Below are positions 1 through 64,000 of a stretch of DNA of 64,000 nucleotides, in pieces. The notes beneath the pieces are model-generated. The model had not been told where the DNA came from and did not search any database. It worked only from the letters and a program-made list of their open reading frames with translations. Made by a program: the position numbers and the translations under genes. This stretch comes from Clostridia bacterium. GTDB lineage: Bacteria > Bacillota_A > Clostridia > Christensenellales > Aristaeellaceae. Positions within the stretch are counted from its first letter, which is position 1, and the number at the start of each line of letters is the position of its first letter. Where the stretch lies: positions 1 through 64,000 of the forward strand of contig JAFXSH010000174.1 in NCBI GenBank assembly GCA_017525805.1, in the 5' to 3' direction.

Positions 1-84
1 ACGCATGCTTGCCAGAAGGACATGCCCGACCAGCATCCTTTTTCGGCATTGCAGCAATTGCTGACAAAGGATCAGGAGGTGTAA
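1..84 (+). CDS. DUF177 (YceD-like) protein, C-terminal end only
   Basis: Only the last 27 codons and the TAA stop are inside the window. The frame reads through to a stop three bases before the rpmF start. The tail ends in FSALQQLL followed by a short charged stretch, which resembles the usual DPRxAxLKxLL end of DUF177/YceD proteins. In most bacteria this gene sits directly before rpmF and is linked to 23S rRNA metabolism. Both the position and the tail support the call, but most of the protein is off the window. Confidence 0.7.
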   Translation, partial: THACQKDMPDQHPFSALQQLLTKDQEV

Positions 85-86
85 TT

Positions 87-281
87 ATGGCTCTGCCCAA
101 AGGAAAAGTATCCAAGGCCCGCGGCCGTTCCCGTCGCGCGAACTGGAAGCTGGAGCTTCCCGCCATCGTGGAATGCAAACAGTGCCACCAGATGAAACTG
201 GCGCACCATGTGTGCAAGCATTGCGGCTATTACGACGGCAAGCAGATCGTCGTGATGGACGAAGAAAAGAAGAACGCGTAA
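87..281 (+). CDS. rpmF: 50S ribosomal protein L32
   Basis: A 64-residue basic zinc-ribbon protein of the large ribosomal subunit. It begins MALPKGKVSKARGRSRRA, the typical L32 start, and carries the two zinc-binding pairs CKQC and CKHC near residues 30-46. The start at 87 is chosen because AGGAGGT lies just upstream and the longer in-frame start at position 9 would run through the upstream gene. It follows the DUF177 gene by two bases, the usual bacterial order, so the two are probably cotranscribed. A short hairpin and T-run follow the stop. Confidence 0.97.
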   Translation: MALPKGKVSKARGRSRRANWKLELPAIVECKQCHQMKLAHHVCKHCGYYDGKQIVVMDEEKKNA

Positions 282-298
282 GCCGTTCCACCGAAAAG

Positions 299-321
299 AT
301 GCCTGAACGGGCATTTTTTCG
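299..321 (+). terminator. Intrinsic terminator after rpmF
   Basis: ATGCC and GGCAT pair around a short loop and are followed by TTTTTT. The hairpin sits about 20 bases after the rpmF stop and separates this operon from the T-box leader that follows. Confidence 0.7.
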
Positions 322-339
322 TAAGAATGATTTTTACAC

Positions 340-577
340 CATTGCCCGAAGAACGGAAGGAGTACGCTTTCCCCTTCTCCCAAAGAGAGGCGGCCCATGG
401 CTGAAAGGCTGCCGGAGAACAAAAGCGGAAGGTCGTCCGGGAGGGCGGCGGATGAATACAGTAGTCCGTCCGGGTTCGCCCGTTACAGCGTCAAGAGGCG
501 GCAATCCTGCATTGCCGCGAAGCAAGGTGGTACCACGGGTCAATCCGTCCTTCGGGAGGGGTTGGCCCGTTGTTTTT
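340..577 (+). promoter_or_regulatory. T-box leader with a valine (GUC) specifier, controlling the valS unit
   Basis: The T-box sequence AAGGTGGTACCACGG lies at 524-538 and overlaps a long hairpin at 536-569 (TTCG loop) followed by TTGTTTTT, which is the terminator. Stem I can be drawn from 344: GCCC and CGG pair with CCG and GGGC around a purine-rich internal loop like a K-turn, and CGCTTT after an AGTA box pairs with AAAGCG. This puts GTC at 432-434 in the specifier position. GUC is a valine codon, which agrees with valS downstream. The T in TGGTACC would pair with A73 of tRNA-Val. In this class, uncharged tRNA-Val stabilises the antiterminator and allows read-through. Confidence 0.93.
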
Positions 578-604
578 GCAAGGCAGGAAAAAGGAAGTGA
601 AAAA

Positions 605-892
605 ATGGACCAGTGGATTGTACCTGATTATTCCGCCGCCCATCCGGGGTTTACCGGCTTTTTAGGCATGATCCGGTTTGATAATCCCTGGGTGCTGATT
701 TTTGCGGCGGCGCTGTTTTTCGGCAATATTCCCCTGAATATCCTGCTGCGGAAAAGCCTGCTGGATGAAATATGGACCAAGGTGATCCGCTGGGGATATG
801 TGATCGTTTGTTTACTCATCATCTTTGCTATGGTGTTCATTATGATGGAGAACGGCAATCCCACTGGCGTTTACCTCATTCCCATCGTATGA
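605..892 (+). CDS. Small two-helix membrane protein of unknown function
   Basis: A 95-residue protein with two predicted membrane helices, at about residues 28-47 (PWVLIFAAALFFGNIPLNIL) and 63-80 (WGYVIVCLLIIFAMVFIMM). GGAAGTGAAAAA before the ATG at 605 serves as the ribosome binding site. I do not recognise a family. The gene lies between the valine T-box and valS with only 43 bases before valS, so its expression should follow valine tRNA charging. A role linked to valine supply or export would fit this position, but nothing in the protein itself shows it. Confidence 0.7.
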   Translation: MDQWIVPDYSAAHPGFTGFLGMIRFDNPWVLIFAAALFFGNIPLNILLRKSLLDEIWTKVIRWGYVIVCLLIIFAMVFIMMENGNPTGVYLIPIV

Positions 893-935
893 GCGCTTTG
901 CTTGAACAGAGACAAAAAAACAGGAGGGAAAAATC

Positions 936-3647
936 GTGCCTGATAATTTCAACATGGAAAAAACCTACAACCCCCAGGCCATCGAGAAGGAAACCTATGA
1001 AAAGTGGGAGGCTTCCGGGGCCTTCGCGCCGAAGATCGACAAAAGCAAAAAACCCTTCACCATCGTGATGCCGCCCCCCAACGTGACGGGCCAGCTTCAC
1101 ATGGGCCACGCCATGGACTGCACTTTGCAGGACGCGCTGATCCGCTATCACCGCATGAAGGGCGACCCCACCCTGTGGCTGCCCGGCACCGACCACGCCG
1201 CCATCGCCACGGAGGTGAAGGTGGTGGAAAAGCTGCGCAAGGAAGGGCTGACCAAGGAAATGCTGGGCCGGGAAGGCTTTTTGGAGCACGCCTGGGCCTG
1301 GAAGCGGGAATACGGCGGCCGCATCACCCGCCAGCTTCGCCGCATGGGTTCCTCCTGCGACTGGAGCCGGGAGCGTTTCACCATGGACGAGGGCTGCTCC
1401 AAGGCCGTGCGGGAAGTGTTCGTGCGGCTGTATGAGAAGGGCCTGATCTACCGGGGCTACCGCCTGGTGAACTGGTGTACCTGCTGCGGCACCGCCATAT
1501 CCGACGCCGAAGTGGAATATGAGGAAAAGGACGGAAATTTCTGGCACATCCTGTACCCCGTGAAGGAAACGGGCGAAAAGCTGGAACTGGCTACCACCCG
1601 CCCCGAAACCATGTTAGGCGATACCGCCGTGGCCATCAACCCCGCCGATCCCCGGTATGCCCACCTCCACGGCTGTCACGTGATCCTGCCCCTCATCAAC
1701 AAGGAAATCCCCATCGTGTGCGACGAGCACGCCGACATGGAAAAGGGCACCGGCGTGGTGAAAATCACCCCCGCCCACGACCCCAACGACTACGAAGTGG
1801 GCCAGCGCCACAATCTGCCCATCGTGCGGGTGTTCACCTATGACGGCCATATGACCGGCGCGGCGGACAAGGCCGAGGCCGACGCCATTTTCGCCGCCGG
1901 AAAAGCCTCCGTGAACGAGCCCGAGGTGCTGGACTGCGGCAAGTACGCCGGGATGACCACCATGGAGGCCCGGAAAGTCATCGTGGCCGACCTGACCGAA
2001 CTGGGCCTGCTGAAGGAAATCGAACCCCTCAAGCACGAGGTGGGCACCTGCTACCGCTGCCACAACGTGATCGAGCCCATGGTGAGCAAGCAGTGGTTCG
2101 TGAAGATGGAACCCCTGGCGAAACCCGCCCTGGAAGCGGTGAAAAAAGGCGACACCAAGTTCATCCCCGAGCGTTTCGCCAAAATCTACTATAACTGGAT
2201 GGAAAACACCCGGGACTGGTGCATCAGCCGCCGTCTCTGGTGGGGCCACCGCATCCCCGCCTGGTACTGCCAGGGCTGCGGCGAAACCATCGTGGGCCGG
2301 GAAGACCCCACCGTGTGCCCCAAGTGCGGCTGCAAGACCCTTTCCCAGGACGAAGACGTGCTGGACACCTGGTTCTCCTCCGCCCTGTGGCCCTTCTCCA
2401 CCCTGGGCTGGCCGGACAATACGGAAGACCTGCAATATTTCTATCCCACCACCACCCTGGTGACGGGCTACGACATCATTTTCTTCTGGGTGGCCCGCAT
2501 GATGTTCTCCGGCATCGAAAACATGGGGGACGTGCCCTTTGAAAACGTGGTGATCCACGGCCTGGTGCGGGACGCCCTGGGACGGAAAATGAGCAAGAGC
2601 TTAGGCAACGGCGTGGACCCCCTGGAGGTCATTGACCAGTACGGCGCGGACGCCCTGCGCTTCTCCCTGGTGATGGGCATTTCCCCCGGCAACGACACCC
2701 GCTATTCCACGGAAAAGGTGGAGATGGCCCGGAACTTCGCCAATAAGGTGTGGAACGCTTCCCGCTTCGTGCTCATGAACTTAGATGGCAGGGAAACCCT
2801 GGACGGCAAGGAACTGACCCTGCCGGACCGCTGGATTTTGAGCAAGTACAACGAGGCCGCGCGCCAGATCAGCAAGAATTTCGAGGAAGCGGAATACGGC
2901 CTGGCTGCCCAGAAGATTTACGATTTCACCTGGAGCGAGTTCTGCGACTGGTACATCGAGCTGGCCAAAGGCGGCCTGCTGGGCGACGATCCCCAGCGCA
3001 AAGCCGCCGTGCGCGCCGTGCTGCAAACGGTGCTGTCGGGCCTGCTGCGCCTGCTGCATCCTTTTATGCCCTTCCTGACCGAGGAAGTGTACAAGAACCT
3101 GCCCGGCGAAGAAGACGGCTCCTGCATGCTGGCCGACTGGCCCAAGGCGCTGGAAGCCTACGACTTCCCCGCCGAAGCCGCCCGCATGGAGGGCATCATG
3201 GACATGATCCGTTCCATCCGCAACCTGCGGGCGGGCATGAACGTGCAGCCCTCCCACAAGGCCCATCTCATGGTGCGCCCCGCCGAAGGCTGGCAGAACG
3301 CCTTTGACGGCACCGAAGTGTACTTTGCCCGCCTGGCCAGCGTGAGCGCTCTGGAAATGCTGGATAAGGACGCGCAAATCACCGGTAAAACCGTCAGCGC
3401 CGTGTGCGCCGCGGGCGAATACTTCATCCCTTTGGGCGAGCTGGTGGACTTTGAAAAGGAAAAAGCCCGCCTCAACAAGGAACGGGAAAACCTGCTCAAG
3501 GAAATCGCCCGGGCCGAAGGCAAGCTGAACAACCCCGGCTTCGTCAGCAAGGCCCCCGCCAATTTGGTGGCCGCCGAAAAGGAAAAGCTGGAAAAGAATA
3601 AGGAAATGCTCACCGCCCTGGAAGCGCGCATCGCGGAATTAGGGTAA
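936..3647 (+). CDS. valS: Valyl-tRNA synthetase
   Basis: A 903-residue class I aminoacyl-tRNA synthetase that charges tRNA-Val in the cytoplasm. The HIGH motif appears as HMGH at residues 55-58 after PPPNVTGQL, and KMSKS lies at 551-555. An editing domain lies between them (ATTRPETMLGDTAV). Cysteine pairs CQGCG and CPKCG at about 448-469 form a zinc-ribbon-like insertion. The C-terminus has the coiled-coil arm typical of ValRS (RLNKERENLLKEIARAEGKL). The GTG start at 936 is chosen because AGGAGGG lies 8 bases upstream. The gene is under the upstream valine T-box. Length is normal for the family. Confidence 0.98.
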   Translation: MPDNFNMEKTYNPQAIEKETYEKWEASGAFAPKIDKSKKPFTIVMPPPNVTGQLHMGHAMDCTLQDALIRYHRMKGDPTLWLPGTDHAAIATEVKVVEKLRKEGLTKEMLGREGFLEHAWAWKREYGGRITRQLRRMGSSCDWSRERFTMDEGCSKAVREVFVRLYEKGLIYRGYRLVNWCTCCGTAISDAEVEYEEKDGNFWHILYPVKETGEKLELATTRPETMLGDTAVAINPADPRYAHLHGCHVILPLINKEIPIVCDEHADMEKGTGVVKITPAHDPNDYEVGQRHNLPIVRVFTYDGHMTGAADKAEADAIFAAGKASVNEPEVLDCGKYAGMTTMEARKVIVADLTELGLLKEIEPLKHEVGTCYRCHNVIEPMVSKQWFVKMEPLAKPALEAVKKGDTKFIPERFAKIYYNWMENTRDWCISRRLWWGHRIPAWYCQGCGETIVGREDPTVCPKCGCKTLSQDEDVLDTWFSSALWPFSTLGWPDNTEDLQYFYPTTTLVTGYDIIFFWVARMMFSGIENMGDVPFENVVIHGLVRDALGRKMSKSLGNGVDPLEVIDQYGADALRFSLVMGISPGNDTRYSTEKVEMARNFANKVWNASRFVLMNLDGRETLDGKELTLPDRWILSKYNEAARQISKNFEEAEYGLAAQKIYDFTWSEFCDWYIELAKGGLLGDDPQRKAAVRAVLQTVLSGLLRLLHPFMPFLTEEVYKNLPGEEDGSCMLADWPKALEAYDFPAEAARMEGIMDMIRSIRNLRAGMNVQPSHKAHLMVRPAEGWQNAFDGTEVYFARLASVSALEMLDKDAQITGKTVSAVCAAGEYFIPLGELVDFEKEKARLNKERENLLKEIARAEGKLNNPGFVSKAPANLVAAEKEKLEKNKEMLTALEARIAELG

Positions 3648-3668
3648 AATAATACGACGCAAATTTAT

Positions 3669-3728
3669 CTGGGGGAAACCACTCTTTGTACCCGGGCGCT
3701 ACGGCCCCCAAAGAGTGGTTTCCCCCAG
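3669..3728. repeat. Dispersed palindromic repeat, family 1, copy A
   Basis: A 20-base arm starting CTGGGGGAAACC pairs perfectly with the arm ending GGTTTCCCCCAG, around a 20-base loop. It lies just after valS. Closely similar hairpins occur at 13697, 18506 and 42154. No T-run follows, so it is not a simple terminator. It may still act as a 3' end stabiliser. Confidence 0.85.
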
Positions 3729-3790
3729 TTCCGCATCCTCAATCAGCGCAAGTCCGCTTCACGCGGACATTGCTTGTTTCGGATGATCTC

Positions 3791-3830
3791 ACATCCGATG
3801 GTATTCCCGCCGCTGGCGGTCATCGGATGT
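3791..3830. other. Two-stage hairpin in the valS-mazE gap
   Basis: ACATCCGATG at 3791-3800 pairs perfectly with CATCGGATGT at 3821-3830, and inside it CCGCC pairs with GGCGG around GCT. The 300-base gap between valS and the mazE-like gene otherwise holds only the family 1 repeat and the promoter at 3889. No gene was seen in it. Confidence 0.55.
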
Positions 3831-3888
3831 TCGTCCTCTTTCCGAGAAAGGCGATTAGAAAGTGTGCCCTAAATTGCCTTTCAATCTG

Positions 3889-3927
3889 TTGACAGAAGGC
3901 ACAGAAATGTTTATACTATGTATAAAC
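3889..3927 (+). promoter_or_regulatory. Sigma-70 promoter with an overlapping operator palindrome for the toxin-antitoxin pair
   Basis: TTGACA at 3889-3894 and TATACT at 3912-3917 are separated by 17 bases. A perfect palindrome, GTTTATAC-TAT-GTATAAAC, at 3909-3927 covers the -10 box and the start of transcription. AbrB-fold antitoxins commonly repress their own operon through such palindromes, so this is the likely autoregulatory operator. That the antitoxin binds here is inference. Confidence 0.85.
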
Positions 3928-3947
3928 GGAATGAGGAGGGCGCATCT

Positions 3948-4190
3948 ATGGAAGTGCAGTTGAAAAATTGGGGCAACAGTCAGGGCATCCGATTTTCCAA
4001 GGAATTTCTGAGAAGTGCGGGTTTCCGGCCCAACGATACCCTGATGGCGGAGATCAAGGAGGGAAAAGTCATCCTGAGCCGCACTTTTCGTCATCGCACT
4101 TTGCGGGAACGGTCGGAGGCATACGGCGGAGAACTGTGTCTTTCCGATGAAATGGACTGGGGAGAACCCTGCGGAAGCGAGGTCTGGTAA
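3948..4190 (+). CDS. MazE-like antitoxin (AbrB/SpoVT fold)
   Basis: An 80-residue protein beginning MEVQLKNWGNSQGIRFSKEFL, the swapped-hairpin DNA-binding fold of MazE-type antitoxins (WGNSxGIRxxK). The C-terminal part is acidic and would wrap around the toxin. The start at 3948 is chosen for the GAGGAGGG about 8 bases upstream. A longer frame from 3918 would start inside the operator palindrome. The toxin gene begins two bases after its stop. The family neutralises a MazF-type ribonuclease and represses its own promoter. Confidence 0.88.
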   Translation: MEVQLKNWGNSQGIRFSKEFLRSAGFRPNDTLMAEIKEGKVILSRTFRHRTLRERSEAYGGELCLSDEMDWGEPCGSEVW

Positions 4191-4192
4191 AG

Positions 4193-4501
4193 ATGAATCG
4201 GGCAGAGCAGGGGGATTTGCTGAAAATCAGCGGGATCAAATATCCCGTCATTGTGGTCAGTAATGATTTTTTCAACCGGTCGGGCAAAGTGATCGTGTGT
4301 CCCATCGTTCAGGAAGCCCAGGAAGGTCCGTTGCATATCCCGATCAAGGATTCCCCGGTTTCAGGCTATGCCCTGTGCGAACAGGTGCGCTTTCTGGATT
4401 TGTCCGAACGTCATTTTTCAAAAGTGACCGCTTCCCATTATTTTGACATTATGGATATTTCGGACGCGGTGATCAGCATGTTTGATTATCAGCAGGGATA
4501 A
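4193..4501 (+). CDS. mazF: MazF/PemK-like toxin endoribonuclease
   Basis: A 102-residue protein with the family features: a basic start leading into QGDLLKISGIKYPVIVVSNDFFN, then KVIVCPIVQEAQEGPLHIPI and the middle segment GYALCEQVRFLDLSER. MazF toxins cut single-stranded mRNA at short sites. The usual start of MazF (RGDIxxxxxxPxxGxEQxGxRPxxV) is shortened here, so the cleavage preference cannot be guessed. It directly follows the MazE-like gene (2-base gap) and is followed after 9 bases by rsmH, so some transcription may run into the housekeeping genes. Confidence 0.82.
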   Translation: MNRAEQGDLLKISGIKYPVIVVSNDFFNRSGKVIVCPIVQEAQEGPLHIPIKDSPVSGYALCEQVRFLDLSERHFSKVTASHYFDIMDISDAVISMFDYQQG

Positions 4502-4510
4502 GGAGACATT

Positions 4511-5446
4511 ATGGTTTTTCATCATATTCCCGTTCTTCTGAACGAGGTGCTGGAGGCTCTGAATCCCCAGCCGGGGGAGGTCTATGCCGACGGCACTTTG
4601 GGCGGCGGGGGGCACAGCGGGGAAATTTTAAAGCGCATGGGGGAGAGGGGCACGCTCTACGGCATCGACCGGGACGAAGCGGCCATTACCGCAGCCACCG
4701 AACGGCTGAAAATGTACCCCGGCTTTCACGCCGTTCATGGCAATTTCCATGATGTGAAGGAACTGCTGCCGGGCGTTTCATTGAACGGCGGGCTGCTGGA
4801 TTTGGGTGTGTCCTCCTTCCAGCTGGACACCCCGGACCGGGGCTTTTCTTACCATGAAGACGCGCCCCTGGACATGCGCATGGATACAAGCCAGGGCATG
4901 ACGGCGGCAGAATATGTCAACACCGTCAGTGAGCGGGATTTCTGTCAGGCCCTGCGGGATTACGGGGATGAAAAATGGGCGGCAAGGATCGCTCAAATCC
5001 TGATAGAAAAGCGTACGCGGAAGCCCCTAAAAACCACCGCTGATTTAGTGGCCGTGGTGGACGCGGCCATTCCCAAGGCGGTACGCCGCAAGGACGAGGG
5101 GCACCCCGCCCGGCGTACCTTCCAGGCGGTGCGCATCGCGGTGAACGACGAACTGACTCCCCTGGAAAAAGCGCTGAACGATTGGGTGGATATGCTGATG
5201 CCCGGCGGGCGGCTGTGCGTGATCACCTTCCATTCCATTGAGGATCGGATCGTGAAGTTAGCTTTCCGCAAAATGCAGAAGCCCTGCACCTGTCCCCCCA
5301 AGGCCCCCATATGTATTTGCGGCAAAAAGCCCTTGGGAAAAGCCGTGGGCGGGGCGATCAAGGCGGGACAGGAGGAATTAAACGGCAATCCCCGCGCCCA
5401 CAGCGCAACATTACGGGTATTTGAGAAAGGATGGCCGGAACTGTGA
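4511..5446 (+). CDS. rsmH: 16S rRNA (cytosine-1402-N4) methyltransferase
   Basis: A 311-residue SAM-dependent enzyme that methylates N4 of C1402 in the ribosomal P site. Signature segments are HIPVLLNEVLEAL at the start, the SAM-binding DGTLGGGGHSGEIL, LDLGVSSFQLDTPDRGFSY, FQAVRIAVNDEL and a late cysteine cluster CTCPPKAPICICG. AAGGAG precedes the ATG. In most Firmicutes this gene opens the division and cell-wall cluster with mraZ and ftsL. Here it instead follows a toxin-antitoxin pair and overlaps rsmI by 16 bases. Confidence 0.97.
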   Translation: MVFHHIPVLLNEVLEALNPQPGEVYADGTLGGGGHSGEILKRMGERGTLYGIDRDEAAITAATERLKMYPGFHAVHGNFHDVKELLPGVSLNGGLLDLGVSSFQLDTPDRGFSYHEDAPLDMRMDTSQGMTAAEYVNTVSERDFCQALRDYGDEKWAARIAQILIEKRTRKPLKTTADLVAVVDAAIPKAVRRKDEGHPARRTFQAVRIAVNDELTPLEKALNDWVDMLMPGGRLCVITFHSIEDRIVKLAFRKMQKPCTCPPKAPICICGKKPLGKAVGGAIKAGQEELNGNPRAHSATLRVFEKGWPEL

Positions 5447-6297
5447 GTACCCTTTACGTGGTCGCCACCCCCATCGGCAATCTGAACGACATGAGTCCCC
5501 ACGCCATCGACACGCTGAAAAGCGTTTCCCTCATCGCGGCGGAGGATACCCGGGTCACGAAAAAGCTGACCAATCATTTTGGCATCGATACGCCGCTCAT
5601 TTCCTGCCACCAGCACAACGAGAAAGGCCGCGCGCCGGAGATCGTGGAACGGATGCTTGCCGAAAACCTGGACGTGGCAGTAGTCACCGACGCGGGCACA
5701 CCGGCCATTTCCGACCCCGGCGTGGAATTGGCGCGGGCGGCGGCGGACGCGGGCATTCCCGTCATCGCCGTGGCGGGGCCCACGGCCATGGCGGCGGCGG
5801 TGAGCGTCAGCGGGTTCGATTTTTCTTCCTTCACATTTTACGGCTTCCTGCCAAGGGGCAATACGGAGTTGAAAGAAAAGCTGCTGGATATTGGCCGGAA
5901 ATCGGAAGGGGCCGTTTTCCACGAATCTCCCCACCGGATCAAGGCGTTGGTTTCCGCCATCCGGGACGCGCTGCCGGGGGCCCTGCTGTCGGTGAGCTGC
6001 GATTTGACCAAGCTGCATGAATTGACCCTTCGGGGCACGCCGGAAGCGATCCTCGCCGCCTTAGAAGCCAACGAAAAGAGCGAAAAGGGCGAATACTGCG
6101 TGGTGGCCGACCTGCGTGGCGTCACGCTGCCAGAAGAAAAGCCTGCTGTGCAGGCGTCCCTGGAAGCTCGCCTCTTTGACCTGCTGCTGAACGGCAATTC
6201 CCTCCGGGATGCCGTTTCCGTCCTGGTGGAAGCGGGAGAAAAGAAAAACGCGGTCTACGCCGCGTCGCTCAAAGTGAAAGAATATGTGAATGTTTAA
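5431..6297 (+). CDS. rsmI: 16S rRNA (cytidine-1402-2'-O) methyltransferase
   Basis: A 288-residue tetrapyrrole-methylase-fold enzyme that adds the 2'-O-methyl group on the same nucleotide modified by RsmH. Visible family segments are TLYVVATPIGNLNDMSPHAIDTL, AAEDTRVTKKL, VVTDAGTPAISDPG and FYGFLPRG. It overlaps rsmH by 16 bases, so the two C1402 methyltransferases are probably translationally coupled. That makes functional sense because they act on one base, although the two genes are usually apart in Firmicutes. Confidence 0.97.
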   Translation: MAGTVSTLYVVATPIGNLNDMSPHAIDTLKSVSLIAAEDTRVTKKLTNHFGIDTPLISCHQHNEKGRAPEIVERMLAENLDVAVVTDAGTPAISDPGVELARAAADAGIPVIAVAGPTAMAAAVSVSGFDFSSFTFYGFLPRGNTELKEKLLDIGRKSEGAVFHESPHRIKALVSAIRDALPGALLSVSCDLTKLHELTLRGTPEAILAALEANEKSEKGEYCVVADLRGVTLPEEKPAVQASLEARLFDLLLNGNSLRDAVSVLVEAGEKKNAVYAASLKVKEYVNV

Positions 6298-6298
6298 T

Positions 6299-6441
6299 GG
6301 ACACTTTTAATCAGTGTGGAGTTTGGAGGGTGGAGTTATATATAGTGATTCAATGTTTATCCAGCAAGTTTCTACTCGAAAGTGAGACAAATCAAAACTC
6401 CACACTCCACTCTTCACACTCCACACTCACTTAAAGTGTCC
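6299..6441. repeat. Dispersed inverted repeat, family 2 (GTGTGGAG type), copy 1
   Basis: The ends GGACACTTTTAA and TTAAAGTGTCC are near-perfect inverted repeats. Inside them, GTGTGGAG and GGTGGAGTT on the left mirror several CTCCAC and CTCCACAC units on the right. The AT-rich centre (TTATATATAGTGA) is shared with a second copy at 23235. There is no coding capacity. It resembles a small non-autonomous element, with rsmI ending directly at its left edge. Confidence 0.75.
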
Positions 6442-6443
6442 TT

Positions 6444-8468
6444 TTACTCTGCCTCCAGCCACACCCTCATTTCACCCTTGCCCCGGTTCGCCCAGGCGAA
6501 ATAGGGGATGAGGGTGATTTTTGTTTCCGCAGCTTGGGGCTTGATCCAGGGGGAGTACAAGGGGGCATTTTCCTGCAGGTTGACGCGCTTGCCGGGAACG
6601 GTGAGGGCGGGCACGGTCAGGCCGTCGATCTGCTTTTCCGTGAATTGAGCTTCCGCCGTGCGTTCCGGGCAGGCCCGCAGCAGATGCAGGTTCTTTCCGT
6701 TGTCCGCTTCCTCGGCGCAGTACACCCAGGGGCCCCAGGTATAGCACACCTGATGCATGGTTTCCCGCACCAGGGGAGAGGCGGCAATGGCCTGAACGGT
6801 CATGGGGAAATCGGCGGTGATTTTATCGTTCGCGCGCCAAATGCCCGTGAAATGGAAGTAGCCGTTTTCCAGGCGTCCGTATTGAACGGCTTCAGCGCTG
6901 CCGTCCTTGGCCCAGCCGGGCAGCCGCAGGGCGATGGTCCCTTCCGCTTCGCCGGAAAGCACGGTCACTTCCACATGGCCGCTGTTCGTCAGGTCGGCGT
7001 CGATTTTCAGGGTGATTTCCTGGCCGTTCAGCTTGGCCGTGATCTCGCTGCCAATGTACAAATGGATATACAGGGCGTCTTCCGACTGAGTGGCGATATA
7101 TTGCCCTAAGGAGGACACGATGCGGGCGATGTTGGGCGGGCAGCAGGCGCAGCCGAACCACTTTTGCCGGACAGGCTTCACGTGGGAAAGGCGCTCGTCC
7201 GTTTCACAGGCGGCGGGGTCCACCTCCAGGGGGTTTACATAGAAGAAACTCTTTCCATCTAAGGCCATGCCGGATAAGACGGTATTGTACAGCGCCCGTT
7301 CCATCACATCGGCATATTCCGCTTTGGGCTGCAATTGCAGCATGCGCCGGGAGAAAAAAGCCAGGCCGATGGCGGCGCAGGTTTCGGAATAGGCGGTGTC
7401 GGAGGGCAGGTCGAAGGGCCGGGAAAAGGCTTCGCCCACATGGGTGCCGCCAACGCCGCCGGTGACGTACATTTTTTCGCTCACCGTACTGCGCCACAGC
7501 CGTTCGCAGGCTGCCAGCATTTGTTCATCCCCGGTCAGCCGGGCTTCGTCCGCCATGCCGCTGGCAAGGTACATTTGCCGAACCGCGTGGCCCACGGCCT
7601 CGTCCATGTCCAGGACGGGCTTATGGGCCTGATAATATATATACCGTTCTGCCGTTACGGGCAGTTCTTTTTTGCCTTCTTTTTTCAGCCGCCGGTTTTC
7701 CTCTAAGGCGAAGGTGCTGGGTTCCGTGCCCCGCACATCTAAGAAGCACTGGGCCAGTTCCTTCCATTCGGATTCCCCGGTTTCCTCGTACAGCCGATAC
7801 AGCGCCATTTCGGCGATTTCGTGGCCGGGGCAGCCCCGCTCCGCATCGGGGCCGAAACGCCGGAAAATGCACCGTCCAAAGCGCCGGGCTACGTCCAGCA
7901 GATCGTCCTTCCCCGTGGCCTGCTTCCAGGCCACCGCCGCTTCCGTTAAGTGGCCGAAGCAGTATAATTCATGGTGGTCTTTCAGGTTGGTAAAGGCATT
8001 TTCCCGTCCGGTGAGGGAATAGTAGGTGTTCAGGTAGCCGTCCTCCTCCTGGGCGGCGCGGATCAAATTCACGGCCTGCTGCACCTGCTTTCCAAGCTCC
8101 GCGTCCGGCTTCACTGTGAGCTGATAGGCCGCCGCCTCCAGCCACTTGTAGCCGTCGCTGTCCTGGAACACGAAGCCGTAAAAGCCGTCCTCCATGGGCG
8201 GCTTTCCCTCTTCTGGTGACACCACGAAGCCGCAGTTCTGCTGCACGGGGGCGTACCCGCCGCCCACTTTTTTGGCGGCGATGGCCCGGGCAGCGGCGCG
8301 CATGTTGTGGGCCCACCAACTGGGGGCCGCACCGGGAACCCGGTCGTTCAGCGCGTCCCACTGGTAAGGGATCACGGCGGTGCGGATCAGGTCCATTTCC
8401 CGGCTCCAGAAGGGATCCGAAACCCTCACAGAGCGCAGGGGCAGCGGGGCGGAAATCGTATCAGACAT
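6444..8468 (-). CDS. Glycoside hydrolase family 127, beta-L-arabinofuranosidase-like
   Basis: A 674-residue cytoplasmic enzyme (no signal peptide). GH127 enzymes release L-arabinofuranose from short plant-derived oligosaccharides using a zinc-bound cysteine nucleophile. The key residues can be placed: Glu346 in GEAF, Glu362 and Cys364 in SETCAAIG, and the Cys-Cys pair 442-443 in CACCPPN. The 16-residue gap between the two glutamates equals that in the characterised Bifidobacterium enzyme HypBA1 (Glu322, Glu338). TATAAT and AGGAGG lie upstream on the minus strand. It stands alone, with no transporter or regulator beside it. Confidence 0.92.
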   Translation of the reverse strand: MSDTISAPLPLRSVRVSDPFWSREMDLIRTAVIPYQWDALNDRVPGAAPSWWAHNMRAAARAIAAKKVGGGYAPVQQNCGFVVSPEEGKPPMEDGFYGFVFQDSDGYKWLEAAAYQLTVKPDAELGKQVQQAVNLIRAAQEEDGYLNTYYSLTGRENAFTNLKDHHELYCFGHLTEAAVAWKQATGKDDLLDVARRFGRCIFRRFGPDAERGCPGHEIAEMALYRLYEETGESEWKELAQCFLDVRGTEPSTFALEENRRLKKEGKKELPVTAERYIYYQAHKPVLDMDEAVGHAVRQMYLASGMADEARLTGDEQMLAACERLWRSTVSEKMYVTGGVGGTHVGEAFSRPFDLPSDTAYSETCAAIGLAFFSRRMLQLQPKAEYADVMERALYNTVLSGMALDGKSFFYVNPLEVDPAACETDERLSHVKPVRQKWFGCACCPPNIARIVSSLGQYIATQSEDALYIHLYIGSEITAKLNGQEITLKIDADLTNSGHVEVTVLSGEAEGTIALRLPGWAKDGSAEAVQYGRLENGYFHFTGIWRANDKITADFPMTVQAIAASPLVRETMHQVCYTWGPWVYCAEEADNGKNLHLLRACPERTAEAQFTEKQIDGLTVPALTVPGKRVNLQENAPLYSPWIKPQAAETKITLIPYFAWANRGKGEMRVWLEAE

Positions 8469-8604
8469 GGCTGCTTCCTCCTGTATGAATTGTCTTTATT
8501 ATATCGGAGCTGACCGGCTTTTTCAAGTGTGGAAACACCGCAAAAAACATCCCCTCCGCATGCCTTCCCAATCCCTCGCATAGGTTTAGAGGAAGGCGGA
8601 GGGG

Positions 8605-9900
8605 ATGGGAATGAAGAAGCAGTCCTTGAAACGACAGGCGCTGATCACGGGGGCCAGCACGGCGCTGGTGCGGGCCATGGGCTTCGCCCTGCGGCTGTAT
8701 GTGTCCCGGCTGTTAGGTGCGGAGGCCTTGGGCGTGATGGAGCTGGCGTCCGGGGTGCACATGCTGGCGCTCACCCCGGCGGCAGCGGGGCTGCCACAGG
8801 CGGTGAGCAGGCTGACGGCAAAGGCGAAAGATCAGCGGCAAAGGGAACGGGTGCTGTATGCCGGGCGGCGGCTGGCGCTGGCCCTGGGCCTCATATTGAC
8901 CCCAATCTATCTGATCCTGTCCCCCTTCCTGGCAAGGTGGATGGGGGATGAACGGGCGCTGCCCGCGCTGCTGCTGTTCGCCCCCTGCATGCTCACGGTG
9001 GGGCTGTCCAGCGTGTATGATGGGTACTTTTTCGGTCAAGGCCGGGCGCTGCCCCCGGCCATCAGCGAAGGCGCGGAGCAGGTAGTGCGCCTCATGGCGG
9101 TGGCGGCGTTGGCGGGGCTGGTGCCGCTGATCACGCCCGCCTACCGCGCGGCGCTGCCCGCTTTCGCGTCCTCCCTGGGGGAAGCGGCGGGGCTGCTGGT
9201 GATTTTGCCCCTGGCGGGCCGGGTGGTATCCTTCCGGGGCGATCCGATGGAAAAGGATACCCGGAAAGCGCTGCTGCACCTCTCCCTGCCGCTGCTGCTG
9301 AACCGGCTGGTGCATACGGGGCTGCGGTCGGTATGCAACGCGGTGATCCCCCTGCGCCTGATGGCGGGGGGCCTGAACAAGGCCGAGGCCATGAGCCGTT
9401 TGGGTATGCTGGGCGGGATGGTAATGCCCCTCATGTTCCTGCCCTGCATGGCCTCCGGGGCTTTGTCTGCTGTAGGGGGCCCCGCTGTGGCCCGGTGCGG
9501 CGGCAGGAAAGCGGAAAGCAGGCTGATCCGCAGATTGCTGCTTTCCGCTGTGGCGGTGGGCGCGGCCTGCGCCGGGGGGCTGTACGCCCTGGCCCCCTTC
9601 ATCGCCCGGTGGGTATACCGCCTGCCGGAACTGACGCCCCTGCTTCAAAGGGCCTGCCCTTTAGCGGTGATCCTGCCCGCCCAACAGATGGCCGGGGGCC
9701 TGATGACCGGCCTGGGATTGCAGCGGCGTTCCCTGCGCGCCTCCCTGCTGGGCAGCGCCGCGCTGCTGCTGTGCGCCTGGCAGTGGACACGGCGCTTCGG
9801 CATTATGGGCACGGCCTGGGCGTATATGGCCGGGCATGGGCTGACGCTGTTCTGCGAAATGGTTTTTCTTGCCGCCCGGGAAAAGCCTGTGAAGCCATAA
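8605..9900 (+). CDS. SpoVB/MurJ-type polysaccharide flippase (MOP superfamily)
   Basis: A 431-residue multi-pass membrane protein with about 12 hydrophobic segments. It starts MGMKKQSLKRQALITGASTA and contains RLYVSRLLGAEALGVMELA, the N-terminal signature of SpoVB-like lipid-linked saccharide exporters. The exact substrate cannot be read from sequence. The start could be 8605 or the ATG two codons later; a GGCGGAGGGG ribosome binding site lies just before the first. A paralogue in the yab cluster at 46144 is longer and closer to YabM. A strong hairpin follows the gene. Confidence 0.88.
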   Translation: MGMKKQSLKRQALITGASTALVRAMGFALRLYVSRLLGAEALGVMELASGVHMLALTPAAAGLPQAVSRLTAKAKDQRQRERVLYAGRRLALALGLILTPIYLILSPFLARWMGDERALPALLLFAPCMLTVGLSSVYDGYFFGQGRALPPAISEGAEQVVRLMAVAALAGLVPLITPAYRAALPAFASSLGEAAGLLVILPLAGRVVSFRGDPMEKDTRKALLHLSLPLLLNRLVHTGLRSVCNAVIPLRLMAGGLNKAEAMSRLGMLGGMVMPLMFLPCMASGALSAVGGPAVARCGGRKAESRLIRRLLLSAVAVGAACAGGLYALAPFIARWVYRLPELTPLLQRACPLAVILPAQQMAGGLMTGLGLQRRSLRASLLGSAALLLCAWQWTRRFGIMGTAWAYMAGHGLTLFCEMVFLAAREKPVKP

Positions 9901-9905
9901 ATCAA

Positions 9906-9935
9906 GCCCGGCCTGTCTTTTGCGGCAGGCCGGGC
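9906..9935 (+). terminator. GC-rich terminator hairpin between converging genes
   Basis: GCCCGGCCTG pairs perfectly with CAGGCCGGGC and is followed by a T-rich stretch (GTGCTTTGCTTTTG). It lies between the flippase gene and the oppositely oriented solute-binding protein gene and may serve both. Confidence 0.75.
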
Positions 9936-9956
9936 AGTGCTTTGCTTTTGAATGGA

Positions 9957-10919
9957 TTATTTCAGATAGTACCCTTCATCCGGCGCTTTACCGCCCACGG
10001 AGGCGGGATTGGCGCTGAACAGGATGTCGTAGAGCGGGGCAGCCTGGGCCTGCATGTCCTCGCCGGAGACGAACACCAGACGGCAGGAGGGCAGGGCCTT
10101 TTCGGCTACCTTGGCGGCGGCGATGATGCCCAAATCGGCGATTTCCTGAGCGGCCTCGGCCACGTTTTCATTGGCGAAGGCGATGGAGGCTTCCAGGTCC
10201 TTCATGAAGGCTTCCACCAGGTCGGGATGGGCCTCGGCAAATTCCTTCCGCACGATCACCACGCTCATGGAAAGCTGGGCGTCCGCGACGCCGTTCATTT
10301 GGGCGGCTGCGGCAAAGGCTTCGGTAATGTCCAGGGCCACGCGGAAATCCGGGTTTTTCATCAGCACGTTGGTCACCATGGGTTCAGGCAGCAGCACGAT
10401 GTCCGCCAGGCCCTCGATGGCCTTGGAGGCCACGGCGGCGTGTTCGGCTTCGGTTTCCAGGGCGGCGTTCACGCCGAAGGTAGAAAGGATGTATTCCGTC
10501 ACGTATTCCGGAGTGGCGCCCTGTCCGGCGTACAGAATGGTTTTGTCCTCCAAGTCCTGAACGGAGTGGATGGTATCGCCCTTTTCCAGCACGTACAGCA
10601 TGCCCCGGGTGGTGAGGGCCAGGGCTTTTACGCCGCCCTCGGTTTTGTTGTACAGCACGGCGCCCACGTTGATGGGCACGGACGCGATATCCACCTGGCC
10701 GGAAATCACCAGGGCGTTCACTTCTGCGGGAGCGGCTACCAAAGTGAGTTCGTAAGAGCCGTCGTTTTCGGTCATCATATGGGCCACGGACATGCCGGTG
10801 GGCCCTTGCAGGGCGGCCACCCGCACCACCGTTTTATCCGCCGTATTTTCAGCGGCGCACACGAAGGGCAGGGATACGATGAGCAGCACAACAGCCAAAA
10901 TTTTGATCATCTTTTTCAT
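9957..10919 (-). CDS. NMT1/SsuA-type ABC transporter solute-binding protein
   Basis: A 320-residue exported binding protein. The start at 10919 is chosen for GGAGGAACG upstream; it yields MKKMIKILAVVLLIVSLPFVCAAEN, a signal peptide whose FVCA could be a weak lipobox. The mature part has VVRVAALQGPTGMSVAHMM, PAEVNALVISGQVDIASVP and LPEPMVTNVL, typical of the fold that binds small organic or oxyanion ligands. No permease or ATPase is adjacent. The gene lies directly downstream of the TM1266-type gene, 28 bases away and on the same strand, an association also known in other Clostridia. Confidence 0.85.
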   Translation of the reverse strand: MKKMIKILAVVLLIVSLPFVCAAENTADKTVVRVAALQGPTGMSVAHMMTENDGSYELTLVAAPAEVNALVISGQVDIASVPINVGAVLYNKTEGGVKALALTTRGMLYVLEKGDTIHSVQDLEDKTILYAGQGATPEYVTEYILSTFGVNAALETEAEHAAVASKAIEGLADIVLLPEPMVTNVLMKNPDFRVALDITEAFAAAAQMNGVADAQLSMSVVIVRKEFAEAHPDLVEAFMKDLEASIAFANENVAEAAQEIADLGIIAAAKVAEKALPSCRLVFVSGEDMQAQAAPLYDILFSANPASVGGKAPDEGYYLK

Positions 10920-10947
10920 GAATTCGTTCCTCCATCTTTTTCGCATT

Positions 10948-11193
10948 TTATTTTTTCGTCATGGCGCTTTTTACCTGCACGCCGGGCACGTTGCCAAGCT
11001 TGCCGGTGAGCGCGCCTACCTGCATATCATCTCCCCGGATCAGCAAACCGATCACGGCGATGTTCCGCTCGTGGTCCGGTACGCCGATGCGGCCGGTCAC
11101 GATCTCCTGATACTGGGAAATGATCTGGTTCACTCGGGGTGTCTGGCTAAGGTCGTCGATCACGATGCCGATAAAGCCGACGCGTTCTTCCAT
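10948..11193 (-). CDS. TM1266-type putative regulator of the iron-only hydrogenase system
   Basis: An 81-residue protein with a ferredoxin-like ACT/NikR-type fold. VGFIGIVIDDL, NQIISQYQEIVTGRIGVPDHERNIAVIGLLIRG and GALTGKLGNVPGVQVKSA match the TM1266 family closely. Members usually lie near [FeFe]-hydrogenase structural or maturation genes, but none are seen in this window. The start at 11193 is preceded by GAAAGGAAG, and longer frames run into the leader. It is followed by a solute-binding protein gene, probably in one transcript. Confidence 0.87.
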   Translation of the reverse strand: MEERVGFIGIVIDDLSQTPRVNQIISQYQEIVTGRIGVPDHERNIAVIGLLIRGDDMQVGALTGKLGNVPGVQVKSAMTKK

Positions 11194-11405
11194 TTCTTCG
11201 CTTCCTTTCTCCAAAAAGAAAAGCATGACAGATATTGCCATGCGCCCGAATACAGATGTTTTGCCTCCTTTCGCTCTCGGGCCCGGACGCATCCCTGCCC
11301 TCAAGGGAAACTTTTTTTCGTCCCGTCCGCTCGCCCGCATGCGATGCACTGAGGTCCGCTTCGATTGGACAATGCTATTATACACAGGAAGGCTGGCCCA
11401 GTCAA
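11194..11405 (-). promoter_or_regulatory. Promoter and structured leader with terminator before the TM1266 gene (candidate riboswitch or attenuator)
   Basis: On the minus strand TTGACT (11400-11405) and TATAAT (11377-11382) are 17 bases apart. The predicted transcript then has about 175 untranslated bases. CGGACG pairs with CGTCCG, and GCCCGA pairs with TCGGGC. The leader ends in a hairpin GCATG...CATGC at 11223-11243 followed by TTTTCTTTTT, only about 20 bases before the ribosome binding site. A terminator in that place implies conditional read-through. I could not match it to a known riboswitch class (TPP, SAM, cobalamin, T-box, fluoride, NiCo and molybdenum cofactor motifs were considered). 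Confidence 0.6.
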
Positions 11406-11564
11406 GCGGATCAGCGAACTGTTTTTTCCCTGTATTTTCAGGGGATAAATGCGGATCGAGACATTTTTCCCTTGACAAAGGGGAATGAAAGCAGCATCAT
11501 AAACGGGAAAGAACCGGCATTTTTCCATTTCCAGCGGACGGATTAAACAAAGGAGGCTCCCATC

Positions 11565-12122
11565 ATGATCCCCACCCCGGAAGAAGCGTTTGAAATCCTG
11601 AAGGAATACAACAGCGGAGACTTTCATTTGAAGCATGCCCAAATCGTGGGCGACTGCATGCGCTGGTTCGCCAATGAACTGGGCTACGGGGACGAAGCCG
11701 ATTTCTGGCAGACCGTGGGCATCCTGCACGACCTGGATTTTGAACAGTTCCCGGAGCAGCACTGCATCAAAAGCCAGGAGCTCATGCGGGAAAAGGGGTT
11801 GGACGAGCGCATCATCCGGGCCACCGCCAGCCACGGCTTTGGCATCACCGTGGAGATCAAGCCGGAGCACGAAATGGAAAAGGTGCTCTTCGCCGTGGAC
11901 GAGCTGACCGGATTGGTGGGGGCTGCCGCCGTGATGCGCCCCTCCGGATCGGTGAGCGATTTGGAAGTAAAGTCTGTAAAAAAGAAATTCAAGGATAAGC
12001 GCTTTGCCGCCGGATGCAGCCGCGAGGTGATCCGGCAGGGAGCCGATATGCTGGGATGGGATTTGGACACCCTCATCGATAAAACCATCTTAGCCATGCG
12101 GGCAAGCAGCGCGGTGGATTGA
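11565..12122 (+). CDS. HD-domain hydrolase
   Basis: A 185-residue soluble protein with the HD metal-binding pattern: His22 or His24 in LKHAQIVGD, the HD pair in GILHDLDFEQFP, and a later His in ATASHGFG. It belongs with small HD proteins described as phosphohydrolases, whose substrates are unknown. An AGGAGG-type site precedes the ATG at 11565. TTGACA at 11472 could be a -35 box, though the matching -10 is poor. It lies 32 bases before the polyphosphate phosphotransferase gene and probably shares its transcript. Confidence 0.8.
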   Translation: MIPTPEEAFEILKEYNSGDFHLKHAQIVGDCMRWFANELGYGDEADFWQTVGILHDLDFEQFPEQHCIKSQELMREKGLDERIIRATASHGFGITVEIKPEHEMEKVLFAVDELTGLVGAAAVMRPSGSVSDLEVKSVKKKFKDKRFAAGCSREVIRQGADMLGWDLDTLIDKTILAMRASSAVD

Positions 12123-12154
12123 CAATTGCAAAAAAATGGCGAGGAGGAAAGAGG

Positions 12155-13648
12155 ATGCTGAAAGAATTTGAACGGAAAAAGGCGGAGGTCAAGGATACCG
12201 CCCTGAACGCGGAAATCAAGCAAATCAGGGAAAAGCTGCTGGGCCAGCAGCAGTTGATCCGCGATCAGAAGCTGCCCGTGCTGGTACTGATCGAAGGCTG
12301 GGCCGCGGCAGGCAAGGGCACGCTCATTAAGGAGCTGATCAGCGAGATCGATCCCCGGTTCTATAACGTGACCTCCCCGGCCATCGTACCGGAAAGCGAG
12401 CAACGCTATCCTTTCCTGTACCCCTACGCCGCGGCTATGCCCGAAAACGGCAAATTCATGTTCCTGGATTCCGGATGGATGGAAAGCACGGTGCGCAAGT
12501 ACCTGCGCCACGAAATCACCAAAGAGGAATACAAGCGCCGGGTGCGTTCGGTGAACGAATTCGAGCGCCAATTGCGGGACGGCGGCTACGTGGTGCTGAA
12601 AATTTTCCTGCACATTGAAAAGGACGAGCAGTTTGAACGGCTCCAGGCATTGGCGGAGAGGAAAGAAACCGATTGGCGCGTCACTCCGGAGGACCTGTGG
12701 CAGCATAAGGAATACAACCGCTTCCTGAACGCCTACGACGAGTTCATGGAAAAGACCGATTCCTGCGTGAAGTGGCATATCTTAGACGGCAGCCGCAGGA
12801 AAATTGCCGTGCGGGACGCCATGAAGCTGCTCTATACCCAAATCGACCAGGCGCTGGCAGCGGGGCGCTATGTGGGCGAGCCCTTTGAGGAGAAATTCCC
12901 CCTGCTGGAAATGCCCAAACTAAAGGACGTGGATTTGTCCCCCGTCATCGGCGACGAGGAATACAAGAAGGAGCTGAAACGGCTCCAGACCCGGCTGGCC
13001 GAGCTGCATAACATGATCTACCGCAAAAAAATCCCCGTGATCCTGTGCTACGAGGGTTGGGACGCGGCGGGCAAGGGCGGCAATATCCGCCGGGTGGCGT
13101 ACCCCCTGGACCCCCGGGGTTTCGACGTGCGGCCCATCGCGTCGCCCCTGCCCCATGAACTGAACCGGCAGTATTTGTGGCGGTTCTGGACGCGCCTGCC
13201 CCGCACCGGCCATATCTGCATTTTCGACCGCACCTGGTATGGCCGGGTGATGGTGGAGCGGCTGGAGGGCTTTTGCACGGAAAAGGACTGGCAGCGCGCC
13301 TACAACGAAATCAACGAGTTTGAACGGCAACTGACGGACTGGGGCGCGGTGGTGATCAAATTCTGGATCCACATCGACCAGGAAACCCAGCTGGCCCGGT
13401 TCACCGAGCGCCAGAACACCCCCGAAAAGCAATGGAAGATCACCGACGAGGATTGGCGCAACCGGGAGAAATGGCCCCAGTATGAGGTGGCGGTGGACGA
13501 AATGCTGCAAAAGACCAGCACGAAAAACGCCCCCTGGTATATCATCGAATCCAACGATAAGCACTACGCCCGCATCAAGACCCTGAAAATCATCGTCAAC
13601 GCCTTGGAAAAAGCCTGCGAGGAAGAATTTAAGCGACAAATGGAATGA
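12155..13648 (+). CDS. pap: Polyphosphate:AMP phosphotransferase (two-domain PPK2)
   Basis: A 497-residue protein with two tandem PPK2 domains. Walker A appears twice, as EGWAAAGKGTL (about residue 47) and YEGWDAAGKGGN (about residue 307). The second domain has the full lid and Walker B segment FDRTWYGRVMVERLEGF. In the first domain this is degenerate (FLDSGWMEST), as in known two-domain PAP enzymes, in which the C-terminal domain is catalytic. The reaction converts AMP to ADP with polyphosphate as donor. The start at 12155 is chosen for GAGGAGG upstream. Confidence 0.93.
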   Translation: MLKEFERKKAEVKDTALNAEIKQIREKLLGQQQLIRDQKLPVLVLIEGWAAAGKGTLIKELISEIDPRFYNVTSPAIVPESEQRYPFLYPYAAAMPENGKFMFLDSGWMESTVRKYLRHEITKEEYKRRVRSVNEFERQLRDGGYVVLKIFLHIEKDEQFERLQALAERKETDWRVTPEDLWQHKEYNRFLNAYDEFMEKTDSCVKWHILDGSRRKIAVRDAMKLLYTQIDQALAAGRYVGEPFEEKFPLLEMPKLKDVDLSPVIGDEEYKKELKRLQTRLAELHNMIYRKKIPVILCYEGWDAAGKGGNIRRVAYPLDPRGFDVRPIASPLPHELNRQYLWRFWTRLPRTGHICIFDRTWYGRVMVERLEGFCTEKDWQRAYNEINEFERQLTDWGAVVIKFWIHIDQETQLARFTERQNTPEKQWKITDEDWRNREKWPQYEVAVDEMLQKTSTKNAPWYIIESNDKHYARIKTLKIIVNALEKACEEEFKRQME

Positions 13649-13666
13649 TGGTCTGCAATAGAAAGA

Positions 13667-13695
13667 GCCGCCGATAAATTTTCGGCGGCCTTTTG
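13667..13695 (+). terminator. Intrinsic terminator after the polyphosphate:AMP phosphotransferase gene
   Basis: GCCGCCGA pairs with TTCGGCGGC around an AT-rich loop and is followed by CTTTT. It lies 18 bases after the stop codon. Confidence 0.8.
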
Positions 13696-13696
13696 C

Positions 13697-13760
13697 GGCT
13701 TTCTCGGAAGGGGGGCTGGGGGAGACCGTTCTTTCAGCATGAAAGAGCGGTTTCCCCCAG
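13697..13760. repeat. Dispersed palindromic repeat, family 1, copy B
   Basis: It has the GGCTTTCTCGGAAGGGGG lead-in followed by the CTGGGGGAGACC arm and the inverted GGTTTCCCCCAG arm. It lies between two converging genes, the phosphotransferase and prfC. The left arm has two changes from the consensus. Confidence 0.85.
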
Positions 13761-13770
13761 TAATTCTTCG

Positions 13771-15369
13771 TTACTTCTCCACGGGCCGGGGGGCGATTTC
13801 GCTCAGCTCCAGGCCCTTGTTTTTTTCGCCCGCCAGGCGGATGCTCCAGTCGTTTTCAAAGAAGAGGACGGGGTTATCGTTCACGTCGAAGCCCCGGGCG
13901 GAGGTGGAGGTCAATTGCAGGTCGGCGGGGTCCACGGGGGTATCCTTGATCCAGCGGACGAAGCGGTAGCCCAGGCGGTCCATGACCAGGTCCACGCCGT
14001 ACTCGCTCTTTAAGCGGTAGGTGAGCACGTCGAACTGCAATTCGCCCACCACGCCCACGATAAATTCTTCCAAGCCCGTTTCGTTGCGCTGGAAGGTCTG
14101 GATAGCGCCTTCCTCGGAGAGCTGGTTGATGCCCTTGACGAACTGCTTGCGCTTCATGGAGTCCAGGGGCCGCACCCGGGCGAAGCGCTCCGGGGCGAAC
14201 ACGGGTATTTTTTCAAACTTGATTTTCCGGCCCACCGCCAAGGTGTCGCCTAAGCGGTACACGCCGGGGTCGAAGAGGCCGATGATGTCGCCGGGATAGG
14301 CTTCTTCCACGCCCTCCCGCTCGTCGGCCATGAACTGCTGGGGCTGCTTCACCTGCATTTCCTTGTTGGTGCCGGAGTGCCATACGGTCATACCCTTGTG
14401 GAAGATGCCGGAAACCACCCGCAGGAAGGCCAGCCGGTCCCGGTGGGCGGGGTTCATGTTGGCTTGGATTTTGAAAATGAAGCCGGAGAAGTTTTCGCCC
14501 TCGGGCTCGATCATGCCCTGGTCGCTTTCCCGGGGCAGGGGCCGTTCGGTGTAGCGCAGGAAGCGGTACAGGAAGGGTTCCACCCCGAAATTGGTCACGG
14601 CGCTGCCGAAGAACATGGGCGTCAGCTCGCCGCGCCGCACGGCGTCTAAGTCGAAAGCGTCGCCCGCTTCGTCCAATAATTCGATTTCATCCGAAAGGCG
14701 CTGACGGTAATGCTTGTCCAGGGCCGTTTCAAAGGCGGGGTCGTCCACGGAAATCACGGTCTTGCCTGCCTTGGTCTTGCCGTGGTCGCCGCCGAAGTAT
14801 AATTCGACCGTCTTTTCGTCCCGGTGGTACACGCCCTGAAAGTCCCCGTCCACGCCGATGGGCCAGTTGACGGGGCAGGCGCGCACGCCTAAAACCTGTT
14901 CGATTTCCTCCATGAGAGCGAAGGGGTCCTTTGCGGCGCGGTCCATTTTGTTGACGAACGTAAAAATAGGGATGCCCCGCATGCGGCACACCTTAAACAG
15001 CTTCACCGTCTGCTCTTCCACGCCCTTGGCCGCGTCGATAAGCATGACGGCACTGTCCGCCGCCACCAGCACCCGGTAAGTGTCCTCGGAAAAATCCTGG
15101 TGGCCGGGGGTATCCAGGATGTTGATGTGAAAGCCGTCAAACTCAAACTGCATGGCGCTGGACGTGACCGAAATGCCGCGCTGCTTTTCGATTTCCATCC
15201 AGTCGCTGGTGGCGTGGCGTTCGGCCCGGCGGGCCTTCACGCTGCCCGCCTGGCGGATGGCCCCGCCGTACAGCAATAATTTTTCCGTCAGCGTGGTTTT
15301 GCCCGCGTCGGGATGGCTGATAATGGCAAAGGTGCGCCTGCAGGCCACCTCTTTCGCTAAATCGGACAT
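13771..15369 (-). CDS. prfC: Peptide chain release factor 3
   Basis: A 532-residue translational GTPase that recycles RF1 and RF2 after termination. The GTP-binding motifs are clear: SHPDAGKTT (G1), RGISVTSS (G2), LDTPGHQDF (G3) and NKMDR (G4). The effector part DLVMDRLGYRFVRWI and the C-terminal domain complete a normal-length RF3. AGGAGGAAAC precedes the ATG. It is monocistronic with its own promoter about 100 bases upstream, and a four-codon open frame lies in its leader. Confidence 0.97.
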   Translation of the reverse strand: MSDLAKEVACRRTFAIISHPDAGKTTLTEKLLLYGGAIRQAGSVKARRAERHATSDWMEIEKQRGISVTSSAMQFEFDGFHINILDTPGHQDFSEDTYRVLVAADSAVMLIDAAKGVEEQTVKLFKVCRMRGIPIFTFVNKMDRAAKDPFALMEEIEQVLGVRACPVNWPIGVDGDFQGVYHRDEKTVELYFGGDHGKTKAGKTVISVDDPAFETALDKHYRQRLSDEIELLDEAGDAFDLDAVRRGELTPMFFGSAVTNFGVEPFLYRFLRYTERPLPRESDQGMIEPEGENFSGFIFKIQANMNPAHRDRLAFLRVVSGIFHKGMTVWHSGTNKEMQVKQPQQFMADEREGVEEAYPGDIIGLFDPGVYRLGDTLAVGRKIKFEKIPVFAPERFARVRPLDSMKRKQFVKGINQLSEEGAIQTFQRNETGLEEFIVGVVGELQFDVLTYRLKSEYGVDLVMDRLGYRFVRWIKDTPVDPADLQLTSTSARGFDVNDNPVLFFENDWSIRLAGEKNKGLELSEIAPRPVEK

Positions 15370-15419
15370 GGGATGTTTCCTCCTCGTTTAATCTCATTCT
15401 GCTTGCCCGCTTAGCGGTA

Positions 15420-15498
15420 TCAACGCGGAAGCATGGAATCCCTCCTCGGTCAAAATGGAAACAAGGTATTATACACCAGGGGGATGGGGGATTGTCAA
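15420..15498 (-). promoter_or_regulatory. prfC promoter and leader with a four-codon upstream frame
   Basis: On the minus strand TTGACA (15493-15498) and TATAAT (15468-15473) are separated by 19 bases. Downstream, GAGGAGGG is followed six bases later by ATG CTT CCG CGT TGA (15434 to 15420), a complete Met-Leu-Pro-Arg frame ending in UGA. A second AGGAGG serves prfC itself. A translated mini-frame ending just before a termination-factor gene may sense termination efficiency; this is inference. Confidence 0.55.
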
Positions 15499-15580
15499 TC
15501 TTTTTCATTGAAACACGGTTATTTCAACGTAAAAACCGGGTTCAGGGAAGTCATGTTCTCCCCCGGCCCGGTTTCAAGCT

Positions 15581-16459
15581 TCAATCCTCGATGGGATAGG
15601 AATCTTCAAAGGGAATGTATTCATCCGAATGGAAAATCTGATAGATCGTTTCGTAGTGGCTGCCCTCCCGCCAGCCGTTGTCTGTTGGGTGGCCGTGATT
15701 CATGATGATCGTGTCGGGCAGCGCCGCCTGCAATCTTTCAATATCTTCCTTACCGAGATATATGCCCAACTGCGGTATCCAGAGACGTTTGAGCTGCGGC
15801 ATTTCAAACAGGACGGAATAATTGTAGACATTGGTGTACGCAATGTTCAAATCCATCAGGTGCGGCAATTCAGCCAATGGCTTGATGTTCTCAATGGGGC
15901 AAGAGAATAGCTCAAGATATTCCAGGTCTTTCAGCGTACTGAGCACCTGAATGCTATGCAGGTTTTCGTTGCAGGCCAGGATCAGCACCCTAAGTTTGGT
16001 CAAAGGTGCCAGAAAGGAAAGGTCTGTCACATCGTTATGCCCGATATCCAGGGCTCGAAGTTCGGTGCAATATTTTAACACCTCGAAATCTCTGCTTTCA
16101 TGAGGAGCGCAGCCGCCATGCAGGGTGGAAAAGGCGGTTTGATCCGTGCGGATATAGTGCCCATGGGTAATATGGATCGTCCAGCCAAATTTTACGTTGG
16201 GAAAACTTTTGACCAAGCGTTCAATGTCTTTTTTTTCAACAATTGTTGAAAACATATCCACCTTTTTCAGATTCGGCAGCATCCGGAGGAAATCTTCAAA
16301 CGCCTTCCAATCTTCCACGACCTGGAAGCCGAGATCGATTTCCTCCGCGTTCCGGGGAAAGGCGGCATCACCAAAGGAAACCGTGTCCTCTCCCAGCGCA
16401 TGTACGCGGAACATTGAAAGCAGCAATACGGCTGTCAGCAGCAATATGCGTTTTTGCAT
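15581..16459 (-). CDS. Secreted leucine-rich-repeat protein
   Basis: A 292-residue protein with the signal peptide MQKRILLLTAVLLLSMFRVHA. Residues of about 125-230 hold leucine-rich repeats (LRALDIGHNDVTDLSFLAPLTKLRVLILACN, continuing LEYLELFSC and LMDLNIAYTNV), each about 22 residues with the LxxLxLxxN spacing. The C-terminus is acidic. There is no sortase motif or membrane anchor, so it is probably released or loosely surface-bound. It lies downstream of another secreted protein gene on the same strand, separated by a perfect-armed hairpin. Confidence 0.78.
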   Translation of the reverse strand: MQKRILLLTAVLLLSMFRVHALGEDTVSFGDAAFPRNAEEIDLGFQVVEDWKAFEDFLRMLPNLKKVDMFSTIVEKKDIERLVKSFPNVKFGWTIHITHGHYIRTDQTAFSTLHGGCAPHESRDFEVLKYCTELRALDIGHNDVTDLSFLAPLTKLRVLILACNENLHSIQVLSTLKDLEYLELFSCPIENIKPLAELPHLMDLNIAYTNVYNYSVLFEMPQLKRLWIPQLGIYLGKEDIERLQAALPDTIIMNHGHPTDNGWREGSHYETIYQIFHSDEYIPFEDSYPIED

Positions 16460-16488
16460 CCCTTTTCAATCACCTTTCTGAAAATATA

Positions 16489-16558
16489 GGAGGACGATTC
16501 TCTGTGCAGCGTCAGTTCAGTTTCGAGCGGACGCGGCCGGCACATAGAATCGTCCTCC
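16489..16558 (-). terminator. Long-armed hairpin between two secreted-protein genes
   Basis: GGAGGACGATTCT at 16489-16501 pairs with AGAATCGTCCTCC at 16546-16558, extended by TGTGC/GCACA past one mismatch. Read on the minus strand it is followed by TATATTTTC. It may be a partial terminator that lowers expression of the downstream leucine-rich-repeat gene. Confidence 0.5.
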
Positions 16559-16582
16559 GCAGTATGGAAATTGGATTATTGA

Positions 16583-17587
16583 TTATTGAGCGTCAGCCGC
16601 CATCAGAGCGCGCATCGCTTTCTGAAGCGCGACGTGCATGGAGTCGTTTCTGTCAAAAGTGGGATGGAAGATAGGATTCTGATGTTTATAAGAAAGATTG
16701 TTGCAATAGGAAGCTACGTTGCGGATATAAAGCAGCACGTTGGTATCGCCTTCCAGATCTTTTTCGATGCTGACGGGTTCGCCAAACTTGTAGGAGGTGG
16801 CGATAGAAGAGGGTTCTACGCTTTCCACAGAAGCCAGATCATGGAAGAAGGTCAGGAATTCAGATTCATTCTTGAAGTTGGCGTCGACGGTTCCCTGCTT
16901 GTTCAGCCGCCATTCCACGGTCACATTGTCGCCATCCACGTCCACGATCACGACGCCGATCACATACAGGTTGGAGGCTACCAGTTCAAACACCTGCTTG
17001 CCCTGTTTGGTCAGGTCGATCGCGGCGAAGTTGTACCACTTCTTGGTCAGGCCGGGCTTTTCCTGACGGAATTCCAGACCGCCAACGCAGACTGTATTGC
17101 TGGAATACCATTCAATGGAATTCTTTTCGGAAACCGTACCGTCTTTGTTGATTTCAAACCATTTTTCGATTTCTTCATAGACTGCATCCATATCTTCATC
17201 TCGGAAAAGATGCACATAAGGATTATCCCCATTTTGATAATAGGTTGAATAGAAAGCATCTTTTATTTGTTCAAAAGAATCACCGGAAACATAGAATGCC
17301 CACGGAAGCTTTGTTTTGTTCTGAACGAGGCCATCATGTCCCAATGTGTGAAAATAGAGCGTTCCGCTTTTTGTTTCGGAGTTGTCAAAGTTCCATTTGC
17401 CGTTTTCGTACCAGAACGAAGTCCACTTTCCCGCGTTTCCTTTAAGGTCAAGATCGTAAACTGCGTCAGAGTCACCGTAAGGAATATCAATTGGAATGTA
17501 ATCCTCCAACGTTGGCTGTTCCGCGAAAGCTGCGAATGTTGTCAGCAGCAGACCAAGCGCCAAGAGCAGTGCAAATATTCTTTTCAT
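16583..17587 (-). CDS. Secreted protein of unknown function
   Basis: A 334-residue protein with a clear signal peptide (MKRIFALLLALGLLLTTFAAFA, cleavage before EQPTLEDYI). The mature part is rich in aromatic and acidic residues, with few cysteines and no membrane anchor or repeat. I do not recognise a family. A promoter should lie in the AT-rich 250-base gap upstream. The lower GC of the gap and gene compared with neighbours hints at transfer, but only weakly. Confidence 0.7.
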   Translation of the reverse strand: MKRIFALLLALGLLLTTFAAFAEQPTLEDYIPIDIPYGDSDAVYDLDLKGNAGKWTSFWYENGKWNFDNSETKSGTLYFHTLGHDGLVQNKTKLPWAFYVSGDSFEQIKDAFYSTYYQNGDNPYVHLFRDEDMDAVYEEIEKWFEINKDGTVSEKNSIEWYSSNTVCVGGLEFRQEKPGLTKKWYNFAAIDLTKQGKQVFELVASNLYVIGVVIVDVDGDNVTVEWRLNKQGTVDANFKNESEFLTFFHDLASVESVEPSSIATSYKFGEPVSIEKDLEGDTNVLLYIRNVASYCNNLSYKHQNPIFHPTFDRNDSMHVALQKAMRALMAADAQ

Positions 17588-17841
17588 GAGTATGCATCCT
17601 TTCCCTTTTTTATTCTGGCTTTTCTCTTGCCAACCCCATTATATTCTGAAAGTAATATAAAGTCAATACCCAAAGAAAATATTTTTCTTTCAAGAGGTAA
17701 ATAATGGGCCCAATTTGGATGGGCTTAAAAGGGTGAATATTTACATCTCAATAGTAATTTATTTTTCATGACTTTTATGAAACTATTGCGGACAATTTGA
17801 AAATGATATGATGTAGAAAAAGAAAGAACGAGGTTTTCGTT

Positions 17842-18177
17842 ATGGATGTCGGCGCAAGAATCGTGGAATTAAGAAAAAAGATTGGCTTAAGCCAATATGG
17901 CTTGCAAAAACGGACAGGAATCTCACAGGGGTCGTTGAGCCAATATGAAGCTGGGTTGAAGATTCCGGGAACAGACACCATTGAAAGGATTTGCGACGGC
18001 CTGGGCATATCAATGGCGGAATTTTTTGAAATCAACACGGATGAAAGCATGCAGCGCATCGCTTTGGACGATCGCGAAAGAAATCTGGTGGCCTGTTACC
18101 GGGTGCTGACCGAAGCGCAGAAAAAGGATATTTTAACGGTGCTGAATGTTCTGGCCGATCAGTCCGGCGACGAATGA
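17842..18177 (+). CDS. XRE-family transcriptional regulator
   Basis: A 111-residue protein with a helix-turn-helix at residues 5-60: IVELRKKIGLSQYGLQKRTGISQGSLSQYEAGLKIPGTDTIERICDGLGIS, followed by a short helical C-terminal part. It is typical of Cro/C1-type regulators of unknown target. ACGAGG lies about 10 bases before the ATG. A second, shorter XRE gene begins 16 bases after its stop. Such pairs often govern mobile or defence genes, but none are next to them here. Confidence 0.88.
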   Translation: MDVGARIVELRKKIGLSQYGLQKRTGISQGSLSQYEAGLKIPGTDTIERICDGLGISMAEFFEINTDESMQRIALDDRERNLVACYRVLTEAQKKDILTVLNVLADQSGDE

Positions 18178-18192
18178 AGGAAGTGAATTGCC

Positions 18193-18408
18193 GTGGACTA
18201 CTGCAAAATCATGCGTGATCTGCGGGAAGACGCCGATCTGACCCAGCAGCAGGTGGCCGACGTGCTGGGCACATCCCAAACGATGTATGCGCGCTATGAA
18301 CGCGGGGCCAACGAATTGCCCATTCACCATTTGATCACGCTGTGCCGGTTTTATCATGTCACTTCGGATTATTTCCTGGGGCTTGCTCCAAAAGCAATGC
18401 AAAAATAA
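18193..18408 (+). CDS. Short XRE-family regulator
   Basis: A 71-residue protein that is essentially one helix-turn-helix domain: IMRDLREDADLTQQQVADVLGTSQTMYARYERGANELPIHHLITLCRFYHVTSDYFLGL. The GTG start at 18193 is chosen for GAAGGAAG upstream. It follows another XRE gene by 16 bases in the same operon and is closed by a terminator hairpin. The two proteins could act on the same or neighbouring operators. Confidence 0.88.
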   Translation: MDYCKIMRDLREDADLTQQQVADVLGTSQTMYARYERGANELPIHHLITLCRFYHVTSDYFLGLAPKAMQK

Positions 18409-18409
18409 C

Positions 18410-18452
18410 GCGCCCGACTGGAAACGGACATCGTTCCAGACAGGCGCTTTTT
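18410..18452 (+). terminator. Intrinsic terminator after the XRE pair
   Basis: GCGCC and CTGGAA pair with TTCCAG and GGCGC around CGGACATCG, followed directly by TTTTT. It lies at the stop codon of the short XRE gene. Confidence 0.85.
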
Positions 18453-18505
18453 CTCCTTATGAGCACAGTTTTTGTTGAAAAATGGTAAAAAATGGTGACC
18501 TATAT

Positions 18506-18569
18506 GGCTTTCTCGAAAGGGGGTCTGGGGGAAACCGCTCTTTGGCCGCCAAAGAGCGGTTTCCCCCAG
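18506..18569. repeat. Dispersed palindromic repeat, family 1, copy C
   Basis: The lead-in GGCTTTCTCGAAAGGGGG is followed by perfect arms CTGGGGGAAACCGCTCTTTG and its complement around a short loop. It lies between converging genes (XRE pair and the metallo-beta-lactamase-fold protein). Confidence 0.87.
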
Positions 18570-18584
18570 AAATACCTATGATCT

Positions 18585-19454
18585 TCAAAATTCATACAAA
18601 GTCTGATTGATATACCAGTCTGTGCCGTCGCATTCCAGCACGATGGTGCCGTCGCCGGAGAACTGGATGGGGATTTTGCGGTAGGTGGCCTGATTTTGGG
18701 TTTTTTCCACCCTGTCGCCGTGATAATTGGTGCACCAGATGTAACCGGGGTCCACGGCGGTGAGGAAATCGCCCACCATGGGGGTGATGCCGTGGTGGGG
18801 AGCTTTCACCACGTCCACCTTGAGAAACTCGGCGCCCAGGGTTTCCAAAAAGTATTTTTGGGTATCCCCGGTGATATCCGCAGTGAACAGAGCCGAACAA
18901 TCCCCGAAAACCAGTTTAGCCGCGCCGGACTGGGCGTTCATGCTGAACCCTTCCGCCCAGAAAAACACGGTCAGTTCCGCGCCGCCCAAGGTGAGCACGC
19001 TGCCGTTTTCCAGCTGCCGGTAAGGGATGCCCGCCTTGTCCAGGGCGTTCATGGCCTTTTTCTGGTTCCCTTCCGTATCTTTTACATCCTTTGGGAACAC
19101 GGACAGGAATTCGTCCACCTCAAAGCCGTATGTCATCAGCATCCGCAAGCCGTCAATGTGGTCGTCATGGGGATGGGTGCTGAACAGGTATTTAAAATGG
19201 GTGATGCCCCGGTCATTCAGGGCGTCCCGCAGCTTTTCCCGGTATTTGTAGGGCCCGCCGTCGATCATCATGCATTCGCCGCCCGCTTCCAGCAGCATGC
19301 AGTCCCCTTCCCCGGTGCGGAACACCGTGATCCTGAGCAGATCACGCTGCTGCCAATCCTCTGGCGGGTCCTGCTTCACATACACCTGGGCCTGGGCGGG
19401 CAGGACGGAAAGCAGCAGGCAAAGGGCCAACAAGACGGAAAAGAATTGTTTCAT
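18585..19454 (-). CDS. Secreted metallo-beta-lactamase-fold protein (ComEC/Rec2-like)
   Basis: A 289-residue exported protein. The start at 19454 follows GAAGGAG and gives a signal peptide (MKQFFSVLLALCLLLSVLPAQAQ). The mature domain has the metal-binding motif STHPHDDHIDG, a later Asp in LFTADITGD and APHHG, the set found in ComEC C-terminal domains and related extracellular hydrolases. There are no membrane helices of ComEC, so it is a stand-alone secreted domain, possibly a nuclease or phosphodiesterase. It starts 14 bases after the GNAT gene and is probably cotranscribed with it. Confidence 0.85.
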   Translation of the reverse strand: MKQFFSVLLALCLLLSVLPAQAQVYVKQDPPEDWQQRDLLRITVFRTGEGDCMLLEAGGECMMIDGGPYKYREKLRDALNDRGITHFKYLFSTHPHDDHIDGLRMLMTYGFEVDEFLSVFPKDVKDTEGNQKKAMNALDKAGIPYRQLENGSVLTLGGAELTVFFWAEGFSMNAQSGAAKLVFGDCSALFTADITGDTQKYFLETLGAEFLKVDVVKAPHHGITPMVGDFLTAVDPGYIWCTNYHGDRVEKTQNQATYRKIPIQFSGDGTIVLECDGTDWYINQTLYEF

Positions 19455-19468
19455 TCGGGCGTACTCCT

Positions 19469-20599
19469 TCAAAATTGATCTGCTGTCGGAATATCCAGCG
19501 GCAGGGGCAGCCAGCACCGCAGCAGGGGGTCGCGGACGGTGAGCATGGAGAGGGGCGAAAAGAACAGGGCGGTGGCCTGCTTTTCCGAGAGGGAAAGCAT
19601 CGGCGCGTCATCGGTGGGGGAAACCCGCGTTTGATTGGCTGTTACTTCCAGCGCCCAGGTGCCTGTCCCCTCCACCCGGATCACGCGCCTGCCCTCCGGC
19701 AGGGGGACGATCGCATGGCGGAAGGAAAGCGCCGCGTTCAGGGTGAGTTCCCAGTTCAGCACCCGCAGCATTTGATGACCGCTGACTTCGCAGCCTTCGG
19801 CAAAAGCGTTCAGGGCGGCGGCGCGTTCCAGATGCCAGCCGGGGCACTTCACGGCGCACCGGGGCCGGTTTTCCATCCAGGCGCGGATCACTTGGGGCAG
19901 CAGGGCTTCGTCCCGGAGCACCAATTCCGTGATTTCGTTGTCCATAGCGACCAGATAACCCACCAAATTTCCCTTTTGATCCCGGACGGCCCAGGCCGCG
20001 CTGTTATAGGTGCGCAGGGTGTCATAAAACAGTTCCCGGGAACGCAGGCAGCGGGCAGGCTGGGCCGCGTACAAATCGTAAAGCGCGTCCAGGGCGGGAT
20101 CATCCGGCCCGGACAATGGCGCAAGCTCCGCCGGAGTTACATCTTTTAGGGCGTGGCGCACGTTAGCCGCGTTGACGGAAAACTGGAGGCCCAGATCCGC
20201 TTTTTCAAATCCGTGGTAATTGTACCGCTGCCGCTGGCCGCCCAGCGCCATGAAATCAAGGCCCGTCTGCCTGGCGTGCTCCGCCTGCATAGCCATCAGC
20301 GCCCGCATGAGCCCCTGCTTTTCAAACCGGGGATGCACCGCCACCGAGCCGATATAACCGCCCCGCAGGGTATTGCCGTCCTGCCCCATTTGAACATCAA
20401 TGGGCAGCATGGCCACCGTGCCCCGGATGCGTCCGTCTACCTCCGCCACGGCGTGGAACCGGGAAAAACCGGGATGGGCGTACACTTTGGGAATCAGCCG
20501 GGTGAAATCGTGGGGCCGGGCTTTCTGGCTGAACACAGCGTTGATCAGGTCCAGGATTTCTTCTTCCTCATCGGACCGGGCAAAACGGTAATCGGTCAT
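19469..20599 (-). CDS. GNAT-family N-acetyltransferase (Eis-like architecture)
   Basis: A 376-residue protein. The N-terminal acetyltransferase domain has the acetyl-CoA loop region IGSVAVHPRFEKQGLMRALM (V-x-P-x-x-x-x-x-G) and FMALGGQRQRYNYHGFEKAD, a hallmark of the Eis-like group with two GNAT domains and a sterol-carrier-like C-terminus. Eis proteins acetylate amines, including aminoglycosides and peptides, but the substrate here is unknown. The start at 20599 is chosen for GGAGGGA upstream instead of the ATG five codons earlier. It is followed by the secreted metallo-beta-lactamase-fold gene. Confidence 0.85.
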   Translation of the reverse strand: MTDYRFARSDEEEEILDLINAVFSQKARPHDFTRLIPKVYAHPGFSRFHAVAEVDGRIRGTVAMLPIDVQMGQDGNTLRGGYIGSVAVHPRFEKQGLMRALMAMQAEHARQTGLDFMALGGQRQRYNYHGFEKADLGLQFSVNAANVRHALKDVTPAELAPLSGPDDPALDALYDLYAAQPARCLRSRELFYDTLRTYNSAAWAVRDQKGNLVGYLVAMDNEITELVLRDEALLPQVIRAWMENRPRCAVKCPGWHLERAAALNAFAEGCEVSGHQMLRVLNWELTLNAALSFRHAIVPLPEGRRVIRVEGTGTWALEVTANQTRVSPTDDAPMLSLSEKQATALFFSPLSMLTVRDPLLRCWLPLPLDIPTADQF

Positions 20600-20699
20600 A
20601 AAAATTCCCTCCATGGCGGACGCGCAAAAATACGTTGCCTACAAATTATATACGCAACCGAAAAAAAACGCAAGCCGCGCAGCTATTCAGTTTTCAACT

Positions 20700-21115
20700 T
20701 CGTAACGATACCGATAGGGACCTTGGAGGCGTTGCCTCCAAACCACCACAAGGGGGTTGAACCCCCTTGACCCCTTACCCGCGGAACAGGCTTTCACGCG
20801 GTGAACAAACAATTTTCCGCTGTTGCTTGGCAGGAATGGCCAAACTTGCTGCTGTTGTGCTTCTGGCCCGGCCGCTGAAAGCGGCCAACCCGGATGCAAA
20901 GCATCCGGGGAAAGCCGGGAAATAATCCCCAGGAAAAAGCGAGCTTTTTCCCTGGGATTTTTCCGGCTTTCTGTGGGCCGGAAGCTTTCAAACTATCGTA
21001 AACTCCAGCGTGGCAGGCGGTGTTCGTTTGGAACATCCATGCAAGCTGTTTCGCTAAGTGAGGGTCCAGGGGCGTCACGCCCCTGGCGCAGGTCTGGGCG
21101 CGCGGAGCGCCCAGG
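20700..21115. repeat. Cluster of six short and long hairpins in a 600-base gene-free gap
   Basis: Perfect or near-perfect palindromes follow each other: TTGGAGGC-GTT-GCCTCCAA (20723-20741), CAAGGGGG...CCCCCTTG (20749-20769), CCGGATGC...GCATCCGG (20890-20908), a large hairpin AAAGCCGG...CCGGCTTT (20911-20972) enclosing CCCAGGAAAAAGC...GCTTTTTCCCTGGG, CCAGGGGCG...CGCCCCTGG (21066-21086) and CTGGGCGC...GCGCCCAG (21094-21114). No gene is supported. The CAAGGGGG unit recurs in the cluster at 44085. Confidence 0.8.
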
Positions 21116-21141
21116 GGTTCCTACGTTTTCAACCCCGCCGC

Positions 21142-21170
21142 TTGCATTTGATCCGGGAAAATGCTATAAT
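21142..21170 (+). promoter_or_regulatory. Promoter of the CNNM-type transporter gene
   Basis: TTGCAT (21142-21147) and TATAAT (21165-21170) are 17 bases apart, with an extended -10 TG. The ATG at 21169 lies inside the -10 box, so it cannot be the translation start. This decides for the TTG at 21202. Confidence 0.85.
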
Positions 21171-21201
21171 GCAATCACTTTTCAAGTGGGAGGGAATTTT
21201 C

Positions 21202-22542
21202 TTGGAAGACCCGATAGGCCGATGGTTTCTGGAAGTTCTGATACTCGGTCTTTGCGGCCTGCTGGCGCTGTGTCAGGCCGCGCTGACAAACGCAAATGAG
21301 GGAAAAATCCGCGCTGTCGCCTCGGAAGGGGACGGGAGGGCGAAAAAACTGCTGCCATTTTTGGATCAGCCCGAGCCGGTGATCGCCCTGCGGGGCCTGC
21401 GCACCCTGTGCCTGCTGCTGTCCGCCGCTTTAGGAGTGGAGTTGTGCCAGGGAGCGGGCCTGCCCTTCGCCGGGGCGGCGGTGATTTTCTGCCTGATCGC
21501 CGCGCCGCTGATCATTGTTTTGTGTAAAATGACCCCGGAAAAGGTGGGGCGCAAGCGGGCGGATCAAATCGCCCTGACCATGCGGCCTATGATCGCTTTC
21601 GTTACCCGGATCATGACGCCTTTTACCGCTTTGGAGCGCCTGGCGGCCCGGCACCTGGCCCGGCTGTTCGGCGTCGATCCCCACGCTCCGGATGAAGAAG
21701 TGACGGAGGAAGAAATCCGTGCCATGGTGGATATGGGCGGGGAAAACGGCGTGATCGAAAGCGACGAGCGGGAAATGATCAAGAATGTGTTCGATTTCGG
21801 CGACCTGACCGCCGCGGACTGCATGACCCACCGCACCGACGTGACCGCCATCTGGATCGGGGACGACCAGGAAACCATCCTGGAAACCATCAAGGAAAGC
21901 GGCCTTTCCCGGTTCCCGGTGTACAAGGACGATATCGACGATATCATTGGCGTGCTGTCCACCCGGGAATATCTGCTGAACATGAGCGACAAGCGGCCCA
22001 AGCCCTTGCGCGCCCTGCTTCGCGATCCCTATTTCGTGCCGGAAACCGTGCCCACGGACGTGCTGCTGCGAAACATGCAGCACGTCAAGACCCACATCGC
22101 CATCGTGGTGGACGAGTACGGCGGCATGAGCGGCATCATCACCATGGAAGATTTGCTGGAAGAAATCGTGGGCAATATCTACGACGAATTCGACCCGGCG
22201 GCGGAAAGCGAAATTCAGCCTTTGGGCGACGATACCTGGCGCGTCAACGGCGGGGTGGAGCTGGAGGCGGTAGCCGAAGCACTGAACATTACGCTGCCGG
22301 AGGACGAGGATTACGATACCTTGGGCGGCCTGATTTTCAGCCGTTTTTCCACCATCCCCCAGGATGGCGCCACGCCGAGCGTGACCCTGTACTGCACGGA
22401 GGACGGGGAAGCGCCTGAGGAGGGCGAAGCGGACCGGATCGAGATCCAGGTGGAAACCATTTTGGACCGACGGGTGGAATGGGCCAAGGTGCGCGTGATC
22501 CGCGCAGGAGATACGGACAGCGGAACGGAAGAAGCGGATTAA
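21202..22542 (+). CDS. CNNM/CorC-type membrane protein (DUF21, paired CBS, CorC domains)
   Basis: A 446-residue protein. The DUF21 membrane domain (about residues 1-165) has several helices including LILGLCGLLALCQAALTNANEGK. Two CBS domains follow (MTHRTDVTAIWIGDD, then VPTDVLLRNMQHVKTHIAIVVDEYGGMSGIITMEDLLEEIVGNIYDEFD), and a C-terminal CorC/HlyC transporter-associated domain ends the protein. The family is linked to magnesium and cobalt transport. The TTG start at 21202 is chosen because GGGAGGG lies 7 bases upstream and the nearest ATG is inside the promoter. Confidence 0.92.
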   Translation: MEDPIGRWFLEVLILGLCGLLALCQAALTNANEGKIRAVASEGDGRAKKLLPFLDQPEPVIALRGLRTLCLLLSAALGVELCQGAGLPFAGAAVIFCLIAAPLIIVLCKMTPEKVGRKRADQIALTMRPMIAFVTRIMTPFTALERLAARHLARLFGVDPHAPDEEVTEEEIRAMVDMGGENGVIESDEREMIKNVFDFGDLTAADCMTHRTDVTAIWIGDDQETILETIKESGLSRFPVYKDDIDDIIGVLSTREYLLNMSDKRPKPLRALLRDPYFVPETVPTDVLLRNMQHVKTHIAIVVDEYGGMSGIITMEDLLEEIVGNIYDEFDPAAESEIQPLGDDTWRVNGGVELEAVAEALNITLPEDEDYDTLGGLIFSRFSTIPQDGATPSVTLYCTEDGEAPEEGEADRIEIQVETILDRRVEWAKVRVIRAGDTDSGTEEAD

Positions 22543-22587
22543 CAGGGACGGAAGCAATCGAGACCAACTTGCAAAGGATGAAGTCAT

Positions 22588-23073
22588 ATGTGGATTTGCC
22601 AACGGTGTCAAACAGAAAACCGGGACAGCGTGCGGATGTGCCCGGTGTGCGGGACTGCCCGCGCAGCGGGACGGTTTGGGTCCGCCCCGCGGCAGCGTTC
22701 GGGCATGGCTTCCGCGCCTCGGGTAACGGCGGCCCAGCCCGTGCAATCCCAGGAGCCATCCCAGCCCAGCCCCGTCCGGTCCGGGTACCAGCCGCCGGAG
22801 GAAAACGTTCGCGCGCCGCATCGGAAAGGCGGCGGGTTTTCCCGACTGGTGGGTGGTTTGCTGTGCGTGCTGCTGCCCGCCATAACGCTGGCGCTGGCCT
22901 GGCAGCAGCGGGAAACGCTGTTTTCTGTTCTGACGCCCCTGTTTACCGGCACGGAAGCCCCCGATTGGCTGAACTGGACCTGCTACGGCGCGCTTTCCCT
23001 GACCGCTGCATTGCTCGCCCTGCTGCCGGGACTGTGGACGCTTTTACTTATTGCTCGCCCAACTAAATCGTGA
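22588..23073 (+). CDS. Zinc-ribbon membrane protein whose end lies in a palindromic repeat
   Basis: A 161-residue protein. The N-terminus is a zinc ribbon, CQRC...CPVC (residues 4-22), followed by a Pro/Ser-rich linker to about residue 80 and two hydrophobic helices (SRLVGGLLCVLLPAITLALA and LSLTAALLALLPGLWTLLLI). I do not recognise a specific function. The last residues (about eight, LIARPTKS) and the stop are supplied by the left arm of a 165-base palindromic element starting at 23048, so the original C-terminus was probably different. It follows the CNNM gene by 45 bases. Confidence 0.72.
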   Translation: MWICQRCQTENRDSVRMCPVCGTARAAGRFGSAPRQRSGMASAPRVTAAQPVQSQEPSQPSPVRSGYQPPEENVRAPHRKGGGFSRLVGGLLCVLLPAITLALAWQQRETLFSVLTPLFTGTEAPDWLNWTCYGALSLTAALLALLPGLWTLLLIARPTKS

Positions 23074-23212
23074 ATTATTTGCGGGCGATAAACCATCCCA
23101 TATTGCGTCACTCAACCTCGAAATACGTCCAGTATTCCTTCGGTTTCGTTCCTTATCTGGGATGGTTTCTCATCCCGCCTCTAAATTCACGATTTAATTG
23201 GTCGAGCAATAA
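23048..23212. mobile_element. 165-base palindromic element (MITE-like)
   Basis: The ends TTATTGCTCG and CGAGCAATAA are perfect inverted repeats. The arms stay paired for about 53 bases each with few mismatches (AAATCGTGAATT with AATTCACGATTT, AACCATCCCA with TGGGATGGTT). The centre is a 55-base segment containing ACGTCCAGTATTCCTTCGG. It codes for nothing. It supplies the 3' end of the zinc-ribbon gene, which suggests insertion. Confidence 0.8.
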
Positions 23213-23234
23213 TAGGAAAAACAGATGAAAGAAT

Positions 23235-23343
23235 GCTTTAAGTCAGTTTGGAGTTATATACAGTGAGTATATTCTGTTCTCTGAATTTACAACGTGAAAG
23301 CGTAAATCAAAATAAAACTCCACACTCCACGCTTGCTTAAAGG
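23235..23343. repeat. Dispersed inverted repeat, family 2, copy 2
   Basis: CTTTAAGTCAGTTTGGAGTTATATACAGTGA on the left (pieces CTTTAAG and GGAGTTATATA) and AATAAAACTCCACACTCCAC, then CTTAAAG, on the right match the layout of the element at 6299. The left arm is shorter by one GGAGGGTGGAG unit. Together with the preceding palindrome it fills the 312-base gap before the aldolase gene. Confidence 0.72.
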
Positions 23344-23385
23344 GCGCTTGAAATCGATAGAACTACAGGAAAGAAGGACTTCACA

Positions 23386-24450
23386 GTGCTTTCGTTTGAA
23401 AACGATTATTCCGAAGGGGCGCATCCCAAACTTTTGCAGGCGCTCATGGACACCAATTTGGTTCAGCAGGTCGGCTACGGGGAGGACGAATACAGCCTGC
23501 GGGCCAAGGTGAAGATTCGGGCCGCATGCCAGGACCCGGAAGCCGACGTGTTTTTTCTGGTGGGCGGCACCCAGACCAACGCCGTGGTGATCGACGGCCT
23601 GCTCTCCGGCACGGAGGGCGTGGTGGCGGCCAGCACGGGGCATGTGAACGTACATGAGGCCGGGGCCATCGAGTACACAGGGCATAAGGTGCTCACGGTG
23701 CCGGAAAAGAATGGGAAGATTGACGCGGAAGACTTGCGGGCACTGCTGTCCGCCTTTTACGCGGACCCCACCCATTCCCATATGGTGTACCCCGGCGCGG
23801 TGTATATTTCCCACCCCACGGAGTACGGTTCCCTCTATTCTCTGGCGGAGCTGACGGCCCTGAAAGACGTGTGCCGGGCTTACGGTGTTCCCCTGTTCAT
23901 GGACGGGGCGCGGCTGGGCTACGGTCTCATGAGCTATGAAACGGACGTGACGCTGCCGGATATCGCCCGCCTGTGCGACGCCTTTTACATCGGCGGCACC
24001 AAGGTGGGGGCTTTGTGCGGAGAAGCGTTGGTGTTCCCCCGCCACGGCGCGCCCAAGCGCTTCATCACCCACATCAAGCAGCACGGGGCCATGGTGGCGA
24101 AGGGCAGGCTGATCGGCGTGCAGTTCGACGCGCTTTTCACCGACGGGTTGTATTTTGACATCAGCCGCCACGCTATCGACATGACGGAGAAAATGAAGCA
24201 GGGCCTTGCGGCGCTGGGGATCGCTTTCTTCCGTCCGTCGCCCACCAACCAGCAGTTCGTGATCTTAGAAAACGACGTGCTGGAACGGCTGAAAACCCAG
24301 GTGCGGTATTCCTACTGGCAGCCCTGCGACGAAACCCGCTCCGTGGTACGCTTCGCCGCCAGCTGGGCTACACGGGAAGAGGACGTGGACGCGCTCTTAA
24401 AGATCATCAGAACACAGGGAGTGAACACAGGAAACGGTTCTCTGTGCTGA
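23386..24450 (+). CDS. ltaE: Low-specificity threonine aldolase (PLP-dependent)
   Basis: A 354-residue fold-type I PLP enzyme that cleaves L-threonine or allo-threonine into glycine and acetaldehyde. Visible motifs are GGTQTNAVVIDGLL in the cofactor phosphate region, FMDGARLGYGL with the PLP-binding Asp173, and YIGGTKVGAL with the Schiff-base Lys206. The GTG start at 23386 has AAGAAGG upstream. Related beta-eliminating lyases share this fold, so the exact amino acid is not certain. It stands just after two palindromic repeats. Confidence 0.88.
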   Translation: MLSFENDYSEGAHPKLLQALMDTNLVQQVGYGEDEYSLRAKVKIRAACQDPEADVFFLVGGTQTNAVVIDGLLSGTEGVVAASTGHVNVHEAGAIEYTGHKVLTVPEKNGKIDAEDLRALLSAFYADPTHSHMVYPGAVYISHPTEYGSLYSLAELTALKDVCRAYGVPLFMDGARLGYGLMSYETDVTLPDIARLCDAFYIGGTKVGALCGEALVFPRHGAPKRFITHIKQHGAMVAKGRLIGVQFDALFTDGLYFDISRHAIDMTEKMKQGLAALGIAFFRPSPTNQQFVILENDVLERLKTQVRYSYWQPCDETRSVVRFAASWATREEDVDALLKIIRTQGVNTGNGSLC

Positions 24451-24486
24451 CTGTCAGGACATGATATTAAAGAGAGGAAGGGCCAT

Positions 24487-24906
24487 ATGCAGTATAAAAA
24501 GTTCGGAGATACCTATTTGGTGCGGATCGATCTGGATGAGGAGATCATGCAGGAACTCAAATGCTTTTGCGAGAAAGAGCATATTGCCTTGGCGCGGGTG
24601 GAAGCCATCGGCGCGGCGAATCATGCTGTGATCGGCGTATATGATCTAAAGGAACAGGTCTATCGCCGGGAAGAACTGAATGGCTTTATGGAGATCACCA
24701 GCCTGAACGGGAATATCACCCGAAAGGATGGGGAGGCTTATCTTCATCTTCACGGCACCTTGGCTGATCAGGATCATGGGATTCACGGCGGTCATGTGAT
24801 CGAAATGCGGGTCGGGGCGACCTGCGAAATGTTCGTTACCGTCCTGCCGGGAGAGGCGAATCGGATCAGAGACGATCATTTAGGGATCAACCTGATCAGT
24901 TTGTAA
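24487..24906 (+). CDS. PPC/DUF296-domain protein
   Basis: A 139-residue protein made of one PPC (DUF296) domain. It starts with YLVRIDLDEEIMQELKCFCEKEHI and has the family core GAANHAVIGVYD, EITSLNGNI and LHLHGTLADQDHGIHGGHV. In plants the domain is fused to AT-hook DNA-binding proteins; the function of bacterial single-domain forms is not established, although they are often called DNA-binding. AGAGAGGAAGG precedes the ATG. It follows the aldolase gene by 36 bases. Confidence 0.85.
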   Translation: MQYKKFGDTYLVRIDLDEEIMQELKCFCEKEHIALARVEAIGAANHAVIGVYDLKEQVYRREELNGFMEITSLNGNITRKDGEAYLHLHGTLADQDHGIHGGHVIEMRVGATCEMFVTVLPGEANRIRDDHLGINLISL

Positions 24907-25027
24907 TCCGTCAACCGCTGCAAAACAGAACATGGGGACGGTTCGAGACAACTGAAAAAGCTTTCATATAATCAGGTAATCAGGCGCTGGCGCTTTTGGA
25001 TGATTTTCACGATTTTTCATTTACTTC

Positions 25028-25056
25028 TTGCATTTATTGCAAATCGGAACTACAAT
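25028..25056 (+). promoter_or_regulatory. Promoter of the PII-like/antiporter operon
   Basis: TTGCAT (25028-25033) and TACAAT (25051-25056) are 17 bases apart, about 40 bases before the ribosome binding site CAGGAGG of the PII-like gene. Confidence 0.7.
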
Positions 25057-25099
25057 ACATGCCTGCGCGAAAGCGTAAACCATTCAGGAGGTAAAAAAC

Positions 25100-25441
25100 A
25101 TGCAGGTATTCGTATTCGTTTTGAACCGGACCGAGCATCTGGAAAGCCTGTTGCAGTCCTTTGCGGATCACGGTCTGCGGGGCGCTACCGTGCTGGACAG
25201 CAAGGGTATGGCCCGCATTCTGCACACCGAAGATGAAATGCCCATCTTCTACGGCCTGCGCGCCATTCTGGAGCCGGAACGCCGCAGCAGCAAGACCATT
25301 TTCATGGTGCTGAAGGACGAGCAGGTGGATATCGCGCGGCAGGTGGTCAATGAAGTGACCGGCGGGCTGGATGTGCCCGACAGCGGCATCATGTTCGCCC
25401 TGCCGCTGACCATGGTGGAAGGACTGGAAAAGAAGAAATGA
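25100..25441 (+). CDS. PII-like regulatory protein coupled to an antiporter
   Basis: A 113-residue small protein with an alternating beta-alpha-beta pattern like PII or PII-like trimers: MQVFVFVLNRTEHLESLLQSFADHGLRGATVLDSKGMARIL at the start (first strand, helix and second strand), a central loop region, then TIFMVLKDEQVDIARQVVNEVTGGLD. The PII-type C-terminal part GIMFALPLTMVEGL is also recognisable. It overlaps the antiporter gene by four bases (ATGA). PII-like proteins often bind a nucleotide and gate the membrane protein encoded beside them, so control of the antiporter is the likely role. Confidence 0.65.
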   Translation: MQVFVFVLNRTEHLESLLQSFADHGLRGATVLDSKGMARILHTEDEMPIFYGLRAILEPERRSSKTIFMVLKDEQVDIARQVVNEVTGGLDVPDSGIMFALPLTMVEGLEKKK

Positions 25442-26607
25442 ACATTCTGCTGCTGATCGGTATTGCCATGGCGGCGGGCCTGCTGGTGAGCCGCGGCGCC
25501 CGGGCCGTTAAACTTCCCAACGTAACGGCTTTCCTGGTGGCCGGCCTGATCATCGGGCCCTGCGTGGCGGGCATTATTTCCAAGGAACAGGCGGAGTCCA
25601 TGGGCGTGATTTCCGAAGCGGCCCTGGGCTTTATCGCCTACGCTATCGGCGGCGAATTCAAATTGGCGTACCTGAAAAAAATCGGCAAAGCGCCTTTGAC
25701 CATCACCGTTTTCCAGGGCCTTACCACGGCGATCTGCGTGGACGTGGGTCTGATCGCCTTTGGGGTGGACGTGCCACTGGCCCTGCTGCTGGGCGCCATC
25801 GCCTTAGCCACGGCCCCCGCCGCCACCCTGATGGTGGTGCGGCAGTACAAGGCCCACGGCCCCGTGACCCAGATGCTGCTGCCCGTGGTGGCCATGGACG
25901 ACGCTTTGGGCCTGATGGTGTTCAGCATTTCCGCCTCCGTGGCCCAGGGGATGCTGGGCGGCGAAATCACCGTGCAGAGCATGGTGCTCACCCCCATCAT
26001 CGAAATCGTGGGCAGCATCGCCTTGGGCGGGGCCTTGGGCTGGCTGCTGGCCTTCGGGGCGCGCTTCTTTGCCAGCCGGGGCAACAAGCTGGCCCTTTCC
26101 ATCGCCCTGGTGCTGGCGGGCGTGGGCCTGTGCGATATGTGGAACCTGTCCTCCCTGCTGGTGTGCATGATGATCGGCGCGGTGATGGTGAATCTAAGCC
26201 AGGTGCATGAGGTGCTCATGGAGCAGTGCGACCGGTTCACGCCGCCCCTGTTCCTGCTGTTCTTCGTGCTCTCCGGCGCGGATCTGGATTTGTCCGTGCT
26301 GCCCAGCGTGGGCCTGATCGGCGTGGGCTACCTGCTGCTGCGCTGCATCGGCAAATGGGGCGGCACCATGCTGGGGGCCGTCTGCGTGAAAGCGGACAGC
26401 AACATCAAAAAGTATCTGGGCCTCACCCTGCTGCCCCAGGCCGGCGTGGCCATCGGTATGGCGGCGCTGGTATCCGCCCGCTTCCCCACCTTGGGCACGC
26501 AGGTGAACACCATCGTGCTGGCGGGCGTGCTGGTGTTTGAATTGATCGGCCCCGTCATTACCAAGCTCGCCCTGACCAAGGCGGGAGAAATCGCGCCGGG
26601 CAAATAA
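25438..26607 (+). CDS. CPA2-family cation/proton antiporter
   Basis: A 389-residue protein with about 12 membrane helices. It starts MNILLLIGIAMAAGLLVSRGARAVKLPNVTAFLVAGLIIGP, the KefB/NapA-like opening. The functional core shows ATAPAATLMVVRQYKAHGPVTQMLLPVVAMDDALGLMVFSI, with the conserved Asp-Asp pair that carries protons in this group. There is no C-terminal RCK (TrkA-N) domain, unlike KefB/KefC, so regulation is more likely through the upstream PII-like protein. A strong terminator follows. Confidence 0.9.
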   Translation: MNILLLIGIAMAAGLLVSRGARAVKLPNVTAFLVAGLIIGPCVAGIISKEQAESMGVISEAALGFIAYAIGGEFKLAYLKKIGKAPLTITVFQGLTTAICVDVGLIAFGVDVPLALLLGAIALATAPAATLMVVRQYKAHGPVTQMLLPVVAMDDALGLMVFSISASVAQGMLGGEITVQSMVLTPIIEIVGSIALGGALGWLLAFGARFFASRGNKLALSIALVLAGVGLCDMWNLSSLLVCMMIGAVMVNLSQVHEVLMEQCDRFTPPLFLLFFVLSGADLDLSVLPSVGLIGVGYLLLRCIGKWGGTMLGAVCVKADSNIKKYLGLTLLPQAGVAIGMAALVSARFPTLGTQVNTIVLAGVLVFELIGPVITKLALTKAGEIAPGK

Positions 26608-26622
26608 GAACGGCATATCAGC

Positions 26623-26660
26623 AAGCGGCTTTGGAAGCGTCGCTTCCAAAGCCGCTTTTT
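26623..26660 (+). terminator. Terminator after the antiporter gene
   Basis: AAGCGGCTTTGGAAGC pairs perfectly with GCTTCCAAAGCCGCTT around GTC and is followed by TTTT. It lies 15 bases after the stop codon. Confidence 0.92.
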
Positions 26661-26696
26661 GGAATATAAATGAACATAAGGGCCGGTTCTCTGCGT

Positions 26697-27542
26697 TCAC
26701 TTCGCGTCAGAAAGCGTCTGCAGCAGGTTTCCCACATGCCGGGTTTCAAAAAACATGTCCTTGTTGGCAAGGACGATGAGCGCGGCGGCGACGGTGACGA
26801 CAATGGTTTCCACGCACTTTGTTTCCGGGGTCATGGCGATTTTCTCCTGCATGAAGTTCACGAACAGATGGAAGATCATGCAGGCCAGGATGGAACGGTC
26901 GCTGACCAGATACACCCAGGTAATGATGAAGCCCAGGGGAATGCCGCTGACAAAGAAGTTGATCACATACAGGGGATTCACCATCAGCCCGGCCTGATAG
27001 GTGCCTTTGATAAAAATGAGCGGGAAATGCCAGAACGACCACAGCGCGCCAAACACCATGGACTCCCAGAACCAGTTCATGTAGTTGCCGATGGAATCCT
27101 CGCAGTAGCCCTTCCAGCCGACTTCCTCAATGATGGAGGCCAGCGTGATGGTCACCAGCGCGCTGCCGATGCCGACGCCGGTAAAGGAGAAATCCTCGGT
27201 GAAGGAAAACTGATCCAGGGACTGGCCGAACGCCAGGGACAGCAGAATGGAGCAGACGACGATCCCCGCGAAGATGATGACGGCCCAGAAAACGTTCAGC
27301 CATTTGACCTTGTAAAACCCGACGAGCTTGTTCTTCAAGTCCTTCTTCAGCACATCCGACCCGGAAACGAGCACAAACACCGTGGATACGACGGCCGGGG
27401 CAATGAGCCCGATGATCATCAGTCCGGCGCCTAAGTCCTCCGATGTGAAAATCGCCGGAACCCAGAAAATCCAGGTAAACAGATACGCCAGGGCGAAGAA
27501 CAGTACCGGCCTGTATTTGTAGGTTTCAATTGTCTTTGACAT
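26697..27542 (-). CDS. CPBP-family intramembrane metalloprotease
   Basis: A 281-residue membrane protein with about eight helices. The CPBP (CAAX protease and bacteriocin-processing) motifs are present: the double Glu in SIIEEVGWKG (residues 139-140), Trp-His in SFWHFPL (about 171-172) and the later His in MIFHLFVNF. These form the metal-binding active site inside the membrane. It is the last gene of a TetR-MFS-CPBP operon, with three bases between it and the MFS gene. Such proteases next to exporters can process or give immunity to peptides; the substrate here is unknown. Confidence 0.88.
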   Translation of the reverse strand: MSKTIETYKYRPVLFFALAYLFTWIFWVPAIFTSEDLGAGLMIIGLIAPAVVSTVFVLVSGSDVLKKDLKNKLVGFYKVKWLNVFWAVIIFAGIVVCSILLSLAFGQSLDQFSFTEDFSFTGVGIGSALVTITLASIIEEVGWKGYCEDSIGNYMNWFWESMVFGALWSFWHFPLIFIKGTYQAGLMVNPLYVINFFVSGIPLGFIITWVYLVSDRSILACMIFHLFVNFMQEKIAMTPETKCVETIVVTVAAALIVLANKDMFFETRHVGNLLQTLSDAK

Positions 27543-27545
27543 TTT

Positions 27546-28778
27546 TCACGCCTCCTTTGCGTTTTCCAGTTCTCGGATACTTTTTGATACCAATATGGCC
27601 GTTGCCGTCAGCGCCAGGCACAGGCCCGCGATGATGACCACCAGCGCGGCGCCCCGCCCGACGCCGCGTCCGCCGATGCTTCCCAGCGCGTCCGCCGCCG
27701 CGCCGGATACGGCATAGGCCACCACATAGCCAAGCTGGGACAGGAAGCCGATCAGGCCCCAGGCCCGGCCCTGGGCTTCATCGGGGATGTTCGTGCGGAT
27801 CAGGTAATCCAGGCAGTTGTTGGCGAAGGGCAGCGCCGCGAAGAACAGCAGCCCGAACACGCAGATGGGGATGATGTTTTCAAACAGCCCGAAGCCCGCC
27901 ATGAACAGCCCCGCCCCGATCAGCGCCGCGCCCAGCGTGGCGGCATAATGTCCTTTCAGGCCCTTGACCCCCAGAATCACGCCGCTCACCAGCATCCCGC
28001 AGGCGCAGACCGTTTCCGCCACGCCTAAGGTTTTCGCGTCGGCGAAGGACAGCACCAGCGGCTCGGCCAATATCTGGAACATGCCCATGAACAGCGTAAT
28101 CCCGGAGGACACCGCCACCAGCATCAGCACGCCCTTCTTTGCGCAAAGCGTCTTCCAGCCTTCCTTCATGCTTCGCAGGAAGGCTTCTTTCTTTTCCGCC
28201 GCTTTCGCGCCGATGCCTTTGCGAACGACGGCGGCGCTGACCACCGTTAAAAAGAAGGTGCAGATGTCGATGATGAGCAGCAGCTTCACGTCGCTGACCG
28301 TGAGCAGAAAGCCCGCGATGATGGGAGAGAACAGATACCGGGCGCTGCCTGCCAGGGAGACGAGGCCGCTGGCCTTGGAATACTCTTCTTTGGTCAGCAG
28401 ATCGGTGATGGTGGCGCGGAAGGAGGGCTCCAGCAGCGCCGAAAACACCGCGCTGACGAAGACGCCTATGCAGATTTGCGTCAGGGACGCGCCGCCGCGC
28501 ATCATGCAAATGAGGATATAGATGATGCCCAGGGCTGAGCACCCGTCGCCGATCATCATCAGCAGCCGCCGGTCGTACCGGTCGGCCAGGACACCGGCGG
28601 GCACGGACAGAAGCAGCGTCGGCAGGAAGGCCAGCAGCGTCACCAGCGCCATGCTGGCGGCGCTGCCTGTCTGCTGAAAAATGTAAACCCCCAGGCCGAA
28701 GCTGGTCAGGCCGCCCCCGATGGACGAAATCAGCTCGCCCGTCCACAAAAGCAGGAATTTTTTAAAGTTGCTTTTCAT
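27546..28778 (-). CDS. MFS exporter of the macrolide/multidrug type
   Basis: A 410-residue major-facilitator protein with 12 predicted helices. The loop between helices 2 and 3 carries GVLADRYDRRLLM, the MFS signature (G-x-x-x-D-R-x-x-R-R). The overall layout (KFLLLWTGELISSIGGGLTSFGLGVYIFQQTGSA) resembles MefA/enterobactin-exporter-like members. It is the second gene of the operon started by the TetR gene 13 bases upstream. Export of a small toxic compound is likely, the compound being unknown. Confidence 0.87.
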   Translation of the reverse strand: MKSNFKKFLLLWTGELISSIGGGLTSFGLGVYIFQQTGSAASMALVTLLAFLPTLLLSVPAGVLADRYDRRLLMMIGDGCSALGIIYILICMMRGGASLTQICIGVFVSAVFSALLEPSFRATITDLLTKEEYSKASGLVSLAGSARYLFSPIIAGFLLTVSDVKLLLIIDICTFFLTVVSAAVVRKGIGAKAAEKKEAFLRSMKEGWKTLCAKKGVLMLVAVSSGITLFMGMFQILAEPLVLSFADAKTLGVAETVCACGMLVSGVILGVKGLKGHYAATLGAALIGAGLFMAGFGLFENIIPICVFGLLFFAALPFANNCLDYLIRTNIPDEAQGRAWGLIGFLSQLGYVVAYAVSGAAADALGSIGGRGVGRGAALVVIIAGLCLALTATAILVSKSIRELENAKEA

Positions 28779-28791
28779 CGTTCTTTCCCCT

Positions 28792-29382
28792 TTAGCGAAT
28801 CAGCTCTCTGATAAAGCCCATGGTTCCAGGCTTCGCGCCCAGCAGCTTTTCCGTCATGTCGATGAACACCGCGATATCCCGTTCGGAGAAGCGCCCCTCG
28901 TCGAAGGTGTCGCTGCTGACGGACACCAGCATCCTGACCCGCTCCGGGATGCAGTCGCAGGAAAAAATGCCTTCCGCGATGCCCTGTTCCACCGCTTCCG
29001 ACAGCAGCGGCACAACGGTCTCTATCAGCCTGCGCTTGATTTTGTTGTGCATGATGAGGTTTTCGGGCTTCATCAGCGCGCCTTCGATGGGCTGCTCCTC
29101 CTGCCGGGGACGGAGGGACGCGATGATGCCGACGATCTTCCGGGGCACCGGAATATCCGCCCGCAAAACCTGCTTCGCCGCTTCGCTTTCCTGTTCTATC
29201 ATCATGCCGATCACTTCCTCCAGCGTCTCTTCCTTGCTCTGGAAGTGATAGTAATAGGTGCCCTTGGCGATGCCCGCTTCCGCGATGATGTCGTCCACGC
29301 TGGTGTTTTCGTAGCCGCGGGCAATAAACAGCCTGTACGCGATTTGCAGAAGCTCCTGCTTCCTTCTCTCTCCTTTTTTCAT
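28792..29382 (-). CDS. TetR-family repressor
   Basis: A 196-residue regulator. The N-terminal helix-turn-helix is clear: RKQELLQIAYRLFIARGYENTSVDDIIAEAGIAKGTYYYHFQSKEETLEEVI. The C-terminal ligand domain is variable as usual. The start at 29382 is chosen because AAGGAGG lies seven bases upstream; a much longer frame runs past the promoter and is rejected. Two palindromes at its promoter are the likely operators, so it should repress the whole TetR-MFS-CPBP operon and be released by the exported compound. Confidence 0.92.
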   Translation of the reverse strand: MKKGERRKQELLQIAYRLFIARGYENTSVDDIIAEAGIAKGTYYYHFQSKEETLEEVIGMMIEQESEAAKQVLRADIPVPRKIVGIIASLRPRQEEQPIEGALMKPENLIMHNKIKRRLIETVVPLLSEAVEQGIAEGIFSCDCIPERVRMLVSVSSDTFDEGRFSERDIAVFIDMTEKLLGAKPGTMGFIRELIR

Positions 29383-29397
29383 CCCCAGCCTCCTTTT

Positions 29398-29471
29398 CGA
29401 CCAACGGTCGGTTATTATCATATCACCGCGGCGAATGGCTGTCAAGACTTTTTCGACTGAAAGTCGAAAAA
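29398..29471 (-). promoter_or_regulatory. Promoter and two operator palindromes of the TetR operon
   Basis: On the minus strand TTGACA (29440-29445) and TATGAT (29417-29422) are 17 bases apart. CGACC-AAC-GGTCG (29398-29410) lies just downstream of the -10 box. TTTTTCGACT-GAA-AGTCGAAAAA (29449-29471) lies just upstream of the -35 box. The two share the CGAC half-site core, which fits binding of one TetR dimer to each. Confidence 0.85.
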
Positions 29472-29544
29472 ATAAAGCAGCCTGATTTGGCGGCATTGCT
29501 GAATAAAAATGGGGGGAACGGTGCTCTGTATTCAAAGAATCTGT

Positions 29545-29573
29545 TTGGCATTCTGGCCGGTTTGTGGTATGAT
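29545..29573 (+). promoter_or_regulatory. Promoter of the EamA-DnaD-DnaC unit
   Basis: TTGGCA (29545-29550) and TATGAT (29568-29573) are separated by 17 bases on the plus strand, about 75 bases before the transporter start. Confidence 0.72.
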
Positions 29574-29652
29574 AGAGAAGGTGGAGGATCGGGATCATCC
29601 GATCGTCCCCGGATCGGCGCGTTTCCAACCGGAAAAGAAAGAATGAAAACGG

Positions 29653-30549
29653 ATGAAGAATGAACTGCGTTCCGCCGGACTGCTGCTGCTTACGGCGGCC
29701 ATCTGGGGCTTTGCCATGGCGGCCCAGCGGGAGGGCAGCCGCTATTTGCAGCCTTTTACCTTCAACGCCTGCCGCTTTACCCTGGGGGCCGTGGCCGTGC
29801 TGCCCCTGACGTTGCGGGAAAACAAGCATGAGGCCGTGCCTTTTACCGGGCGGCAGGCCGCATCCGGCGCTGTGCTGGGCTTGATCCTGTTTATCGCCTC
29901 CCTGCTCCAGCAATCGGGCGTGGGGGAAGCCGGGGCGGGCAAGGCCGGGTTCCTGACCGCTCTGTATGTGGTGCTGGTGCCGGTCCTGGGCGTGTTTTTA
30001 GGCAAAATAACCCGGATCACTACTTGGCTGGCCCTTTTGCTGGCCCTGCCCGCACTGTATCTTTTGTGCGTGCCCAAGGACGAGACATTTTCCCTGGCCC
30101 CGTGGGACGGACTGCTGCTGGCGGGGGCGTTTTTCTGGGCCGCCCATATCTTAGCCACGGATCACTTCGTCCGTTTTGTGCCGCCTCTGCGGCTGTGCGC
30201 GGTGCAATTTGTGTTCGGCGCGGCGCTCAACTGGATCTGCGCCCTGCTGTTTGAAACGGTGTCGGGGGAAAATCTGCTGCATGCCCTGGTGCCGGTGCTG
30301 TACTGCGGCGTGATGTCCACGGGGGTGGGGTATCTGTGCCAGACATTGGGGCAGCGGGGCATCCGGCCCGCTTTCGCGGCGCTGATCCTGAGCCTGGAAT
30401 CGGTGTTCTGCGTGATCGCCGGGGCGCTGCTGCTTGGGGAACGGATGGACGGCCGGGGCTATTTAGGATGCGCCCTGATGCTGGCGGCGGTGCTGCTGGC
30501 GCAGTTAGGGTCGCTGTTCGTTCCCGCGAAGGAGGCAAAGCATGTTTGA
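29653..30549 (+). CDS. EamA/DMT-family transporter
   Basis: A 298-residue protein with ten predicted membrane helices in two EamA repeats (LLLLTAAIWGFAMAAQREG at the start, then CALLFETVSGENLLH and IAGALLLGERMDGRGYLGCALML). DMT members export amino acids, nucleosides or drugs, and the substrate cannot be told here. It has its own promoter and overlaps the dnaD-like gene by eight bases, so it leads the transcript of the two primosome-type genes. Confidence 0.87.
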   Translation: MKNELRSAGLLLLTAAIWGFAMAAQREGSRYLQPFTFNACRFTLGAVAVLPLTLRENKHEAVPFTGRQAASGAVLGLILFIASLLQQSGVGEAGAGKAGFLTALYVVLVPVLGVFLGKITRITTWLALLLALPALYLLCVPKDETFSLAPWDGLLLAGAFFWAAHILATDHFVRFVPPLRLCAVQFVFGAALNWICALLFETVSGENLLHALVPVLYCGVMSTGVGYLCQTLGQRGIRPAFAALILSLESVFCVIAGALLLGERMDGRGYLGCALMLAAVLLAQLGSLFVPAKEAKHV

Positions 30550-31996
30550 ATTGGATCAGGAGGCCCGCGTTTACGGCGTCACCGCCGTGGAAAACCGCTT
30601 TCTCCTGGATTATCTGCCTGCCGCCAAGGGCGATTATGTGAAGGTGTACCTGTGGGGACTGTTTGCCTGTGCCAATAAGGGGCCGGATTACACCTTGGAG
30701 GAAATGGCGGCGGATCTGGACCTGCCCCAATCGGATATAGAAGCGGCCCTGCGGTACTGGGAGCGGCGGGCGCTGGTTTCCCGGATCAGCGGCGATCCTC
30801 CGGTTTACCGCTTCTATTCCCCTACCCAGCGCCAGACGGCGGTTTCCGGGACGCTTCCGGTGGATATGGATTATGTGTCTTTCGCGGAATGCGTGTACGC
30901 CGCTTTCGGGGACAGGCGGAAGGTGAACCCCGCTGAAATCGCCCTGGCCTGGGAATGGGTGCAGGATGTGGGCTTGAGCCAGGAAGCGGTGCTGATGCTT
31001 TTGCAGCATTGCATGGCCCAGCGGGGCGCGCATTTTTCCTTCAAGGCGGCGGAAAAGTTAGCGGTAGCCATGAAGGAAGCGGGCGTCACCGGACCGGAGG
31101 ACGCGGAAAACTTTTTGCAGCACAGCCAGGCCGTGCAGGACGGAGCGAAAAAGGTGCTTTCCCGCATGGGCAAGCGGCGGGCCGTTACGGAGGACGAATT
31201 GGCCCTGTATGAAAAATGGACCGGGGAATGGGGCTTTGAGCCACAGGCGGTGCTGGACGCCTGCCGGGAAACCACCGGCGGCGACCCCTCCTTCAAGTAC
31301 TTGGACGGCATCCTGAACCGGCTGCGGACCCAGGCGGACGCCCGCACGGGGGAAGCGCTGTCCCGAAAGCTGGAGGAGGAAAAGAAAGAGCGGGAAAAGG
31401 CCAGGGAGGTGTTTTCCCATTTGGGCATCAGTCCCACAGGGCCCGCCGCCGTATCGGCCTACCGTTCCCTGCTTTCTGTGCAGCCCCACGGGGTGCTGCT
31501 GCTGGCGGCGGACGAGTGTTTTCGTACCCACAAAAAGTTAGACGACATGAAAGCGCTGCTGGAATCCTGGAAAAACCGGGGGCTGACCACGGAGGAAGCC
31601 GTTCGCGACTACTTGGGGCAGTACCGGGAAGCCAATCTGGCCCTGCGGGAGCTGTTTGAAGCCTGCGGCCACAGCGGCAGGCCCACGGAGGCAGACCGAA
31701 AGCTGTATGAAAAATGGCGGGGCTGGGGCTACGGCAAAGAACTGCTTTTCTGTGCCGCCGAGCAGGCAAGGAGCGCGGAGGGCGGCAAAATCGCCTATTT
31801 GGACAAGGTGCTGGAAACGTGGCATGAGGCGGGCGTCGTAAGCGTGGAACAGGCCCGCGGCAGGAAAAAGCCGGAGCGCCCGTCCAAAGGGAAAACTGTC
31901 AGCGCCCAGCAATACGGCCAGCGGCAGTATACGGAAGCGGAATTGCTGGCGGTATCCGACGATTTGATCGAGGAAGCGAGGAAGCAGCGTGGATAA
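30542..31996 (+). CDS. DnaD-domain replication protein
   Basis: A 484-residue protein. The N-terminal winged helix lies at residues 35-85 (YTLEEMAADLDLPQSDIEAALRYWERRALVSRI). Two DnaD-like (DnaB_2) helical domains follow, each ending in a YEKW motif context (LALYEKWTGEWGFEPQAVLDACRETT...YLDGIL and DRKLYEKWRGWGYGKELLFCAAEQA...YLDKVL). DnaD proteins remodel DNA and help load the helicase during initiation. Both overlaps of eight bases, with the gene before and after, suggest translational coupling. Confidence 0.88.
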   Translation: MFELDQEARVYGVTAVENRFLLDYLPAAKGDYVKVYLWGLFACANKGPDYTLEEMAADLDLPQSDIEAALRYWERRALVSRISGDPPVYRFYSPTQRQTAVSGTLPVDMDYVSFAECVYAAFGDRRKVNPAEIALAWEWVQDVGLSQEAVLMLLQHCMAQRGAHFSFKAAEKLAVAMKEAGVTGPEDAENFLQHSQAVQDGAKKVLSRMGKRRAVTEDELALYEKWTGEWGFEPQAVLDACRETTGGDPSFKYLDGILNRLRTQADARTGEALSRKLEEEKKEREKAREVFSHLGISPTGPAAVSAYRSLLSVQPHGVLLLAADECFRTHKKLDDMKALLESWKNRGLTTEEAVRDYLGQYREANLALRELFEACGHSGRPTEADRKLYEKWRGWGYGKELLFCAAEQARSAEGGKIAYLDKVLETWHEAGVVSVEQARGRKKPERPSKGKTVSAQQYGQRQYTEAELLAVSDDLIEEARKQRG

Positions 31997-32957
31997 TCAG
32001 GCATTAGCCCGGGCGGCGGAGGAATACGAACGGCGGCAGGCGGAAAACCAAAAGGAGGAAGACCGGCGGCGGCAGGAGATCGCCCAAAAGATTCCCGAGC
32101 TGGACCGGCTGCTGACGGAACGCCATCAGATGATCCTGCGTTCGGTGCGGGGCGCTTTTTCCGGCGGCGTACCAGCCGATCCGGAGAAGACCATGGCGGA
32201 TTTTAACCGGAAAATCGCTGCCCTGCTGTCGGAAAAGGGATATCCCCCGGATTATCTGGCCCCGGTATGCCTTTGCCCCCTGTGCGGCGATACGGGGTAC
32301 GTGTACGAAGGCTCGGTGCTGCGCCGCTGCGCGTGCTTTCAGGCGGTGTACCAAAAAGCGCTGGCCGGTTCGGAACAGGACGCGGGGGAGAGGGCTTCCT
32401 TCGCCCGCTTCGATGAAAACCGTTTCCCCGACGTGCCTCTGCCGGGCACCGACGTGACCCAGCGGGAGTATATGCGCGTGGTGCGGGCCCGGTGCGAAAA
32501 GTACGCCGCCGGGGTGCCGGACGGGCCGGTGAAAACCCTGCTGCTCCACGGCGGCAGCGGCTTGGGGAAAACCTTCCTGCTGCAATGCGTGGAGAGCGCT
32601 GCCCGGGAAAAGGGCGTGGATGCGCTGTATACCACGGCATATGATCTTTTGAATACGCTGCGGGGCGCTTTCTTTTCCCGCGCCGGGGACAGCGCTGAGG
32701 CATACTTCGACGTGCCCCTGCTTTTGATCGACGATTTGGGCATGGAGCCGCTGATGGAAAATATCACCGTTGAACAGATTTATCATCTGCTTAACGCCCG
32801 TTTGTCTCGGGGACTGCATACCGCCGTGAGCACCAACCTGAGCCGGGAGGAGCTGGGGAAGCGGTACACCGAAAGGGTATCCTCCCGCCTGCTGGATACC
32901 CGCGCCGGTATGGCGATCTTTTTCCAGGGCGAAGATATCCGCCTGACCCGGGAGTGA
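31989..32957 (+). CDS. DnaC/DnaI-like helicase-loader ATPase
   Basis: A 322-residue AAA+ protein. A coiled N-terminal part precedes a zinc-binding segment CLCPLCGDTGYVYEGSVLRRCACF (residues about 93-116), as in DnaI and phage-like loaders. Walker A is GGSGLGKT (about 190) and Walker B LLLIDDLG. The GTG start at 31989 overlaps the dnaD-like gene by eight bases. DnaD plus a DnaC/DnaI-like ATPase form the usual Gram-positive primosome pair that loads the replicative helicase. Confidence 0.92.
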   Translation: MDNQALARAAEEYERRQAENQKEEDRRRQEIAQKIPELDRLLTERHQMILRSVRGAFSGGVPADPEKTMADFNRKIAALLSEKGYPPDYLAPVCLCPLCGDTGYVYEGSVLRRCACFQAVYQKALAGSEQDAGERASFARFDENRFPDVPLPGTDVTQREYMRVVRARCEKYAAGVPDGPVKTLLLHGGSGLGKTFLLQCVESAAREKGVDALYTTAYDLLNTLRGAFFSRAGDSAEAYFDVPLLLIDDLGMEPLMENITVEQIYHLLNARLSRGLHTAVSTNLSREELGKRYTERVSSRLLDTRAGMAIFFQGEDIRLTRE

Positions 32958-33043
32958 AAAATCACAGTGGGGAAATGCTTTTTCAGTTACGCGCCACGGT
33001 CGTGCTTTTTTGAGCAATTCTCACACTTTCGCCGCTGTTTTTC

Positions 33044-33072
33044 TTGTCTAAGCAGAGATTTTATGCTATAAT
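33044..33072 (+). promoter_or_regulatory. Promoter of the surface locus
   Basis: TTGTCT (33044-33049) and TATAAT (33067-33072) are 17 bases apart, with an extended -10 TG. It lies about 100 bases before the first gene of the signal-peptidase-like/sortase-like cluster, and no other clear promoter was seen up to 39 kb. Confidence 0.8.
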
Positions 33073-33171
33073 ATAAAATGAAATATGGTATCTTATGTTA
33101 TTCGCGGTTGTCCCAGCTGATATAACCAGAAAATGTAAATCATTGAATGGGCGGAAAGCAGAGGAAGCGCT

Positions 33172-33753
33172 ATGGAGCTGTACCAGCCAACGGAAGAAGA
33201 ACTGCTGCGGGAAATGCGGCACGTGAAAAGAAAAAACAGGCGCAAGCGTCTGGCGTGGGGATTGCTGGTTTGGTTTACGCTGGCCGCCGCGTTTGGCTGG
33301 TATGTGTTCAACCGGTATTATACGCTGGCGGTGGTGCAGGGCGCGGGAATGAATGATACCCTGCTCAGCGGCAGCGTGATCCTTTGCCGCCGCACCCAGG
33401 GCGTCCGGCCCAAGGCGGGGGACGTGATCCTCTTCGAGCATGGCGACGGCTGGCAGCTCAAGCGTGTCGCCGCCGTAGCGGGCGACAGCGTGGCCTTGAG
33501 CCAGAAGGGCCGGTTATGGATCAATGGAAAAGTTCTGTCCGGCTTCAAAAGCGATTTTTCGGGATATGACGCGGAAATGGCGCTGCGGCCCGTCACCGTG
33601 CCGGAGGATTCATTTTTTGTGCTGGGGGACGAATATACGCTGTCTGTGGACAGCCGGAGCGGCGATTATGGCTTTGTAAAATCGGAAGATATCCTGGCCG
33701 TGGCGGAATATACGGTGTGGCCGCTGTACCGGGCGGGCCAAATGATCCGGTGA
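33172..33753 (+). CDS. Signal-peptidase-I-fold protein lacking the catalytic serine
   Basis: A 193-residue S26-family protein with one N-terminal membrane helix (residues about 27-45). In active enzymes the nucleophile is the Ser of G-x-S-M-x-P-T. Here the segment reads VVQGAGMNDTLL: the Ser position is Gly59 and the Pro position Asp62. The general-base Lys is kept (Lys97 in QLKRVAAVAGD), and so are the late GDxxxxSxDSR elements (LGDEYTLSVDSRSGDYG). It is therefore probably inactive or altered in chemistry. It begins the surface locus, 22 bases before the sortase-like gene. Confidence 0.85.
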   Translation: MELYQPTEEELLREMRHVKRKNRRKRLAWGLLVWFTLAAAFGWYVFNRYYTLAVVQGAGMNDTLLSGSVILCRRTQGVRPKAGDVILFEHGDGWQLKRVAAVAGDSVALSQKGRLWINGKVLSGFKSDFSGYDAEMALRPVTVPEDSFFVLGDEYTLSVDSRSGDYGFVKSEDILAVAEYTVWPLYRAGQMIR

Positions 33754-33775
33754 GAAAATTGGAAGGAACAGATCG

Positions 33776-34648
33776 ATGAAGAGCTTTTTTGGTCACCTGG
33801 CGTGCCTGCTGATCATCCTGGCCGTGCTGGCCTGGTTTCTGTTTCCCTATCTCAGCGATCAGTACGACCAGGCGCAGCGCGTATCGCTGATCGAAAGCTT
33901 TGAACAGCAAGTAAAAGCCATGGAACCCAGCCAGGCCGCCGCCGTTAAAGCCGCCTGGAAGCAGTACAATGAAAGCGTATCTTCCGGCGCGGGGCAGGCC
34001 CCGGGTATCGAAACGGTGAACGGGCTGATCGCCGTGCTGGAGATCCCCGATATCGGCGTGCGCCTGCCGGTTTATCCCGCGGGAAACAGCCAGGCCAGAG
34101 ATACCGGCGCGGTTCATGTGGCCGCCAGCTCGCTGCCCACGGGCGAAGCGGGGACGCGCACGGTGCTGGCCGGGAACAATGGGCGTTTGGCCCAGTTGGA
34201 CAACCCCTGGATCGATCCCTGGCTGGAGAAGTTCCAGGTGTTCAGCGCCCAGCTGCTGCATCGCCTGGATCAGGTGAAGCAGGGAAGCGTCATGTATCTT
34301 TACACGCTCTGCGGTGTGCAGGCCTATGAAGTGGTGGAGACCCAGAAAGCGCAGGCAGGCCAGATCCGCATGCCGGAGGGCCAAAACGCCTGGCTGGCCG
34401 TGATGACCAACTTAGGCGGCCAGCAGCGGCAGCTGGTTTACGGCAAACTGCTGAGCATTCCTGAAAACACCATCGTGCTGGAACACAGCGACGGCGCTTC
34501 CATCCCGTCGGATTCGGTGAACGTTCTGCTCATGGGTTTTCCGGTGTTCCTGGTGGGATTGGCAGTGATGCTGTTGGTGGAATTGATCAGACGGTGGCAT
34601 TACCGGCTGCCGGCTGACAGCAAAAAGCGTGAAAAGGCTGAAGGGTGA
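33776..34648 (+). CDS. Class C sortase-fold protein lacking catalytic His and Cys
   Basis: A 290-residue protein with membrane helices at both ends (about 8-25 and 250-270), the layout of class C pilin-polymerising sortases. GLIAVLEIPDIGVRLPVY and AASSLPTGEAGTRTVLAG match the family start. The catalytic His of SGHRG is Asn134 in AGNNG, and the TLVTC motif reads WLAVMTN (around 209-211), with no cysteine near it. The catalytic Arg (Arg218 in QRQLVYG) is kept. The only cysteines are elsewhere. This is a sortase-like pseudoenzyme unless a very different residue serves. It overlaps the next gene by four bases. Confidence 0.85.
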   Translation: MKSFFGHLACLLIILAVLAWFLFPYLSDQYDQAQRVSLIESFEQQVKAMEPSQAAAVKAAWKQYNESVSSGAGQAPGIETVNGLIAVLEIPDIGVRLPVYPAGNSQARDTGAVHVAASSLPTGEAGTRTVLAGNNGRLAQLDNPWIDPWLEKFQVFSAQLLHRLDQVKQGSVMYLYTLCGVQAYEVVETQKAQAGQIRMPEGQNAWLAVMTNLGGQQRQLVYGKLLSIPENTIVLEHSDGASIPSDSVNVLLMGFPVFLVGLAVMLLVELIRRWHYRLPADSKKREKAEG

Positions 34649-35868
34649 GGGGTATGAGGAAAAAGCTACTGAGACTCTTGGTTTGGCTGATCATCGTCCT
34701 GCAGACGGCGGGGCTTTGTTTTCCCGCGCAGGCGGAACGCCTCGGATCGCTGACCATGGAACTGCCCGCGGACAAAGCGGAAAAGTACAAGGACGCGACC
34801 ATTGAAATGAGCCTGTACAAAATCGCCGAACGCAACGTCAGTTCCACTGGCGTCGTGTCCTGGGGCATTGGCTCGAATTACGAAAGTCTGCGGGCTGAAA
34901 TCACGGAAATCATGGAGGATCTGTTGGAGGGTCAGGAGAAGAACCAGAAAATTCTGGACGCGATCGCCGTCATTACCAGAATCATTAGCAAAAAGCAGCT
35001 CAATCCCATCAAGAAAGCCACTATGACGAATGGAAAAATAACGTTCGACGGGCTTCAAGAGGGTGTTTACTATATGGAAATGAGCCAAGGACCGGAAAGC
35101 CTTACCATACAGTCTCCGCTCGTTCCCATTCCGCTGCAATACACCTATAACGGGCAGATGGTGGTCCTTTACAACGTGCCTGTGAAGCCCAAAATTGATG
35201 ACGATTCCGCCCCCTCTCCCACCCCTATAACGCCGACGGATGAACCCGACACAACGCCGACGCCTACGCCCACGGTGACGCCCACGGTAACGCCTACGCC
35301 GACGCCGACACCCACGCCGACACCCACGCCGACGCCTACGCCGACACCGACACCCACGGCGACTCCCTCGCCGACTCCCAGTCCGGTGCTCACGCCTCCG
35401 CCGCCCACAGTCATGCCGACGCCAGAGCCCACGGCAACGCCGGAACACACGCCGACGCCTGTGCCTACGCCGACGCCGGAAAACAGACCGACGCCCGTCG
35501 CGCCCCAGACGCCGGTCCCCACAACAACCCCCAACCCCACAGTTACACCGGCGGAAACGCCGCCCGTGCCGACGCCCACGCCCACAGTGGCGCCCACCTT
35601 TGTTCCCGCGATTACGGCGACGCCGTCGCCCAGGCCGACGCGCACGCCTTTGCCGGACAGGAACGTGACGCCGAGCCCCGTTCCCACTTCGACGCCCTAT
35701 ATCGATATTGAGAAGAGGACTCCCAACCCCACCGCCACGCCTGAACCCGGCACCACGCCGCAGCCTACGCCGCCGATGCGCGGCGATCCTACCATCACGA
35801 TTGATGATTACGATACGCCTTTGGGACTGGGCGCGATCATCAATCATGTGGGCGACTGTTTCGACTGA
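34645..35868 (+). CDS. Pilin-like secreted protein with a long Pro-Thr stalk and no LPXTG anchor
   Basis: A 407-residue protein. After a signal peptide (KLLRLLVWLIIVLQTAGLCFPAQA), residues 31-185 look like the N-terminal domain of Gram-positive pilins: GSLTMEL, then NGKITFDGLQEGVYYMEM and SLTIQSPLVPIPLQY, as in shaft pilins. A stalk of about 190 residues of Thr-Pro repeats follows. The end is DDYDTPLGLG followed by a short hydrophobic run and GDCFD. There is no LPXTG, membrane helix or basic tail. The start may be GTG 34645, overlapping the sortase-like stop, or ATG 34654. Its place after two processing-enzyme homologues suggests it is their partner. Confidence 0.75.
   Translation: MRGMRKKLLRLLVWLIIVLQTAGLCFPAQAERLGSLTMELPADKAEKYKDATIEMSLYKIAERNVSSTGVVSWGIGSNYESLRAEITEIMEDLLEGQEKNQKILDAIAVITRIISKKQLNPIKKATMTNGKITFDGLQEGVYYMEMSQGPESLTIQSPLVPIPLQYTYNGQMVVLYNVPVKPKIDDDSAPSPTPITPTDEPDTTPTPTPTVTPTVTPTPTPTPTPTPTPTPTPTPTPTATPSPTPSPVLTPPPPTVMPTPEPTATPEHTPTPVPTPTPENRPTPVAPQTPVPTTTPNPTVTPAETPPVPTPTPTVAPTFVPAITATPSPRPTRTPLPDRNVTPSPVPTSTPYIDIEKRTPNPTATPEPGTTPQPTPPMRGDPTITIDDYDTPLGLGAIINHVGDCFD
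35206..35790 (+). repeat. Thr-Pro-coding low-complexity repeat within the pilin-like gene
   Basis: The sequence is built from ACG-CC(G/C) and ACA-CCC-type units coding for Thr-Pro dipeptides, densest at 35250-35360. Such tracts expand and contract by slippage. On the minus strand it gives Gly-Val-rich open frames that are not genes. Confidence 0.9.
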
Positions 35869-35897
35869 TTTCTGCTGAAAGGATTGGGTGACAGCCC

Positions 35898-38024
35898 ATG
35901 AAAAGGATGAATCAAGGCATGAAAAAAGCGCTGTGCCTTTTACTGGCTCTGTCGCTTCTTCTTACAGCCCTTCCCATTTCCGTTCTGGCCGAGGATGACT
36001 GGGACGATTGGGAGGACTGGGAAATCTGGGACGGCGGCAGCGATTTAGGCTGGAGTGACCCGGATGCCGAGGAAGAGGAAGAAGCGGAAGAAGAGATTGA
36101 GTTTCCCGATGAATTGCTGGTGGGCCATCCCACCGTCATGAAGGGCGATTTCTTTACGGAGATGTTTGGCAATGATACGGCGGATATCGACGTGCGCGCC
36201 CTGATTCACGGCTATAATCTGGTCAATTGGGATCAGGAGCAGGGCACTTATGTGATCGATACCTCCGTGGTGGCCCGGGTGATCGTTGCTGAGGACGCCG
36301 AGGGGAACCGCACCTATTTCATGGCCCTCCACGAAGACCTTTTCTACTCTGACGGCACCCCCATCACGGCGTGGGATTACGCTTTCTCGCTGCTGCTGAT
36401 GATGAGCCCGGAAATAGAAGAAATCGGCGGCAAGATCTACCGTGCCGAGCACATCTTAGGCTACGACGATTACATCACCAAAAAAACCTTTGCTTTGGGC
36501 GGCGTGGAGGTGCTGAACGATTATCAACTGGCCATTACGCTGGACCATGAATTCCTGCCGTACTTCTTTGAAATCGGCCTGCTGCTGTGCTGCCCGTATC
36601 CCATCCAGGTGATTGCGCCGGGCTGCAAAGTGTACGACGACGGGTACGGCGTGTACATCGGCAACGAGGACCCTGAAATCAAGGAACCGATTTTCACCGC
36701 CGAGCTGCTGCGCGAAACGATCCTGGACCCGGAAACGGGCTACAACACCCATCCTTCCGTGGTGTCCGGCCCCTATGTGATGACTTCCTATGACGGGGTG
36801 ACCGCCCATTTTGAGAAAAATCCCTATTTCAAAGGCACCATGGACGGCGTAATCCCCACCATCGAGCGGATCAGCTTTACCCTGGCGGATAACGATACCC
36901 TGATCCAGCAGTTGGCGGACGGCGAGCTGCACCTGGTCAATAAGGTGGTGTACGGCCCCACCATTCAGGACGGTATGCAGAACGGCCCCAGCAAGGGCAT
37001 CCGTTTCTCGCCCTATCCGCGCATCGGTCTTTCCTTCCTCACCTTCACTTTCGACTGGCCCACGGTACATGAAATGGAGGTGCGGCAGGCCATCGCCTGG
37101 TGTATGGACCGGGACGCCCTCACCAAAGCCTACTGCACGGATTACGGCCTGCGGGTGGACGGCTACTTCGGCATTGAGCAATGGGAATACCTGCTGGTGA
37201 ACGGCCAGCTGGATTATCCCGTGGATACCGATCCCGAGCATCCCATGACCGACGCGGAAATCGATAAGGCCATTGAGGAATGGGAAAAGCTGAACCTGGA
37301 TAACCTGACCGTTTATACGGTGAACACCGACATGGCCAATGAACTGCTGGACAAGGCGGGATGGACGCTGAACCGCCAGGGCGAAGCCTACCGCCCCGGC
37401 GTGGACGACGCGCGCTGCAAGATGATCGACGGCGAGCTGATCCCCCTGGACCTGTCCATGATGTATCCGGCGGGCAACCACATCGCCGAATACCTGCAGG
37501 AGTACATGATCGATAACCTGAACCAATGCGGCATCCTGCTCACCCTGGTGCCCACGGAGATGGAAGAATTGCTGCTTACCTACTACCGGGAAAAGCCGCG
37601 CACCACGGATATGATCTATCTGGCCACCAACTTCCACGTGGTGGTGGATCCGGCCATCACATACAGCTGCGATACCACCCCCAATCATCTGATCTGGAAC
37701 AATACCTACAGCGACGATGAAGAACTGTACCAGCGCGCCGTGGATATGCGCAAAACCCCTCCCGGAGCCATCTTTGAGTATGTGACCAAGTGGATCGCTT
37801 TCCAGGAGCGGTACAATGAGGTGCTGCCCTGCATCCCCATTTATTCCAATATCTATTTCGACTTCTACACGGAGCAGCTCCAGAACTACTATATCACCGC
37901 CCATGTAACCTGGTCCCAGGCCATTTTGGAAGCTTACTTCGGCCTGATGGAGGAAGAAGACTGGAACGACTGGGACGAGGAAGAAGAAGAATGGGACGAT
38001 GAGGACGCGTTTTTTGAGGATTAA
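35898..38024 (+). CDS. Family-5 solute-binding protein with acidic Asp-Trp tails
   Basis: A 708-residue exported protein. The signal peptide ends near residue 31 (LLLTALPISVLA); the start may be 35898 or the ATG seven codons later. There is no lipobox cysteine. The body is an OppA-like (SBP_bac_5) domain: ALHEDLFYSDGTPITAWDYAFSL, VSGPYVMTSYDG, VRQAIAWCMDRDALTKAY. Both ends carry unusual tails: DDWDDWEDWEIW (about 33-44) followed by a poly-Glu run, and EEEDWNDWDEEEEEW at the C-terminus. No permease is nearby. Its position in the surface locus suggests a non-transport role. Confidence 0.85.
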   Translation: MKRMNQGMKKALCLLLALSLLLTALPISVLAEDDWDDWEDWEIWDGGSDLGWSDPDAEEEEEAEEEIEFPDELLVGHPTVMKGDFFTEMFGNDTADIDVRALIHGYNLVNWDQEQGTYVIDTSVVARVIVAEDAEGNRTYFMALHEDLFYSDGTPITAWDYAFSLLLMMSPEIEEIGGKIYRAEHILGYDDYITKKTFALGGVEVLNDYQLAITLDHEFLPYFFEIGLLLCCPYPIQVIAPGCKVYDDGYGVYIGNEDPEIKEPIFTAELLRETILDPETGYNTHPSVVSGPYVMTSYDGVTAHFEKNPYFKGTMDGVIPTIERISFTLADNDTLIQQLADGELHLVNKVVYGPTIQDGMQNGPSKGIRFSPYPRIGLSFLTFTFDWPTVHEMEVRQAIAWCMDRDALTKAYCTDYGLRVDGYFGIEQWEYLLVNGQLDYPVDTDPEHPMTDAEIDKAIEEWEKLNLDNLTVYTVNTDMANELLDKAGWTLNRQGEAYRPGVDDARCKMIDGELIPLDLSMMYPAGNHIAEYLQEYMIDNLNQCGILLTLVPTEMEELLLTYYREKPRTTDMIYLATNFHVVVDPAITYSCDTTPNHLIWNNTYSDDEELYQRAVDMRKTPPGAIFEYVTKWIAFQERYNEVLPCIPIYSNIYFDFYTEQLQNYYITAHVTWSQAILEAYFGLMEEEDWNDWDEEEEEWDDEDAFFED

Positions 38025-38063
38025 AGGGCGTCTCCCTGATCGCGACGACGGAGGATGGGAACA

Positions 38064-38513
38064 GTGGCAAAAACGAAGCTGAAGCGCATGGACCGCTTCG
38101 AGTTGCTGGAATTGCTTTACAATATGCGCAAGGCCAATGTAGACCTGACGGAGCGGCTTGAAGCGGCGGAACAGAAGATCCAGGCCCTGGAAAAGGAAGC
38201 AGACGCGCGGGCGGAAGCCGTGCGGGCTGAGTATGTGCAGCGCATCGACGAACTTCGCATGCAGGGCGCGGCCTCGGAACTGCAGAAGCGCATGAAAGAA
38301 ATCGAAGAACAGCTGACCGCGTTCCAGCGGATCACCGGCATGGAAACAGCCTCCGGAAATCAGGATACGGGCCGCAAAGAAGAAGACATGGCCGGCGTTT
38401 CCGCGCCGCCGGAACCCGATGCCCAGCCCACGGCGGAAAATACGGCTTCTCCCCAGGAAAGCGGCGCGGCATCCGGCACGCCAGATCGTGAAGCTGGGGA
38501 AAGTAGGGAGTAA
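38064..38513 (+). CDS. Coiled-coil protein with a disordered tail
   Basis: A 149-residue cytoplasmic-looking protein. Residues 5-90 are strongly helical and charged (FELLELLYNMRKANVDLTERLEAAEQKIQALEKEA) and probably form a coiled coil. The last 50 residues are Ser/Pro/Ala-rich and likely disordered. The GTG at 38064 is chosen because GGAGG ends nine bases before it, whereas the ATG at 38055 abuts that site. I do not recognise a family. It lies between the solute-binding protein and the intact signal peptidase, three bases before the latter. Confidence 0.65.
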   Translation: MAKTKLKRMDRFELLELLYNMRKANVDLTERLEAAEQKIQALEKEADARAEAVRAEYVQRIDELRMQGAASELQKRMKEIEEQLTAFQRITGMETASGNQDTGRKEEDMAGVSAPPEPDAQPTAENTASPQESGAASGTPDREAGESRE

Positions 38514-38516
38514 GCC

Positions 38517-39107
38517 ATGGCGAAACGGACGAAACAGACGCCCTTTCCGGATCTGGACGCCATCCAGAATGAGATGCGGCGGTCCAAAAGCCAGAGCAAG
38601 TATCATCAGGCGCTGAAAAGCACTGTGGGCACCATCGTGGTGGTGGCGGCCATCGCGGTGCTGGTGTCCTCCATTTTCCTGCCTGTGCTGCGCGTGACCG
38701 GTTCCTCCATGCAGCCCAACTTCGCGCCCGGCAATGTACTGGTAGCCGTGAAAACCAAGGATTATGTGCCCGGCGACGTATGTTCCTTTTACTACAACAA
38801 CAAACTGATCATCAAGCGCGTGATCGCGACCGGCGGCGACATTCTGGAAATCGACGAGGATGGCCGGGTGTCCGTCAACGGACTGATGATGGATGAATCC
38901 TACGTTTCAAGCTATGACCTGGGCCTGTGCGATATCGAGTTTCCTTATCAGGTGCCCACGGAGCAGCTGTTTGTCATGGGCGATAATCGAGCCTCTTCGG
39001 TGGACAGCCGCGTGCAGGCGTTCGGCTGCATCAGTAAAGAAGAATTGATGGGGAAGATCGTGCTGCGCGTGTGGCCCATTCAAAACTTCACCTACTATGG
39101 CATATAA
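38517..39107 (+). CDS. lepB: Signal peptidase I
   Basis: A 196-residue type I signal peptidase with one N-terminal membrane helix (about 38-58). The nucleophile Ser64 lies in TGSSMQPNF and the base Lys100 in LIIKRVIATGGD. The late GDNRASSVDSR motif is complete. This enzyme has the full catalytic set, in contrast to the homologue at 33172 in the same locus. It probably releases or processes the secreted proteins of the locus. A bidirectional terminator hairpin follows the stop. Confidence 0.93.
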   Translation: MAKRTKQTPFPDLDAIQNEMRRSKSQSKYHQALKSTVGTIVVVAAIAVLVSSIFLPVLRVTGSSMQPNFAPGNVLVAVKTKDYVPGDVCSFYYNNKLIIKRVIATGGDILEIDEDGRVSVNGLMMDESYVSSYDLGLCDIEFPYQVPTEQLFVMGDNRASSVDSRVQAFGCISKEELMGKIVLRVWPIQNFTYYGI

Positions 39108-39109
39108 AA

Positions 39110-39143
39110 ATTGGGGAAGCCTAATCCAACAGGCTTCCCCAAT
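39110..39143. terminator. Bidirectional terminator between lepB and the DUF523 gene
   Basis: ATTGGGGAAGCC pairs perfectly with GGCTTCCCCAAT and is followed on the plus strand by CGTTTTCTT. It overlaps the 3' end of the oppositely oriented DUF523 gene. Confidence 0.85.
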
Positions 39144-39546
39144 CGTTTTCTTCGGACAGAACGGTGATTTGATATCGCGAAAGCATTTGCGCGGCAATTC
39201 CCTGGCCGGGAATGAGCGTGCCGGAAAAGGTGCCGTCGTAGACCTGTTCCGCGCCGCAGGAAGGACTTCGGGCTTTGAGCAGGGCGCAATCGCAGTGCAG
39301 CAGATCATAGAGGCGCAGCGCTTCGGCGGCGCCTTTTTCATATTGCGCTGTCACATCCTGGCCTAAGCAGTTGATCACCCGGCCCTCCTGGATTTCGGCT
39401 GGCGGCCGGGGTGTGGGCAGACCGCCTAACTGTTCCGGGCACACAGGAATCAGCTCGTGCTTTTCCGCAAGGGCCAGCACGCGGTCATTGCTTTTACTTT
39501 TTCCGTCGTACCGGCAGCAAAGGCCCAGCAGGCAGGCGCTCACCAT
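39121..39546 (-). CDS. DUF523 protein
   Basis: A 141-residue protein starting MVSACLLGLCCRYDGKSK, the DUF523 hallmark. Later motifs are PVCPEQLGGLPTPRPPAEI and LKARSPSCGAEQVYDGTFSG. The conserved cysteines (CLLGLCC, CPEQ, SPSCG) suggest metal or cluster binding; the family's biochemical role is not established. The start at 39546 has GTGAGG upstream and follows the deoD stop by five bases, so the two are cotranscribed. Confidence 0.88.
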   Translation of the reverse strand: MVSACLLGLCCRYDGKSKSNDRVLALAEKHELIPVCPEQLGGLPTPRPPAEIQEGRVINCLGQDVTAQYEKGAAEALRLYDLLHCDCALLKARSPSCGAEQVYDGTFSGTLIPGQGIAAQMLSRYQITVLSEENDWGSLLD

Positions 39547-39551
39547 GATCC

Positions 39552-40256
39552 TCACGCGATTTCCAGCGCGATTTCCATCATTTGGGTGAAGGTTTCGCGC
39601 ACCTCCTGGGCGGTCAGGCATTCGCCGGTGAACACGTTATCGGAGATGGAGAGCAGGGCCAGGGCGTTTTTGCCTGCTCGTGCGGCGTTCAGGTAGAGGG
39701 CATAGGCTTCCATTTCCACGCACAACACGCCCAAATCCTTGAGGATGGCGGTGGGCTTGGGTTCGCTCTGGTCGTAGAAGGTATCGGTGGAATACACGGG
39801 CCCCACGGGCATTTCCACGCCCATGCGCCGGGCTGTGGCCACGGCCTTTTCCAGCAGCTCGAAGGAGCAGCAGGGCCCCAAATTGCCCTTGAAGCCGAAC
39901 TGGGCCCCATAATTGGAATTGGTATAGGCGCTCATGCCCGCTACCACGCTGCGCAGATGCAGCTTGGGGGAAATCATGCCGCCGGAACCCACGCGGATGA
40001 TGTTCTGCACATCGTAATGATTGAAGAGTTCGTAGGAATAAATACCAATGGAGGGCATGCCCATGCCGCTGGCCATGACGGATACGCGCTTGCCTTTGTA
40101 TTCGCCGGTATAGCCCTGAATGCCGCGCACGTTGTTGACCAGTACGGCGTTGGTGAGATAATTGTCAACGATGAATTTGGCCCGCAAAGGGTCGCCGGGC
40201 ATGAGTACGGTGGGGGCGAAATGTTCCTTCTCGGCGCTGTTGTGCAGGGTGGGCAT
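39552..40256 (-). CDS. deoD: Purine-nucleoside phosphorylase, DeoD type
   Basis: A 234-residue hexameric-type phosphorylase that splits purine (deoxy)nucleosides with phosphate. MPTLHNSAEKEHFAPTVLMPGDPLRAKFI carries the start and phosphate-binding Gly/Arg region, GSGGMISPKLHLRSVV follows, and the substrate residues are in VEMEAYALY and SISDNVFTGE with the catalytic Asp. AAGGAGG precedes the ATG at 40256; a longer upstream frame lacks a ribosome binding site. It works with YfbR and dUTPase genes nearby in nucleotide salvage. Confidence 0.95.
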   Translation of the reverse strand: MPTLHNSAEKEHFAPTVLMPGDPLRAKFIVDNYLTNAVLVNNVRGIQGYTGEYKGKRVSVMASGMGMPSIGIYSYELFNHYDVQNIIRVGSGGMISPKLHLRSVVAGMSAYTNSNYGAQFGFKGNLGPCCSFELLEKAVATARRMGVEMPVGPVYSTDTFYDQSEPKPTAILKDLGVLCVEMEAYALYLNAARAGKNALALLSISDNVFTGECLTAQEVRETFTQMMEIALEIA

Positions 40257-40329
40257 GATAAGTCCTCCTTCTGATATTCCTTCATGATTGACGCACTCAT
40301 TATAAACCGAAACCGGCGTTTCCGCAAGG

Positions 40330-41121
40330 TCAAAAGAATTCGTCCAGCAGGAGATAATAGCGCATCTTATCCCAGTCCGGCGCGACACCCAAATAATCGA
40401 ACAGTTTTTCTGGCTGGAAGCCGGGGATCGTGTGGCCATAGGTCCCGTTGGTGTTGTGTTTCAGGCTGCGGAAGCAAAGGGACAGGTCCCGCCACCGGTC
40501 AGCGATGCCGGCGTCGCCCAAGTCGATGAAGCCGCTGACCTTGTTCCCGGAAAAGAAAACGTTGGGCAGGCAGCAGTCCCCATGGGAAAAGGCGGGCTCC
40601 AGGGGCGGCTTGTTGCTTTCCAGCCAGAGAAGCAGCGCTTCCGGGCTTTTGAAGCCGCCAGGGCCGAAGGTCTCCGGTTCACAGCGGGAAAAATCCACCA
40701 GCCCGTTTTCTAAGCTGTACCGGGCATGGGCCAGTTCTTCATCCAGGGAACGGCTTTGGGGGCAGTCCGTCCAATCCACCTGCCAGAGCATGTGCAGCGC
40801 ATCCGCCAACAGGGACAAGAGCAGCTCCGGCCGCGCCAAATAATCTTTATCGCAGGCCATTTTGCCGGGGACCCTGGTCATCAGCAGGTATTCCCTTTCC
40901 CCGTTCGTTTCAAAATGAATCACTCGGGGCGCGGGCAGCTTGCCTTCCAGCCAGCGCATCACCCGTGCCATGCCGGGGGTGAGCACGCTGGGCTTGCTGA
41001 TTTTCAATACCAACTCGGGGAATAAGAACACCTGGGAACCGGACATGCCTGTGCCGTCTACGGTATAGGGAAGACCCTGGATCAGCGCTCGGATGTTGTC
41101 AGGGATTGGCGTATTTTCCAT
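40330..41121 (-). CDS. APH(3')-type aminoglycoside O-phosphotransferase homologue
   Basis: A 263-residue kinase of the APH(3') group. Catalytic loop HGDCCLPNVF (about 180-189), the DFG-like IDLGDAGIADRWRDLSLCFRSL and the C-terminal YYLLLDEFF closely follow the pattern of known APH(3') enzymes, which phosphorylate the 3'-hydroxyl of kanamycin-type drugs. Whether this one confers resistance cannot be told from sequence. There is no transposase or integron next to it; it lies one base after the kinase-dUTPase fusion, so it looks like a resident chromosomal gene. Confidence 0.87.
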   Translation of the reverse strand: MENTPIPDNIRALIQGLPYTVDGTGMSGSQVFLFPELVLKISKPSVLTPGMARVMRWLEGKLPAPRVIHFETNGEREYLLMTRVPGKMACDKDYLARPELLLSLLADALHMLWQVDWTDCPQSRSLDEELAHARYSLENGLVDFSRCEPETFGPGGFKSPEALLLWLESNKPPLEPAFSHGDCCLPNVFFSGNKVSGFIDLGDAGIADRWRDLSLCFRSLKHNTNGTYGHTIPGFQPEKLFDYLGVAPDWDKMRYYLLLDEFF

Positions 41122-42096
41122 TTACTTTTCCCCTGTGGAGCCTAAGCCGCCCCGGTTGGGAGCTGCCAAGAATTCCACCGTTTCCAGCTTCACGTCCGGC
41201 ATTTTTTTCATCAGGCGGAACTGGCAGATGCGGTCTCCCTTCTCAATATGCGTGTCTCGCATGGCGAATGCGGAAAAGTGCCAGATATCGCCGTCCCCGC
41301 AATAGCTTTCGTCGATCACGCCCATGCCGTTGGTGGGGATCACGCCCCATTTTTTGAAGGTGGAAGAACGGGACAGCAAATGGGCCTCGTACCCCTCCGG
41401 CAGCTTCATGGAAACGCCAAGGGAAATGAGCCGGAACTCCCCGGCTTTCAGGTCCACGGTCTCCGCCGCCCGCAGGTCGATCCAATCCCCCTGGGGCAGC
41501 TTTTCCAGGGGCGGGATGTCCGCGTGGTAGCGGACCTGGATGGTCAAAACAGTGGTTTCCTGCATGGCAATCACCTTTTCATATGTGTTTTTGATCGCTT
41601 GGATGTTTTCTTCCACAGAGTTTTCCGCGTTCAGCCGCAAAATAGGACAGGAAAGGCGAGGAAGACCCTCCTCCACCATATCTTCCGTGCGGTCCGCTGC
41701 CATGGCGCGGAAGCGCTGCTGCTGGGCGTACATATCCCCACCCGGGAGCACGCGGCTGCCAAATTTATCGATTTCCCGGTCTTCAATGCGCCGCATGCGG
41801 GTTTCTTTCGACGCGGACAGCACCACGGCGAGAGCATAAGCATCATTGATTTCTTTTCCCCAATCGGGGCGGACGGAGGCCAGCACGAAGCGGGGACAGC
41901 GCCGGATGTCGGCAAGCATCAAGGCCCGCACTTCCTCCTTGGCGCGGCTGGAAGTGTAGGGAATGGCGGCATCCCGGAAGTAATAATCCTCAACGTCCAT
42001 GCGCAGATAACCCAACTGCCAGGCTAAAATTCGCGTCAGGGTAGATTTGCCGCAGCCGTTCAAACCGCAAATGACGATGCCAAAGCACTGTGCCAT
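41122..42096 (-). CDS. P-loop nucleotide kinase-like domain fused to dUTPase
   Basis: A 324-residue fusion. Residues 1-175 are a P-loop kinase-like domain ([11 protein letters not shown]alker A, then a Lid-like Arg-rich segment), similar to small nucleoside or nucleotide kinases. From about residue 180 comes a trimeric-type dUTPase with all five motifs: [28 protein letters not shown] and the C-terminal NRGGLGSTG arm. dUTPase hydrolyses dUTP to dUMP. The reading frame is continuous. Met178 has a weak AAGGTG in front and could be an internal start, giving free dUTPase as well. Confidence 0.85.
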
Positions 42097-42153
42097 ATTT
42101 CTTTGCTCCAGTGGGAAATTGTTGGATAGAGGAAGGAAGAAGCATCCACGATA

Positions 42154-42215
42154 GCTTTCTCGGATGGGGGTCTGGGGGAAACCGCTCTTTGGCTACAAAG
42201 AGCGGTTTCCCCCAG
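42154..42215. repeat. Dispersed palindromic repeat, family 1, copy D
   Basis: GCTTTCTCGGATGGGGGT is followed by the arm CTGGGGGAAACCGCTCTTTG and its perfect complement around a short loop. It lies between the yfbR end and the kinase-dUTPase start on the minus strand. Confidence 0.87.
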
Positions 42216-42231
42216 AAAAATATTCCCCTCG

Positions 42232-42816
42232 TTACTCCTCCGAAATCTCGTCCAGGGTCATGGCGAAGCCGGGCACGCACTGGCTCATGAAATCCTGGAC
42301 CTCGGGCAAATCGACCTGATCCAGGAATTTTTTCACGGACTTGCGGGCGGATTCAAATTCCAGGTTGCCGCTTTTGCGTTCTTCCAGGCATTTGATGTAG
42401 GCGCAGATGCGGTCGGCGGCCTTGACCAGCTTCCATTCGTCGGTGGTTTCGTCGTGGGCGATGAGGGGGGTGTAATACTCCCGAAGGTCGGGGGGCAGCA
42501 TGGAGATCAGCTTCTGGGCGGCGATGATTTCCAGCTTGTTGTATTCCGTCTTGATGGCGGGATTGTGGTGCTTGATGGGGGTGGGCAAATCGCCGGTGAT
42601 CACTTCGCTGGCGTCATGGTACATGGCAAGGGCCATGACGTATTCGGCGTTGTAATGCTTTTGATGGCGCACGTTGCCCATGACGGCGATGGCGTGGGCG
42701 ATCATGGCGGTCTGCAGGGCGTGTTCCATGTCGTTTTCCGGCAGGGTATTGCGCATCAGGCCCCAGCGCTGAATGAATTTCATGCGGTTGATGTAGGCAA
42801 AAAAATGGTGCTCCAT
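42232..42816 (-). CDS. yfbR: 5'-deoxynucleotidase YfbR-like HD protein
   Basis: A 194-residue HD-domain phosphohydrolase. MKFIQRWGLMRNTLPENDMEHALQTAMIAHAIA, then YHDASEVITGDLPTPIKH and KAADRICAYIKCLEERKSG match YfbR, which removes the phosphate from deoxyribonucleoside monophosphates. The metal-binding His and Asp residues are present (EHA, HD, and Asp in AADR). It is divergent from thiT. Together with dUTPase (dUTP to dUMP) it would pass dUMP on to deoxyuridine. Confidence 0.92.
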   Translation of the reverse strand: MEHHFFAYINRMKFIQRWGLMRNTLPENDMEHALQTAMIAHAIAVMGNVRHQKHYNAEYVMALAMYHDASEVITGDLPTPIKHHNPAIKTEYNKLEIIAAQKLISMLPPDLREYYTPLIAHDETTDEWKLVKAADRICAYIKCLEERKSGNLEFESARKSVKKFLDQVDLPEVQDFMSQCVPGFAMTLDEISEE

Positions 42817-42828
42817 GGCGATATCTCC

Positions 42829-43004
42829 TTGACATATGGTGGGATCGTGCTATAATGAAACAGCATCCGCTGGGGGCGCCGCGAAAAGCGGCTGAGAGAG
42901 AACCCTTGGAACCTGTGTAGGTCATCCTACCGTAGGGAAGCGGCGCGCGGGCTTCTGGGTCCGTGATTCGTTCGTTTCCCACATGCGCAGGCGTGTGGGT
43001 TTTT
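42829..43004 (+). promoter_or_regulatory. Promoter and TPP riboswitch with terminator before thiT
   Basis: TTGACA (42829-42834) and TATAAT (42851-42856) are 16 bases apart. The aptamer follows at about 42865-42945, with the conserved GCTGAGA, ACCC, GAACCTG and TAGGGAAGC elements of the THI box. A hairpin CCCACAtGC...CGTGTGGG at 42978-42999 with TTTTT after it is the expression platform terminator. Thiamine pyrophosphate should switch thiT off. Confidence 0.95.
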
Positions 43005-43038
43005 CATTTGCATGCGGAATACAAAAGGAGGAAGTTTT

Positions 43039-43707
43039 ATGTCTGAATGGTTCAACGACGCGTTTTCCAAGTTCGGCAAGGTTTCGGGCGTCACCTGGAT
43101 CGCCTTGGGCGTTGTGGCGGCGCTGGGGCTGATCGTGCTGGCGGTGAGCATGTCCAAAAAGAAGTGGACGGCCAAAATGATCGCGTTCGGCGCGCTGGCC
43201 ATCGCTCTGTCTTTCGTGCTCAGCTGCGTGCGGCTGTACCGTATGCCCACGGGTGGCAGCGTCACGCCCGGCAGTATGCTGCCGCTCATGCTGTTCTCCG
43301 TCAGCTTCGGCATGGGCCCCGGCCTGGTGGCGGGGCTGGCCTACGGCCTGCTCCAATATTTACAGGGCGGCTGGTGGCTGAATGTGTGGCAATTCCTGCT
43401 GGATTATCTGCTGGCTTTCGCCGCGCTGGGCCTGGCGGGCATTGCCCACAACAAAAAGGAACACTGGCTGTATCTGTCGATCCCCGTGGCGGCCTTGGGC
43501 CGGGCTGTATGCGCCATTTTAGCGGGGCTCATGTGGGTGGCCGATACGCCGCTGGAGGAATTGACCATCGGCTCTATCCAGTTCAATTCTCCCCTGCTGT
43601 ACTCCGTCGTATATAACGGCGCGTACCTGATCCCCGACACCCTGATCTGCCTGCTGCTGGCGTTCCTGATCGCAAAGCCTCTGGTCAGGATCATGAAAAC
43701 GAAGTAA
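43039..43707 (+). CDS. thiT: Thiamine ECF transporter S component
   Basis: A 222-residue membrane protein with six predicted helices. It carries ThiT residues for substrate binding: the AIALSFVLSCVRLYRMPTGGSVTPGSMLPLML segment and a later YNGAYLIPD. ThiT captures thiamine for the ECF energising module, whose genes are not in this window. The start at 43039 follows AGGAGGAAG. The TPP riboswitch directly upstream confirms the substrate. Confidence 0.95.
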   Translation: MSEWFNDAFSKFGKVSGVTWIALGVVAALGLIVLAVSMSKKKWTAKMIAFGALAIALSFVLSCVRLYRMPTGGSVTPGSMLPLMLFSVSFGMGPGLVAGLAYGLLQYLQGGWWLNVWQFLLDYLLAFAALGLAGIAHNKKEHWLYLSIPVAALGRAVCAILAGLMWVADTPLEELTIGSIQFNSPLLYSVVYNGAYLIPDTLICLLLAFLIAKPLVRIMKTK

Positions 43708-43720
43708 TTCAGGAAAGACA

Positions 43721-43754
43721 GCCTTGAAAGCATATTGCCTTCAAGGCTTTTTTT
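43721..43754 (+). terminator. Terminator after thiT
   Basis: GCCTTGAA pairs perfectly with TTCAAGGC, followed by seven T. It lies 14 bases after the thiT stop. Confidence 0.92.
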
Positions 43755-43779
43755 GACCAAAAAGCGGAAAGATCGGGGT

Positions 43780-44052
43780 TTATCCCCGTTCCGCGGCGAT
43801 TTCGGGGCTTTCCTCCAGCACCCGGTACATTTCGGCGGCGTTTTCCTTGCGCACTACTTCTTTCACATCGGTGATCTCATAGCGGCCCACCCGATTGCCG
43901 AAGCGAATTTCCATCACGTCGCCTTCCTTGACTTCTGCCCCGGCCTTGGCGACCTTGCCGTTGACGGTGACGCGGCCGCCGTCGCAGGCTTCCTTAGCCA
44001 CGGTGCGGCGCTTGATGATGCGGGAAACCTTCAAATATTTATCCAGACGCAA
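43780..44052 (-). CDS. rqcP: RqcP/YabO-like S4-domain ribosome-quality-control protein
   Basis: A 90-residue S4-fold RNA-binding protein, MRLDKYLKVSRIIKRRTVAKEACDGGRVTVNGKVAKAG, the clear YabO/RqcP pattern. RqcP acts with RqcH on stalled large subunits to add alanine tails to nascent chains. It closes the yab cluster on the minus strand (spoVB-like, mazG, hup, rqcP). The usual next genes yabP and yabQ are not found; thiT on the other strand occupies that place. Confidence 0.92.
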   Translation of the reverse strand: MRLDKYLKVSRIIKRRTVAKEACDGGRVTVNGKVAKAGAEVKEGDVMEIRFGNRVGRYEITDVKEVVRKENAAEMYRVLEESPEIAAERG

Positions 44053-44084
44053 AAATACTCACCTCTATAAGAAAAAGTAAATTA

Positions 44085-44360
44085 TTCAGCCTCCAGTGAA
44101 AAAACGCCGGAGTAACGGCATCAACGGGGGGATTGCCAAGGGGGACACCCCCTTGACTGTAATCCGCAGCGACGGCGTGTACGTCGCGAGGACGAAAAAT
44201 TTCTGTAAGGAGCGTAGACGACTGAAAGAAATTTTTCTTCCCTGCGGTTTTTCCGCCCGGGAGGCCGAAGGCCGAGAGGAAAAACCGAGGAGGGGCACGC
44301 GGGGGGGATGAAATCCCCGCCCGCGGTTACTACGAATCCGAAGGATGAGTAGTAACAGAA
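44085..44360. repeat. Dense array of nested hairpins between hup and rqcP
   Basis: This gene-free gap of about 350 bases is almost entirely paired: CAAGGGGG-ACA-CCCCCTTG (44137-44155), GCGACG...CGTCGC and AAAAATTTCT...AGAAATTTTT enclosed by CCGCAG...CTGCGG (44164-44247), CGGTTTTTCC...GGAAAAACCG (44245-44288), CGCGGG...CCCGCG (about 44298-44326) and GTTACTAC...GTAGTAAC (44327-44357). No open frame is convincing. It shares the CAAGGGGG unit with the cluster at 20700. Confidence 0.8.
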
Positions 44361-44403
44361 AGAAAAGCCGCGCCAGAAGGCACGGCTTAGAGGCATTACA
44401 AAA

Positions 44404-44676
44404 TCAGTTCAGGCTGTCCTTCAGGGCCTTGCCAACCTTGAAAGCGGCGGTCTTGCTGGCGTCGATCTTGATTTCTTCGCCGGTACGGGGATTGCGGGCG
44501 GTGCGGGCGGGGCGGACCTTGCTTTCAAAGGTGCCAAAGCCGACCAACTGAACCTTGTCGCCAGCCTTCAGGGTTTCGGTAACTACTTCCACAAAAGCGC
44601 CCAGCGCCTTTTCGGCATCCTTCTTGGACAGTTCGGCCTTCTGAGCCAGGGCAACGATCAATTCGGACTTGTTCAT
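44404..44676 (-). CDS. hup: HU-type DNA-binding protein
   Basis: A 90-residue histone-like protein. MNKSELIVALAQKAELSKKDAEKALGAFVEVVTETL starts the HU fold, and VGFGTFESKVRPARTARNPRTGEEIKI is the DNA-binding arm with its Pro tip. HU bends and packs DNA. GGAGGG precedes the ATG at 44676. It lies between mazG and rqcP on the minus strand, a known Firmicutes arrangement. Confidence 0.96.
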   Translation of the reverse strand: MNKSELIVALAQKAELSKKDAEKALGAFVEVVTETLKAGDKVQLVGFGTFESKVRPARTARNPRTGEEIKIDASKTAAFKVGKALKDSLN

Positions 44677-44716
44677 GAATAAACCCTCCATTGCATTGTT
44701 TGTGTTCGCCCGGGCG

Positions 44717-46147
44717 TCAAGCCTGCGGGCAATTTTTGTTCCTCTCCCAGTATACATCCATTTCTGATATTGTCAAGTCCTGAAAGCGTTTTCCTGCCTG
44801 TAAAATCGCGGTTTCCATGGCGGAAAAACGATTTATGAACTTTTTGGTGGCTTTTTCCAGCGCCTCCCCGGCATCGATGCCTGCCAAACGGGCGGAATTG
44901 ACGCAGGCGAAGAACAAATCGCCGAACTCCATTTCCAGGCCGCCGGTGGGTGCGTTCAGTTCCGCCAGCACCTCGTCCGCTTCCTCATACACCTTTTTGA
45001 GGGCATGCTGGGCGTCGGGATCGACGAAGCCCACATCCTGGGCCTTTTTCTGCACCTTTGCGGCGCGCATGAGGGGCGGCAGGCCGGGGGAGACGGCCCG
45101 CAGCACTTCGGACTGGGTTTTGAAGCCCCTTTCCTCGTTTTTGATCTTTTCCCAGTTTTTCAGCACTTCTTCGGCGGTTTCGCAGTGATCGGAGCCGAAA
45201 ATATGGCGGTGCCGGGCGATCATCTTGCGGCAGATGCAGGTGGTCACGTCGGAGAGCTCAAAGGTGCCGTACTGACGGCCAATATTGGCCTGGAAGACCA
45301 CTTGCAGCAGCACGTCGCCCAATTCGTCCGCCACGTGATCCCAATCGCCCTCCGCCACAGCGGCGGCGGTCTCGTAGGCTTCCTCGATGAGGTACTTGCG
45401 CAGGGATTCGTGATTTTGTTCCCTATCCCAGGGACAGCCGTTTTCGCCGCGCAGGATACCCATGACCCGCACCAAATCATAGAAATCAAAGCGTTTGCGG
45501 TCCGTAAGCGCCAAGGGCGGCAGCAGCGCGGCGCAGGTGTGGTCATATTTCTTCTGCCGGTCCAGATCAGATAGGGGGATTTCCACATATTCGCGGATAG
45601 GCGCGTCAGACGGCGGGAAGAACAGCACCGGCTGGTCCGGATCATACCAGTCCAGCAATTGCAGCTTGCAGTCACCTATGAGGATTTTGGAATCGCATTC
45701 CAAAATGAGCAGGGGATTCTGTATGGCGGTGATATTCAGGCTGCTGGCCGTCTGTATCTCGATTTTTTCCTGGGCCGGGGCAGCAGCCAGGAAGGGAGCA
45801 GAAAGGGGCATGCCCGGCAGCACCGTCACGTCCGTTTGCGCCCGCAGGGCGGCCACCGTTTCGTCGGCGGAAGCGTCAAACACCGCGTAGCAAAGCGCCT
45901 GCTCTTCCGCCGCTTGCAGCAGGTATGTCACGGCCCGCTCCTTCAATTCCTCAAAATCCTCGCATGCCTCATGCAGGAAATCCAGCGTTTCAAATTGTAC
46001 CCCGATTTCCGCCAAATAATCCGCCGCGTCGCAGCGCAGACGGGTACGCAGGATCACTTTTTCGGCCTTTTGCAGGGCGCTGATGGCGCCGAGGGTCAAA
46101 AAATCCCGGTTTCCGGGGCCAAGGGTAACAACCGTTATTGTTTTCAC
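44717..46147 (-). CDS. mazG: YabN-type MazG nucleoside triphosphate pyrophosphohydrolase
   Basis: A 476-residue two-part protein. The N-terminal 220 residues are a tetrapyrrole-methylase-like domain (ITVVTLGPGNRDFLTLGAISAL), as in B. subtilis YabN, with unclear activity. The C-terminal MazG domains carry GCPWDREQNHESLRKYLIEEAYETAAAV and HVADELGDVLLQVVF, with the E-x-x-E and E-x-x-D metal sites. MazG hydrolyses damaged or excess NTPs. The GTG start at 46147 has AGGAGG upstream and overlaps the flippase stop by four bases. Confidence 0.93.
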   Translation of the reverse strand: MKTITVVTLGPGNRDFLTLGAISALQKAEKVILRTRLRCDAADYLAEIGVQFETLDFLHEACEDFEELKERAVTYLLQAAEEQALCYAVFDASADETVAALRAQTDVTVLPGMPLSAPFLAAAPAQEKIEIQTASSLNITAIQNPLLILECDSKILIGDCKLQLLDWYDPDQPVLFFPPSDAPIREYVEIPLSDLDRQKKYDHTCAALLPPLALTDRKRFDFYDLVRVMGILRGENGCPWDREQNHESLRKYLIEEAYETAAAVAEGDWDHVADELGDVLLQVVFQANIGRQYGTFELSDVTTCICRKMIARHRHIFGSDHCETAEEVLKNWEKIKNEERGFKTQSEVLRAVSPGLPPLMRAAKVQKKAQDVGFVDPDAQHALKKVYEEADEVLAELNAPTGGLEMEFGDLFFACVNSARLAGIDAGEALEKATKKFINRFSAMETAILQAGKRFQDLTISEMDVYWERNKNCPQA

Positions 46148-47745
46148 TTTATGAACCTCCTGACCTTGGCGGGCAAGTCCTCCTTGCTGATGGCACCGGT
46201 TTTCAGGGCAGAAAAGACGTAAACAGCCGCGCCTAAGCCCACGCACAGCAGGATGCCAGCCGTCAGCTTAAAGCCGTTCAGGTTGCCGGGATAACCAAAG
46301 CCGAAGGTCCAAACCGCGTATACCACCCCGCCCATGAGGGCGGCGCAGGCGAAAGGCTTGATGACCACGTCTAAGACGTTAAAGCGGTAGCCGGTATACT
46401 TGCCCACGAAGTACAGATTAGGGATCATACTGGCGGTGTAGCAGAGCAGGGAGGCCCAGGGAGCGCCATGGATGTCCACGCCGGGGATGCGCACTAAGGT
46501 ATAGTTCAGAGCGATTTTCATGATCACGCCGATCACCAGGGTGTACATGGGGATGCGCTGCTTGCCCGCGCCTTGGAGGATGCCGCTGGTGGCCTGCACC
46601 ATGGTAAAGAGCACGATAGTGAGGGAGGAAATCTGCAAAAGCTCCGCCGCCACGTCCAGCTGGGGGCCGTTATAGCTGCCCCGGTAGCACAGGTATAGGA
46701 TGGGCTGGGCCAGCAAACTCATGCCCACGGAGCAGGGGAAGCCGATCACCGCCGCCATGCGCAGGCCGATGCCCGCTTCCTTGGCCACGTATTCCCTTTC
46801 GCCCCGGGCCAGGCCGCTGGCAATGTCCGGCACCAGGTTGGTGCTCATGGCCATGGCCAGGGCCGTGGGCACGTTAATGAGGGTGAGCACAGGCCCGGCA
46901 CACGCGCCGTAGCGGATCAAGGCGTCTTCCCGCGCCATGCCCGCGCCCTCCATGAGCTGGGTGAGCATGATGCTGTCGATGAACCCCGCCAGGGGCACGA
47001 TGCAGGCCCCCAAGGTAATGGGCACGGCCACCAGGATCAGACGCCGGGTAATGAACTGGTCGGTGAGGGTTTCGCCGTCGGGCCGCTGGGGGATGGCGTT
47101 CAGGGCCCTGTCCGCCTGCTTATGCCGGAACAGCATGAACAGCAGCGCCGCGCCTTCCGCCGTGGTGCTGCCAAGCAATGCCCCCGCCGCGCCCAGCGCC
47201 ACACCGCCTTTTTGCATGCCGAGCCAGGCCAGGGGCAGGGCGATGAACACGCGCCCGATCTGCTCGATCAATTGGGAAACGGCGGTGGGTACCATGTTCC
47301 GCTGCCCCTGCAAAAAGCCCCGGAACGCGCTCATGGTGCATACGAAGAACAGGCTGGGGGCAATCGCCATGTAGCCCGCTTTCGTTTCCGCCGTGCCCTG
47401 CCACGCCGCCAACTGCCCGGAAAACGCCAGCATCAGCAGGGTGGTCAGCAGGCCCAGGACGAACAGCATGCGCATGGCCAGCTTAAAAATACGCCGGGCG
47501 TTGTTTGGGTCCTCCACCGTCACATAATGGGCCACCATGCGGGAAATGGCCACGGGCAGACCAGCGGAGGAAATCGTCAGCAGCAGGTTGTACGCCGGGT
47601 ACACCTTATGGTACACCCCCATGCCCTCCGGCCCGATGAGGTGCGCCAGAGGGATGCGGTACAGCACCCCCACCACCTTGCAGATGATCCCCGCCACGCC
47701 CAAAATGGATACGCCGCCGATCAGGGTTTTTTGCTTTGCTGTCAC
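46144..47745 (-). CDS. SpoVB/YabM-like lipid II-type flippase
   Basis: A 533-residue protein with about 14 membrane helices of the MOP superfamily. LIGGVSILGVAGIICKVVGVLYRIPLAHLIGPEGMGVYHKVYPAYNLLLTISSAGLPVAISRMVA is the SpoVB/MurJ-like start. The order flippase-mazG-hup-rqcP equals the yabM-yabN cluster of Bacillus and Clostridia. It likely exports lipid-linked cell-wall precursors. The GGAGAC site upstream is modest. The next gene overlaps it by four bases. Confidence 0.92.
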   Translation of the reverse strand: MTAKQKTLIGGVSILGVAGIICKVVGVLYRIPLAHLIGPEGMGVYHKVYPAYNLLLTISSAGLPVAISRMVAHYVTVEDPNNARRIFKLAMRMLFVLGLLTTLLMLAFSGQLAAWQGTAETKAGYMAIAPSLFFVCTMSAFRGFLQGQRNMVPTAVSQLIEQIGRVFIALPLAWLGMQKGGVALGAAGALLGSTTAEGAALLFMLFRHKQADRALNAIPQRPDGETLTDQFITRRLILVAVPITLGACIVPLAGFIDSIMLTQLMEGAGMAREDALIRYGACAGPVLTLINVPTALAMAMSTNLVPDIASGLARGEREYVAKEAGIGLRMAAVIGFPCSVGMSLLAQPILYLCYRGSYNGPQLDVAAELLQISSLTIVLFTMVQATSGILQGAGKQRIPMYTLVIGVIMKIALNYTLVRIPGVDIHGAPWASLLCYTASMIPNLYFVGKYTGYRFNVLDVVIKPFACAALMGGVVYAVWTFGFGYPGNLNGFKLTAGILLCVGLGAAVYVFSALKTGAISKEDLPAKVRRFIK

Positions 47746-47799
47746 AGGAAGTCTCCTTTTTTGTGTTAGATGCGGCTGTTCAGCCGAGCTTCATTTCGC

Positions 47800-47936
47800 G
47801 GTTTGCGGGATGTCACGCCGTAGGGGCGGATAATATCCGCCCGCCATTTCCGGATGTCACAATCGCCGCAAAATCCAGCAAAATCAACATGTTACGAGGG
47901 CGGGCGGATATTATCCGCCCCTACATCCGAAAACCA
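47800..47936. repeat. Palindromic intergenic element (GGGGCGGATAATATCCGCCC type)
   Basis: GTAGGGGCGGATAATATCCG at the left and CGGATATTATCCGCCCCTAC at the right are inverted repeats, each itself nearly palindromic. The outer flanks GGTTT.CGG.ATGT and ACATCCGAAAACC extend the pairing. The loop of about 55 bases is not coding. Only one copy is in the window. Confidence 0.8.
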
Positions 47937-47979
47937 AACAATTCGAGGAAACCCGGCTCGACTGAACAGAAACAAAATA

Positions 47980-48231
47980 TCATGATTCAAAGGGGACACT
48001 GCATTCATACAAGTGCTCCGGCGCGATATCCACATCGTCGCGCCAGACCACCGTGCCGTATTCCGCTCTGGCCCGCATGAAAAAAGGCAGGCTTTTCAAT
48101 TCCGCGCATACCTTCTTTTCCAGCAGAGGCCGGGCGTCATAAATACGCTTTTCCCCGTTTTCAAAGGTCAGCAGTATGGTATAGTCCGGACGGGGCTGCA
48201 CGGACGCCACACACCAAATGGGGTTTGCCAT
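47980..48231 (-). CDS. DUF2442 protein
   Basis: An 83-residue protein (VASVQPRPDYTILLTFENGEKRIYDARPLLEKKVCAELKSLPFFMRARAEYGTVVWRDDVDIAPEHLYE). It has the DUF2442 layout, ending in the typical W-x-D-D-x-D-I-x-P-E-x-L-Y. These proteins often stand beside a DUF4160 partner in toxin-antitoxin-like pairs, but no partner is present here. It is a solitary gene beside a palindromic element. Confidence 0.75.
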   Translation of the reverse strand: MANPIWCVASVQPRPDYTILLTFENGEKRIYDARPLLEKKVCAELKSLPFFMRARAEYGTVVWRDDVDIAPEHLYECSVPFES

Positions 48232-48276
48232 GGAAGCACCTCAAAATACAGGAAAATGAAATGGCTATTGAATGAA

Positions 48277-49740
48277 TCAGTTGTTCAGCCAGTCTAAAAT
48301 ATCTGGGTAGGTGTAATTCAAATTGTTGTCTTTGCAGTATTGACGCGCATAGCTATCCCGACCCACAGTGAAAAGCAAGTCTTCGGGACACCCCCAAAAC
48401 GCCCTGTTTCCAATAGAAGTAACGCTGTCGGGAATCGTTATGATTGTCAGGCTATGACAATCAGAAAACGCATGATCTCCAATGGAAACGACGCTATTGG
48501 GAATAGTGATGGAAGTTAGACTGGAGCACAAGTCAAATGCCCTATCCCCAATGGAAGTGACGCTGTCGGGAATCGAAATGGACGCTAAATTGGAACACTC
48601 AGAAAATGTCCAATTTCCAATGGAGGTAACACTCTCGGGAATCGAAATGGAAGTAAGGTTGGAACATTTGTAAAATGCGTAATCCCCCATAACCGTGATA
48701 CTGTTGGGAATGGTAACAGATACCAAGCTGGAACACCTATAAAACACCGAATTTTCAATAGAAGTGACGCCGTTGGGAATCGTAATGTTTGTAAGGCCGG
48801 AGCAATTGGAAAACGCTAATTCTCCAATGGAAATGACGCTATCGGGAATGAAAACGGAAGTCAAACTGGTACAATTGGAAAACGCAAAATCTCCAATGAT
48901 CCGAATGCCCACTGGTATCTGATAATCTGTTCTCTGCTTCCCTTTGGGATAACAAACCAACCGCTTATCTTGTTTTGAAAAAAGGACACCATCAATAACC
49001 GCCAGCGCAGGTTGATCCGGAGAAACGATTACTTCAGAGAGATTATCACAGCTTACAAATGGATTATTACCCACTTCGATAACACTATCAGGGATAGACA
49101 CAGTAGTCAGGCTGGAACAATTGCAAAATGCCCTATCTCCAATGATCTGAATCCCTAACGGAATTTGATATTCCGTTTGCTGTTTCCACTGGGGATAATA
49201 GATTAACCGCTTATCGGGTTTTGAAAGCAGAACTTCGTCTATAATCGTAAGGGTAGGATGATCGGAAGAAACAGTGATTTTTATGAGCTTTTCACAGCCC
49301 ATAAAAGGATTGCTGCCAATATAAATAACACTGTCAGGAATGGTAAAACTAACTAAATTAGGACAACCAGCAAATGCCCTATTCCCGATGTAAGTGACGC
49401 TATTTGGGACTGTTATGGAAGATAGGCTGGAACACCAGTAAAATGCCTCATCTGCAATGCAAGTGACGCTGTTGGGAATAGCAACGGAAATCAGATTGGA
49501 ACATTGGAAAAACGCTTTATTTCCAATGGTAGAAATCTTATATCCGTCCAGTTGGTCCGGAATGGTTATTCCTTCATCGTTTCCATTATATCTTGTTATC
49601 TCCGCCGTACCGTCATCCAGCAGAATATAGATATAATCTCCGCTGGTGAAGATTTCCGGTTCCGTTTCCTCGGCACAGGCGGTCAGGCACAGGGAAAGAA
49701 GCAGCAGGGCAATGAGGACGGCAGAAAGCGTCTGTTTCAT
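48277..49740 (-). CDS. BspA-like leucine-rich-repeat lipoprotein
   Basis: A 487-residue surface protein. The signal peptide ends in LTAC (lipobox, Cys21), so it is likely lipid-anchored. The body consists of about 14 LRR_5 repeats of 23 residues (VTSIGNRAF...[12 protein letters not shown], in many variants). Two non-repeat inserts contain [17 protein letters not shown] and its partner [17 protein letters not shown]. BspA-like proteins bind host or bacterial surfaces in gut and oral bacteria. It is monocistronic. Confidence 0.92.
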
Positions 49741-49775
49741 GGGGCGAGCCTCCTTAATTATTTAAAAGAAACAAT

Positions 49776-50276
49776 TCACGGTACGCGATGCAGCAAATCA
49801 AGCGCATCCTGAATCAGCCGTTCGCTGATGTGGCGATTCGCTTTTCTGATTCGCTCCAGGGCTGCTTCCGTTTCCTGTGCGGTAAGAATACTTTCACGGA
49901 AAGCATTGACAAGCACGCCGATGCTGCCCATGATTTTCAGGCCCATATCGGTTGCCACCCTTCGGCCTTGAAACTCATCCATTAACAGCAAATCCGCTTG
50001 CTGTTCATCCGCGTATACAATGGCTTCGCTTTCGCCCAAATCCAGCCCTGCCGCCCGCCGAAGAATGGATACCGCATTGGCGTTTTCAATATGAACCACG
50101 CGAATAAACGGACTGTCTTGTATCAAAACCGCTTCCTCTGAAAACAATTCATTGGAAGTCAATTCCTGATACACGGCGTCCGGAATAATTACATCTCCAA
50201 ACAGCTTGTTCAATACGTTAAGCTGTTGGGCTTTCATGAGCGTAATAAGCGGCGTGGCGTCCGATACGACAATCAT
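49776..50276 (-). CDS. DUF3368 PIN-domain toxin
   Basis: A 166-residue PIN-like nuclease: MIVVSDATPLITLMKAQQLNVL (metal Asp at residue 6), LGESEAIVYADEQQADLLLMDEFQGRR with the acidic set GE-x-E and DE. These are the usual DUF3368 motifs. Such toxins cut RNA and are held by a UPF0175 partner. It overlaps the antitoxin gene by four bases and ends the pair. Confidence 0.87.
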   Translation of the reverse strand: MIVVSDATPLITLMKAQQLNVLNKLFGDVIIPDAVYQELTSNELFSEEAVLIQDSPFIRVVHIENANAVSILRRAAGLDLGESEAIVYADEQQADLLLMDEFQGRRVATDMGLKIMGSIGVLVNAFRESILTAQETEAALERIRKANRHISERLIQDALDLLHRVP

Positions 50277-50554
50277 GCTTTTTTCCCTTTCAGTTCATCG
50301 AAAACCGCCAAATCAGCCAGCAATTCTTCTTTGCTCTGATCCAGATAGGGCAGGCCACGGCTATTATAGAATTCGATCAAATCCCATTTGCGCACGCCCA
50401 AAATTTCGGCGGCCCGCCCATGGGACATCCTGCCGGTTTTGATCAGCCCGTACAGCATCAGGGCATTGCGTTCAAAATCCTGTTCCTGCCCGTAAGTAGT
50501 CAGGAAGGGAACCATATCCTTGGGAACGCGAACCGAAAAATTGACCATTTCCAT
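50273..50554 (-). CDS. UPF0175-family antitoxin
   Basis: A 93-residue protein. FSVRVPKDMVPFLTTYGQEQDFERNALMLYGLIKTGRMSHGRAAEILGVRKWDLIEFYNSRGLPYLDQSKEEL shows the UPF0175 helix-turn-helix. The start at 50554 is chosen because AGGAGG lies eight bases before it; the GTG nine bases earlier overlaps that site. It precedes the PIN toxin by a four-base overlap. The pair follows gyrA and may be read from the gyr transcript, as only about 80 bases separate them. Confidence 0.87.
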   Translation of the reverse strand: MEMVNFSVRVPKDMVPFLTTYGQEQDFERNALMLYGLIKTGRMSHGRAAEILGVRKWDLIEFYNSRGLPYLDQSKEELLADLAVFDELKGKKA

Positions 50555-50635
50555 GGATTGCACCTCCTATTCGGTTTGGGTGTTGATTCGTCAATATCCA
50601 AAATCCGCCTTCCCCAAATTGGGAAGGCAGGAAGA

Positions 50636-53170
<2,535 letters not shown>

Positions 53171-53201
53171 GAAAAGAACATCCTTTCAGGAGATTTTTTC
53201 G

Positions 53202-54773
53202 TTATTCGGCAGGCATAAACAGATGATCAGCCGAGCGGGAATAAATGATCTGGCAGCTTTCGCTGATATATCCGTCCCCGGCGGGGTACCAGGTGATCAG
53301 CAGGGCGTATTCCCCGTCGTAATCGATCACGGCATAGCAGGGGCCGTCCAGCGCATCGTCCCGGGTATAAATGCCCGTGACCCGGATGGCTTTGGAAATC
53401 GCGCTGAACATCTTATTTTCTTCGTGGAAATTCAGGATGGCGGCCGCACTGTGATATAGATCGCGGTCGGGATCGTCCTCAATGAACCATTCATCCCGAT
53501 TCTTCTCCTGGGTTCCGGCGGTTGAAGCGCCGTCGTCCCATTCCAAATCCCAATCATCCCAGTCCAGGTCCCAGTCGTCCCAATCTTCCCAATCGGAATC
53601 CGACGATCCGCCCGCCGCGCCGTCCGTGTCCGCGTCAAAATCGAAATCAAAGATGGCTAAATCATCCGTATCGCCGTCAAGCTCAAAACCGAAATCATCT
53701 TCAAAATCCAGTTCGTCATCAAAATCCAGCCCGTCTTCAAATTCCAGGTCGAAATCGTCCCCGGCGTCCGACCCGGTTTTGCCTTCTTTGAGATCGGCCA
53801 GCGTCTGAGCCGCCTGGATGGCGTTGGCCTCCGCTTTAAAGGACTCCTCCGCCGCTTTGGCGGCTTTCTCTGCTGCTATGACCGTATCCTCTATTCTCAG
53901 GGCGGCTTCCTGCGCCGCTAATTCCACAGGGGTCTTTTGCTTTTTTTCAACGGGCTTTTCGGTGGCCTTCGCATCCGGCGTTTCTTCCGCTTCGGCTGCT
54001 TCTTGGGCGGCTTTAGCGGCCTCTTCCGCCGCCTTTTTGGCGTCCTTTACCGCTTTGTCGGTTTTTTCTGCCGCTTTCTTGGCTTCTTTCGCCGCCAGGA
54101 ACGCTTCGCCTTTATCCAATTCTTTGACTGCTTTTGCCGCTTCTTCCGCCGCTTTAAAAGCTTCCTCCGCTAACTTGGCGATTTCTTCCGCTGTTTGGGC
54201 GGATTCCTCCGCGGCTTTCGCCGCTTCTTCATCGCCCGATTTCAGGGCCGCTTCGGCGGCTTCTCTCGCCATCAGGGCGGATTCCTCCGCGGCGAAATAG
54301 GTATCCCCCGCGATTCTGGCCGCTTCTTCTGTCTGCTTCACGGCTTCCTGTTCCGCGTTGGCTAATTTGACGATCGCCAGTTCATTGACCAGTTCCGCCG
54401 CGCGGAGCGCCGCCCTGGCCGCCTTGGCTTCTTCCTCCGCCTTGAGCGCCGCCTGCCATGCTTCGATCATTTCGTCGGGCACGAGCTGATCGGCGCGCAC
54501 GATAGTCACACCCGTGGGCTGGTTATAATCCTGCGTCCGCAGGGGAGAGAGAGCGTCCACCATCTCCCGCTCCGGCACGTTGGCGGCGGACAGCAGGAAG
54601 GAATGCCAGGTGCAGTCCAAGCCGTACTGAAAGCGCTCGGCTACGGTCAGGGCGTTTTCGTACAGCCAGGAGTAATCGGCGCCGTTTTCCTCAATGACCT
54701 GGGGCAATTCCTCCGCCAGGGCGCAGGGGATAAGCAGGCACAGACAAACCATAATACAAAGAACTTTTTTCAT
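53202..54773 (-). CDS. Secreted coiled-coil protein with an acidic Asp-Trp tract
   Basis: A 523-residue exported protein (signal peptide MKKVLCIMVCLCLLIPCALA). Residues about 110-340 are Ala/Glu/Lys-rich heptads (KAAEEAAKAA), predicted long helix. A very acidic segment of alternating Asp/Phe/Leu follows and then a tract of DWEDWDDWDLDW-type units at about 392-418, with Trp every third residue. The last 100 residues form a small globular domain. I do not recognise a family. It lies between gyrB and gyrA, 31 bases before gyrA. Confidence 0.75.
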   Translation of the reverse strand: MKKVLCIMVCLCLLIPCALAEELPQVIEENGADYSWLYENALTVAERFQYGLDCTWHSFLLSAANVPEREMVDALSPLRTQDYNQPTGVTIVRADQLVPDEMIEAWQAALKAEEEAKAARAALRAAELVNELAIVKLANAEQEAVKQTEEAARIAGDTYFAAEESALMAREAAEAALKSGDEEAAKAAEESAQTAEEIAKLAEEAFKAAEEAAKAVKELDKGEAFLAAKEAKKAAEKTDKAVKDAKKAAEEAAKAAQEAAEAEETPDAKATEKPVEKKQKTPVELAAQEAALRIEDTVIAAEKAAKAAEESFKAEANAIQAAQTLADLKEGKTGSDAGDDFDLEFEDGLDFDDELDFEDDFGFELDGDTDDLAIFDFDFDADTDGAAGGSSDSDWEDWDDWDLDWDDWDLEWDDGASTAGTQEKNRDEWFIEDDPDRDLYHSAAAILNFHEENKMFSAISKAIRVTGIYTRDDALDGPCYAVIDYDGEYALLITWYPAGDGYISESCQIIYSRSADHLFMPAE

Positions 54774-54811
54774 TCTTTTAGGAACCCCCTCTATATGGCT
54801 TTCTTCATCCG

Positions 54812-57677
<2,866 letters not shown>

Positions 57678-57681
<4 letters not shown>

Positions 57682-58091
57682 GGCTTGTATTCGGGCAGCA
57701 CGCTGGTGCAGTGGGGGCAGCGGGTGGCTTCCTTGTCGATTTCAGAGCAGCAGAAGGGGCACTTCCGGGGCTTGGGAGCTTCGGACTCGGGCTTCTTGGT
57801 CAGGTTCTTGGCAGCGTTTACCACCTTGATGATGGCGAACAGCACCAGGGCGGTGAGCAGGAATTCCACCAATACGCCCAGGAAGTTCATGATGCTGCCG
57901 GCAAAGCCGGGCTGACCGCCGTTGATCGCGGCGGCGGCGGTAATGTTTTCGATGATGGGGGTGAGGAAGATATCGATGACGGCGGTAACCACTTTGCCGA
58001 ACGCAGCGCCGATGATGACGCCGACGGCCATGTCGATTACGTTGCCCTTCAGGGCAAATTCTTTGAATTCCTTGATCAACTTCTTGAACAT
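57678..58091 (-). CDS. mscL: Large-conductance mechanosensitive channel with a C-terminal zinc ribbon
   Basis: A 137-residue channel that opens under membrane tension. MFKKLIKEFKEFALKGNVIDMAVGVIIGAAFGKVVTAVIDIFLTPII is the canonical first helix, and FLLTALVLFAIIKVVNA the second. Instead of the plain C-terminal helix it ends in a zinc-ribbon-like CPFCCSEIDKEATRCPHC. AAGGAAGG precedes the ATG; longer frames lack a site. It overlaps the HAD gene by four bases. Confidence 0.93.
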
Positions 58092-58214
58092 GCGTATATC
58101 CTTCCTTTCACAGGTTTTATTTGTGAAAATTATACCACGAATTTCAAAAAGGAGCAAGAAAAATGCGCGGTTTTTTGCTGTTTTTTGTCTGAAAACGCCT
58201 CAAACGCGGAAACC

Positions 58215-59135
58215 TTATGCCTTGGCAAGCTCCACGGCGATTTTGGAGGCCAAACGCACGTTGTTCAGCACCAACTGGATGTTGCTGGCCAAGGATTCGC
58301 CGCCGGTCAGCTCGCAGACGCGGGCCAGCAGGAAGGGGGTGATGGCCTTGCCTTTTACGTTCTGTTCATTCGCTTCCCGCAGGGCCTGATCGATGGCGGC
58401 GTTGATCACGTCGGCGGGCATGGCGTATTCCTCCGGGATGGGGTTGGTGATCAGCATGCCGCCGGGATAATCCATTTCCCGCTGGGCGCGGATGAAGGAA
58501 GCGATTTCGGCGGGAGAATCCGCCCGGTAATCCACGGAAAAGCCGCTGTGGGGGGTGTAGAAGGCGGGCAGTTCCTTGGTCTGGTAGCCGAGCACCGGCA
58601 CGCCCTTGGTTTCCAGGTATTCCAGGGTGAGGCCCAGGTCCAGGATGGACTTGGCCCCGGCGCAGATGACCGCCACGGGGGTTTGGGCCAGCTCTTCCAA
58701 GTCGGCGGAAATATCCATGGTGGTTTCCGCGCCCCGGTGTACGCCGCCGATGCCGCCGGTGGCGAAGATTTTGATGCCCGCTAAGGCGGCGATGATCATG
58801 GTGGCCGCCACGGTGGTGGCCCCGTCGGCCTTTTTCGCCACTAAGATGGGCAGGTCCCGGCGGGACGCCTTGGTCACTTTCGTGCCCTCCCGGCCCAGGT
58901 AGTCGATTTCTTCCTCCGTCAGGCCCGCGCACAGCCTGCCGCCGATGACGGCGATGGTGGCGGGCTCCGCCCCGCATTCCCGGGCAGCGGCCTCGCAGCG
59001 CAGGGCCGTTTCCACGTTCTGGGGATAGGGCATGCCGTGGGAAATGATGGTGCTTTCCAGAGCGATCACGGGACGGCCTTCTTTGAGAGCCGCTTCCACC
59101 TTGGGGGAAAGCTTGACGTGCTGGTTCAGGGTCAT
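58215..59135 (-). CDS. psuG: Pseudouridine-5'-phosphate glycosidase
   Basis: A 306-residue enzyme that splits pseudouridine 5'-phosphate into uracil and ribose 5-phosphate. RPVIALESTIISHGMPYPQNVE, KVTKASRRDLP with the active Lys, GATTVAATMIIAALAGIKIFATGGIGGVHRGAETTMDISADL and FYTPHSGFSVDYR are family hallmarks. The partner kinase psuK is not adjacent. It lies on the minus strand after a Nudix gene and ends about 120 bases before mscL. Confidence 0.96.
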   Translation of the reverse strand: MTLNQHVKLSPKVEAALKEGRPVIALESTIISHGMPYPQNVETALRCEAAARECGAEPATIAVIGGRLCAGLTEEEIDYLGREGTKVTKASRRDLPILVAKKADGATTVAATMIIAALAGIKIFATGGIGGVHRGAETTMDISADLEELAQTPVAVICAGAKSILDLGLTLEYLETKGVPVLGYQTKELPAFYTPHSGFSVDYRADSPAEIASFIRAQREMDYPGGMLITNPIPEEYAMPADVINAAIDQALREANEQNVKGKAITPFLLARVCELTGGESLASNIQLVLNNVRLASKIAVELAKA

Positions 59136-59170
59136 GATCTGTCATTCCTTTCCGTATATTTGACGGTGCG

Positions 59171-59632
59171 TTATTCAACCAATGTCTTTTCTAATTGCCC
59201 ATTCAGGCGGCACCACAGCTCATACAGCGCCGTTCTGTTGGAATCCCATTTGAGGCGTCGCTGGGCGTCGGGATAGGTCAGCCACACACATTCCCGGTGC
59301 TCGTGGGAAAGCGTGATTTCCTGTTCGCATTCGTAGGCAAAATGGTATTCCGGCACCACGTAGGTATCTTTGGGCCAATGGGCGCGGGCGTCCTCCCGGA
59401 ACACGTTGGCGGGAACAGAGGACACGGAGGAAAGGCGCGTCAGGTGTTCCGTGCGGAAGCCCGTTTCCTCCCAAATCTCCCGCAGGGCGGCCTGCTCCGG
59501 GGTTTCGCCGTCCTCCCCGCCGCCGGAGGCGAACTGCCATTCGTCCGGCTCGGTCCGGTGAAACACGCAGAATTCCCACGCTTCCCCGCGCTTCCGATAG
59601 GGAAGGGCTAAGATTTGAAACGGTGCGCGCAT
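59171..59632 (-). CDS. Nudix hydrolase (NudB-like)
   Basis: A 153-residue Nudix protein. The Nudix box GGGEDGETPEQAALREIWEETGF (residues about 37-59) is complete. The start RAPFQILALPYRKRGEAWEFCVFHRTEPDEWQFASGG and the end (HEHRECVWLTYPDAQRRLKWDSNRTAL) resemble dihydroneopterin-triphosphate pyrophosphatase-like members, so folate synthesis is possible but not certain. It starts 12 bases after the phosphodiesterase gene in a minus-strand operon. Confidence 0.87.
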   Translation of the reverse strand: MRAPFQILALPYRKRGEAWEFCVFHRTEPDEWQFASGGGEDGETPEQAALREIWEETGFRTEHLTRLSSVSSVPANVFREDARAHWPKDTYVVPEYHFAYECEQEITLSHEHRECVWLTYPDAQRRLKWDSNRTALYELWCRLNGQLEKTLVE

Positions 59633-59644
59633 ACCGTCCTCCTT

Positions 59645-60106
59645 TCACAGATGGCACAATTCCGGGTCAATGGCCCCCAAGCGGTTGATGTGCAGCACGG
59701 CGTATTTGCCGTCGTTCACCGCGCCGGGGTTCAGGATCAGGACGCCGTTGCGCCACGCCATTTTCTGAACATGGGTGTGGCCGTACAGGGCGGCGTGGCA
59801 TTTTTCCTGCCGGGCCAATTGCAGCAGGTCGTCGGTGCCCTCCCGCACGTGCTGATAATGGCCGTGGGTCAAAAGGATTTTGGCGTTAGATAAGGTAACG
59901 AAATCCAGGGTATCGCTGCGGAAATGGTCACAGTTGCCCGCCACCTGGTATACCGGGGGCAGATCATAGTTCAATTCCCGCAGATCCCAGTACCCGTCGC
60001 CCAAGTGGATGATGGCGTCCAAGGGCCCGCCCTGCTCCGCCACCGTGAGGATGGTGTTCAGGCGGCCCAACGCCCCGTGGGAATCGCTGAGTACGATCAC
60101 GCGCAT
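59645..60106 (-). CDS. YfcE/MJ0936-type metallophosphodiesterase
   Basis: A 153-residue calcineurin-like phosphoesterase. Metal ligands are in VLSDSHG, HLGDGYWD, VAGNCD, LTHGHYQH and YGHTH, the full motif set of the YfcE family, which hydrolyses phosphodiesters with unknown physiological substrate. Its ATG overlaps the RNase PH-RdgB stop by one base (TAATG), so it is translated with it. The rdgB-yfcE-type order is common in Firmicutes. Confidence 0.9.
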   Translation of the reverse strand: MRVIVLSDSHGALGRLNTILTVAEQGGPLDAIIHLGDGYWDLRELNYDLPPVYQVAGNCDHFRSDTLDFVTLSNAKILLTHGHYQHVREGTDDLLQLARQEKCHAALYGHTHVQKMAWRNGVLILNPGAVNDGKYAVLHINRLGAIDPELCHL

Positions 60107-61422
60107 TATAGTTCCTCCAGGTACGGCAGCATCAGGCGCATGGCGTTGGCCCGGTGGCTGATCTGGTTCTTTTCCTCCTGGCCCATTTCGGCGAAGGTTT
60201 CGCCGCTCAAATATTCAAAATAGGGATCGTAGCCAAAGCCGCCGTTCCCGCGCGGCGCAAAGGTGATCACGCCTGGGCAGGTTCCCCGCACGGTCTTAAC
60301 CTCCCCATTGGGCAGGGAAAGGGCCATGGCGCACACGAATTCCGCCGTGCGGTCCTCGGCGGGAATATCCGCCATGTTGGCGATGAGCAGGTCGTTGTTG
60401 GCCTTGTCGTCCCCGTGGTGGCCGCAGTACCGGGCGGAATGCACGCCGGGGGCCCCGTCCAGAGCGTCCACGGAAAGGCCGCTGTCGTCGCCCAAGGCGC
60501 AGAAACCGGTTGCCTTGGCCACGGCCCGGGCTTTGATGGCGGCGTTTTCCTCGAAGGTTTCGCCGTTTTCGTCGATGTCCTCCGTAAAGCCCGCTTCGGC
60601 CATGGAGATCACGTTGAGCCGGTCTTCCAGCATGTGGGATATCTCCTGGATCTTATGGGCGTTGTTGCTGGCGATCACCACCGTGCGCTTGGGCGCGATG
60701 TGGCGGCTCATATCGCCTAAGGCTTCCCGCTGCTTTTCGTGCAGCTCGTCGATGCCCTTTTCGCCCAAGGCTAAAATCTCGTTCAGTTCGCCGCGAGAGA
60801 AAGCCCGGCCCTCCCCGGTGCCCTGCAATTCCACAAAGGCCCCGGTTTCGTCCATCACGAAGTTCATGTCGGTCTGGGCGGCGCTGTCCTCTAAGTAGCA
60901 CAGGTCTAAGCAGGGCACGTCGTCCACGATGCCCGCGCTGACGGCGGCGATCTGGTGCACGATGGGGCTTTCCTTGATTTTTCCCTGCTTCAGCAGCTTA
61001 TCCACCGCGCACACCAGCGCAACGAAACCGCCGGTGATGGAAGCGGTGCGGGTGCCTCCGTCGGCTTCCAGCACGTCGCAGTCGATGGTGATGGTGCGCT
61101 CGCCTAAGAAACGGCGATCCACCGCCTGACGCAGGGCCCGGCCAATGAGGCGGCTGATTTCCACGCCCCGGCCATCCTTTTTTACCCCGTCCCGGGCCTT
61201 GCGGCGGCCCGTGGAGGCGGGCAGCATGCTGTATTCCGCCGTGAGCCAGCCCGCGTTTTTGCCTTTCAGGAAGGGGGGCACGCTTTCGTCAACGGACGCG
61301 GTGCAGATCACCCGCGTGCCGCCGCAGCGGATCAGGCAACTGCCGTCAGCAGTGCCCACAAAGCCTACCGTGATTTCACAGGGGCGCAGTTCGTTGGGTT
61401 TCCGGTTATCGGGGCGGGGCAT
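60106..61422 (-). CDS. rph: RNase PH fused to RdgB (XTP/dITP pyrophosphatase)
   Basis: A 438-residue bifunctional protein. Residues 1-240 are RNase PH, which trims tRNA 3' ends with phosphate: RPDNRKPNELRPCEITVGF, GWLTAEYSMLPASTGRR and DCDVLEADGGTRTASITGG. From about residue 245 comes RdgB, which removes ITP and XTP: VVIASNNAHKIQEI, LGDDSGLSVDALDGAPGVHSARY, GNGGFGYDPYF and SHRANA. The frame is continuous. The two are often neighbours in Firmicutes, and fusions are known. Confidence 0.95.
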   Translation of the reverse strand: MPRPDNRKPNELRPCEITVGFVGTADGSCLIRCGGTRVICTASVDESVPPFLKGKNAGWLTAEYSMLPASTGRRKARDGVKKDGRGVEISRLIGRALRQAVDRRFLGERTITIDCDVLEADGGTRTASITGGFVALVCAVDKLLKQGKIKESPIVHQIAAVSAGIVDDVPCLDLCYLEDSAAQTDMNFVMDETGAFVELQGTGEGRAFSRGELNEILALGEKGIDELHEKQREALGDMSRHIAPKRTVVIASNNAHKIQEISHMLEDRLNVISMAEAGFTEDIDENGETFEENAAIKARAVAKATGFCALGDDSGLSVDALDGAPGVHSARYCGHHGDDKANNDLLIANMADIPAEDRTAEFVCAMALSLPNGEVKTVRGTCPGVITFAPRGNGGFGYDPYFEYLSGETFAEMGQEEKNQISHRANAMRLMLPYLEEL

Positions 61423-61461
61423 GGTTCATTCCTCCTTGGTAGATCGTTTCGTAATTGTTCT

Positions 61462-61911
61462 TTACCCCAAAAGAGTGCAATCATGGGTTCCGAAGGGCCA
61501 GAAGCATTCGCTGTATTGATCCGAATCCAGGATCTCCAGGGCTTCCCGCATGTTCCACATGACTGGCAGATGTTTAAATTCCTCCCGGGTAGTCCAGAAT
61601 ACCCTTCCTTCCTCGGAGGGGCGCAGTTCGCCGCTGAACTTGTTGGTTTTATACAGCAGCACCAGGTATCGGGAGCCATCCTCGTTGATCCAGTCCTTGA
61701 ACCCGCAGGGCACCGGGTTTTCGATGGCCAGGCCGGTTTCCTCCTTCATTTCCCGGATTACGGAGGCGTGAAGGGATTCGTACTTTTCCACATGGCCGCC
61801 GGGGAAAATGATGCCTTTTTCGCCGTTCCAGACCCGTTCCTGCACCAATATTTTTTCGCCGTCATAGATCATGCACAGGTTCGTCAGTTCCACCACGCTC
61901 GTTCTGTTCAT
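61462..61911 (-). CDS. Nudix hydrolase (MutT/8-oxo-dGTP-type)
   Basis: A 149-residue Nudix protein. GGHVEKYESLHASVIREMKEETGL is the full Nudix box (residues about 38-61). The VELTNLCMIYDGEKILVQERVWNGEKGIIFPGGH start is like that of 8-oxo-dGTP diphosphatase homologues in Firmicutes. The exact substrate is not certain. It lies 15 bases downstream of the FRG-domain gene on the minus strand. Confidence 0.87.
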   Translation of the reverse strand: MNRTSVVELTNLCMIYDGEKILVQERVWNGEKGIIFPGGHVEKYESLHASVIREMKEETGLAIENPVPCGFKDWINEDGSRYLVLLYKTNKFSGELRPSEEGRVFWTTREEFKHLPVMWNMREALEILDSDQYSECFWPFGTHDCTLLG

Positions 61912-61926
61912 AAGCGCTCCTTTTGA

Positions 61927-62736
61927 CTAATCAGTTATTTTGCTGTTGTATAAAGGGCCCAGGGCGGCATAGCGCCGGGTGATCCATTTGCAGATGCCGT
62001 CCAGACCGGGATAGATCATACGCTCGGAAATGTTGATGTAGTCCAGTTTATCGCGAATTTCCAGCTTCACCTTGGCGGGGATCACAATGCGGCGGAAGCA
62101 CTCGGCGGCCCCGGGCAGGGTGTCCAGGGTGACGGTGGGATCGCTGCACAGGGAAAACAGGGCGTATTGATTGGCGATGCGGTTCACCGCGCTGGCGGGC
62201 TCGAAAAATAAACCGAAGGGATTGGAGGAAACAGCCTTCAGCGCGTCGAACCCATCCCCGACCCGGTCCATCATTTCCATGCTGAAAATGTTGCACCGCT
62301 CCGCTGTCAGCATGTCCTTGAGCCGGTCCGGCAGCAGCAGGTTCATCTGGTCCACGTTCACGCACCAGATCACCCCGTCCCGGTCGTAGGCGGTCTGATC
62401 TTCTGTGGCGAAATGGGCGGCTACCAGGGGAGAATAGGTCCAGTCCAGCAGGCGGGTGGGCAGGCCGAACTGCTGGGCCATGGCCAATAGCTGCCAGAAG
62501 GAAGCGACGGCGTGCAGATCGGCGTAGCCGTACTTTTTGAAGGACCGCAGCATGGGTTTTTCCAGCGTCAGATCGTGGCCGCAGGCCCGGTTCAGGCTGG
62601 GCAGCAATCCCCAGCGGATATCCGCCATGCCCCGATACACGCAGTTGTTGCGGTAGCGCAGGATGGTGGGGTCCCATACGTCCTGAAAAATGGCGGACTG
62701 TAAGCCCTCCCAGTCCCGGATCACGGTTTCCTGCAA
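61927..62736 (-). CDS. FRG-domain protein
   Basis: A 269-residue protein. VYRGMADIRWGLLPSLNRACG is the FRG motif (Phe/Tyr-Arg-Gly), followed by LLAMAQQFGLPTRLLDWTYSPLVAAHFATED, the second conserved part. FRG proteins are widespread and of unknown biochemistry; some lie in defence islands. The TTG start at 62736 is chosen because AAGGGGG lies six bases upstream; the ATG at 62763 lacks a site. It is divergent from queH with about 40 bases between. Confidence 0.8.
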   Translation of the reverse strand: MQETVIRDWEGLQSAIFQDVWDPTILRYRNNCVYRGMADIRWGLLPSLNRACGHDLTLEKPMLRSFKKYGYADLHAVASFWQLLAMAQQFGLPTRLLDWTYSPLVAAHFATEDQTAYDRDGVIWCVNVDQMNLLLPDRLKDMLTAERCNIFSMEMMDRVGDGFDALKAVSSNPFGLFFEPASAVNRIANQYALFSLCSDPTVTLDTLPGAAECFRRIVIPAKVKLEIRDKLDYINISERMIYPGLDGICKWITRRYAALGPLYNSKITD

Positions 62737-62775
62737 AGAGATGACCCCCTTTTTTATCAACATAGCGGAGGCAAT

Positions 62776-63372
62776 ATGAAGCGAAATTACCAAACCGAAA
62801 TGGAAGAAGAAATCGAGCGTTTAGCGGGCCGGCGGCCTACCCTGCTGCTGCACAGCTGCTGCGGCCCCTGTTCCAGCGCGGTGCTGGAAAGGCTGGCGGC
62901 CCATTTCCAGGTGACGGTGCTGTATTACAACCCCAACATCGAGCCGGAGGAGGAATACCGCCACCGTTTGTCCGAGCAGGAGCGGCTGTTATCGCTGCTG
63001 CCGGGAAACGTGGAACTGCTGCCCTGTGATTACGACCACGCCGCCTTCGCCGCGTTCGCGGAGGGCATGGCGGACTGCCCAGAGGGGGGAGAAAGGTGCC
63101 TTTGCTGCTTCGCCCTGCGGCTTACGGAAACCGCCCGCCAGGCCAAAGCCCACGGCTTTGAATACTTTACCACCACCCTGTCCGTCAGCCCCCACAAGAA
63201 CGCGGACAACGTGAACCGCATCGGCGAGGCCGCCGGACGGGAGGCGGGGGTCAAGTACCTGATGGCCGATTTCAAAAAGAAAAACGGCTATCTGCGCTCC
63301 CTGCAATTATCCAAGGAATACGATCTGTACCGGCAGGATTACTGCGGATGCCAGTACAGCAAACGGGGCTGA
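62776..63372 (+). CDS. queH: Epoxyqueuosine reductase QueH
   Basis: A 198-residue enzyme for the last step of queuosine synthesis in tRNA. It carries the cluster-binding cysteine motifs HSCCGPCSS (residues 26-34), ERCLCCFALRL and DYCGCQYS. YNPNIEPEEEYRHRLSEQERLL and VSPHKNADNVNRIG are further family segments. QueH is the non-homologous alternative to QueG. GGAGG lies before the ATG. It converges with birA, three bases away. Confidence 0.95.
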   Translation: MKRNYQTEMEEEIERLAGRRPTLLLHSCCGPCSSAVLERLAAHFQVTVLYYNPNIEPEEEYRHRLSEQERLLSLLPGNVELLPCDYDHAAFAAFAEGMADCPEGGERCLCCFALRLTETARQAKAHGFEYFTTTLSVSPHKNADNVNRIGEAAGREAGVKYLMADFKKKNGYLRSLQLSKEYDLYRQDYCGCQYSKRG

Positions 63373-63374
63373 AG

Positions 63375-64000
63375 CTACAACAGTCCCTCGAACATTCCGC
63401 TCCCCAGCGTCACTTCCCCGGTGCGCAGGATATGGGGGCCCGTATCGTCCTCGATCATCAGGCCGCCGTCCGGGGCCACGCCAGTGACCCGGGCGGTTTT
63501 TTCCTGCCCATTCTGCGTATAGCGGATGGTTTGCCCTGTCAGGGGCATACGCTTGCGGTAAGCGTCCAACATCGCGGGATCGTCGGGCTGTTCCAGGCCG
63601 TCCAGGATATACCGGGCGATTCGGCCCGCCAGCGTGGGGGCTTCTATGGGTACGTCCAGCGCTCCGGCGGGACCGGCCTCCGGGGGAAACCCGCCTGGGG
63701 GCGTGCGCAGATTCACGCCAATGCCGATGATCACCGGACCCCCCAGCCCCTCGGCTAAAATACCGCAGACTTTTTTTCCTCGAACGAACAGGTCGTTCAC
63801 CCACTTGATCTTGGGCTGCAAGCCGGTCATGTCCTCAATGGCCCGGCACACCGCCACGGCAGCCAACACGGTGATCAGGCCGCAGTCCGTACCCTCTGGG
63901 GGCGCGGCAAGCAAACTCATATACAGCCCCGTGCCGGGAGGTGATACGAAGCTCCGGCCCAGGCGTCCCCGGCCCGCCGTTTGGCTGTCCGCCGTCAAAA
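63375..64000 (-). CDS. birA: Biotin-protein ligase (5' end outside the window)
   Basis: The C-terminal 208 residues of a biotin ligase. The biotinyl-AMP-binding motif appears as QTAGRGRLGRSF, followed by KIKWVNDLFVRGKKVCGILAE and the C-terminal DDTGPHILRTGEVTLGSG, a small SH3-like domain. The frame is open to the window edge; the TTG at 63998 is inside the coding part, so the start lies beyond 64000. Whether an N-terminal DNA-binding domain exists cannot be seen. Confidence 0.93.
   Translation of the reverse strand, partial: LTADSQTAGRGRLGRSFVSPPGTGLYMSLLAAPPEGTDCGLITVLAAVAVCRAIEDMTGLQPKIKWVNDLFVRGKKVCGILAEGLGGPVIIGIGVNLRTPPGGFPPEAGPAGALDVPIEAPTLAGRIARYILDGLEQPDDPAMLDAYRKRMPLTGQTIRYTQNGQEKTARVTGVAPDGGLMIEDDTGPHILRTGEVTLGSGMFEGLL

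Follow-up and report, generated by a model that had tools for sequence, protein, structure and literature searches.

Gene content of the locus

Six open reading frames, designated A to F, were found on the plus strand between positions 33172 and 39107 of the window (the whole 64,000-nucleotide stretch of DNA analyzed), as the initial annotation of this DNA had claimed. Their features, including a short sequence at the end of gene C, referred to here as the tag, are as follows:

33172..33753, plus strand: gene A, signal-peptidase fold; catalytic Ser absent (Gly59), Lys97 present; hydrophobic N-terminal segment
33776..34648, plus strand: gene B, class C sortase fold; His replaced by Asn134 and Cys by Asn212, Arg kept; both ends hydrophobic
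34645..35868, plus strand: gene C, secreted pilin-like protein with a Thr-Pro stalk and the tag at its end; alternative ATG at 34654
35800..35865, plus strand: C-terminal tag of gene C, IDDYDTPLGLGAIINHVGDCFD, immediately 5′ of the stop codon
35898..38024, plus strand: gene D, OppA-fold protein (SBP_bac_5) without a lipobox and with an acidic tail, starting 30 nt past gene C; proposed tag receptor
38055..38513, plus strand: gene E, small coiled-coil-like module protein
38517..39107, plus strand: gene F, type I signal peptidase, intact

Several individual descriptions in the initial annotation held up, namely the intact signal peptidase F, in which both Ser and Lys are present, the Thr-Pro stalk and missing LPXTG motif of C, and the solute-binding protein D with its Asp-Trp acidic tails, which take the form of acidic Asp/Trp/Glu stretches at the N- and C-terminal ends. 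Among F homologues, Ser and Lys are intact in 9 of 13 loci. Gene E gave weak coiled-coil-type matches only, with dN/dS values of 0.27-0.46. The source of the gene cluster is a gut-type bacterium.

A search for the same gene order in relatives, as the initial annotation had suggested, recovered the complete A-F arrangement in 13 loci, and three more loci cut by contig ends are consistent with it (16/16 fetched loci with both A and B). Counts for A and B refer to these 16 loci; L069, which overlaps L070, was left out, and a further strong B match with short flanks only (G167) lies outside the set.

Conserved loss of catalytic residues in genes A and B

Gene A matches Peptidase_S26 (E 3.3e-21) and TIGR02227 (E 2.8e-28) and has the Peptidase_S26 fold, and it lacks the catalytic Ser-Lys pair: the sequence GAGMNDTL stands at the serine-motif site, with the Lys kept. 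Gene B matches Sortase (E 1.5e-7) and a class C sortase model at E 4.5e-20, yet scores 72 bits against a curated cut-off of 160; the fold of one B homologue (L077) matches sortase C structures. The sortase fold and class C features of B are combined with an incomplete catalytic His/Cys/Arg set, in which AGNNG replaces the His motif, VMTNLGG replaces the Cys motif, and Arg is kept. The Ser-to-Gly change and the missing His and Cys, both noted initially, are thereby confirmed, and the residues are conserved as missing in relatives. The catalytic Ser of A is Gly or Ala in 16/16 loci, with Lys present in 15/16, while His and Cys of B are absent in 16/16, with Arg kept in most. An alignment of B with 20 database homologues lacks the catalytic residues in all 21 rows (P0001, identical to B, was dropped), and nine active paralogues of B retain His, Cys, and Arg.

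The dN/dS values of A (0.15-0.24) and B (0.08-0.39), alongside 0.16-0.19 for a DnaC-like neighbor, are far below the value near 1 that the initial annotation had equated with pseudogenization; relatives with intact catalytic residues, which it had taken as a sign of local decay, did not occur among the 16 loci. The catalytic losses in A and B are old, fixed, and under purifying selection. Decay of A and B into pseudogenes in the lineage of the window, a reading prompted by their missing catalytic residues, was rejected because the identical residues are missing in all 16 loci, the frames are open, and dN/dS indicates purifying selection; its probability is negligible.

In the initial annotation, the losses were interpreted as a joint disappearance of enzyme and substrate hallmarks that had led to a non-catalytic assembly or chaperone role. 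The second part of this interpretation is favored by the conserved loss, by purifying selection, and by the precedent of Streptococcus pyogenes SipA/LepA, a signal-peptidase-like pilus-locus protein for which a non-catalytic peptide-binding or scaffold role is proposed (PMC4049620). SipA shares with A the signal peptidase fold, the loss of catalytic residues, and a location among genes for surface or pilus proteins, and a SipA-like pilus helper is a candidate role for A by analogy. The two proteins differ in that SipA has lost both Ser and Lys (Asp and Gly), whereas A usually keeps Lys, and in that SipA acts together with LPXTG pilins and a sortase of class B, whereas A is encoded beside a tagged protein and a catalytically empty sortase of class C.

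The first part of the interpretation, a coupled loss of sortase activity and LPXTG anchor, was rejected. Open reading frames of at least 70 aa in the window were scanned for class C sortases by comparison with B and one active enzyme of this class, and for LPXTG proteins by a simple motif and hydrophobic-span test; neither an active class C sortase nor an LPXTG protein emerged. For 9/16 loci, the window included, the fetched stretch shows no active class C sortase. At the other 7/16 loci, an active class C sortase is encoded beside the same genes, with an LPXTG-type protein (by the simple test) in all seven, and C there also lacks LPXTG. Since C lacks LPXTG even at loci with an active sortase, and carries its own tag wherever its end is readable, it did not lose an anchor in step with the enzymes.

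These seven loci, the active class C sortases encoded elsewhere in the genomes of two relatives (G001 and G003), and the SipA precedent all fit an arrangement in which the locus serves ordinary sortase pili as an accessory. A and B would then assist an active class C sortase, encoded nearby or elsewhere, in the manner of SipA-like chaperones; C would be a subunit at the tip or base, and the tag would form a structural end strand. The nine loci whose fetched stretches show no active enzyme of this class weigh against this explanation, as do the strength of tag conservation and the many tag loci without A or B described below, and it is considered distinctly unlikely. The complex between the sortase-like protein and the pilin-like tail that the initial annotation had envisaged did not emerge in an AlphaFold model of a B-C chain, where the tag had a pLDDT of about 50-65 with no clear docking; noise came from those B tails that the B-C alignment placed over the tag columns.

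A C-terminal tag shared by surface-type proteins

Gene C terminates in DDYDTPLGLGAIINHVGDCFD-stop, and its C-terminal sequence contains no LPXTG-like motif, hydrophobic or membrane span, or basic tail. The last 22 residues are identical in the window protein and four aligned homologues, and a conserved tag is present at every locus where the C-terminus of C is readable. Judged by sequence, the end of C is a conserved tag and not a decayed anchor. The consensus is roughly [DE][DE]Y-x-TPLG-x(5)-[NIM][HN]-[VIA]-G-[DEV]-C-[FYL]-[DE], with a free C-terminus. The tag stretch of the window matched nothing in Pfam or NCBIfam; 0/4 tag pieces matched NCBIfam at E up to 10, and a ribosome-associated family was the single weak Pfam match among such pieces (E 0.2). 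Literature searches under tag strings returned nothing relevant, and listings on inactive sortases and related topics included nothing on such a system. The C-terminal tag is previously unnamed.

Similar tags end many surface-type proteins of the bacterial family to which the source belongs. The tag DNA pattern gave 72 matches in 39/250 family genomes, compared with 6 for the reversed pattern, and a second tag type gave 58 matches in 57 of the 250 genomes, with 0 for its control and 0/341 in genomes of a class-wide sample. Codon-position entropy is partly circular here because tags were picked by that motif, and reliance was placed on positions outside the picking pattern, where P, L, and G are found in 62/79, 67/79, and 66/79 tags, respectively. 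The last 20 residues have a mean identity of 73%, versus 10-16% in upstream windows (ungapped, with tags picked by part of the motif), a difference that counts against the pilus-accessory explanation. The protein bodies are themselves related (1344/1540 pairs with a blastp match), and some tagged proteins contain FctA, SpaA, or Cna_B domains. The tag Cys at position -3, present in 73/79, gives way to Thr at the five loci of one D clade, where Cys chemistry can therefore not be essential.

Gene D, a protein with the OppA fold and usually no lipobox

Gene D belongs to SBP_bac_5 (E 3.8e-35), with the fold of that family (PF00496), and its structure resembles the peptide-binding proteins AppA and OppA. 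One database search returned 1591 protein clusters matching D at E <= 1e-60. In the window, D has neither a lipobox nor an adjoining permease; a lipobox-like motif is found in 5/76 family D proteins, and no Opp/Dpp-type permease stands beside the family Ds whose neighbors were read by eye (18 + 14 loci). At one locus (L175), an ABC-type ATPase and a membrane gene, forming an ABC-2-like pair, follow about 1.3 kb after D. Beyond the family, D was detected in 1/340 genomes of the class-wide sample besides G001, at 36% identity; this outgroup protein has a lipobox and an adjoining permease-like gene, and no tag.

Its family membership, its OppA-like fold, and the few lipobox-like motifs would suit a normal peptide-uptake binding protein whose linkage to tag genes is a chance of operon structure. 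This is judged very improbable, given the neighborhoods without an Opp/Dpp-type permease, an outgroup protein that has the lipobox and permease and lacks the tag, and the regularity with which a tag gene precedes D (see below). A role for D as a transporter lipoprotein was likewise not supported, the lipobox being mostly absent and Opp/Dpp permeases missing from the neighborhoods read.

Genomic linkage of tags and D

Upstream of D, a tag gene was found at 30/30 loci (best match per genome), 28 fitting the tag pattern and two being plain variants. Viewed from the tag, D lies downstream of 47/72 distinct tag genes within the stretch examined (up to 4 kb), at a distance of about 160 nt or less in 45 cases; for the other 25/72, that stretch contains no D. 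D occurs in 81/85 genomes with tags versus 33/165 without these tags (250 family genomes; Fisher 3e-33, uncorrected for kinship). The four tag genomes lacking a D match are G055, G128, G228, and G233; the match in G228 has no real stop and the frame in G233 is short, so that two of the four may not carry tags at all. Variant tags account for at least some of the 33 D genomes without either tag pattern; at one family locus, L207, no tag precedes D. On the D tree, tag class changes 5 times (minimum possible 4), compared with a shuffled mean of 35.4; because neighboring genes are co-inherited, this agreement between tag class and D clade is no proof of contact. Tags are genomically tied to D.

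Matches to A, B, and class C sortases are all absent from 17/32 long tag-D pair loci, indicating that the tag-D pair stands alone and arguing further against an accessory of sortase pili. Recurrent neighbors in one D subclade are a glycosyltransferase family 2 gene (10/32 long pair loci), an isomerase-like gene (7/32), and a ROK gene (7/32). In an AlphaFold read-through tag-D chain, D was modeled confidently, the tag had a pLDDT of about 28, and no docking was obtained. A Cys-Cys link between tag and D was rejected, as no Cys of D covaries with the tag Cys.

An alternative that is doubtful, if to be taken seriously, holds that D is not the tag receptor: another, unlinked protein, such as a protease, a ligase, or a lipid- or glycan-attaching enzyme, would read the tag, and D, co-expressed with the tagged protein, would bind either a different region of it or a peptide after its release. 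The undocked tag in the AlphaFold model, the tag genes without D in the stretch examined, the near-constant Cys at -3, which resembles a modification site, and the recurrent upstream glycosyltransferase gene of one subclade are in keeping with this. Against it, the Cys is exchanged for Thr in one clade, and among the neighbors compared, D alone combines presence in all pair loci (by construction of the set) with a fit to the genome-wide profile and to the tag classes.

Proposed mechanism and relation to known systems

The reading favored here, which is given about an even chance of being correct, is a tag-based surface-protein system in which D recognizes the tag of its own class and A and B act as non-catalytic assembly scaffolds. 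Exported proteins with Cna_B or pilin-like modules would end in the tag, their signal peptides presumably being cleaved by F; D would recognize its own-class tag outside the membrane and hold or escort the tagged protein, which is predicted to reside at the surface. In the six-gene form, the membrane-bound and catalytically empty A and B may retain their peptide-binding folds and serve as docking scaffolds, as the SipA precedent would suggest. Counting against this reading are the undocked tags of the tag-D and B-C AlphaFold chains, the tag genes and tag genomes without a D match, the D genomes without either tag pattern, the few lipobox-like motifs, and the other genes that recur in one D subclade. 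The wider proposal is more tentative, and is credited with slightly less than an even chance: a new sorting system in which a spanless C-terminal tag is read not by a transpeptidase but by a class-matched receptor of the OppA fold. In the six-gene form, a dead signal peptidase and a dead sortase would provide membrane scaffolds; a single genome would contain several tag-receptor classes, and one receptor class may serve several unlinked adhesins.

In the sortase/LPXTG and exosortase/PEP-CTERM systems, a short C-terminal signal on several proteins per genome is matched in its distribution by a dedicated partner family. The tag-D pair resembles them in its shared short C-terminal signal and co-distributed partner family, and differs in that the partner is of the OppA type, with no match to an enzyme family, and the tag has no membrane span. 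Similarly, B has the class C fold and the hydrophobic segments at both ends that characterize class C pilus sortases, but not their His and Cys; tagged proteins share FctA, SpaA, and Cna_B domains with LPXTG pilins in some cases, whereas C has a different tag in place of the LPXTG motif, hydrophobic span, and basic tail. D is related to OppA/AppA-type oligopeptide-binding proteins (PF00496) by fold and family, and departs from them in the absence of an Opp/Dpp permease seen adjoining, the usual lack of a lipobox, the frequent acidic tail, and its position directly after the gene of a tagged protein.

Sortases, lipoproteins, and wall-binding repeats account for most of what is understood about surface display in Gram-positive bacteria. 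The finding that tag genes mostly adjoin D suggests an unrecognized route of surface-protein handling, and two catalytically dead enzymes that are conserved as neighbors are brought into a single testable setting. If the proposed mechanism is correct, a conserved tag and a non-enzymatic receptor would constitute an additional route of surface display, in which a solute-binding protein has been converted into a protein receptor, and this would help to account for the handling of large adhesin-like proteins without LPXTG in these bacteria.

Six-gene locus and its catalytic losses

The six plus-strand genes at 33172-39107 of the window, designated A to F, match the description in the initial annotation. 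They lie downstream of genes for a DnaD-domain protein and a DnaC-like ATPase.

Genes of the six-gene locus
A, plus strand: signal-peptidase fold, with GAGMNDTL at the serine-motif site
B, plus strand: class C sortase fold, with Asn at both the His and Cys positions
C, plus strand: secreted and pilin-like, bearing a Thr-Pro stalk
D, plus strand: family 5 solute-binding protein (SBP_bac_5), both ends acidic
E, plus strand: coiled-coil-like protein
F, plus strand: intact signal peptidase

Elsewhere in the window, G+C content dips to 0.41-0.46 at 17001-18000 and 48001-50000, compared with roughly 0.55-0.63 over most of its length, and these two stretches are possibly acquired DNA.

When the window's B is aligned with 20 database homologues, which share 46-90% identity with it, all 21 rows are without the catalytic His and Cys of the sortase fold. 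Four genomes of a species collection contain close orthologues; the full set of six genes is present in three, and the fourth (L003) is cut short by its contig end. Across the family, the B profile matched 57 of 250 genomes, many of the matches being ordinary active class C sortases, and 16 loci with both A and B, the window among them, were picked from the strong matches; G167, a further strong match outside this set, was covered with short flanks only. The order A to F is complete in 13 of the 16 loci and agrees over the stretch present in the three cut by contig ends (L003, L076, and L079). In all 16, the serine of A is replaced by Gly or Ala, the Cys of B by Asn, Glu, Gln, Pro, or Ala, and the His of B by Asn, Pro, or Ser, so that the missing residues are conserved as missing; His, Cys, and Arg are all present in nine active paralogues. 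Within the set formed by the window and its four nearest relatives, dN/dS values are 0.15-0.24 (A), 0.08-0.39 (B), 0.12-0.15 (D), 0.27-0.46 (E), and 0.08-0.10 (F), compared with 0.16-0.19 in the DnaC-like neighbour. The catalytic losses in A and B are fixed. Of 13 F proteins, 9 retain the catalytic Ser and Lys; in the other four loci (L071, L073, L074, and L075) these residues are Asn and Arg, leaving both signal-peptidase-fold genes there without the catalytic pair. L019, L021, L023, and L026 contain additional sortase-like genes that lack the Cys motif, and some of these adjoin active class C sortases. They appear to form a second catalytically empty sortase group within the family.

The proposal that sortase activity had been lost together with the LPXTG anchor fails, since active class C sortases are present within the retrieved stretches of seven loci (L068, L069/L070, L071, L072, L073, L075, and L079) and on separate contigs in the window's relatives G001 and G003. 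A simple motif test also picked out an LPXTG-type protein in each of the seven loci, and in these, too, C is without LPXTG.

A conserved C-terminal tag

The last 22 residues of C, just before the stop codon, are identical in the window and four homologues, and the same ending (the tag) is found in other database proteins, of which several contain Cna_B domains. Conservation extends to tag positions beyond the selecting motif, with Pro (P) in 62, Leu (L) in 67, and Gly (G) in 66 of 79 tags. DNA patterns, which detect only some tag variants, gave 72 matches to a first tag type in 39 of the 250 family genomes, versus 6 for the reversed pattern, and 58 matches to a second type in 57 genomes, versus 0; at least one of these 58, in G228, is no tag and ends in TGG. 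The second type, the only one searched there, was absent from 341 genomes sampled from the class, a sample to which at least two family members, G001 and G039, belong. With a looser pattern, three single-contig genomes yielded four tags each and a fourth yielded six plus one chance match.

The tagged ORFs vary in length between about 190 and >3500 residues. Three of four tagged proteins scanned carry Cna_B, plus some of the DUF7601, FctA, SpaA, and leucine-rich modules, and the fourth has a weak Muc_B2 match only; four tag pieces matched no model in Pfam or NCBIfam. The metagenome protein P0133 combines a sortase domain, a MucBP module, and a tag-like C-terminus (DDYDTPLNPGYNDLQIGVCFE), a possible natural sortase-tag fusion.

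Linkage of the tag to D

After removal of duplicates, the window's tag gene and its family matches comprised 72 distinct genes, and D was sought downstream on the same strand for up to 4 kb, or less near contig ends. A D homologue was present downstream of 47 and absent downstream of 25. Its start lies within about 160 nt of the tag gene in 45 of the 47; of the remaining two, one has a second tag gene in between, and the other pairs D at 653 nt with a loose tag that is probably false. Viewed from D, the tag pattern closes the preceding gene in 28 of 30 loci (best match per genome), the other two bearing the evident variants NHVGDTFD and NIDDCID. An upstream tag was likewise found in 13 of 14 further hand-picked family D loci (three of them repeats), L207 having none; five, which form a D clade (L206, L208, L209, L211, and L217), have Thr for Cys (GETYE, GETIE). 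Among 2826 ORFs of the retrieved loci, 102 have the short C-terminal motif, with D next in 79 and not in 23, although these loci were selected for tags or D and the proportion is not an unbiased rate. Separate arrangements include a second tag gene and D pair upstream of the six-gene module (L076:516-3347), a tandem pair of tag genes ahead of a single D gene (L134:7562-9830), and an IS200-like transposase gene adjoining D (L183:8048-8515).

At E 1e-60, D was detected in 114 of the 250 family genomes, including 81 of 85 with either tag type versus 33 of 165 without, a co-occurrence for which the Fisher value ignores kinship; adjacent genes also share descent. The only D matches in the class sample came from G001 and G497. 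The G497 protein, at 36% identity, carries a lipobox, is followed by a permease-like gene, and lacks a tag, and so resembles a normal transport protein. On a tree of 77 D proteins (76 from the family plus G497), built by a quick method and with some long branches flagged, five tag classes change 5 times versus a shuffled mean of 35.4, and the D copies of G095 group with four different tag classes. A lipobox-like motif was counted in 5 of the 76 family proteins, an approximate figure because a simple rule was used to place the start in some D genes. All five NCBI-named records among the 120 matches listed call D a hypothetical protein.

Of 32 long tag-D loci, 17 gave no match to A, to B, or to any active class C sortase. 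A glycosyltransferase family 2 gene accompanies the pair in 10 of the 32, all from one D subclade (L118, L120, L125, L127, L130, L131, L135, L167, L168, and L171), often with isomerase-like and ROK genes (7 of 32 each, same subclade). Because these neighbours are missing from the rest of the set, their recurrence looks like shared local gene order; the glycosyltransferase may nevertheless have a role. At L175, an ABC-type ATPase and a membrane gene follow about 1.3 kb after D, and at L184 a sortase-domain gene and a signal-peptidase-domain gene lie near the pair.

Proposed mechanism

AlphaFold gives a high-confidence model of D whose fold resembles that of the peptide-binding proteins AppA and OppA. 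A peptide-binding fold in D and a tag constant to its free C-terminus fit together, and we infer that D binds the tag. Single-chain linker models, a weak test, left the tag disordered in a tag-D read-through chain (pLDDT about 28) and showed no clear docking in a B-C chain, an outcome that is at most mildly negative. A study of SipA, a dead signal peptidase of Streptococcus pyogenes pilus loci, shows that the assembly of surface polymers can require such a protein, its authors suggesting a peptide-binding or scaffold role (PMC4049620). By analogy, A and B may be peptide-binding or scaffold proteins.

A dead signal peptidase by itself would be a SipA variant. Subscription papers and preprints aside, no literature precedent was found for a dead class C sortase adjoining a dead signal peptidase or, above all, for the linkage of a tag to a partner with the OppA fold.
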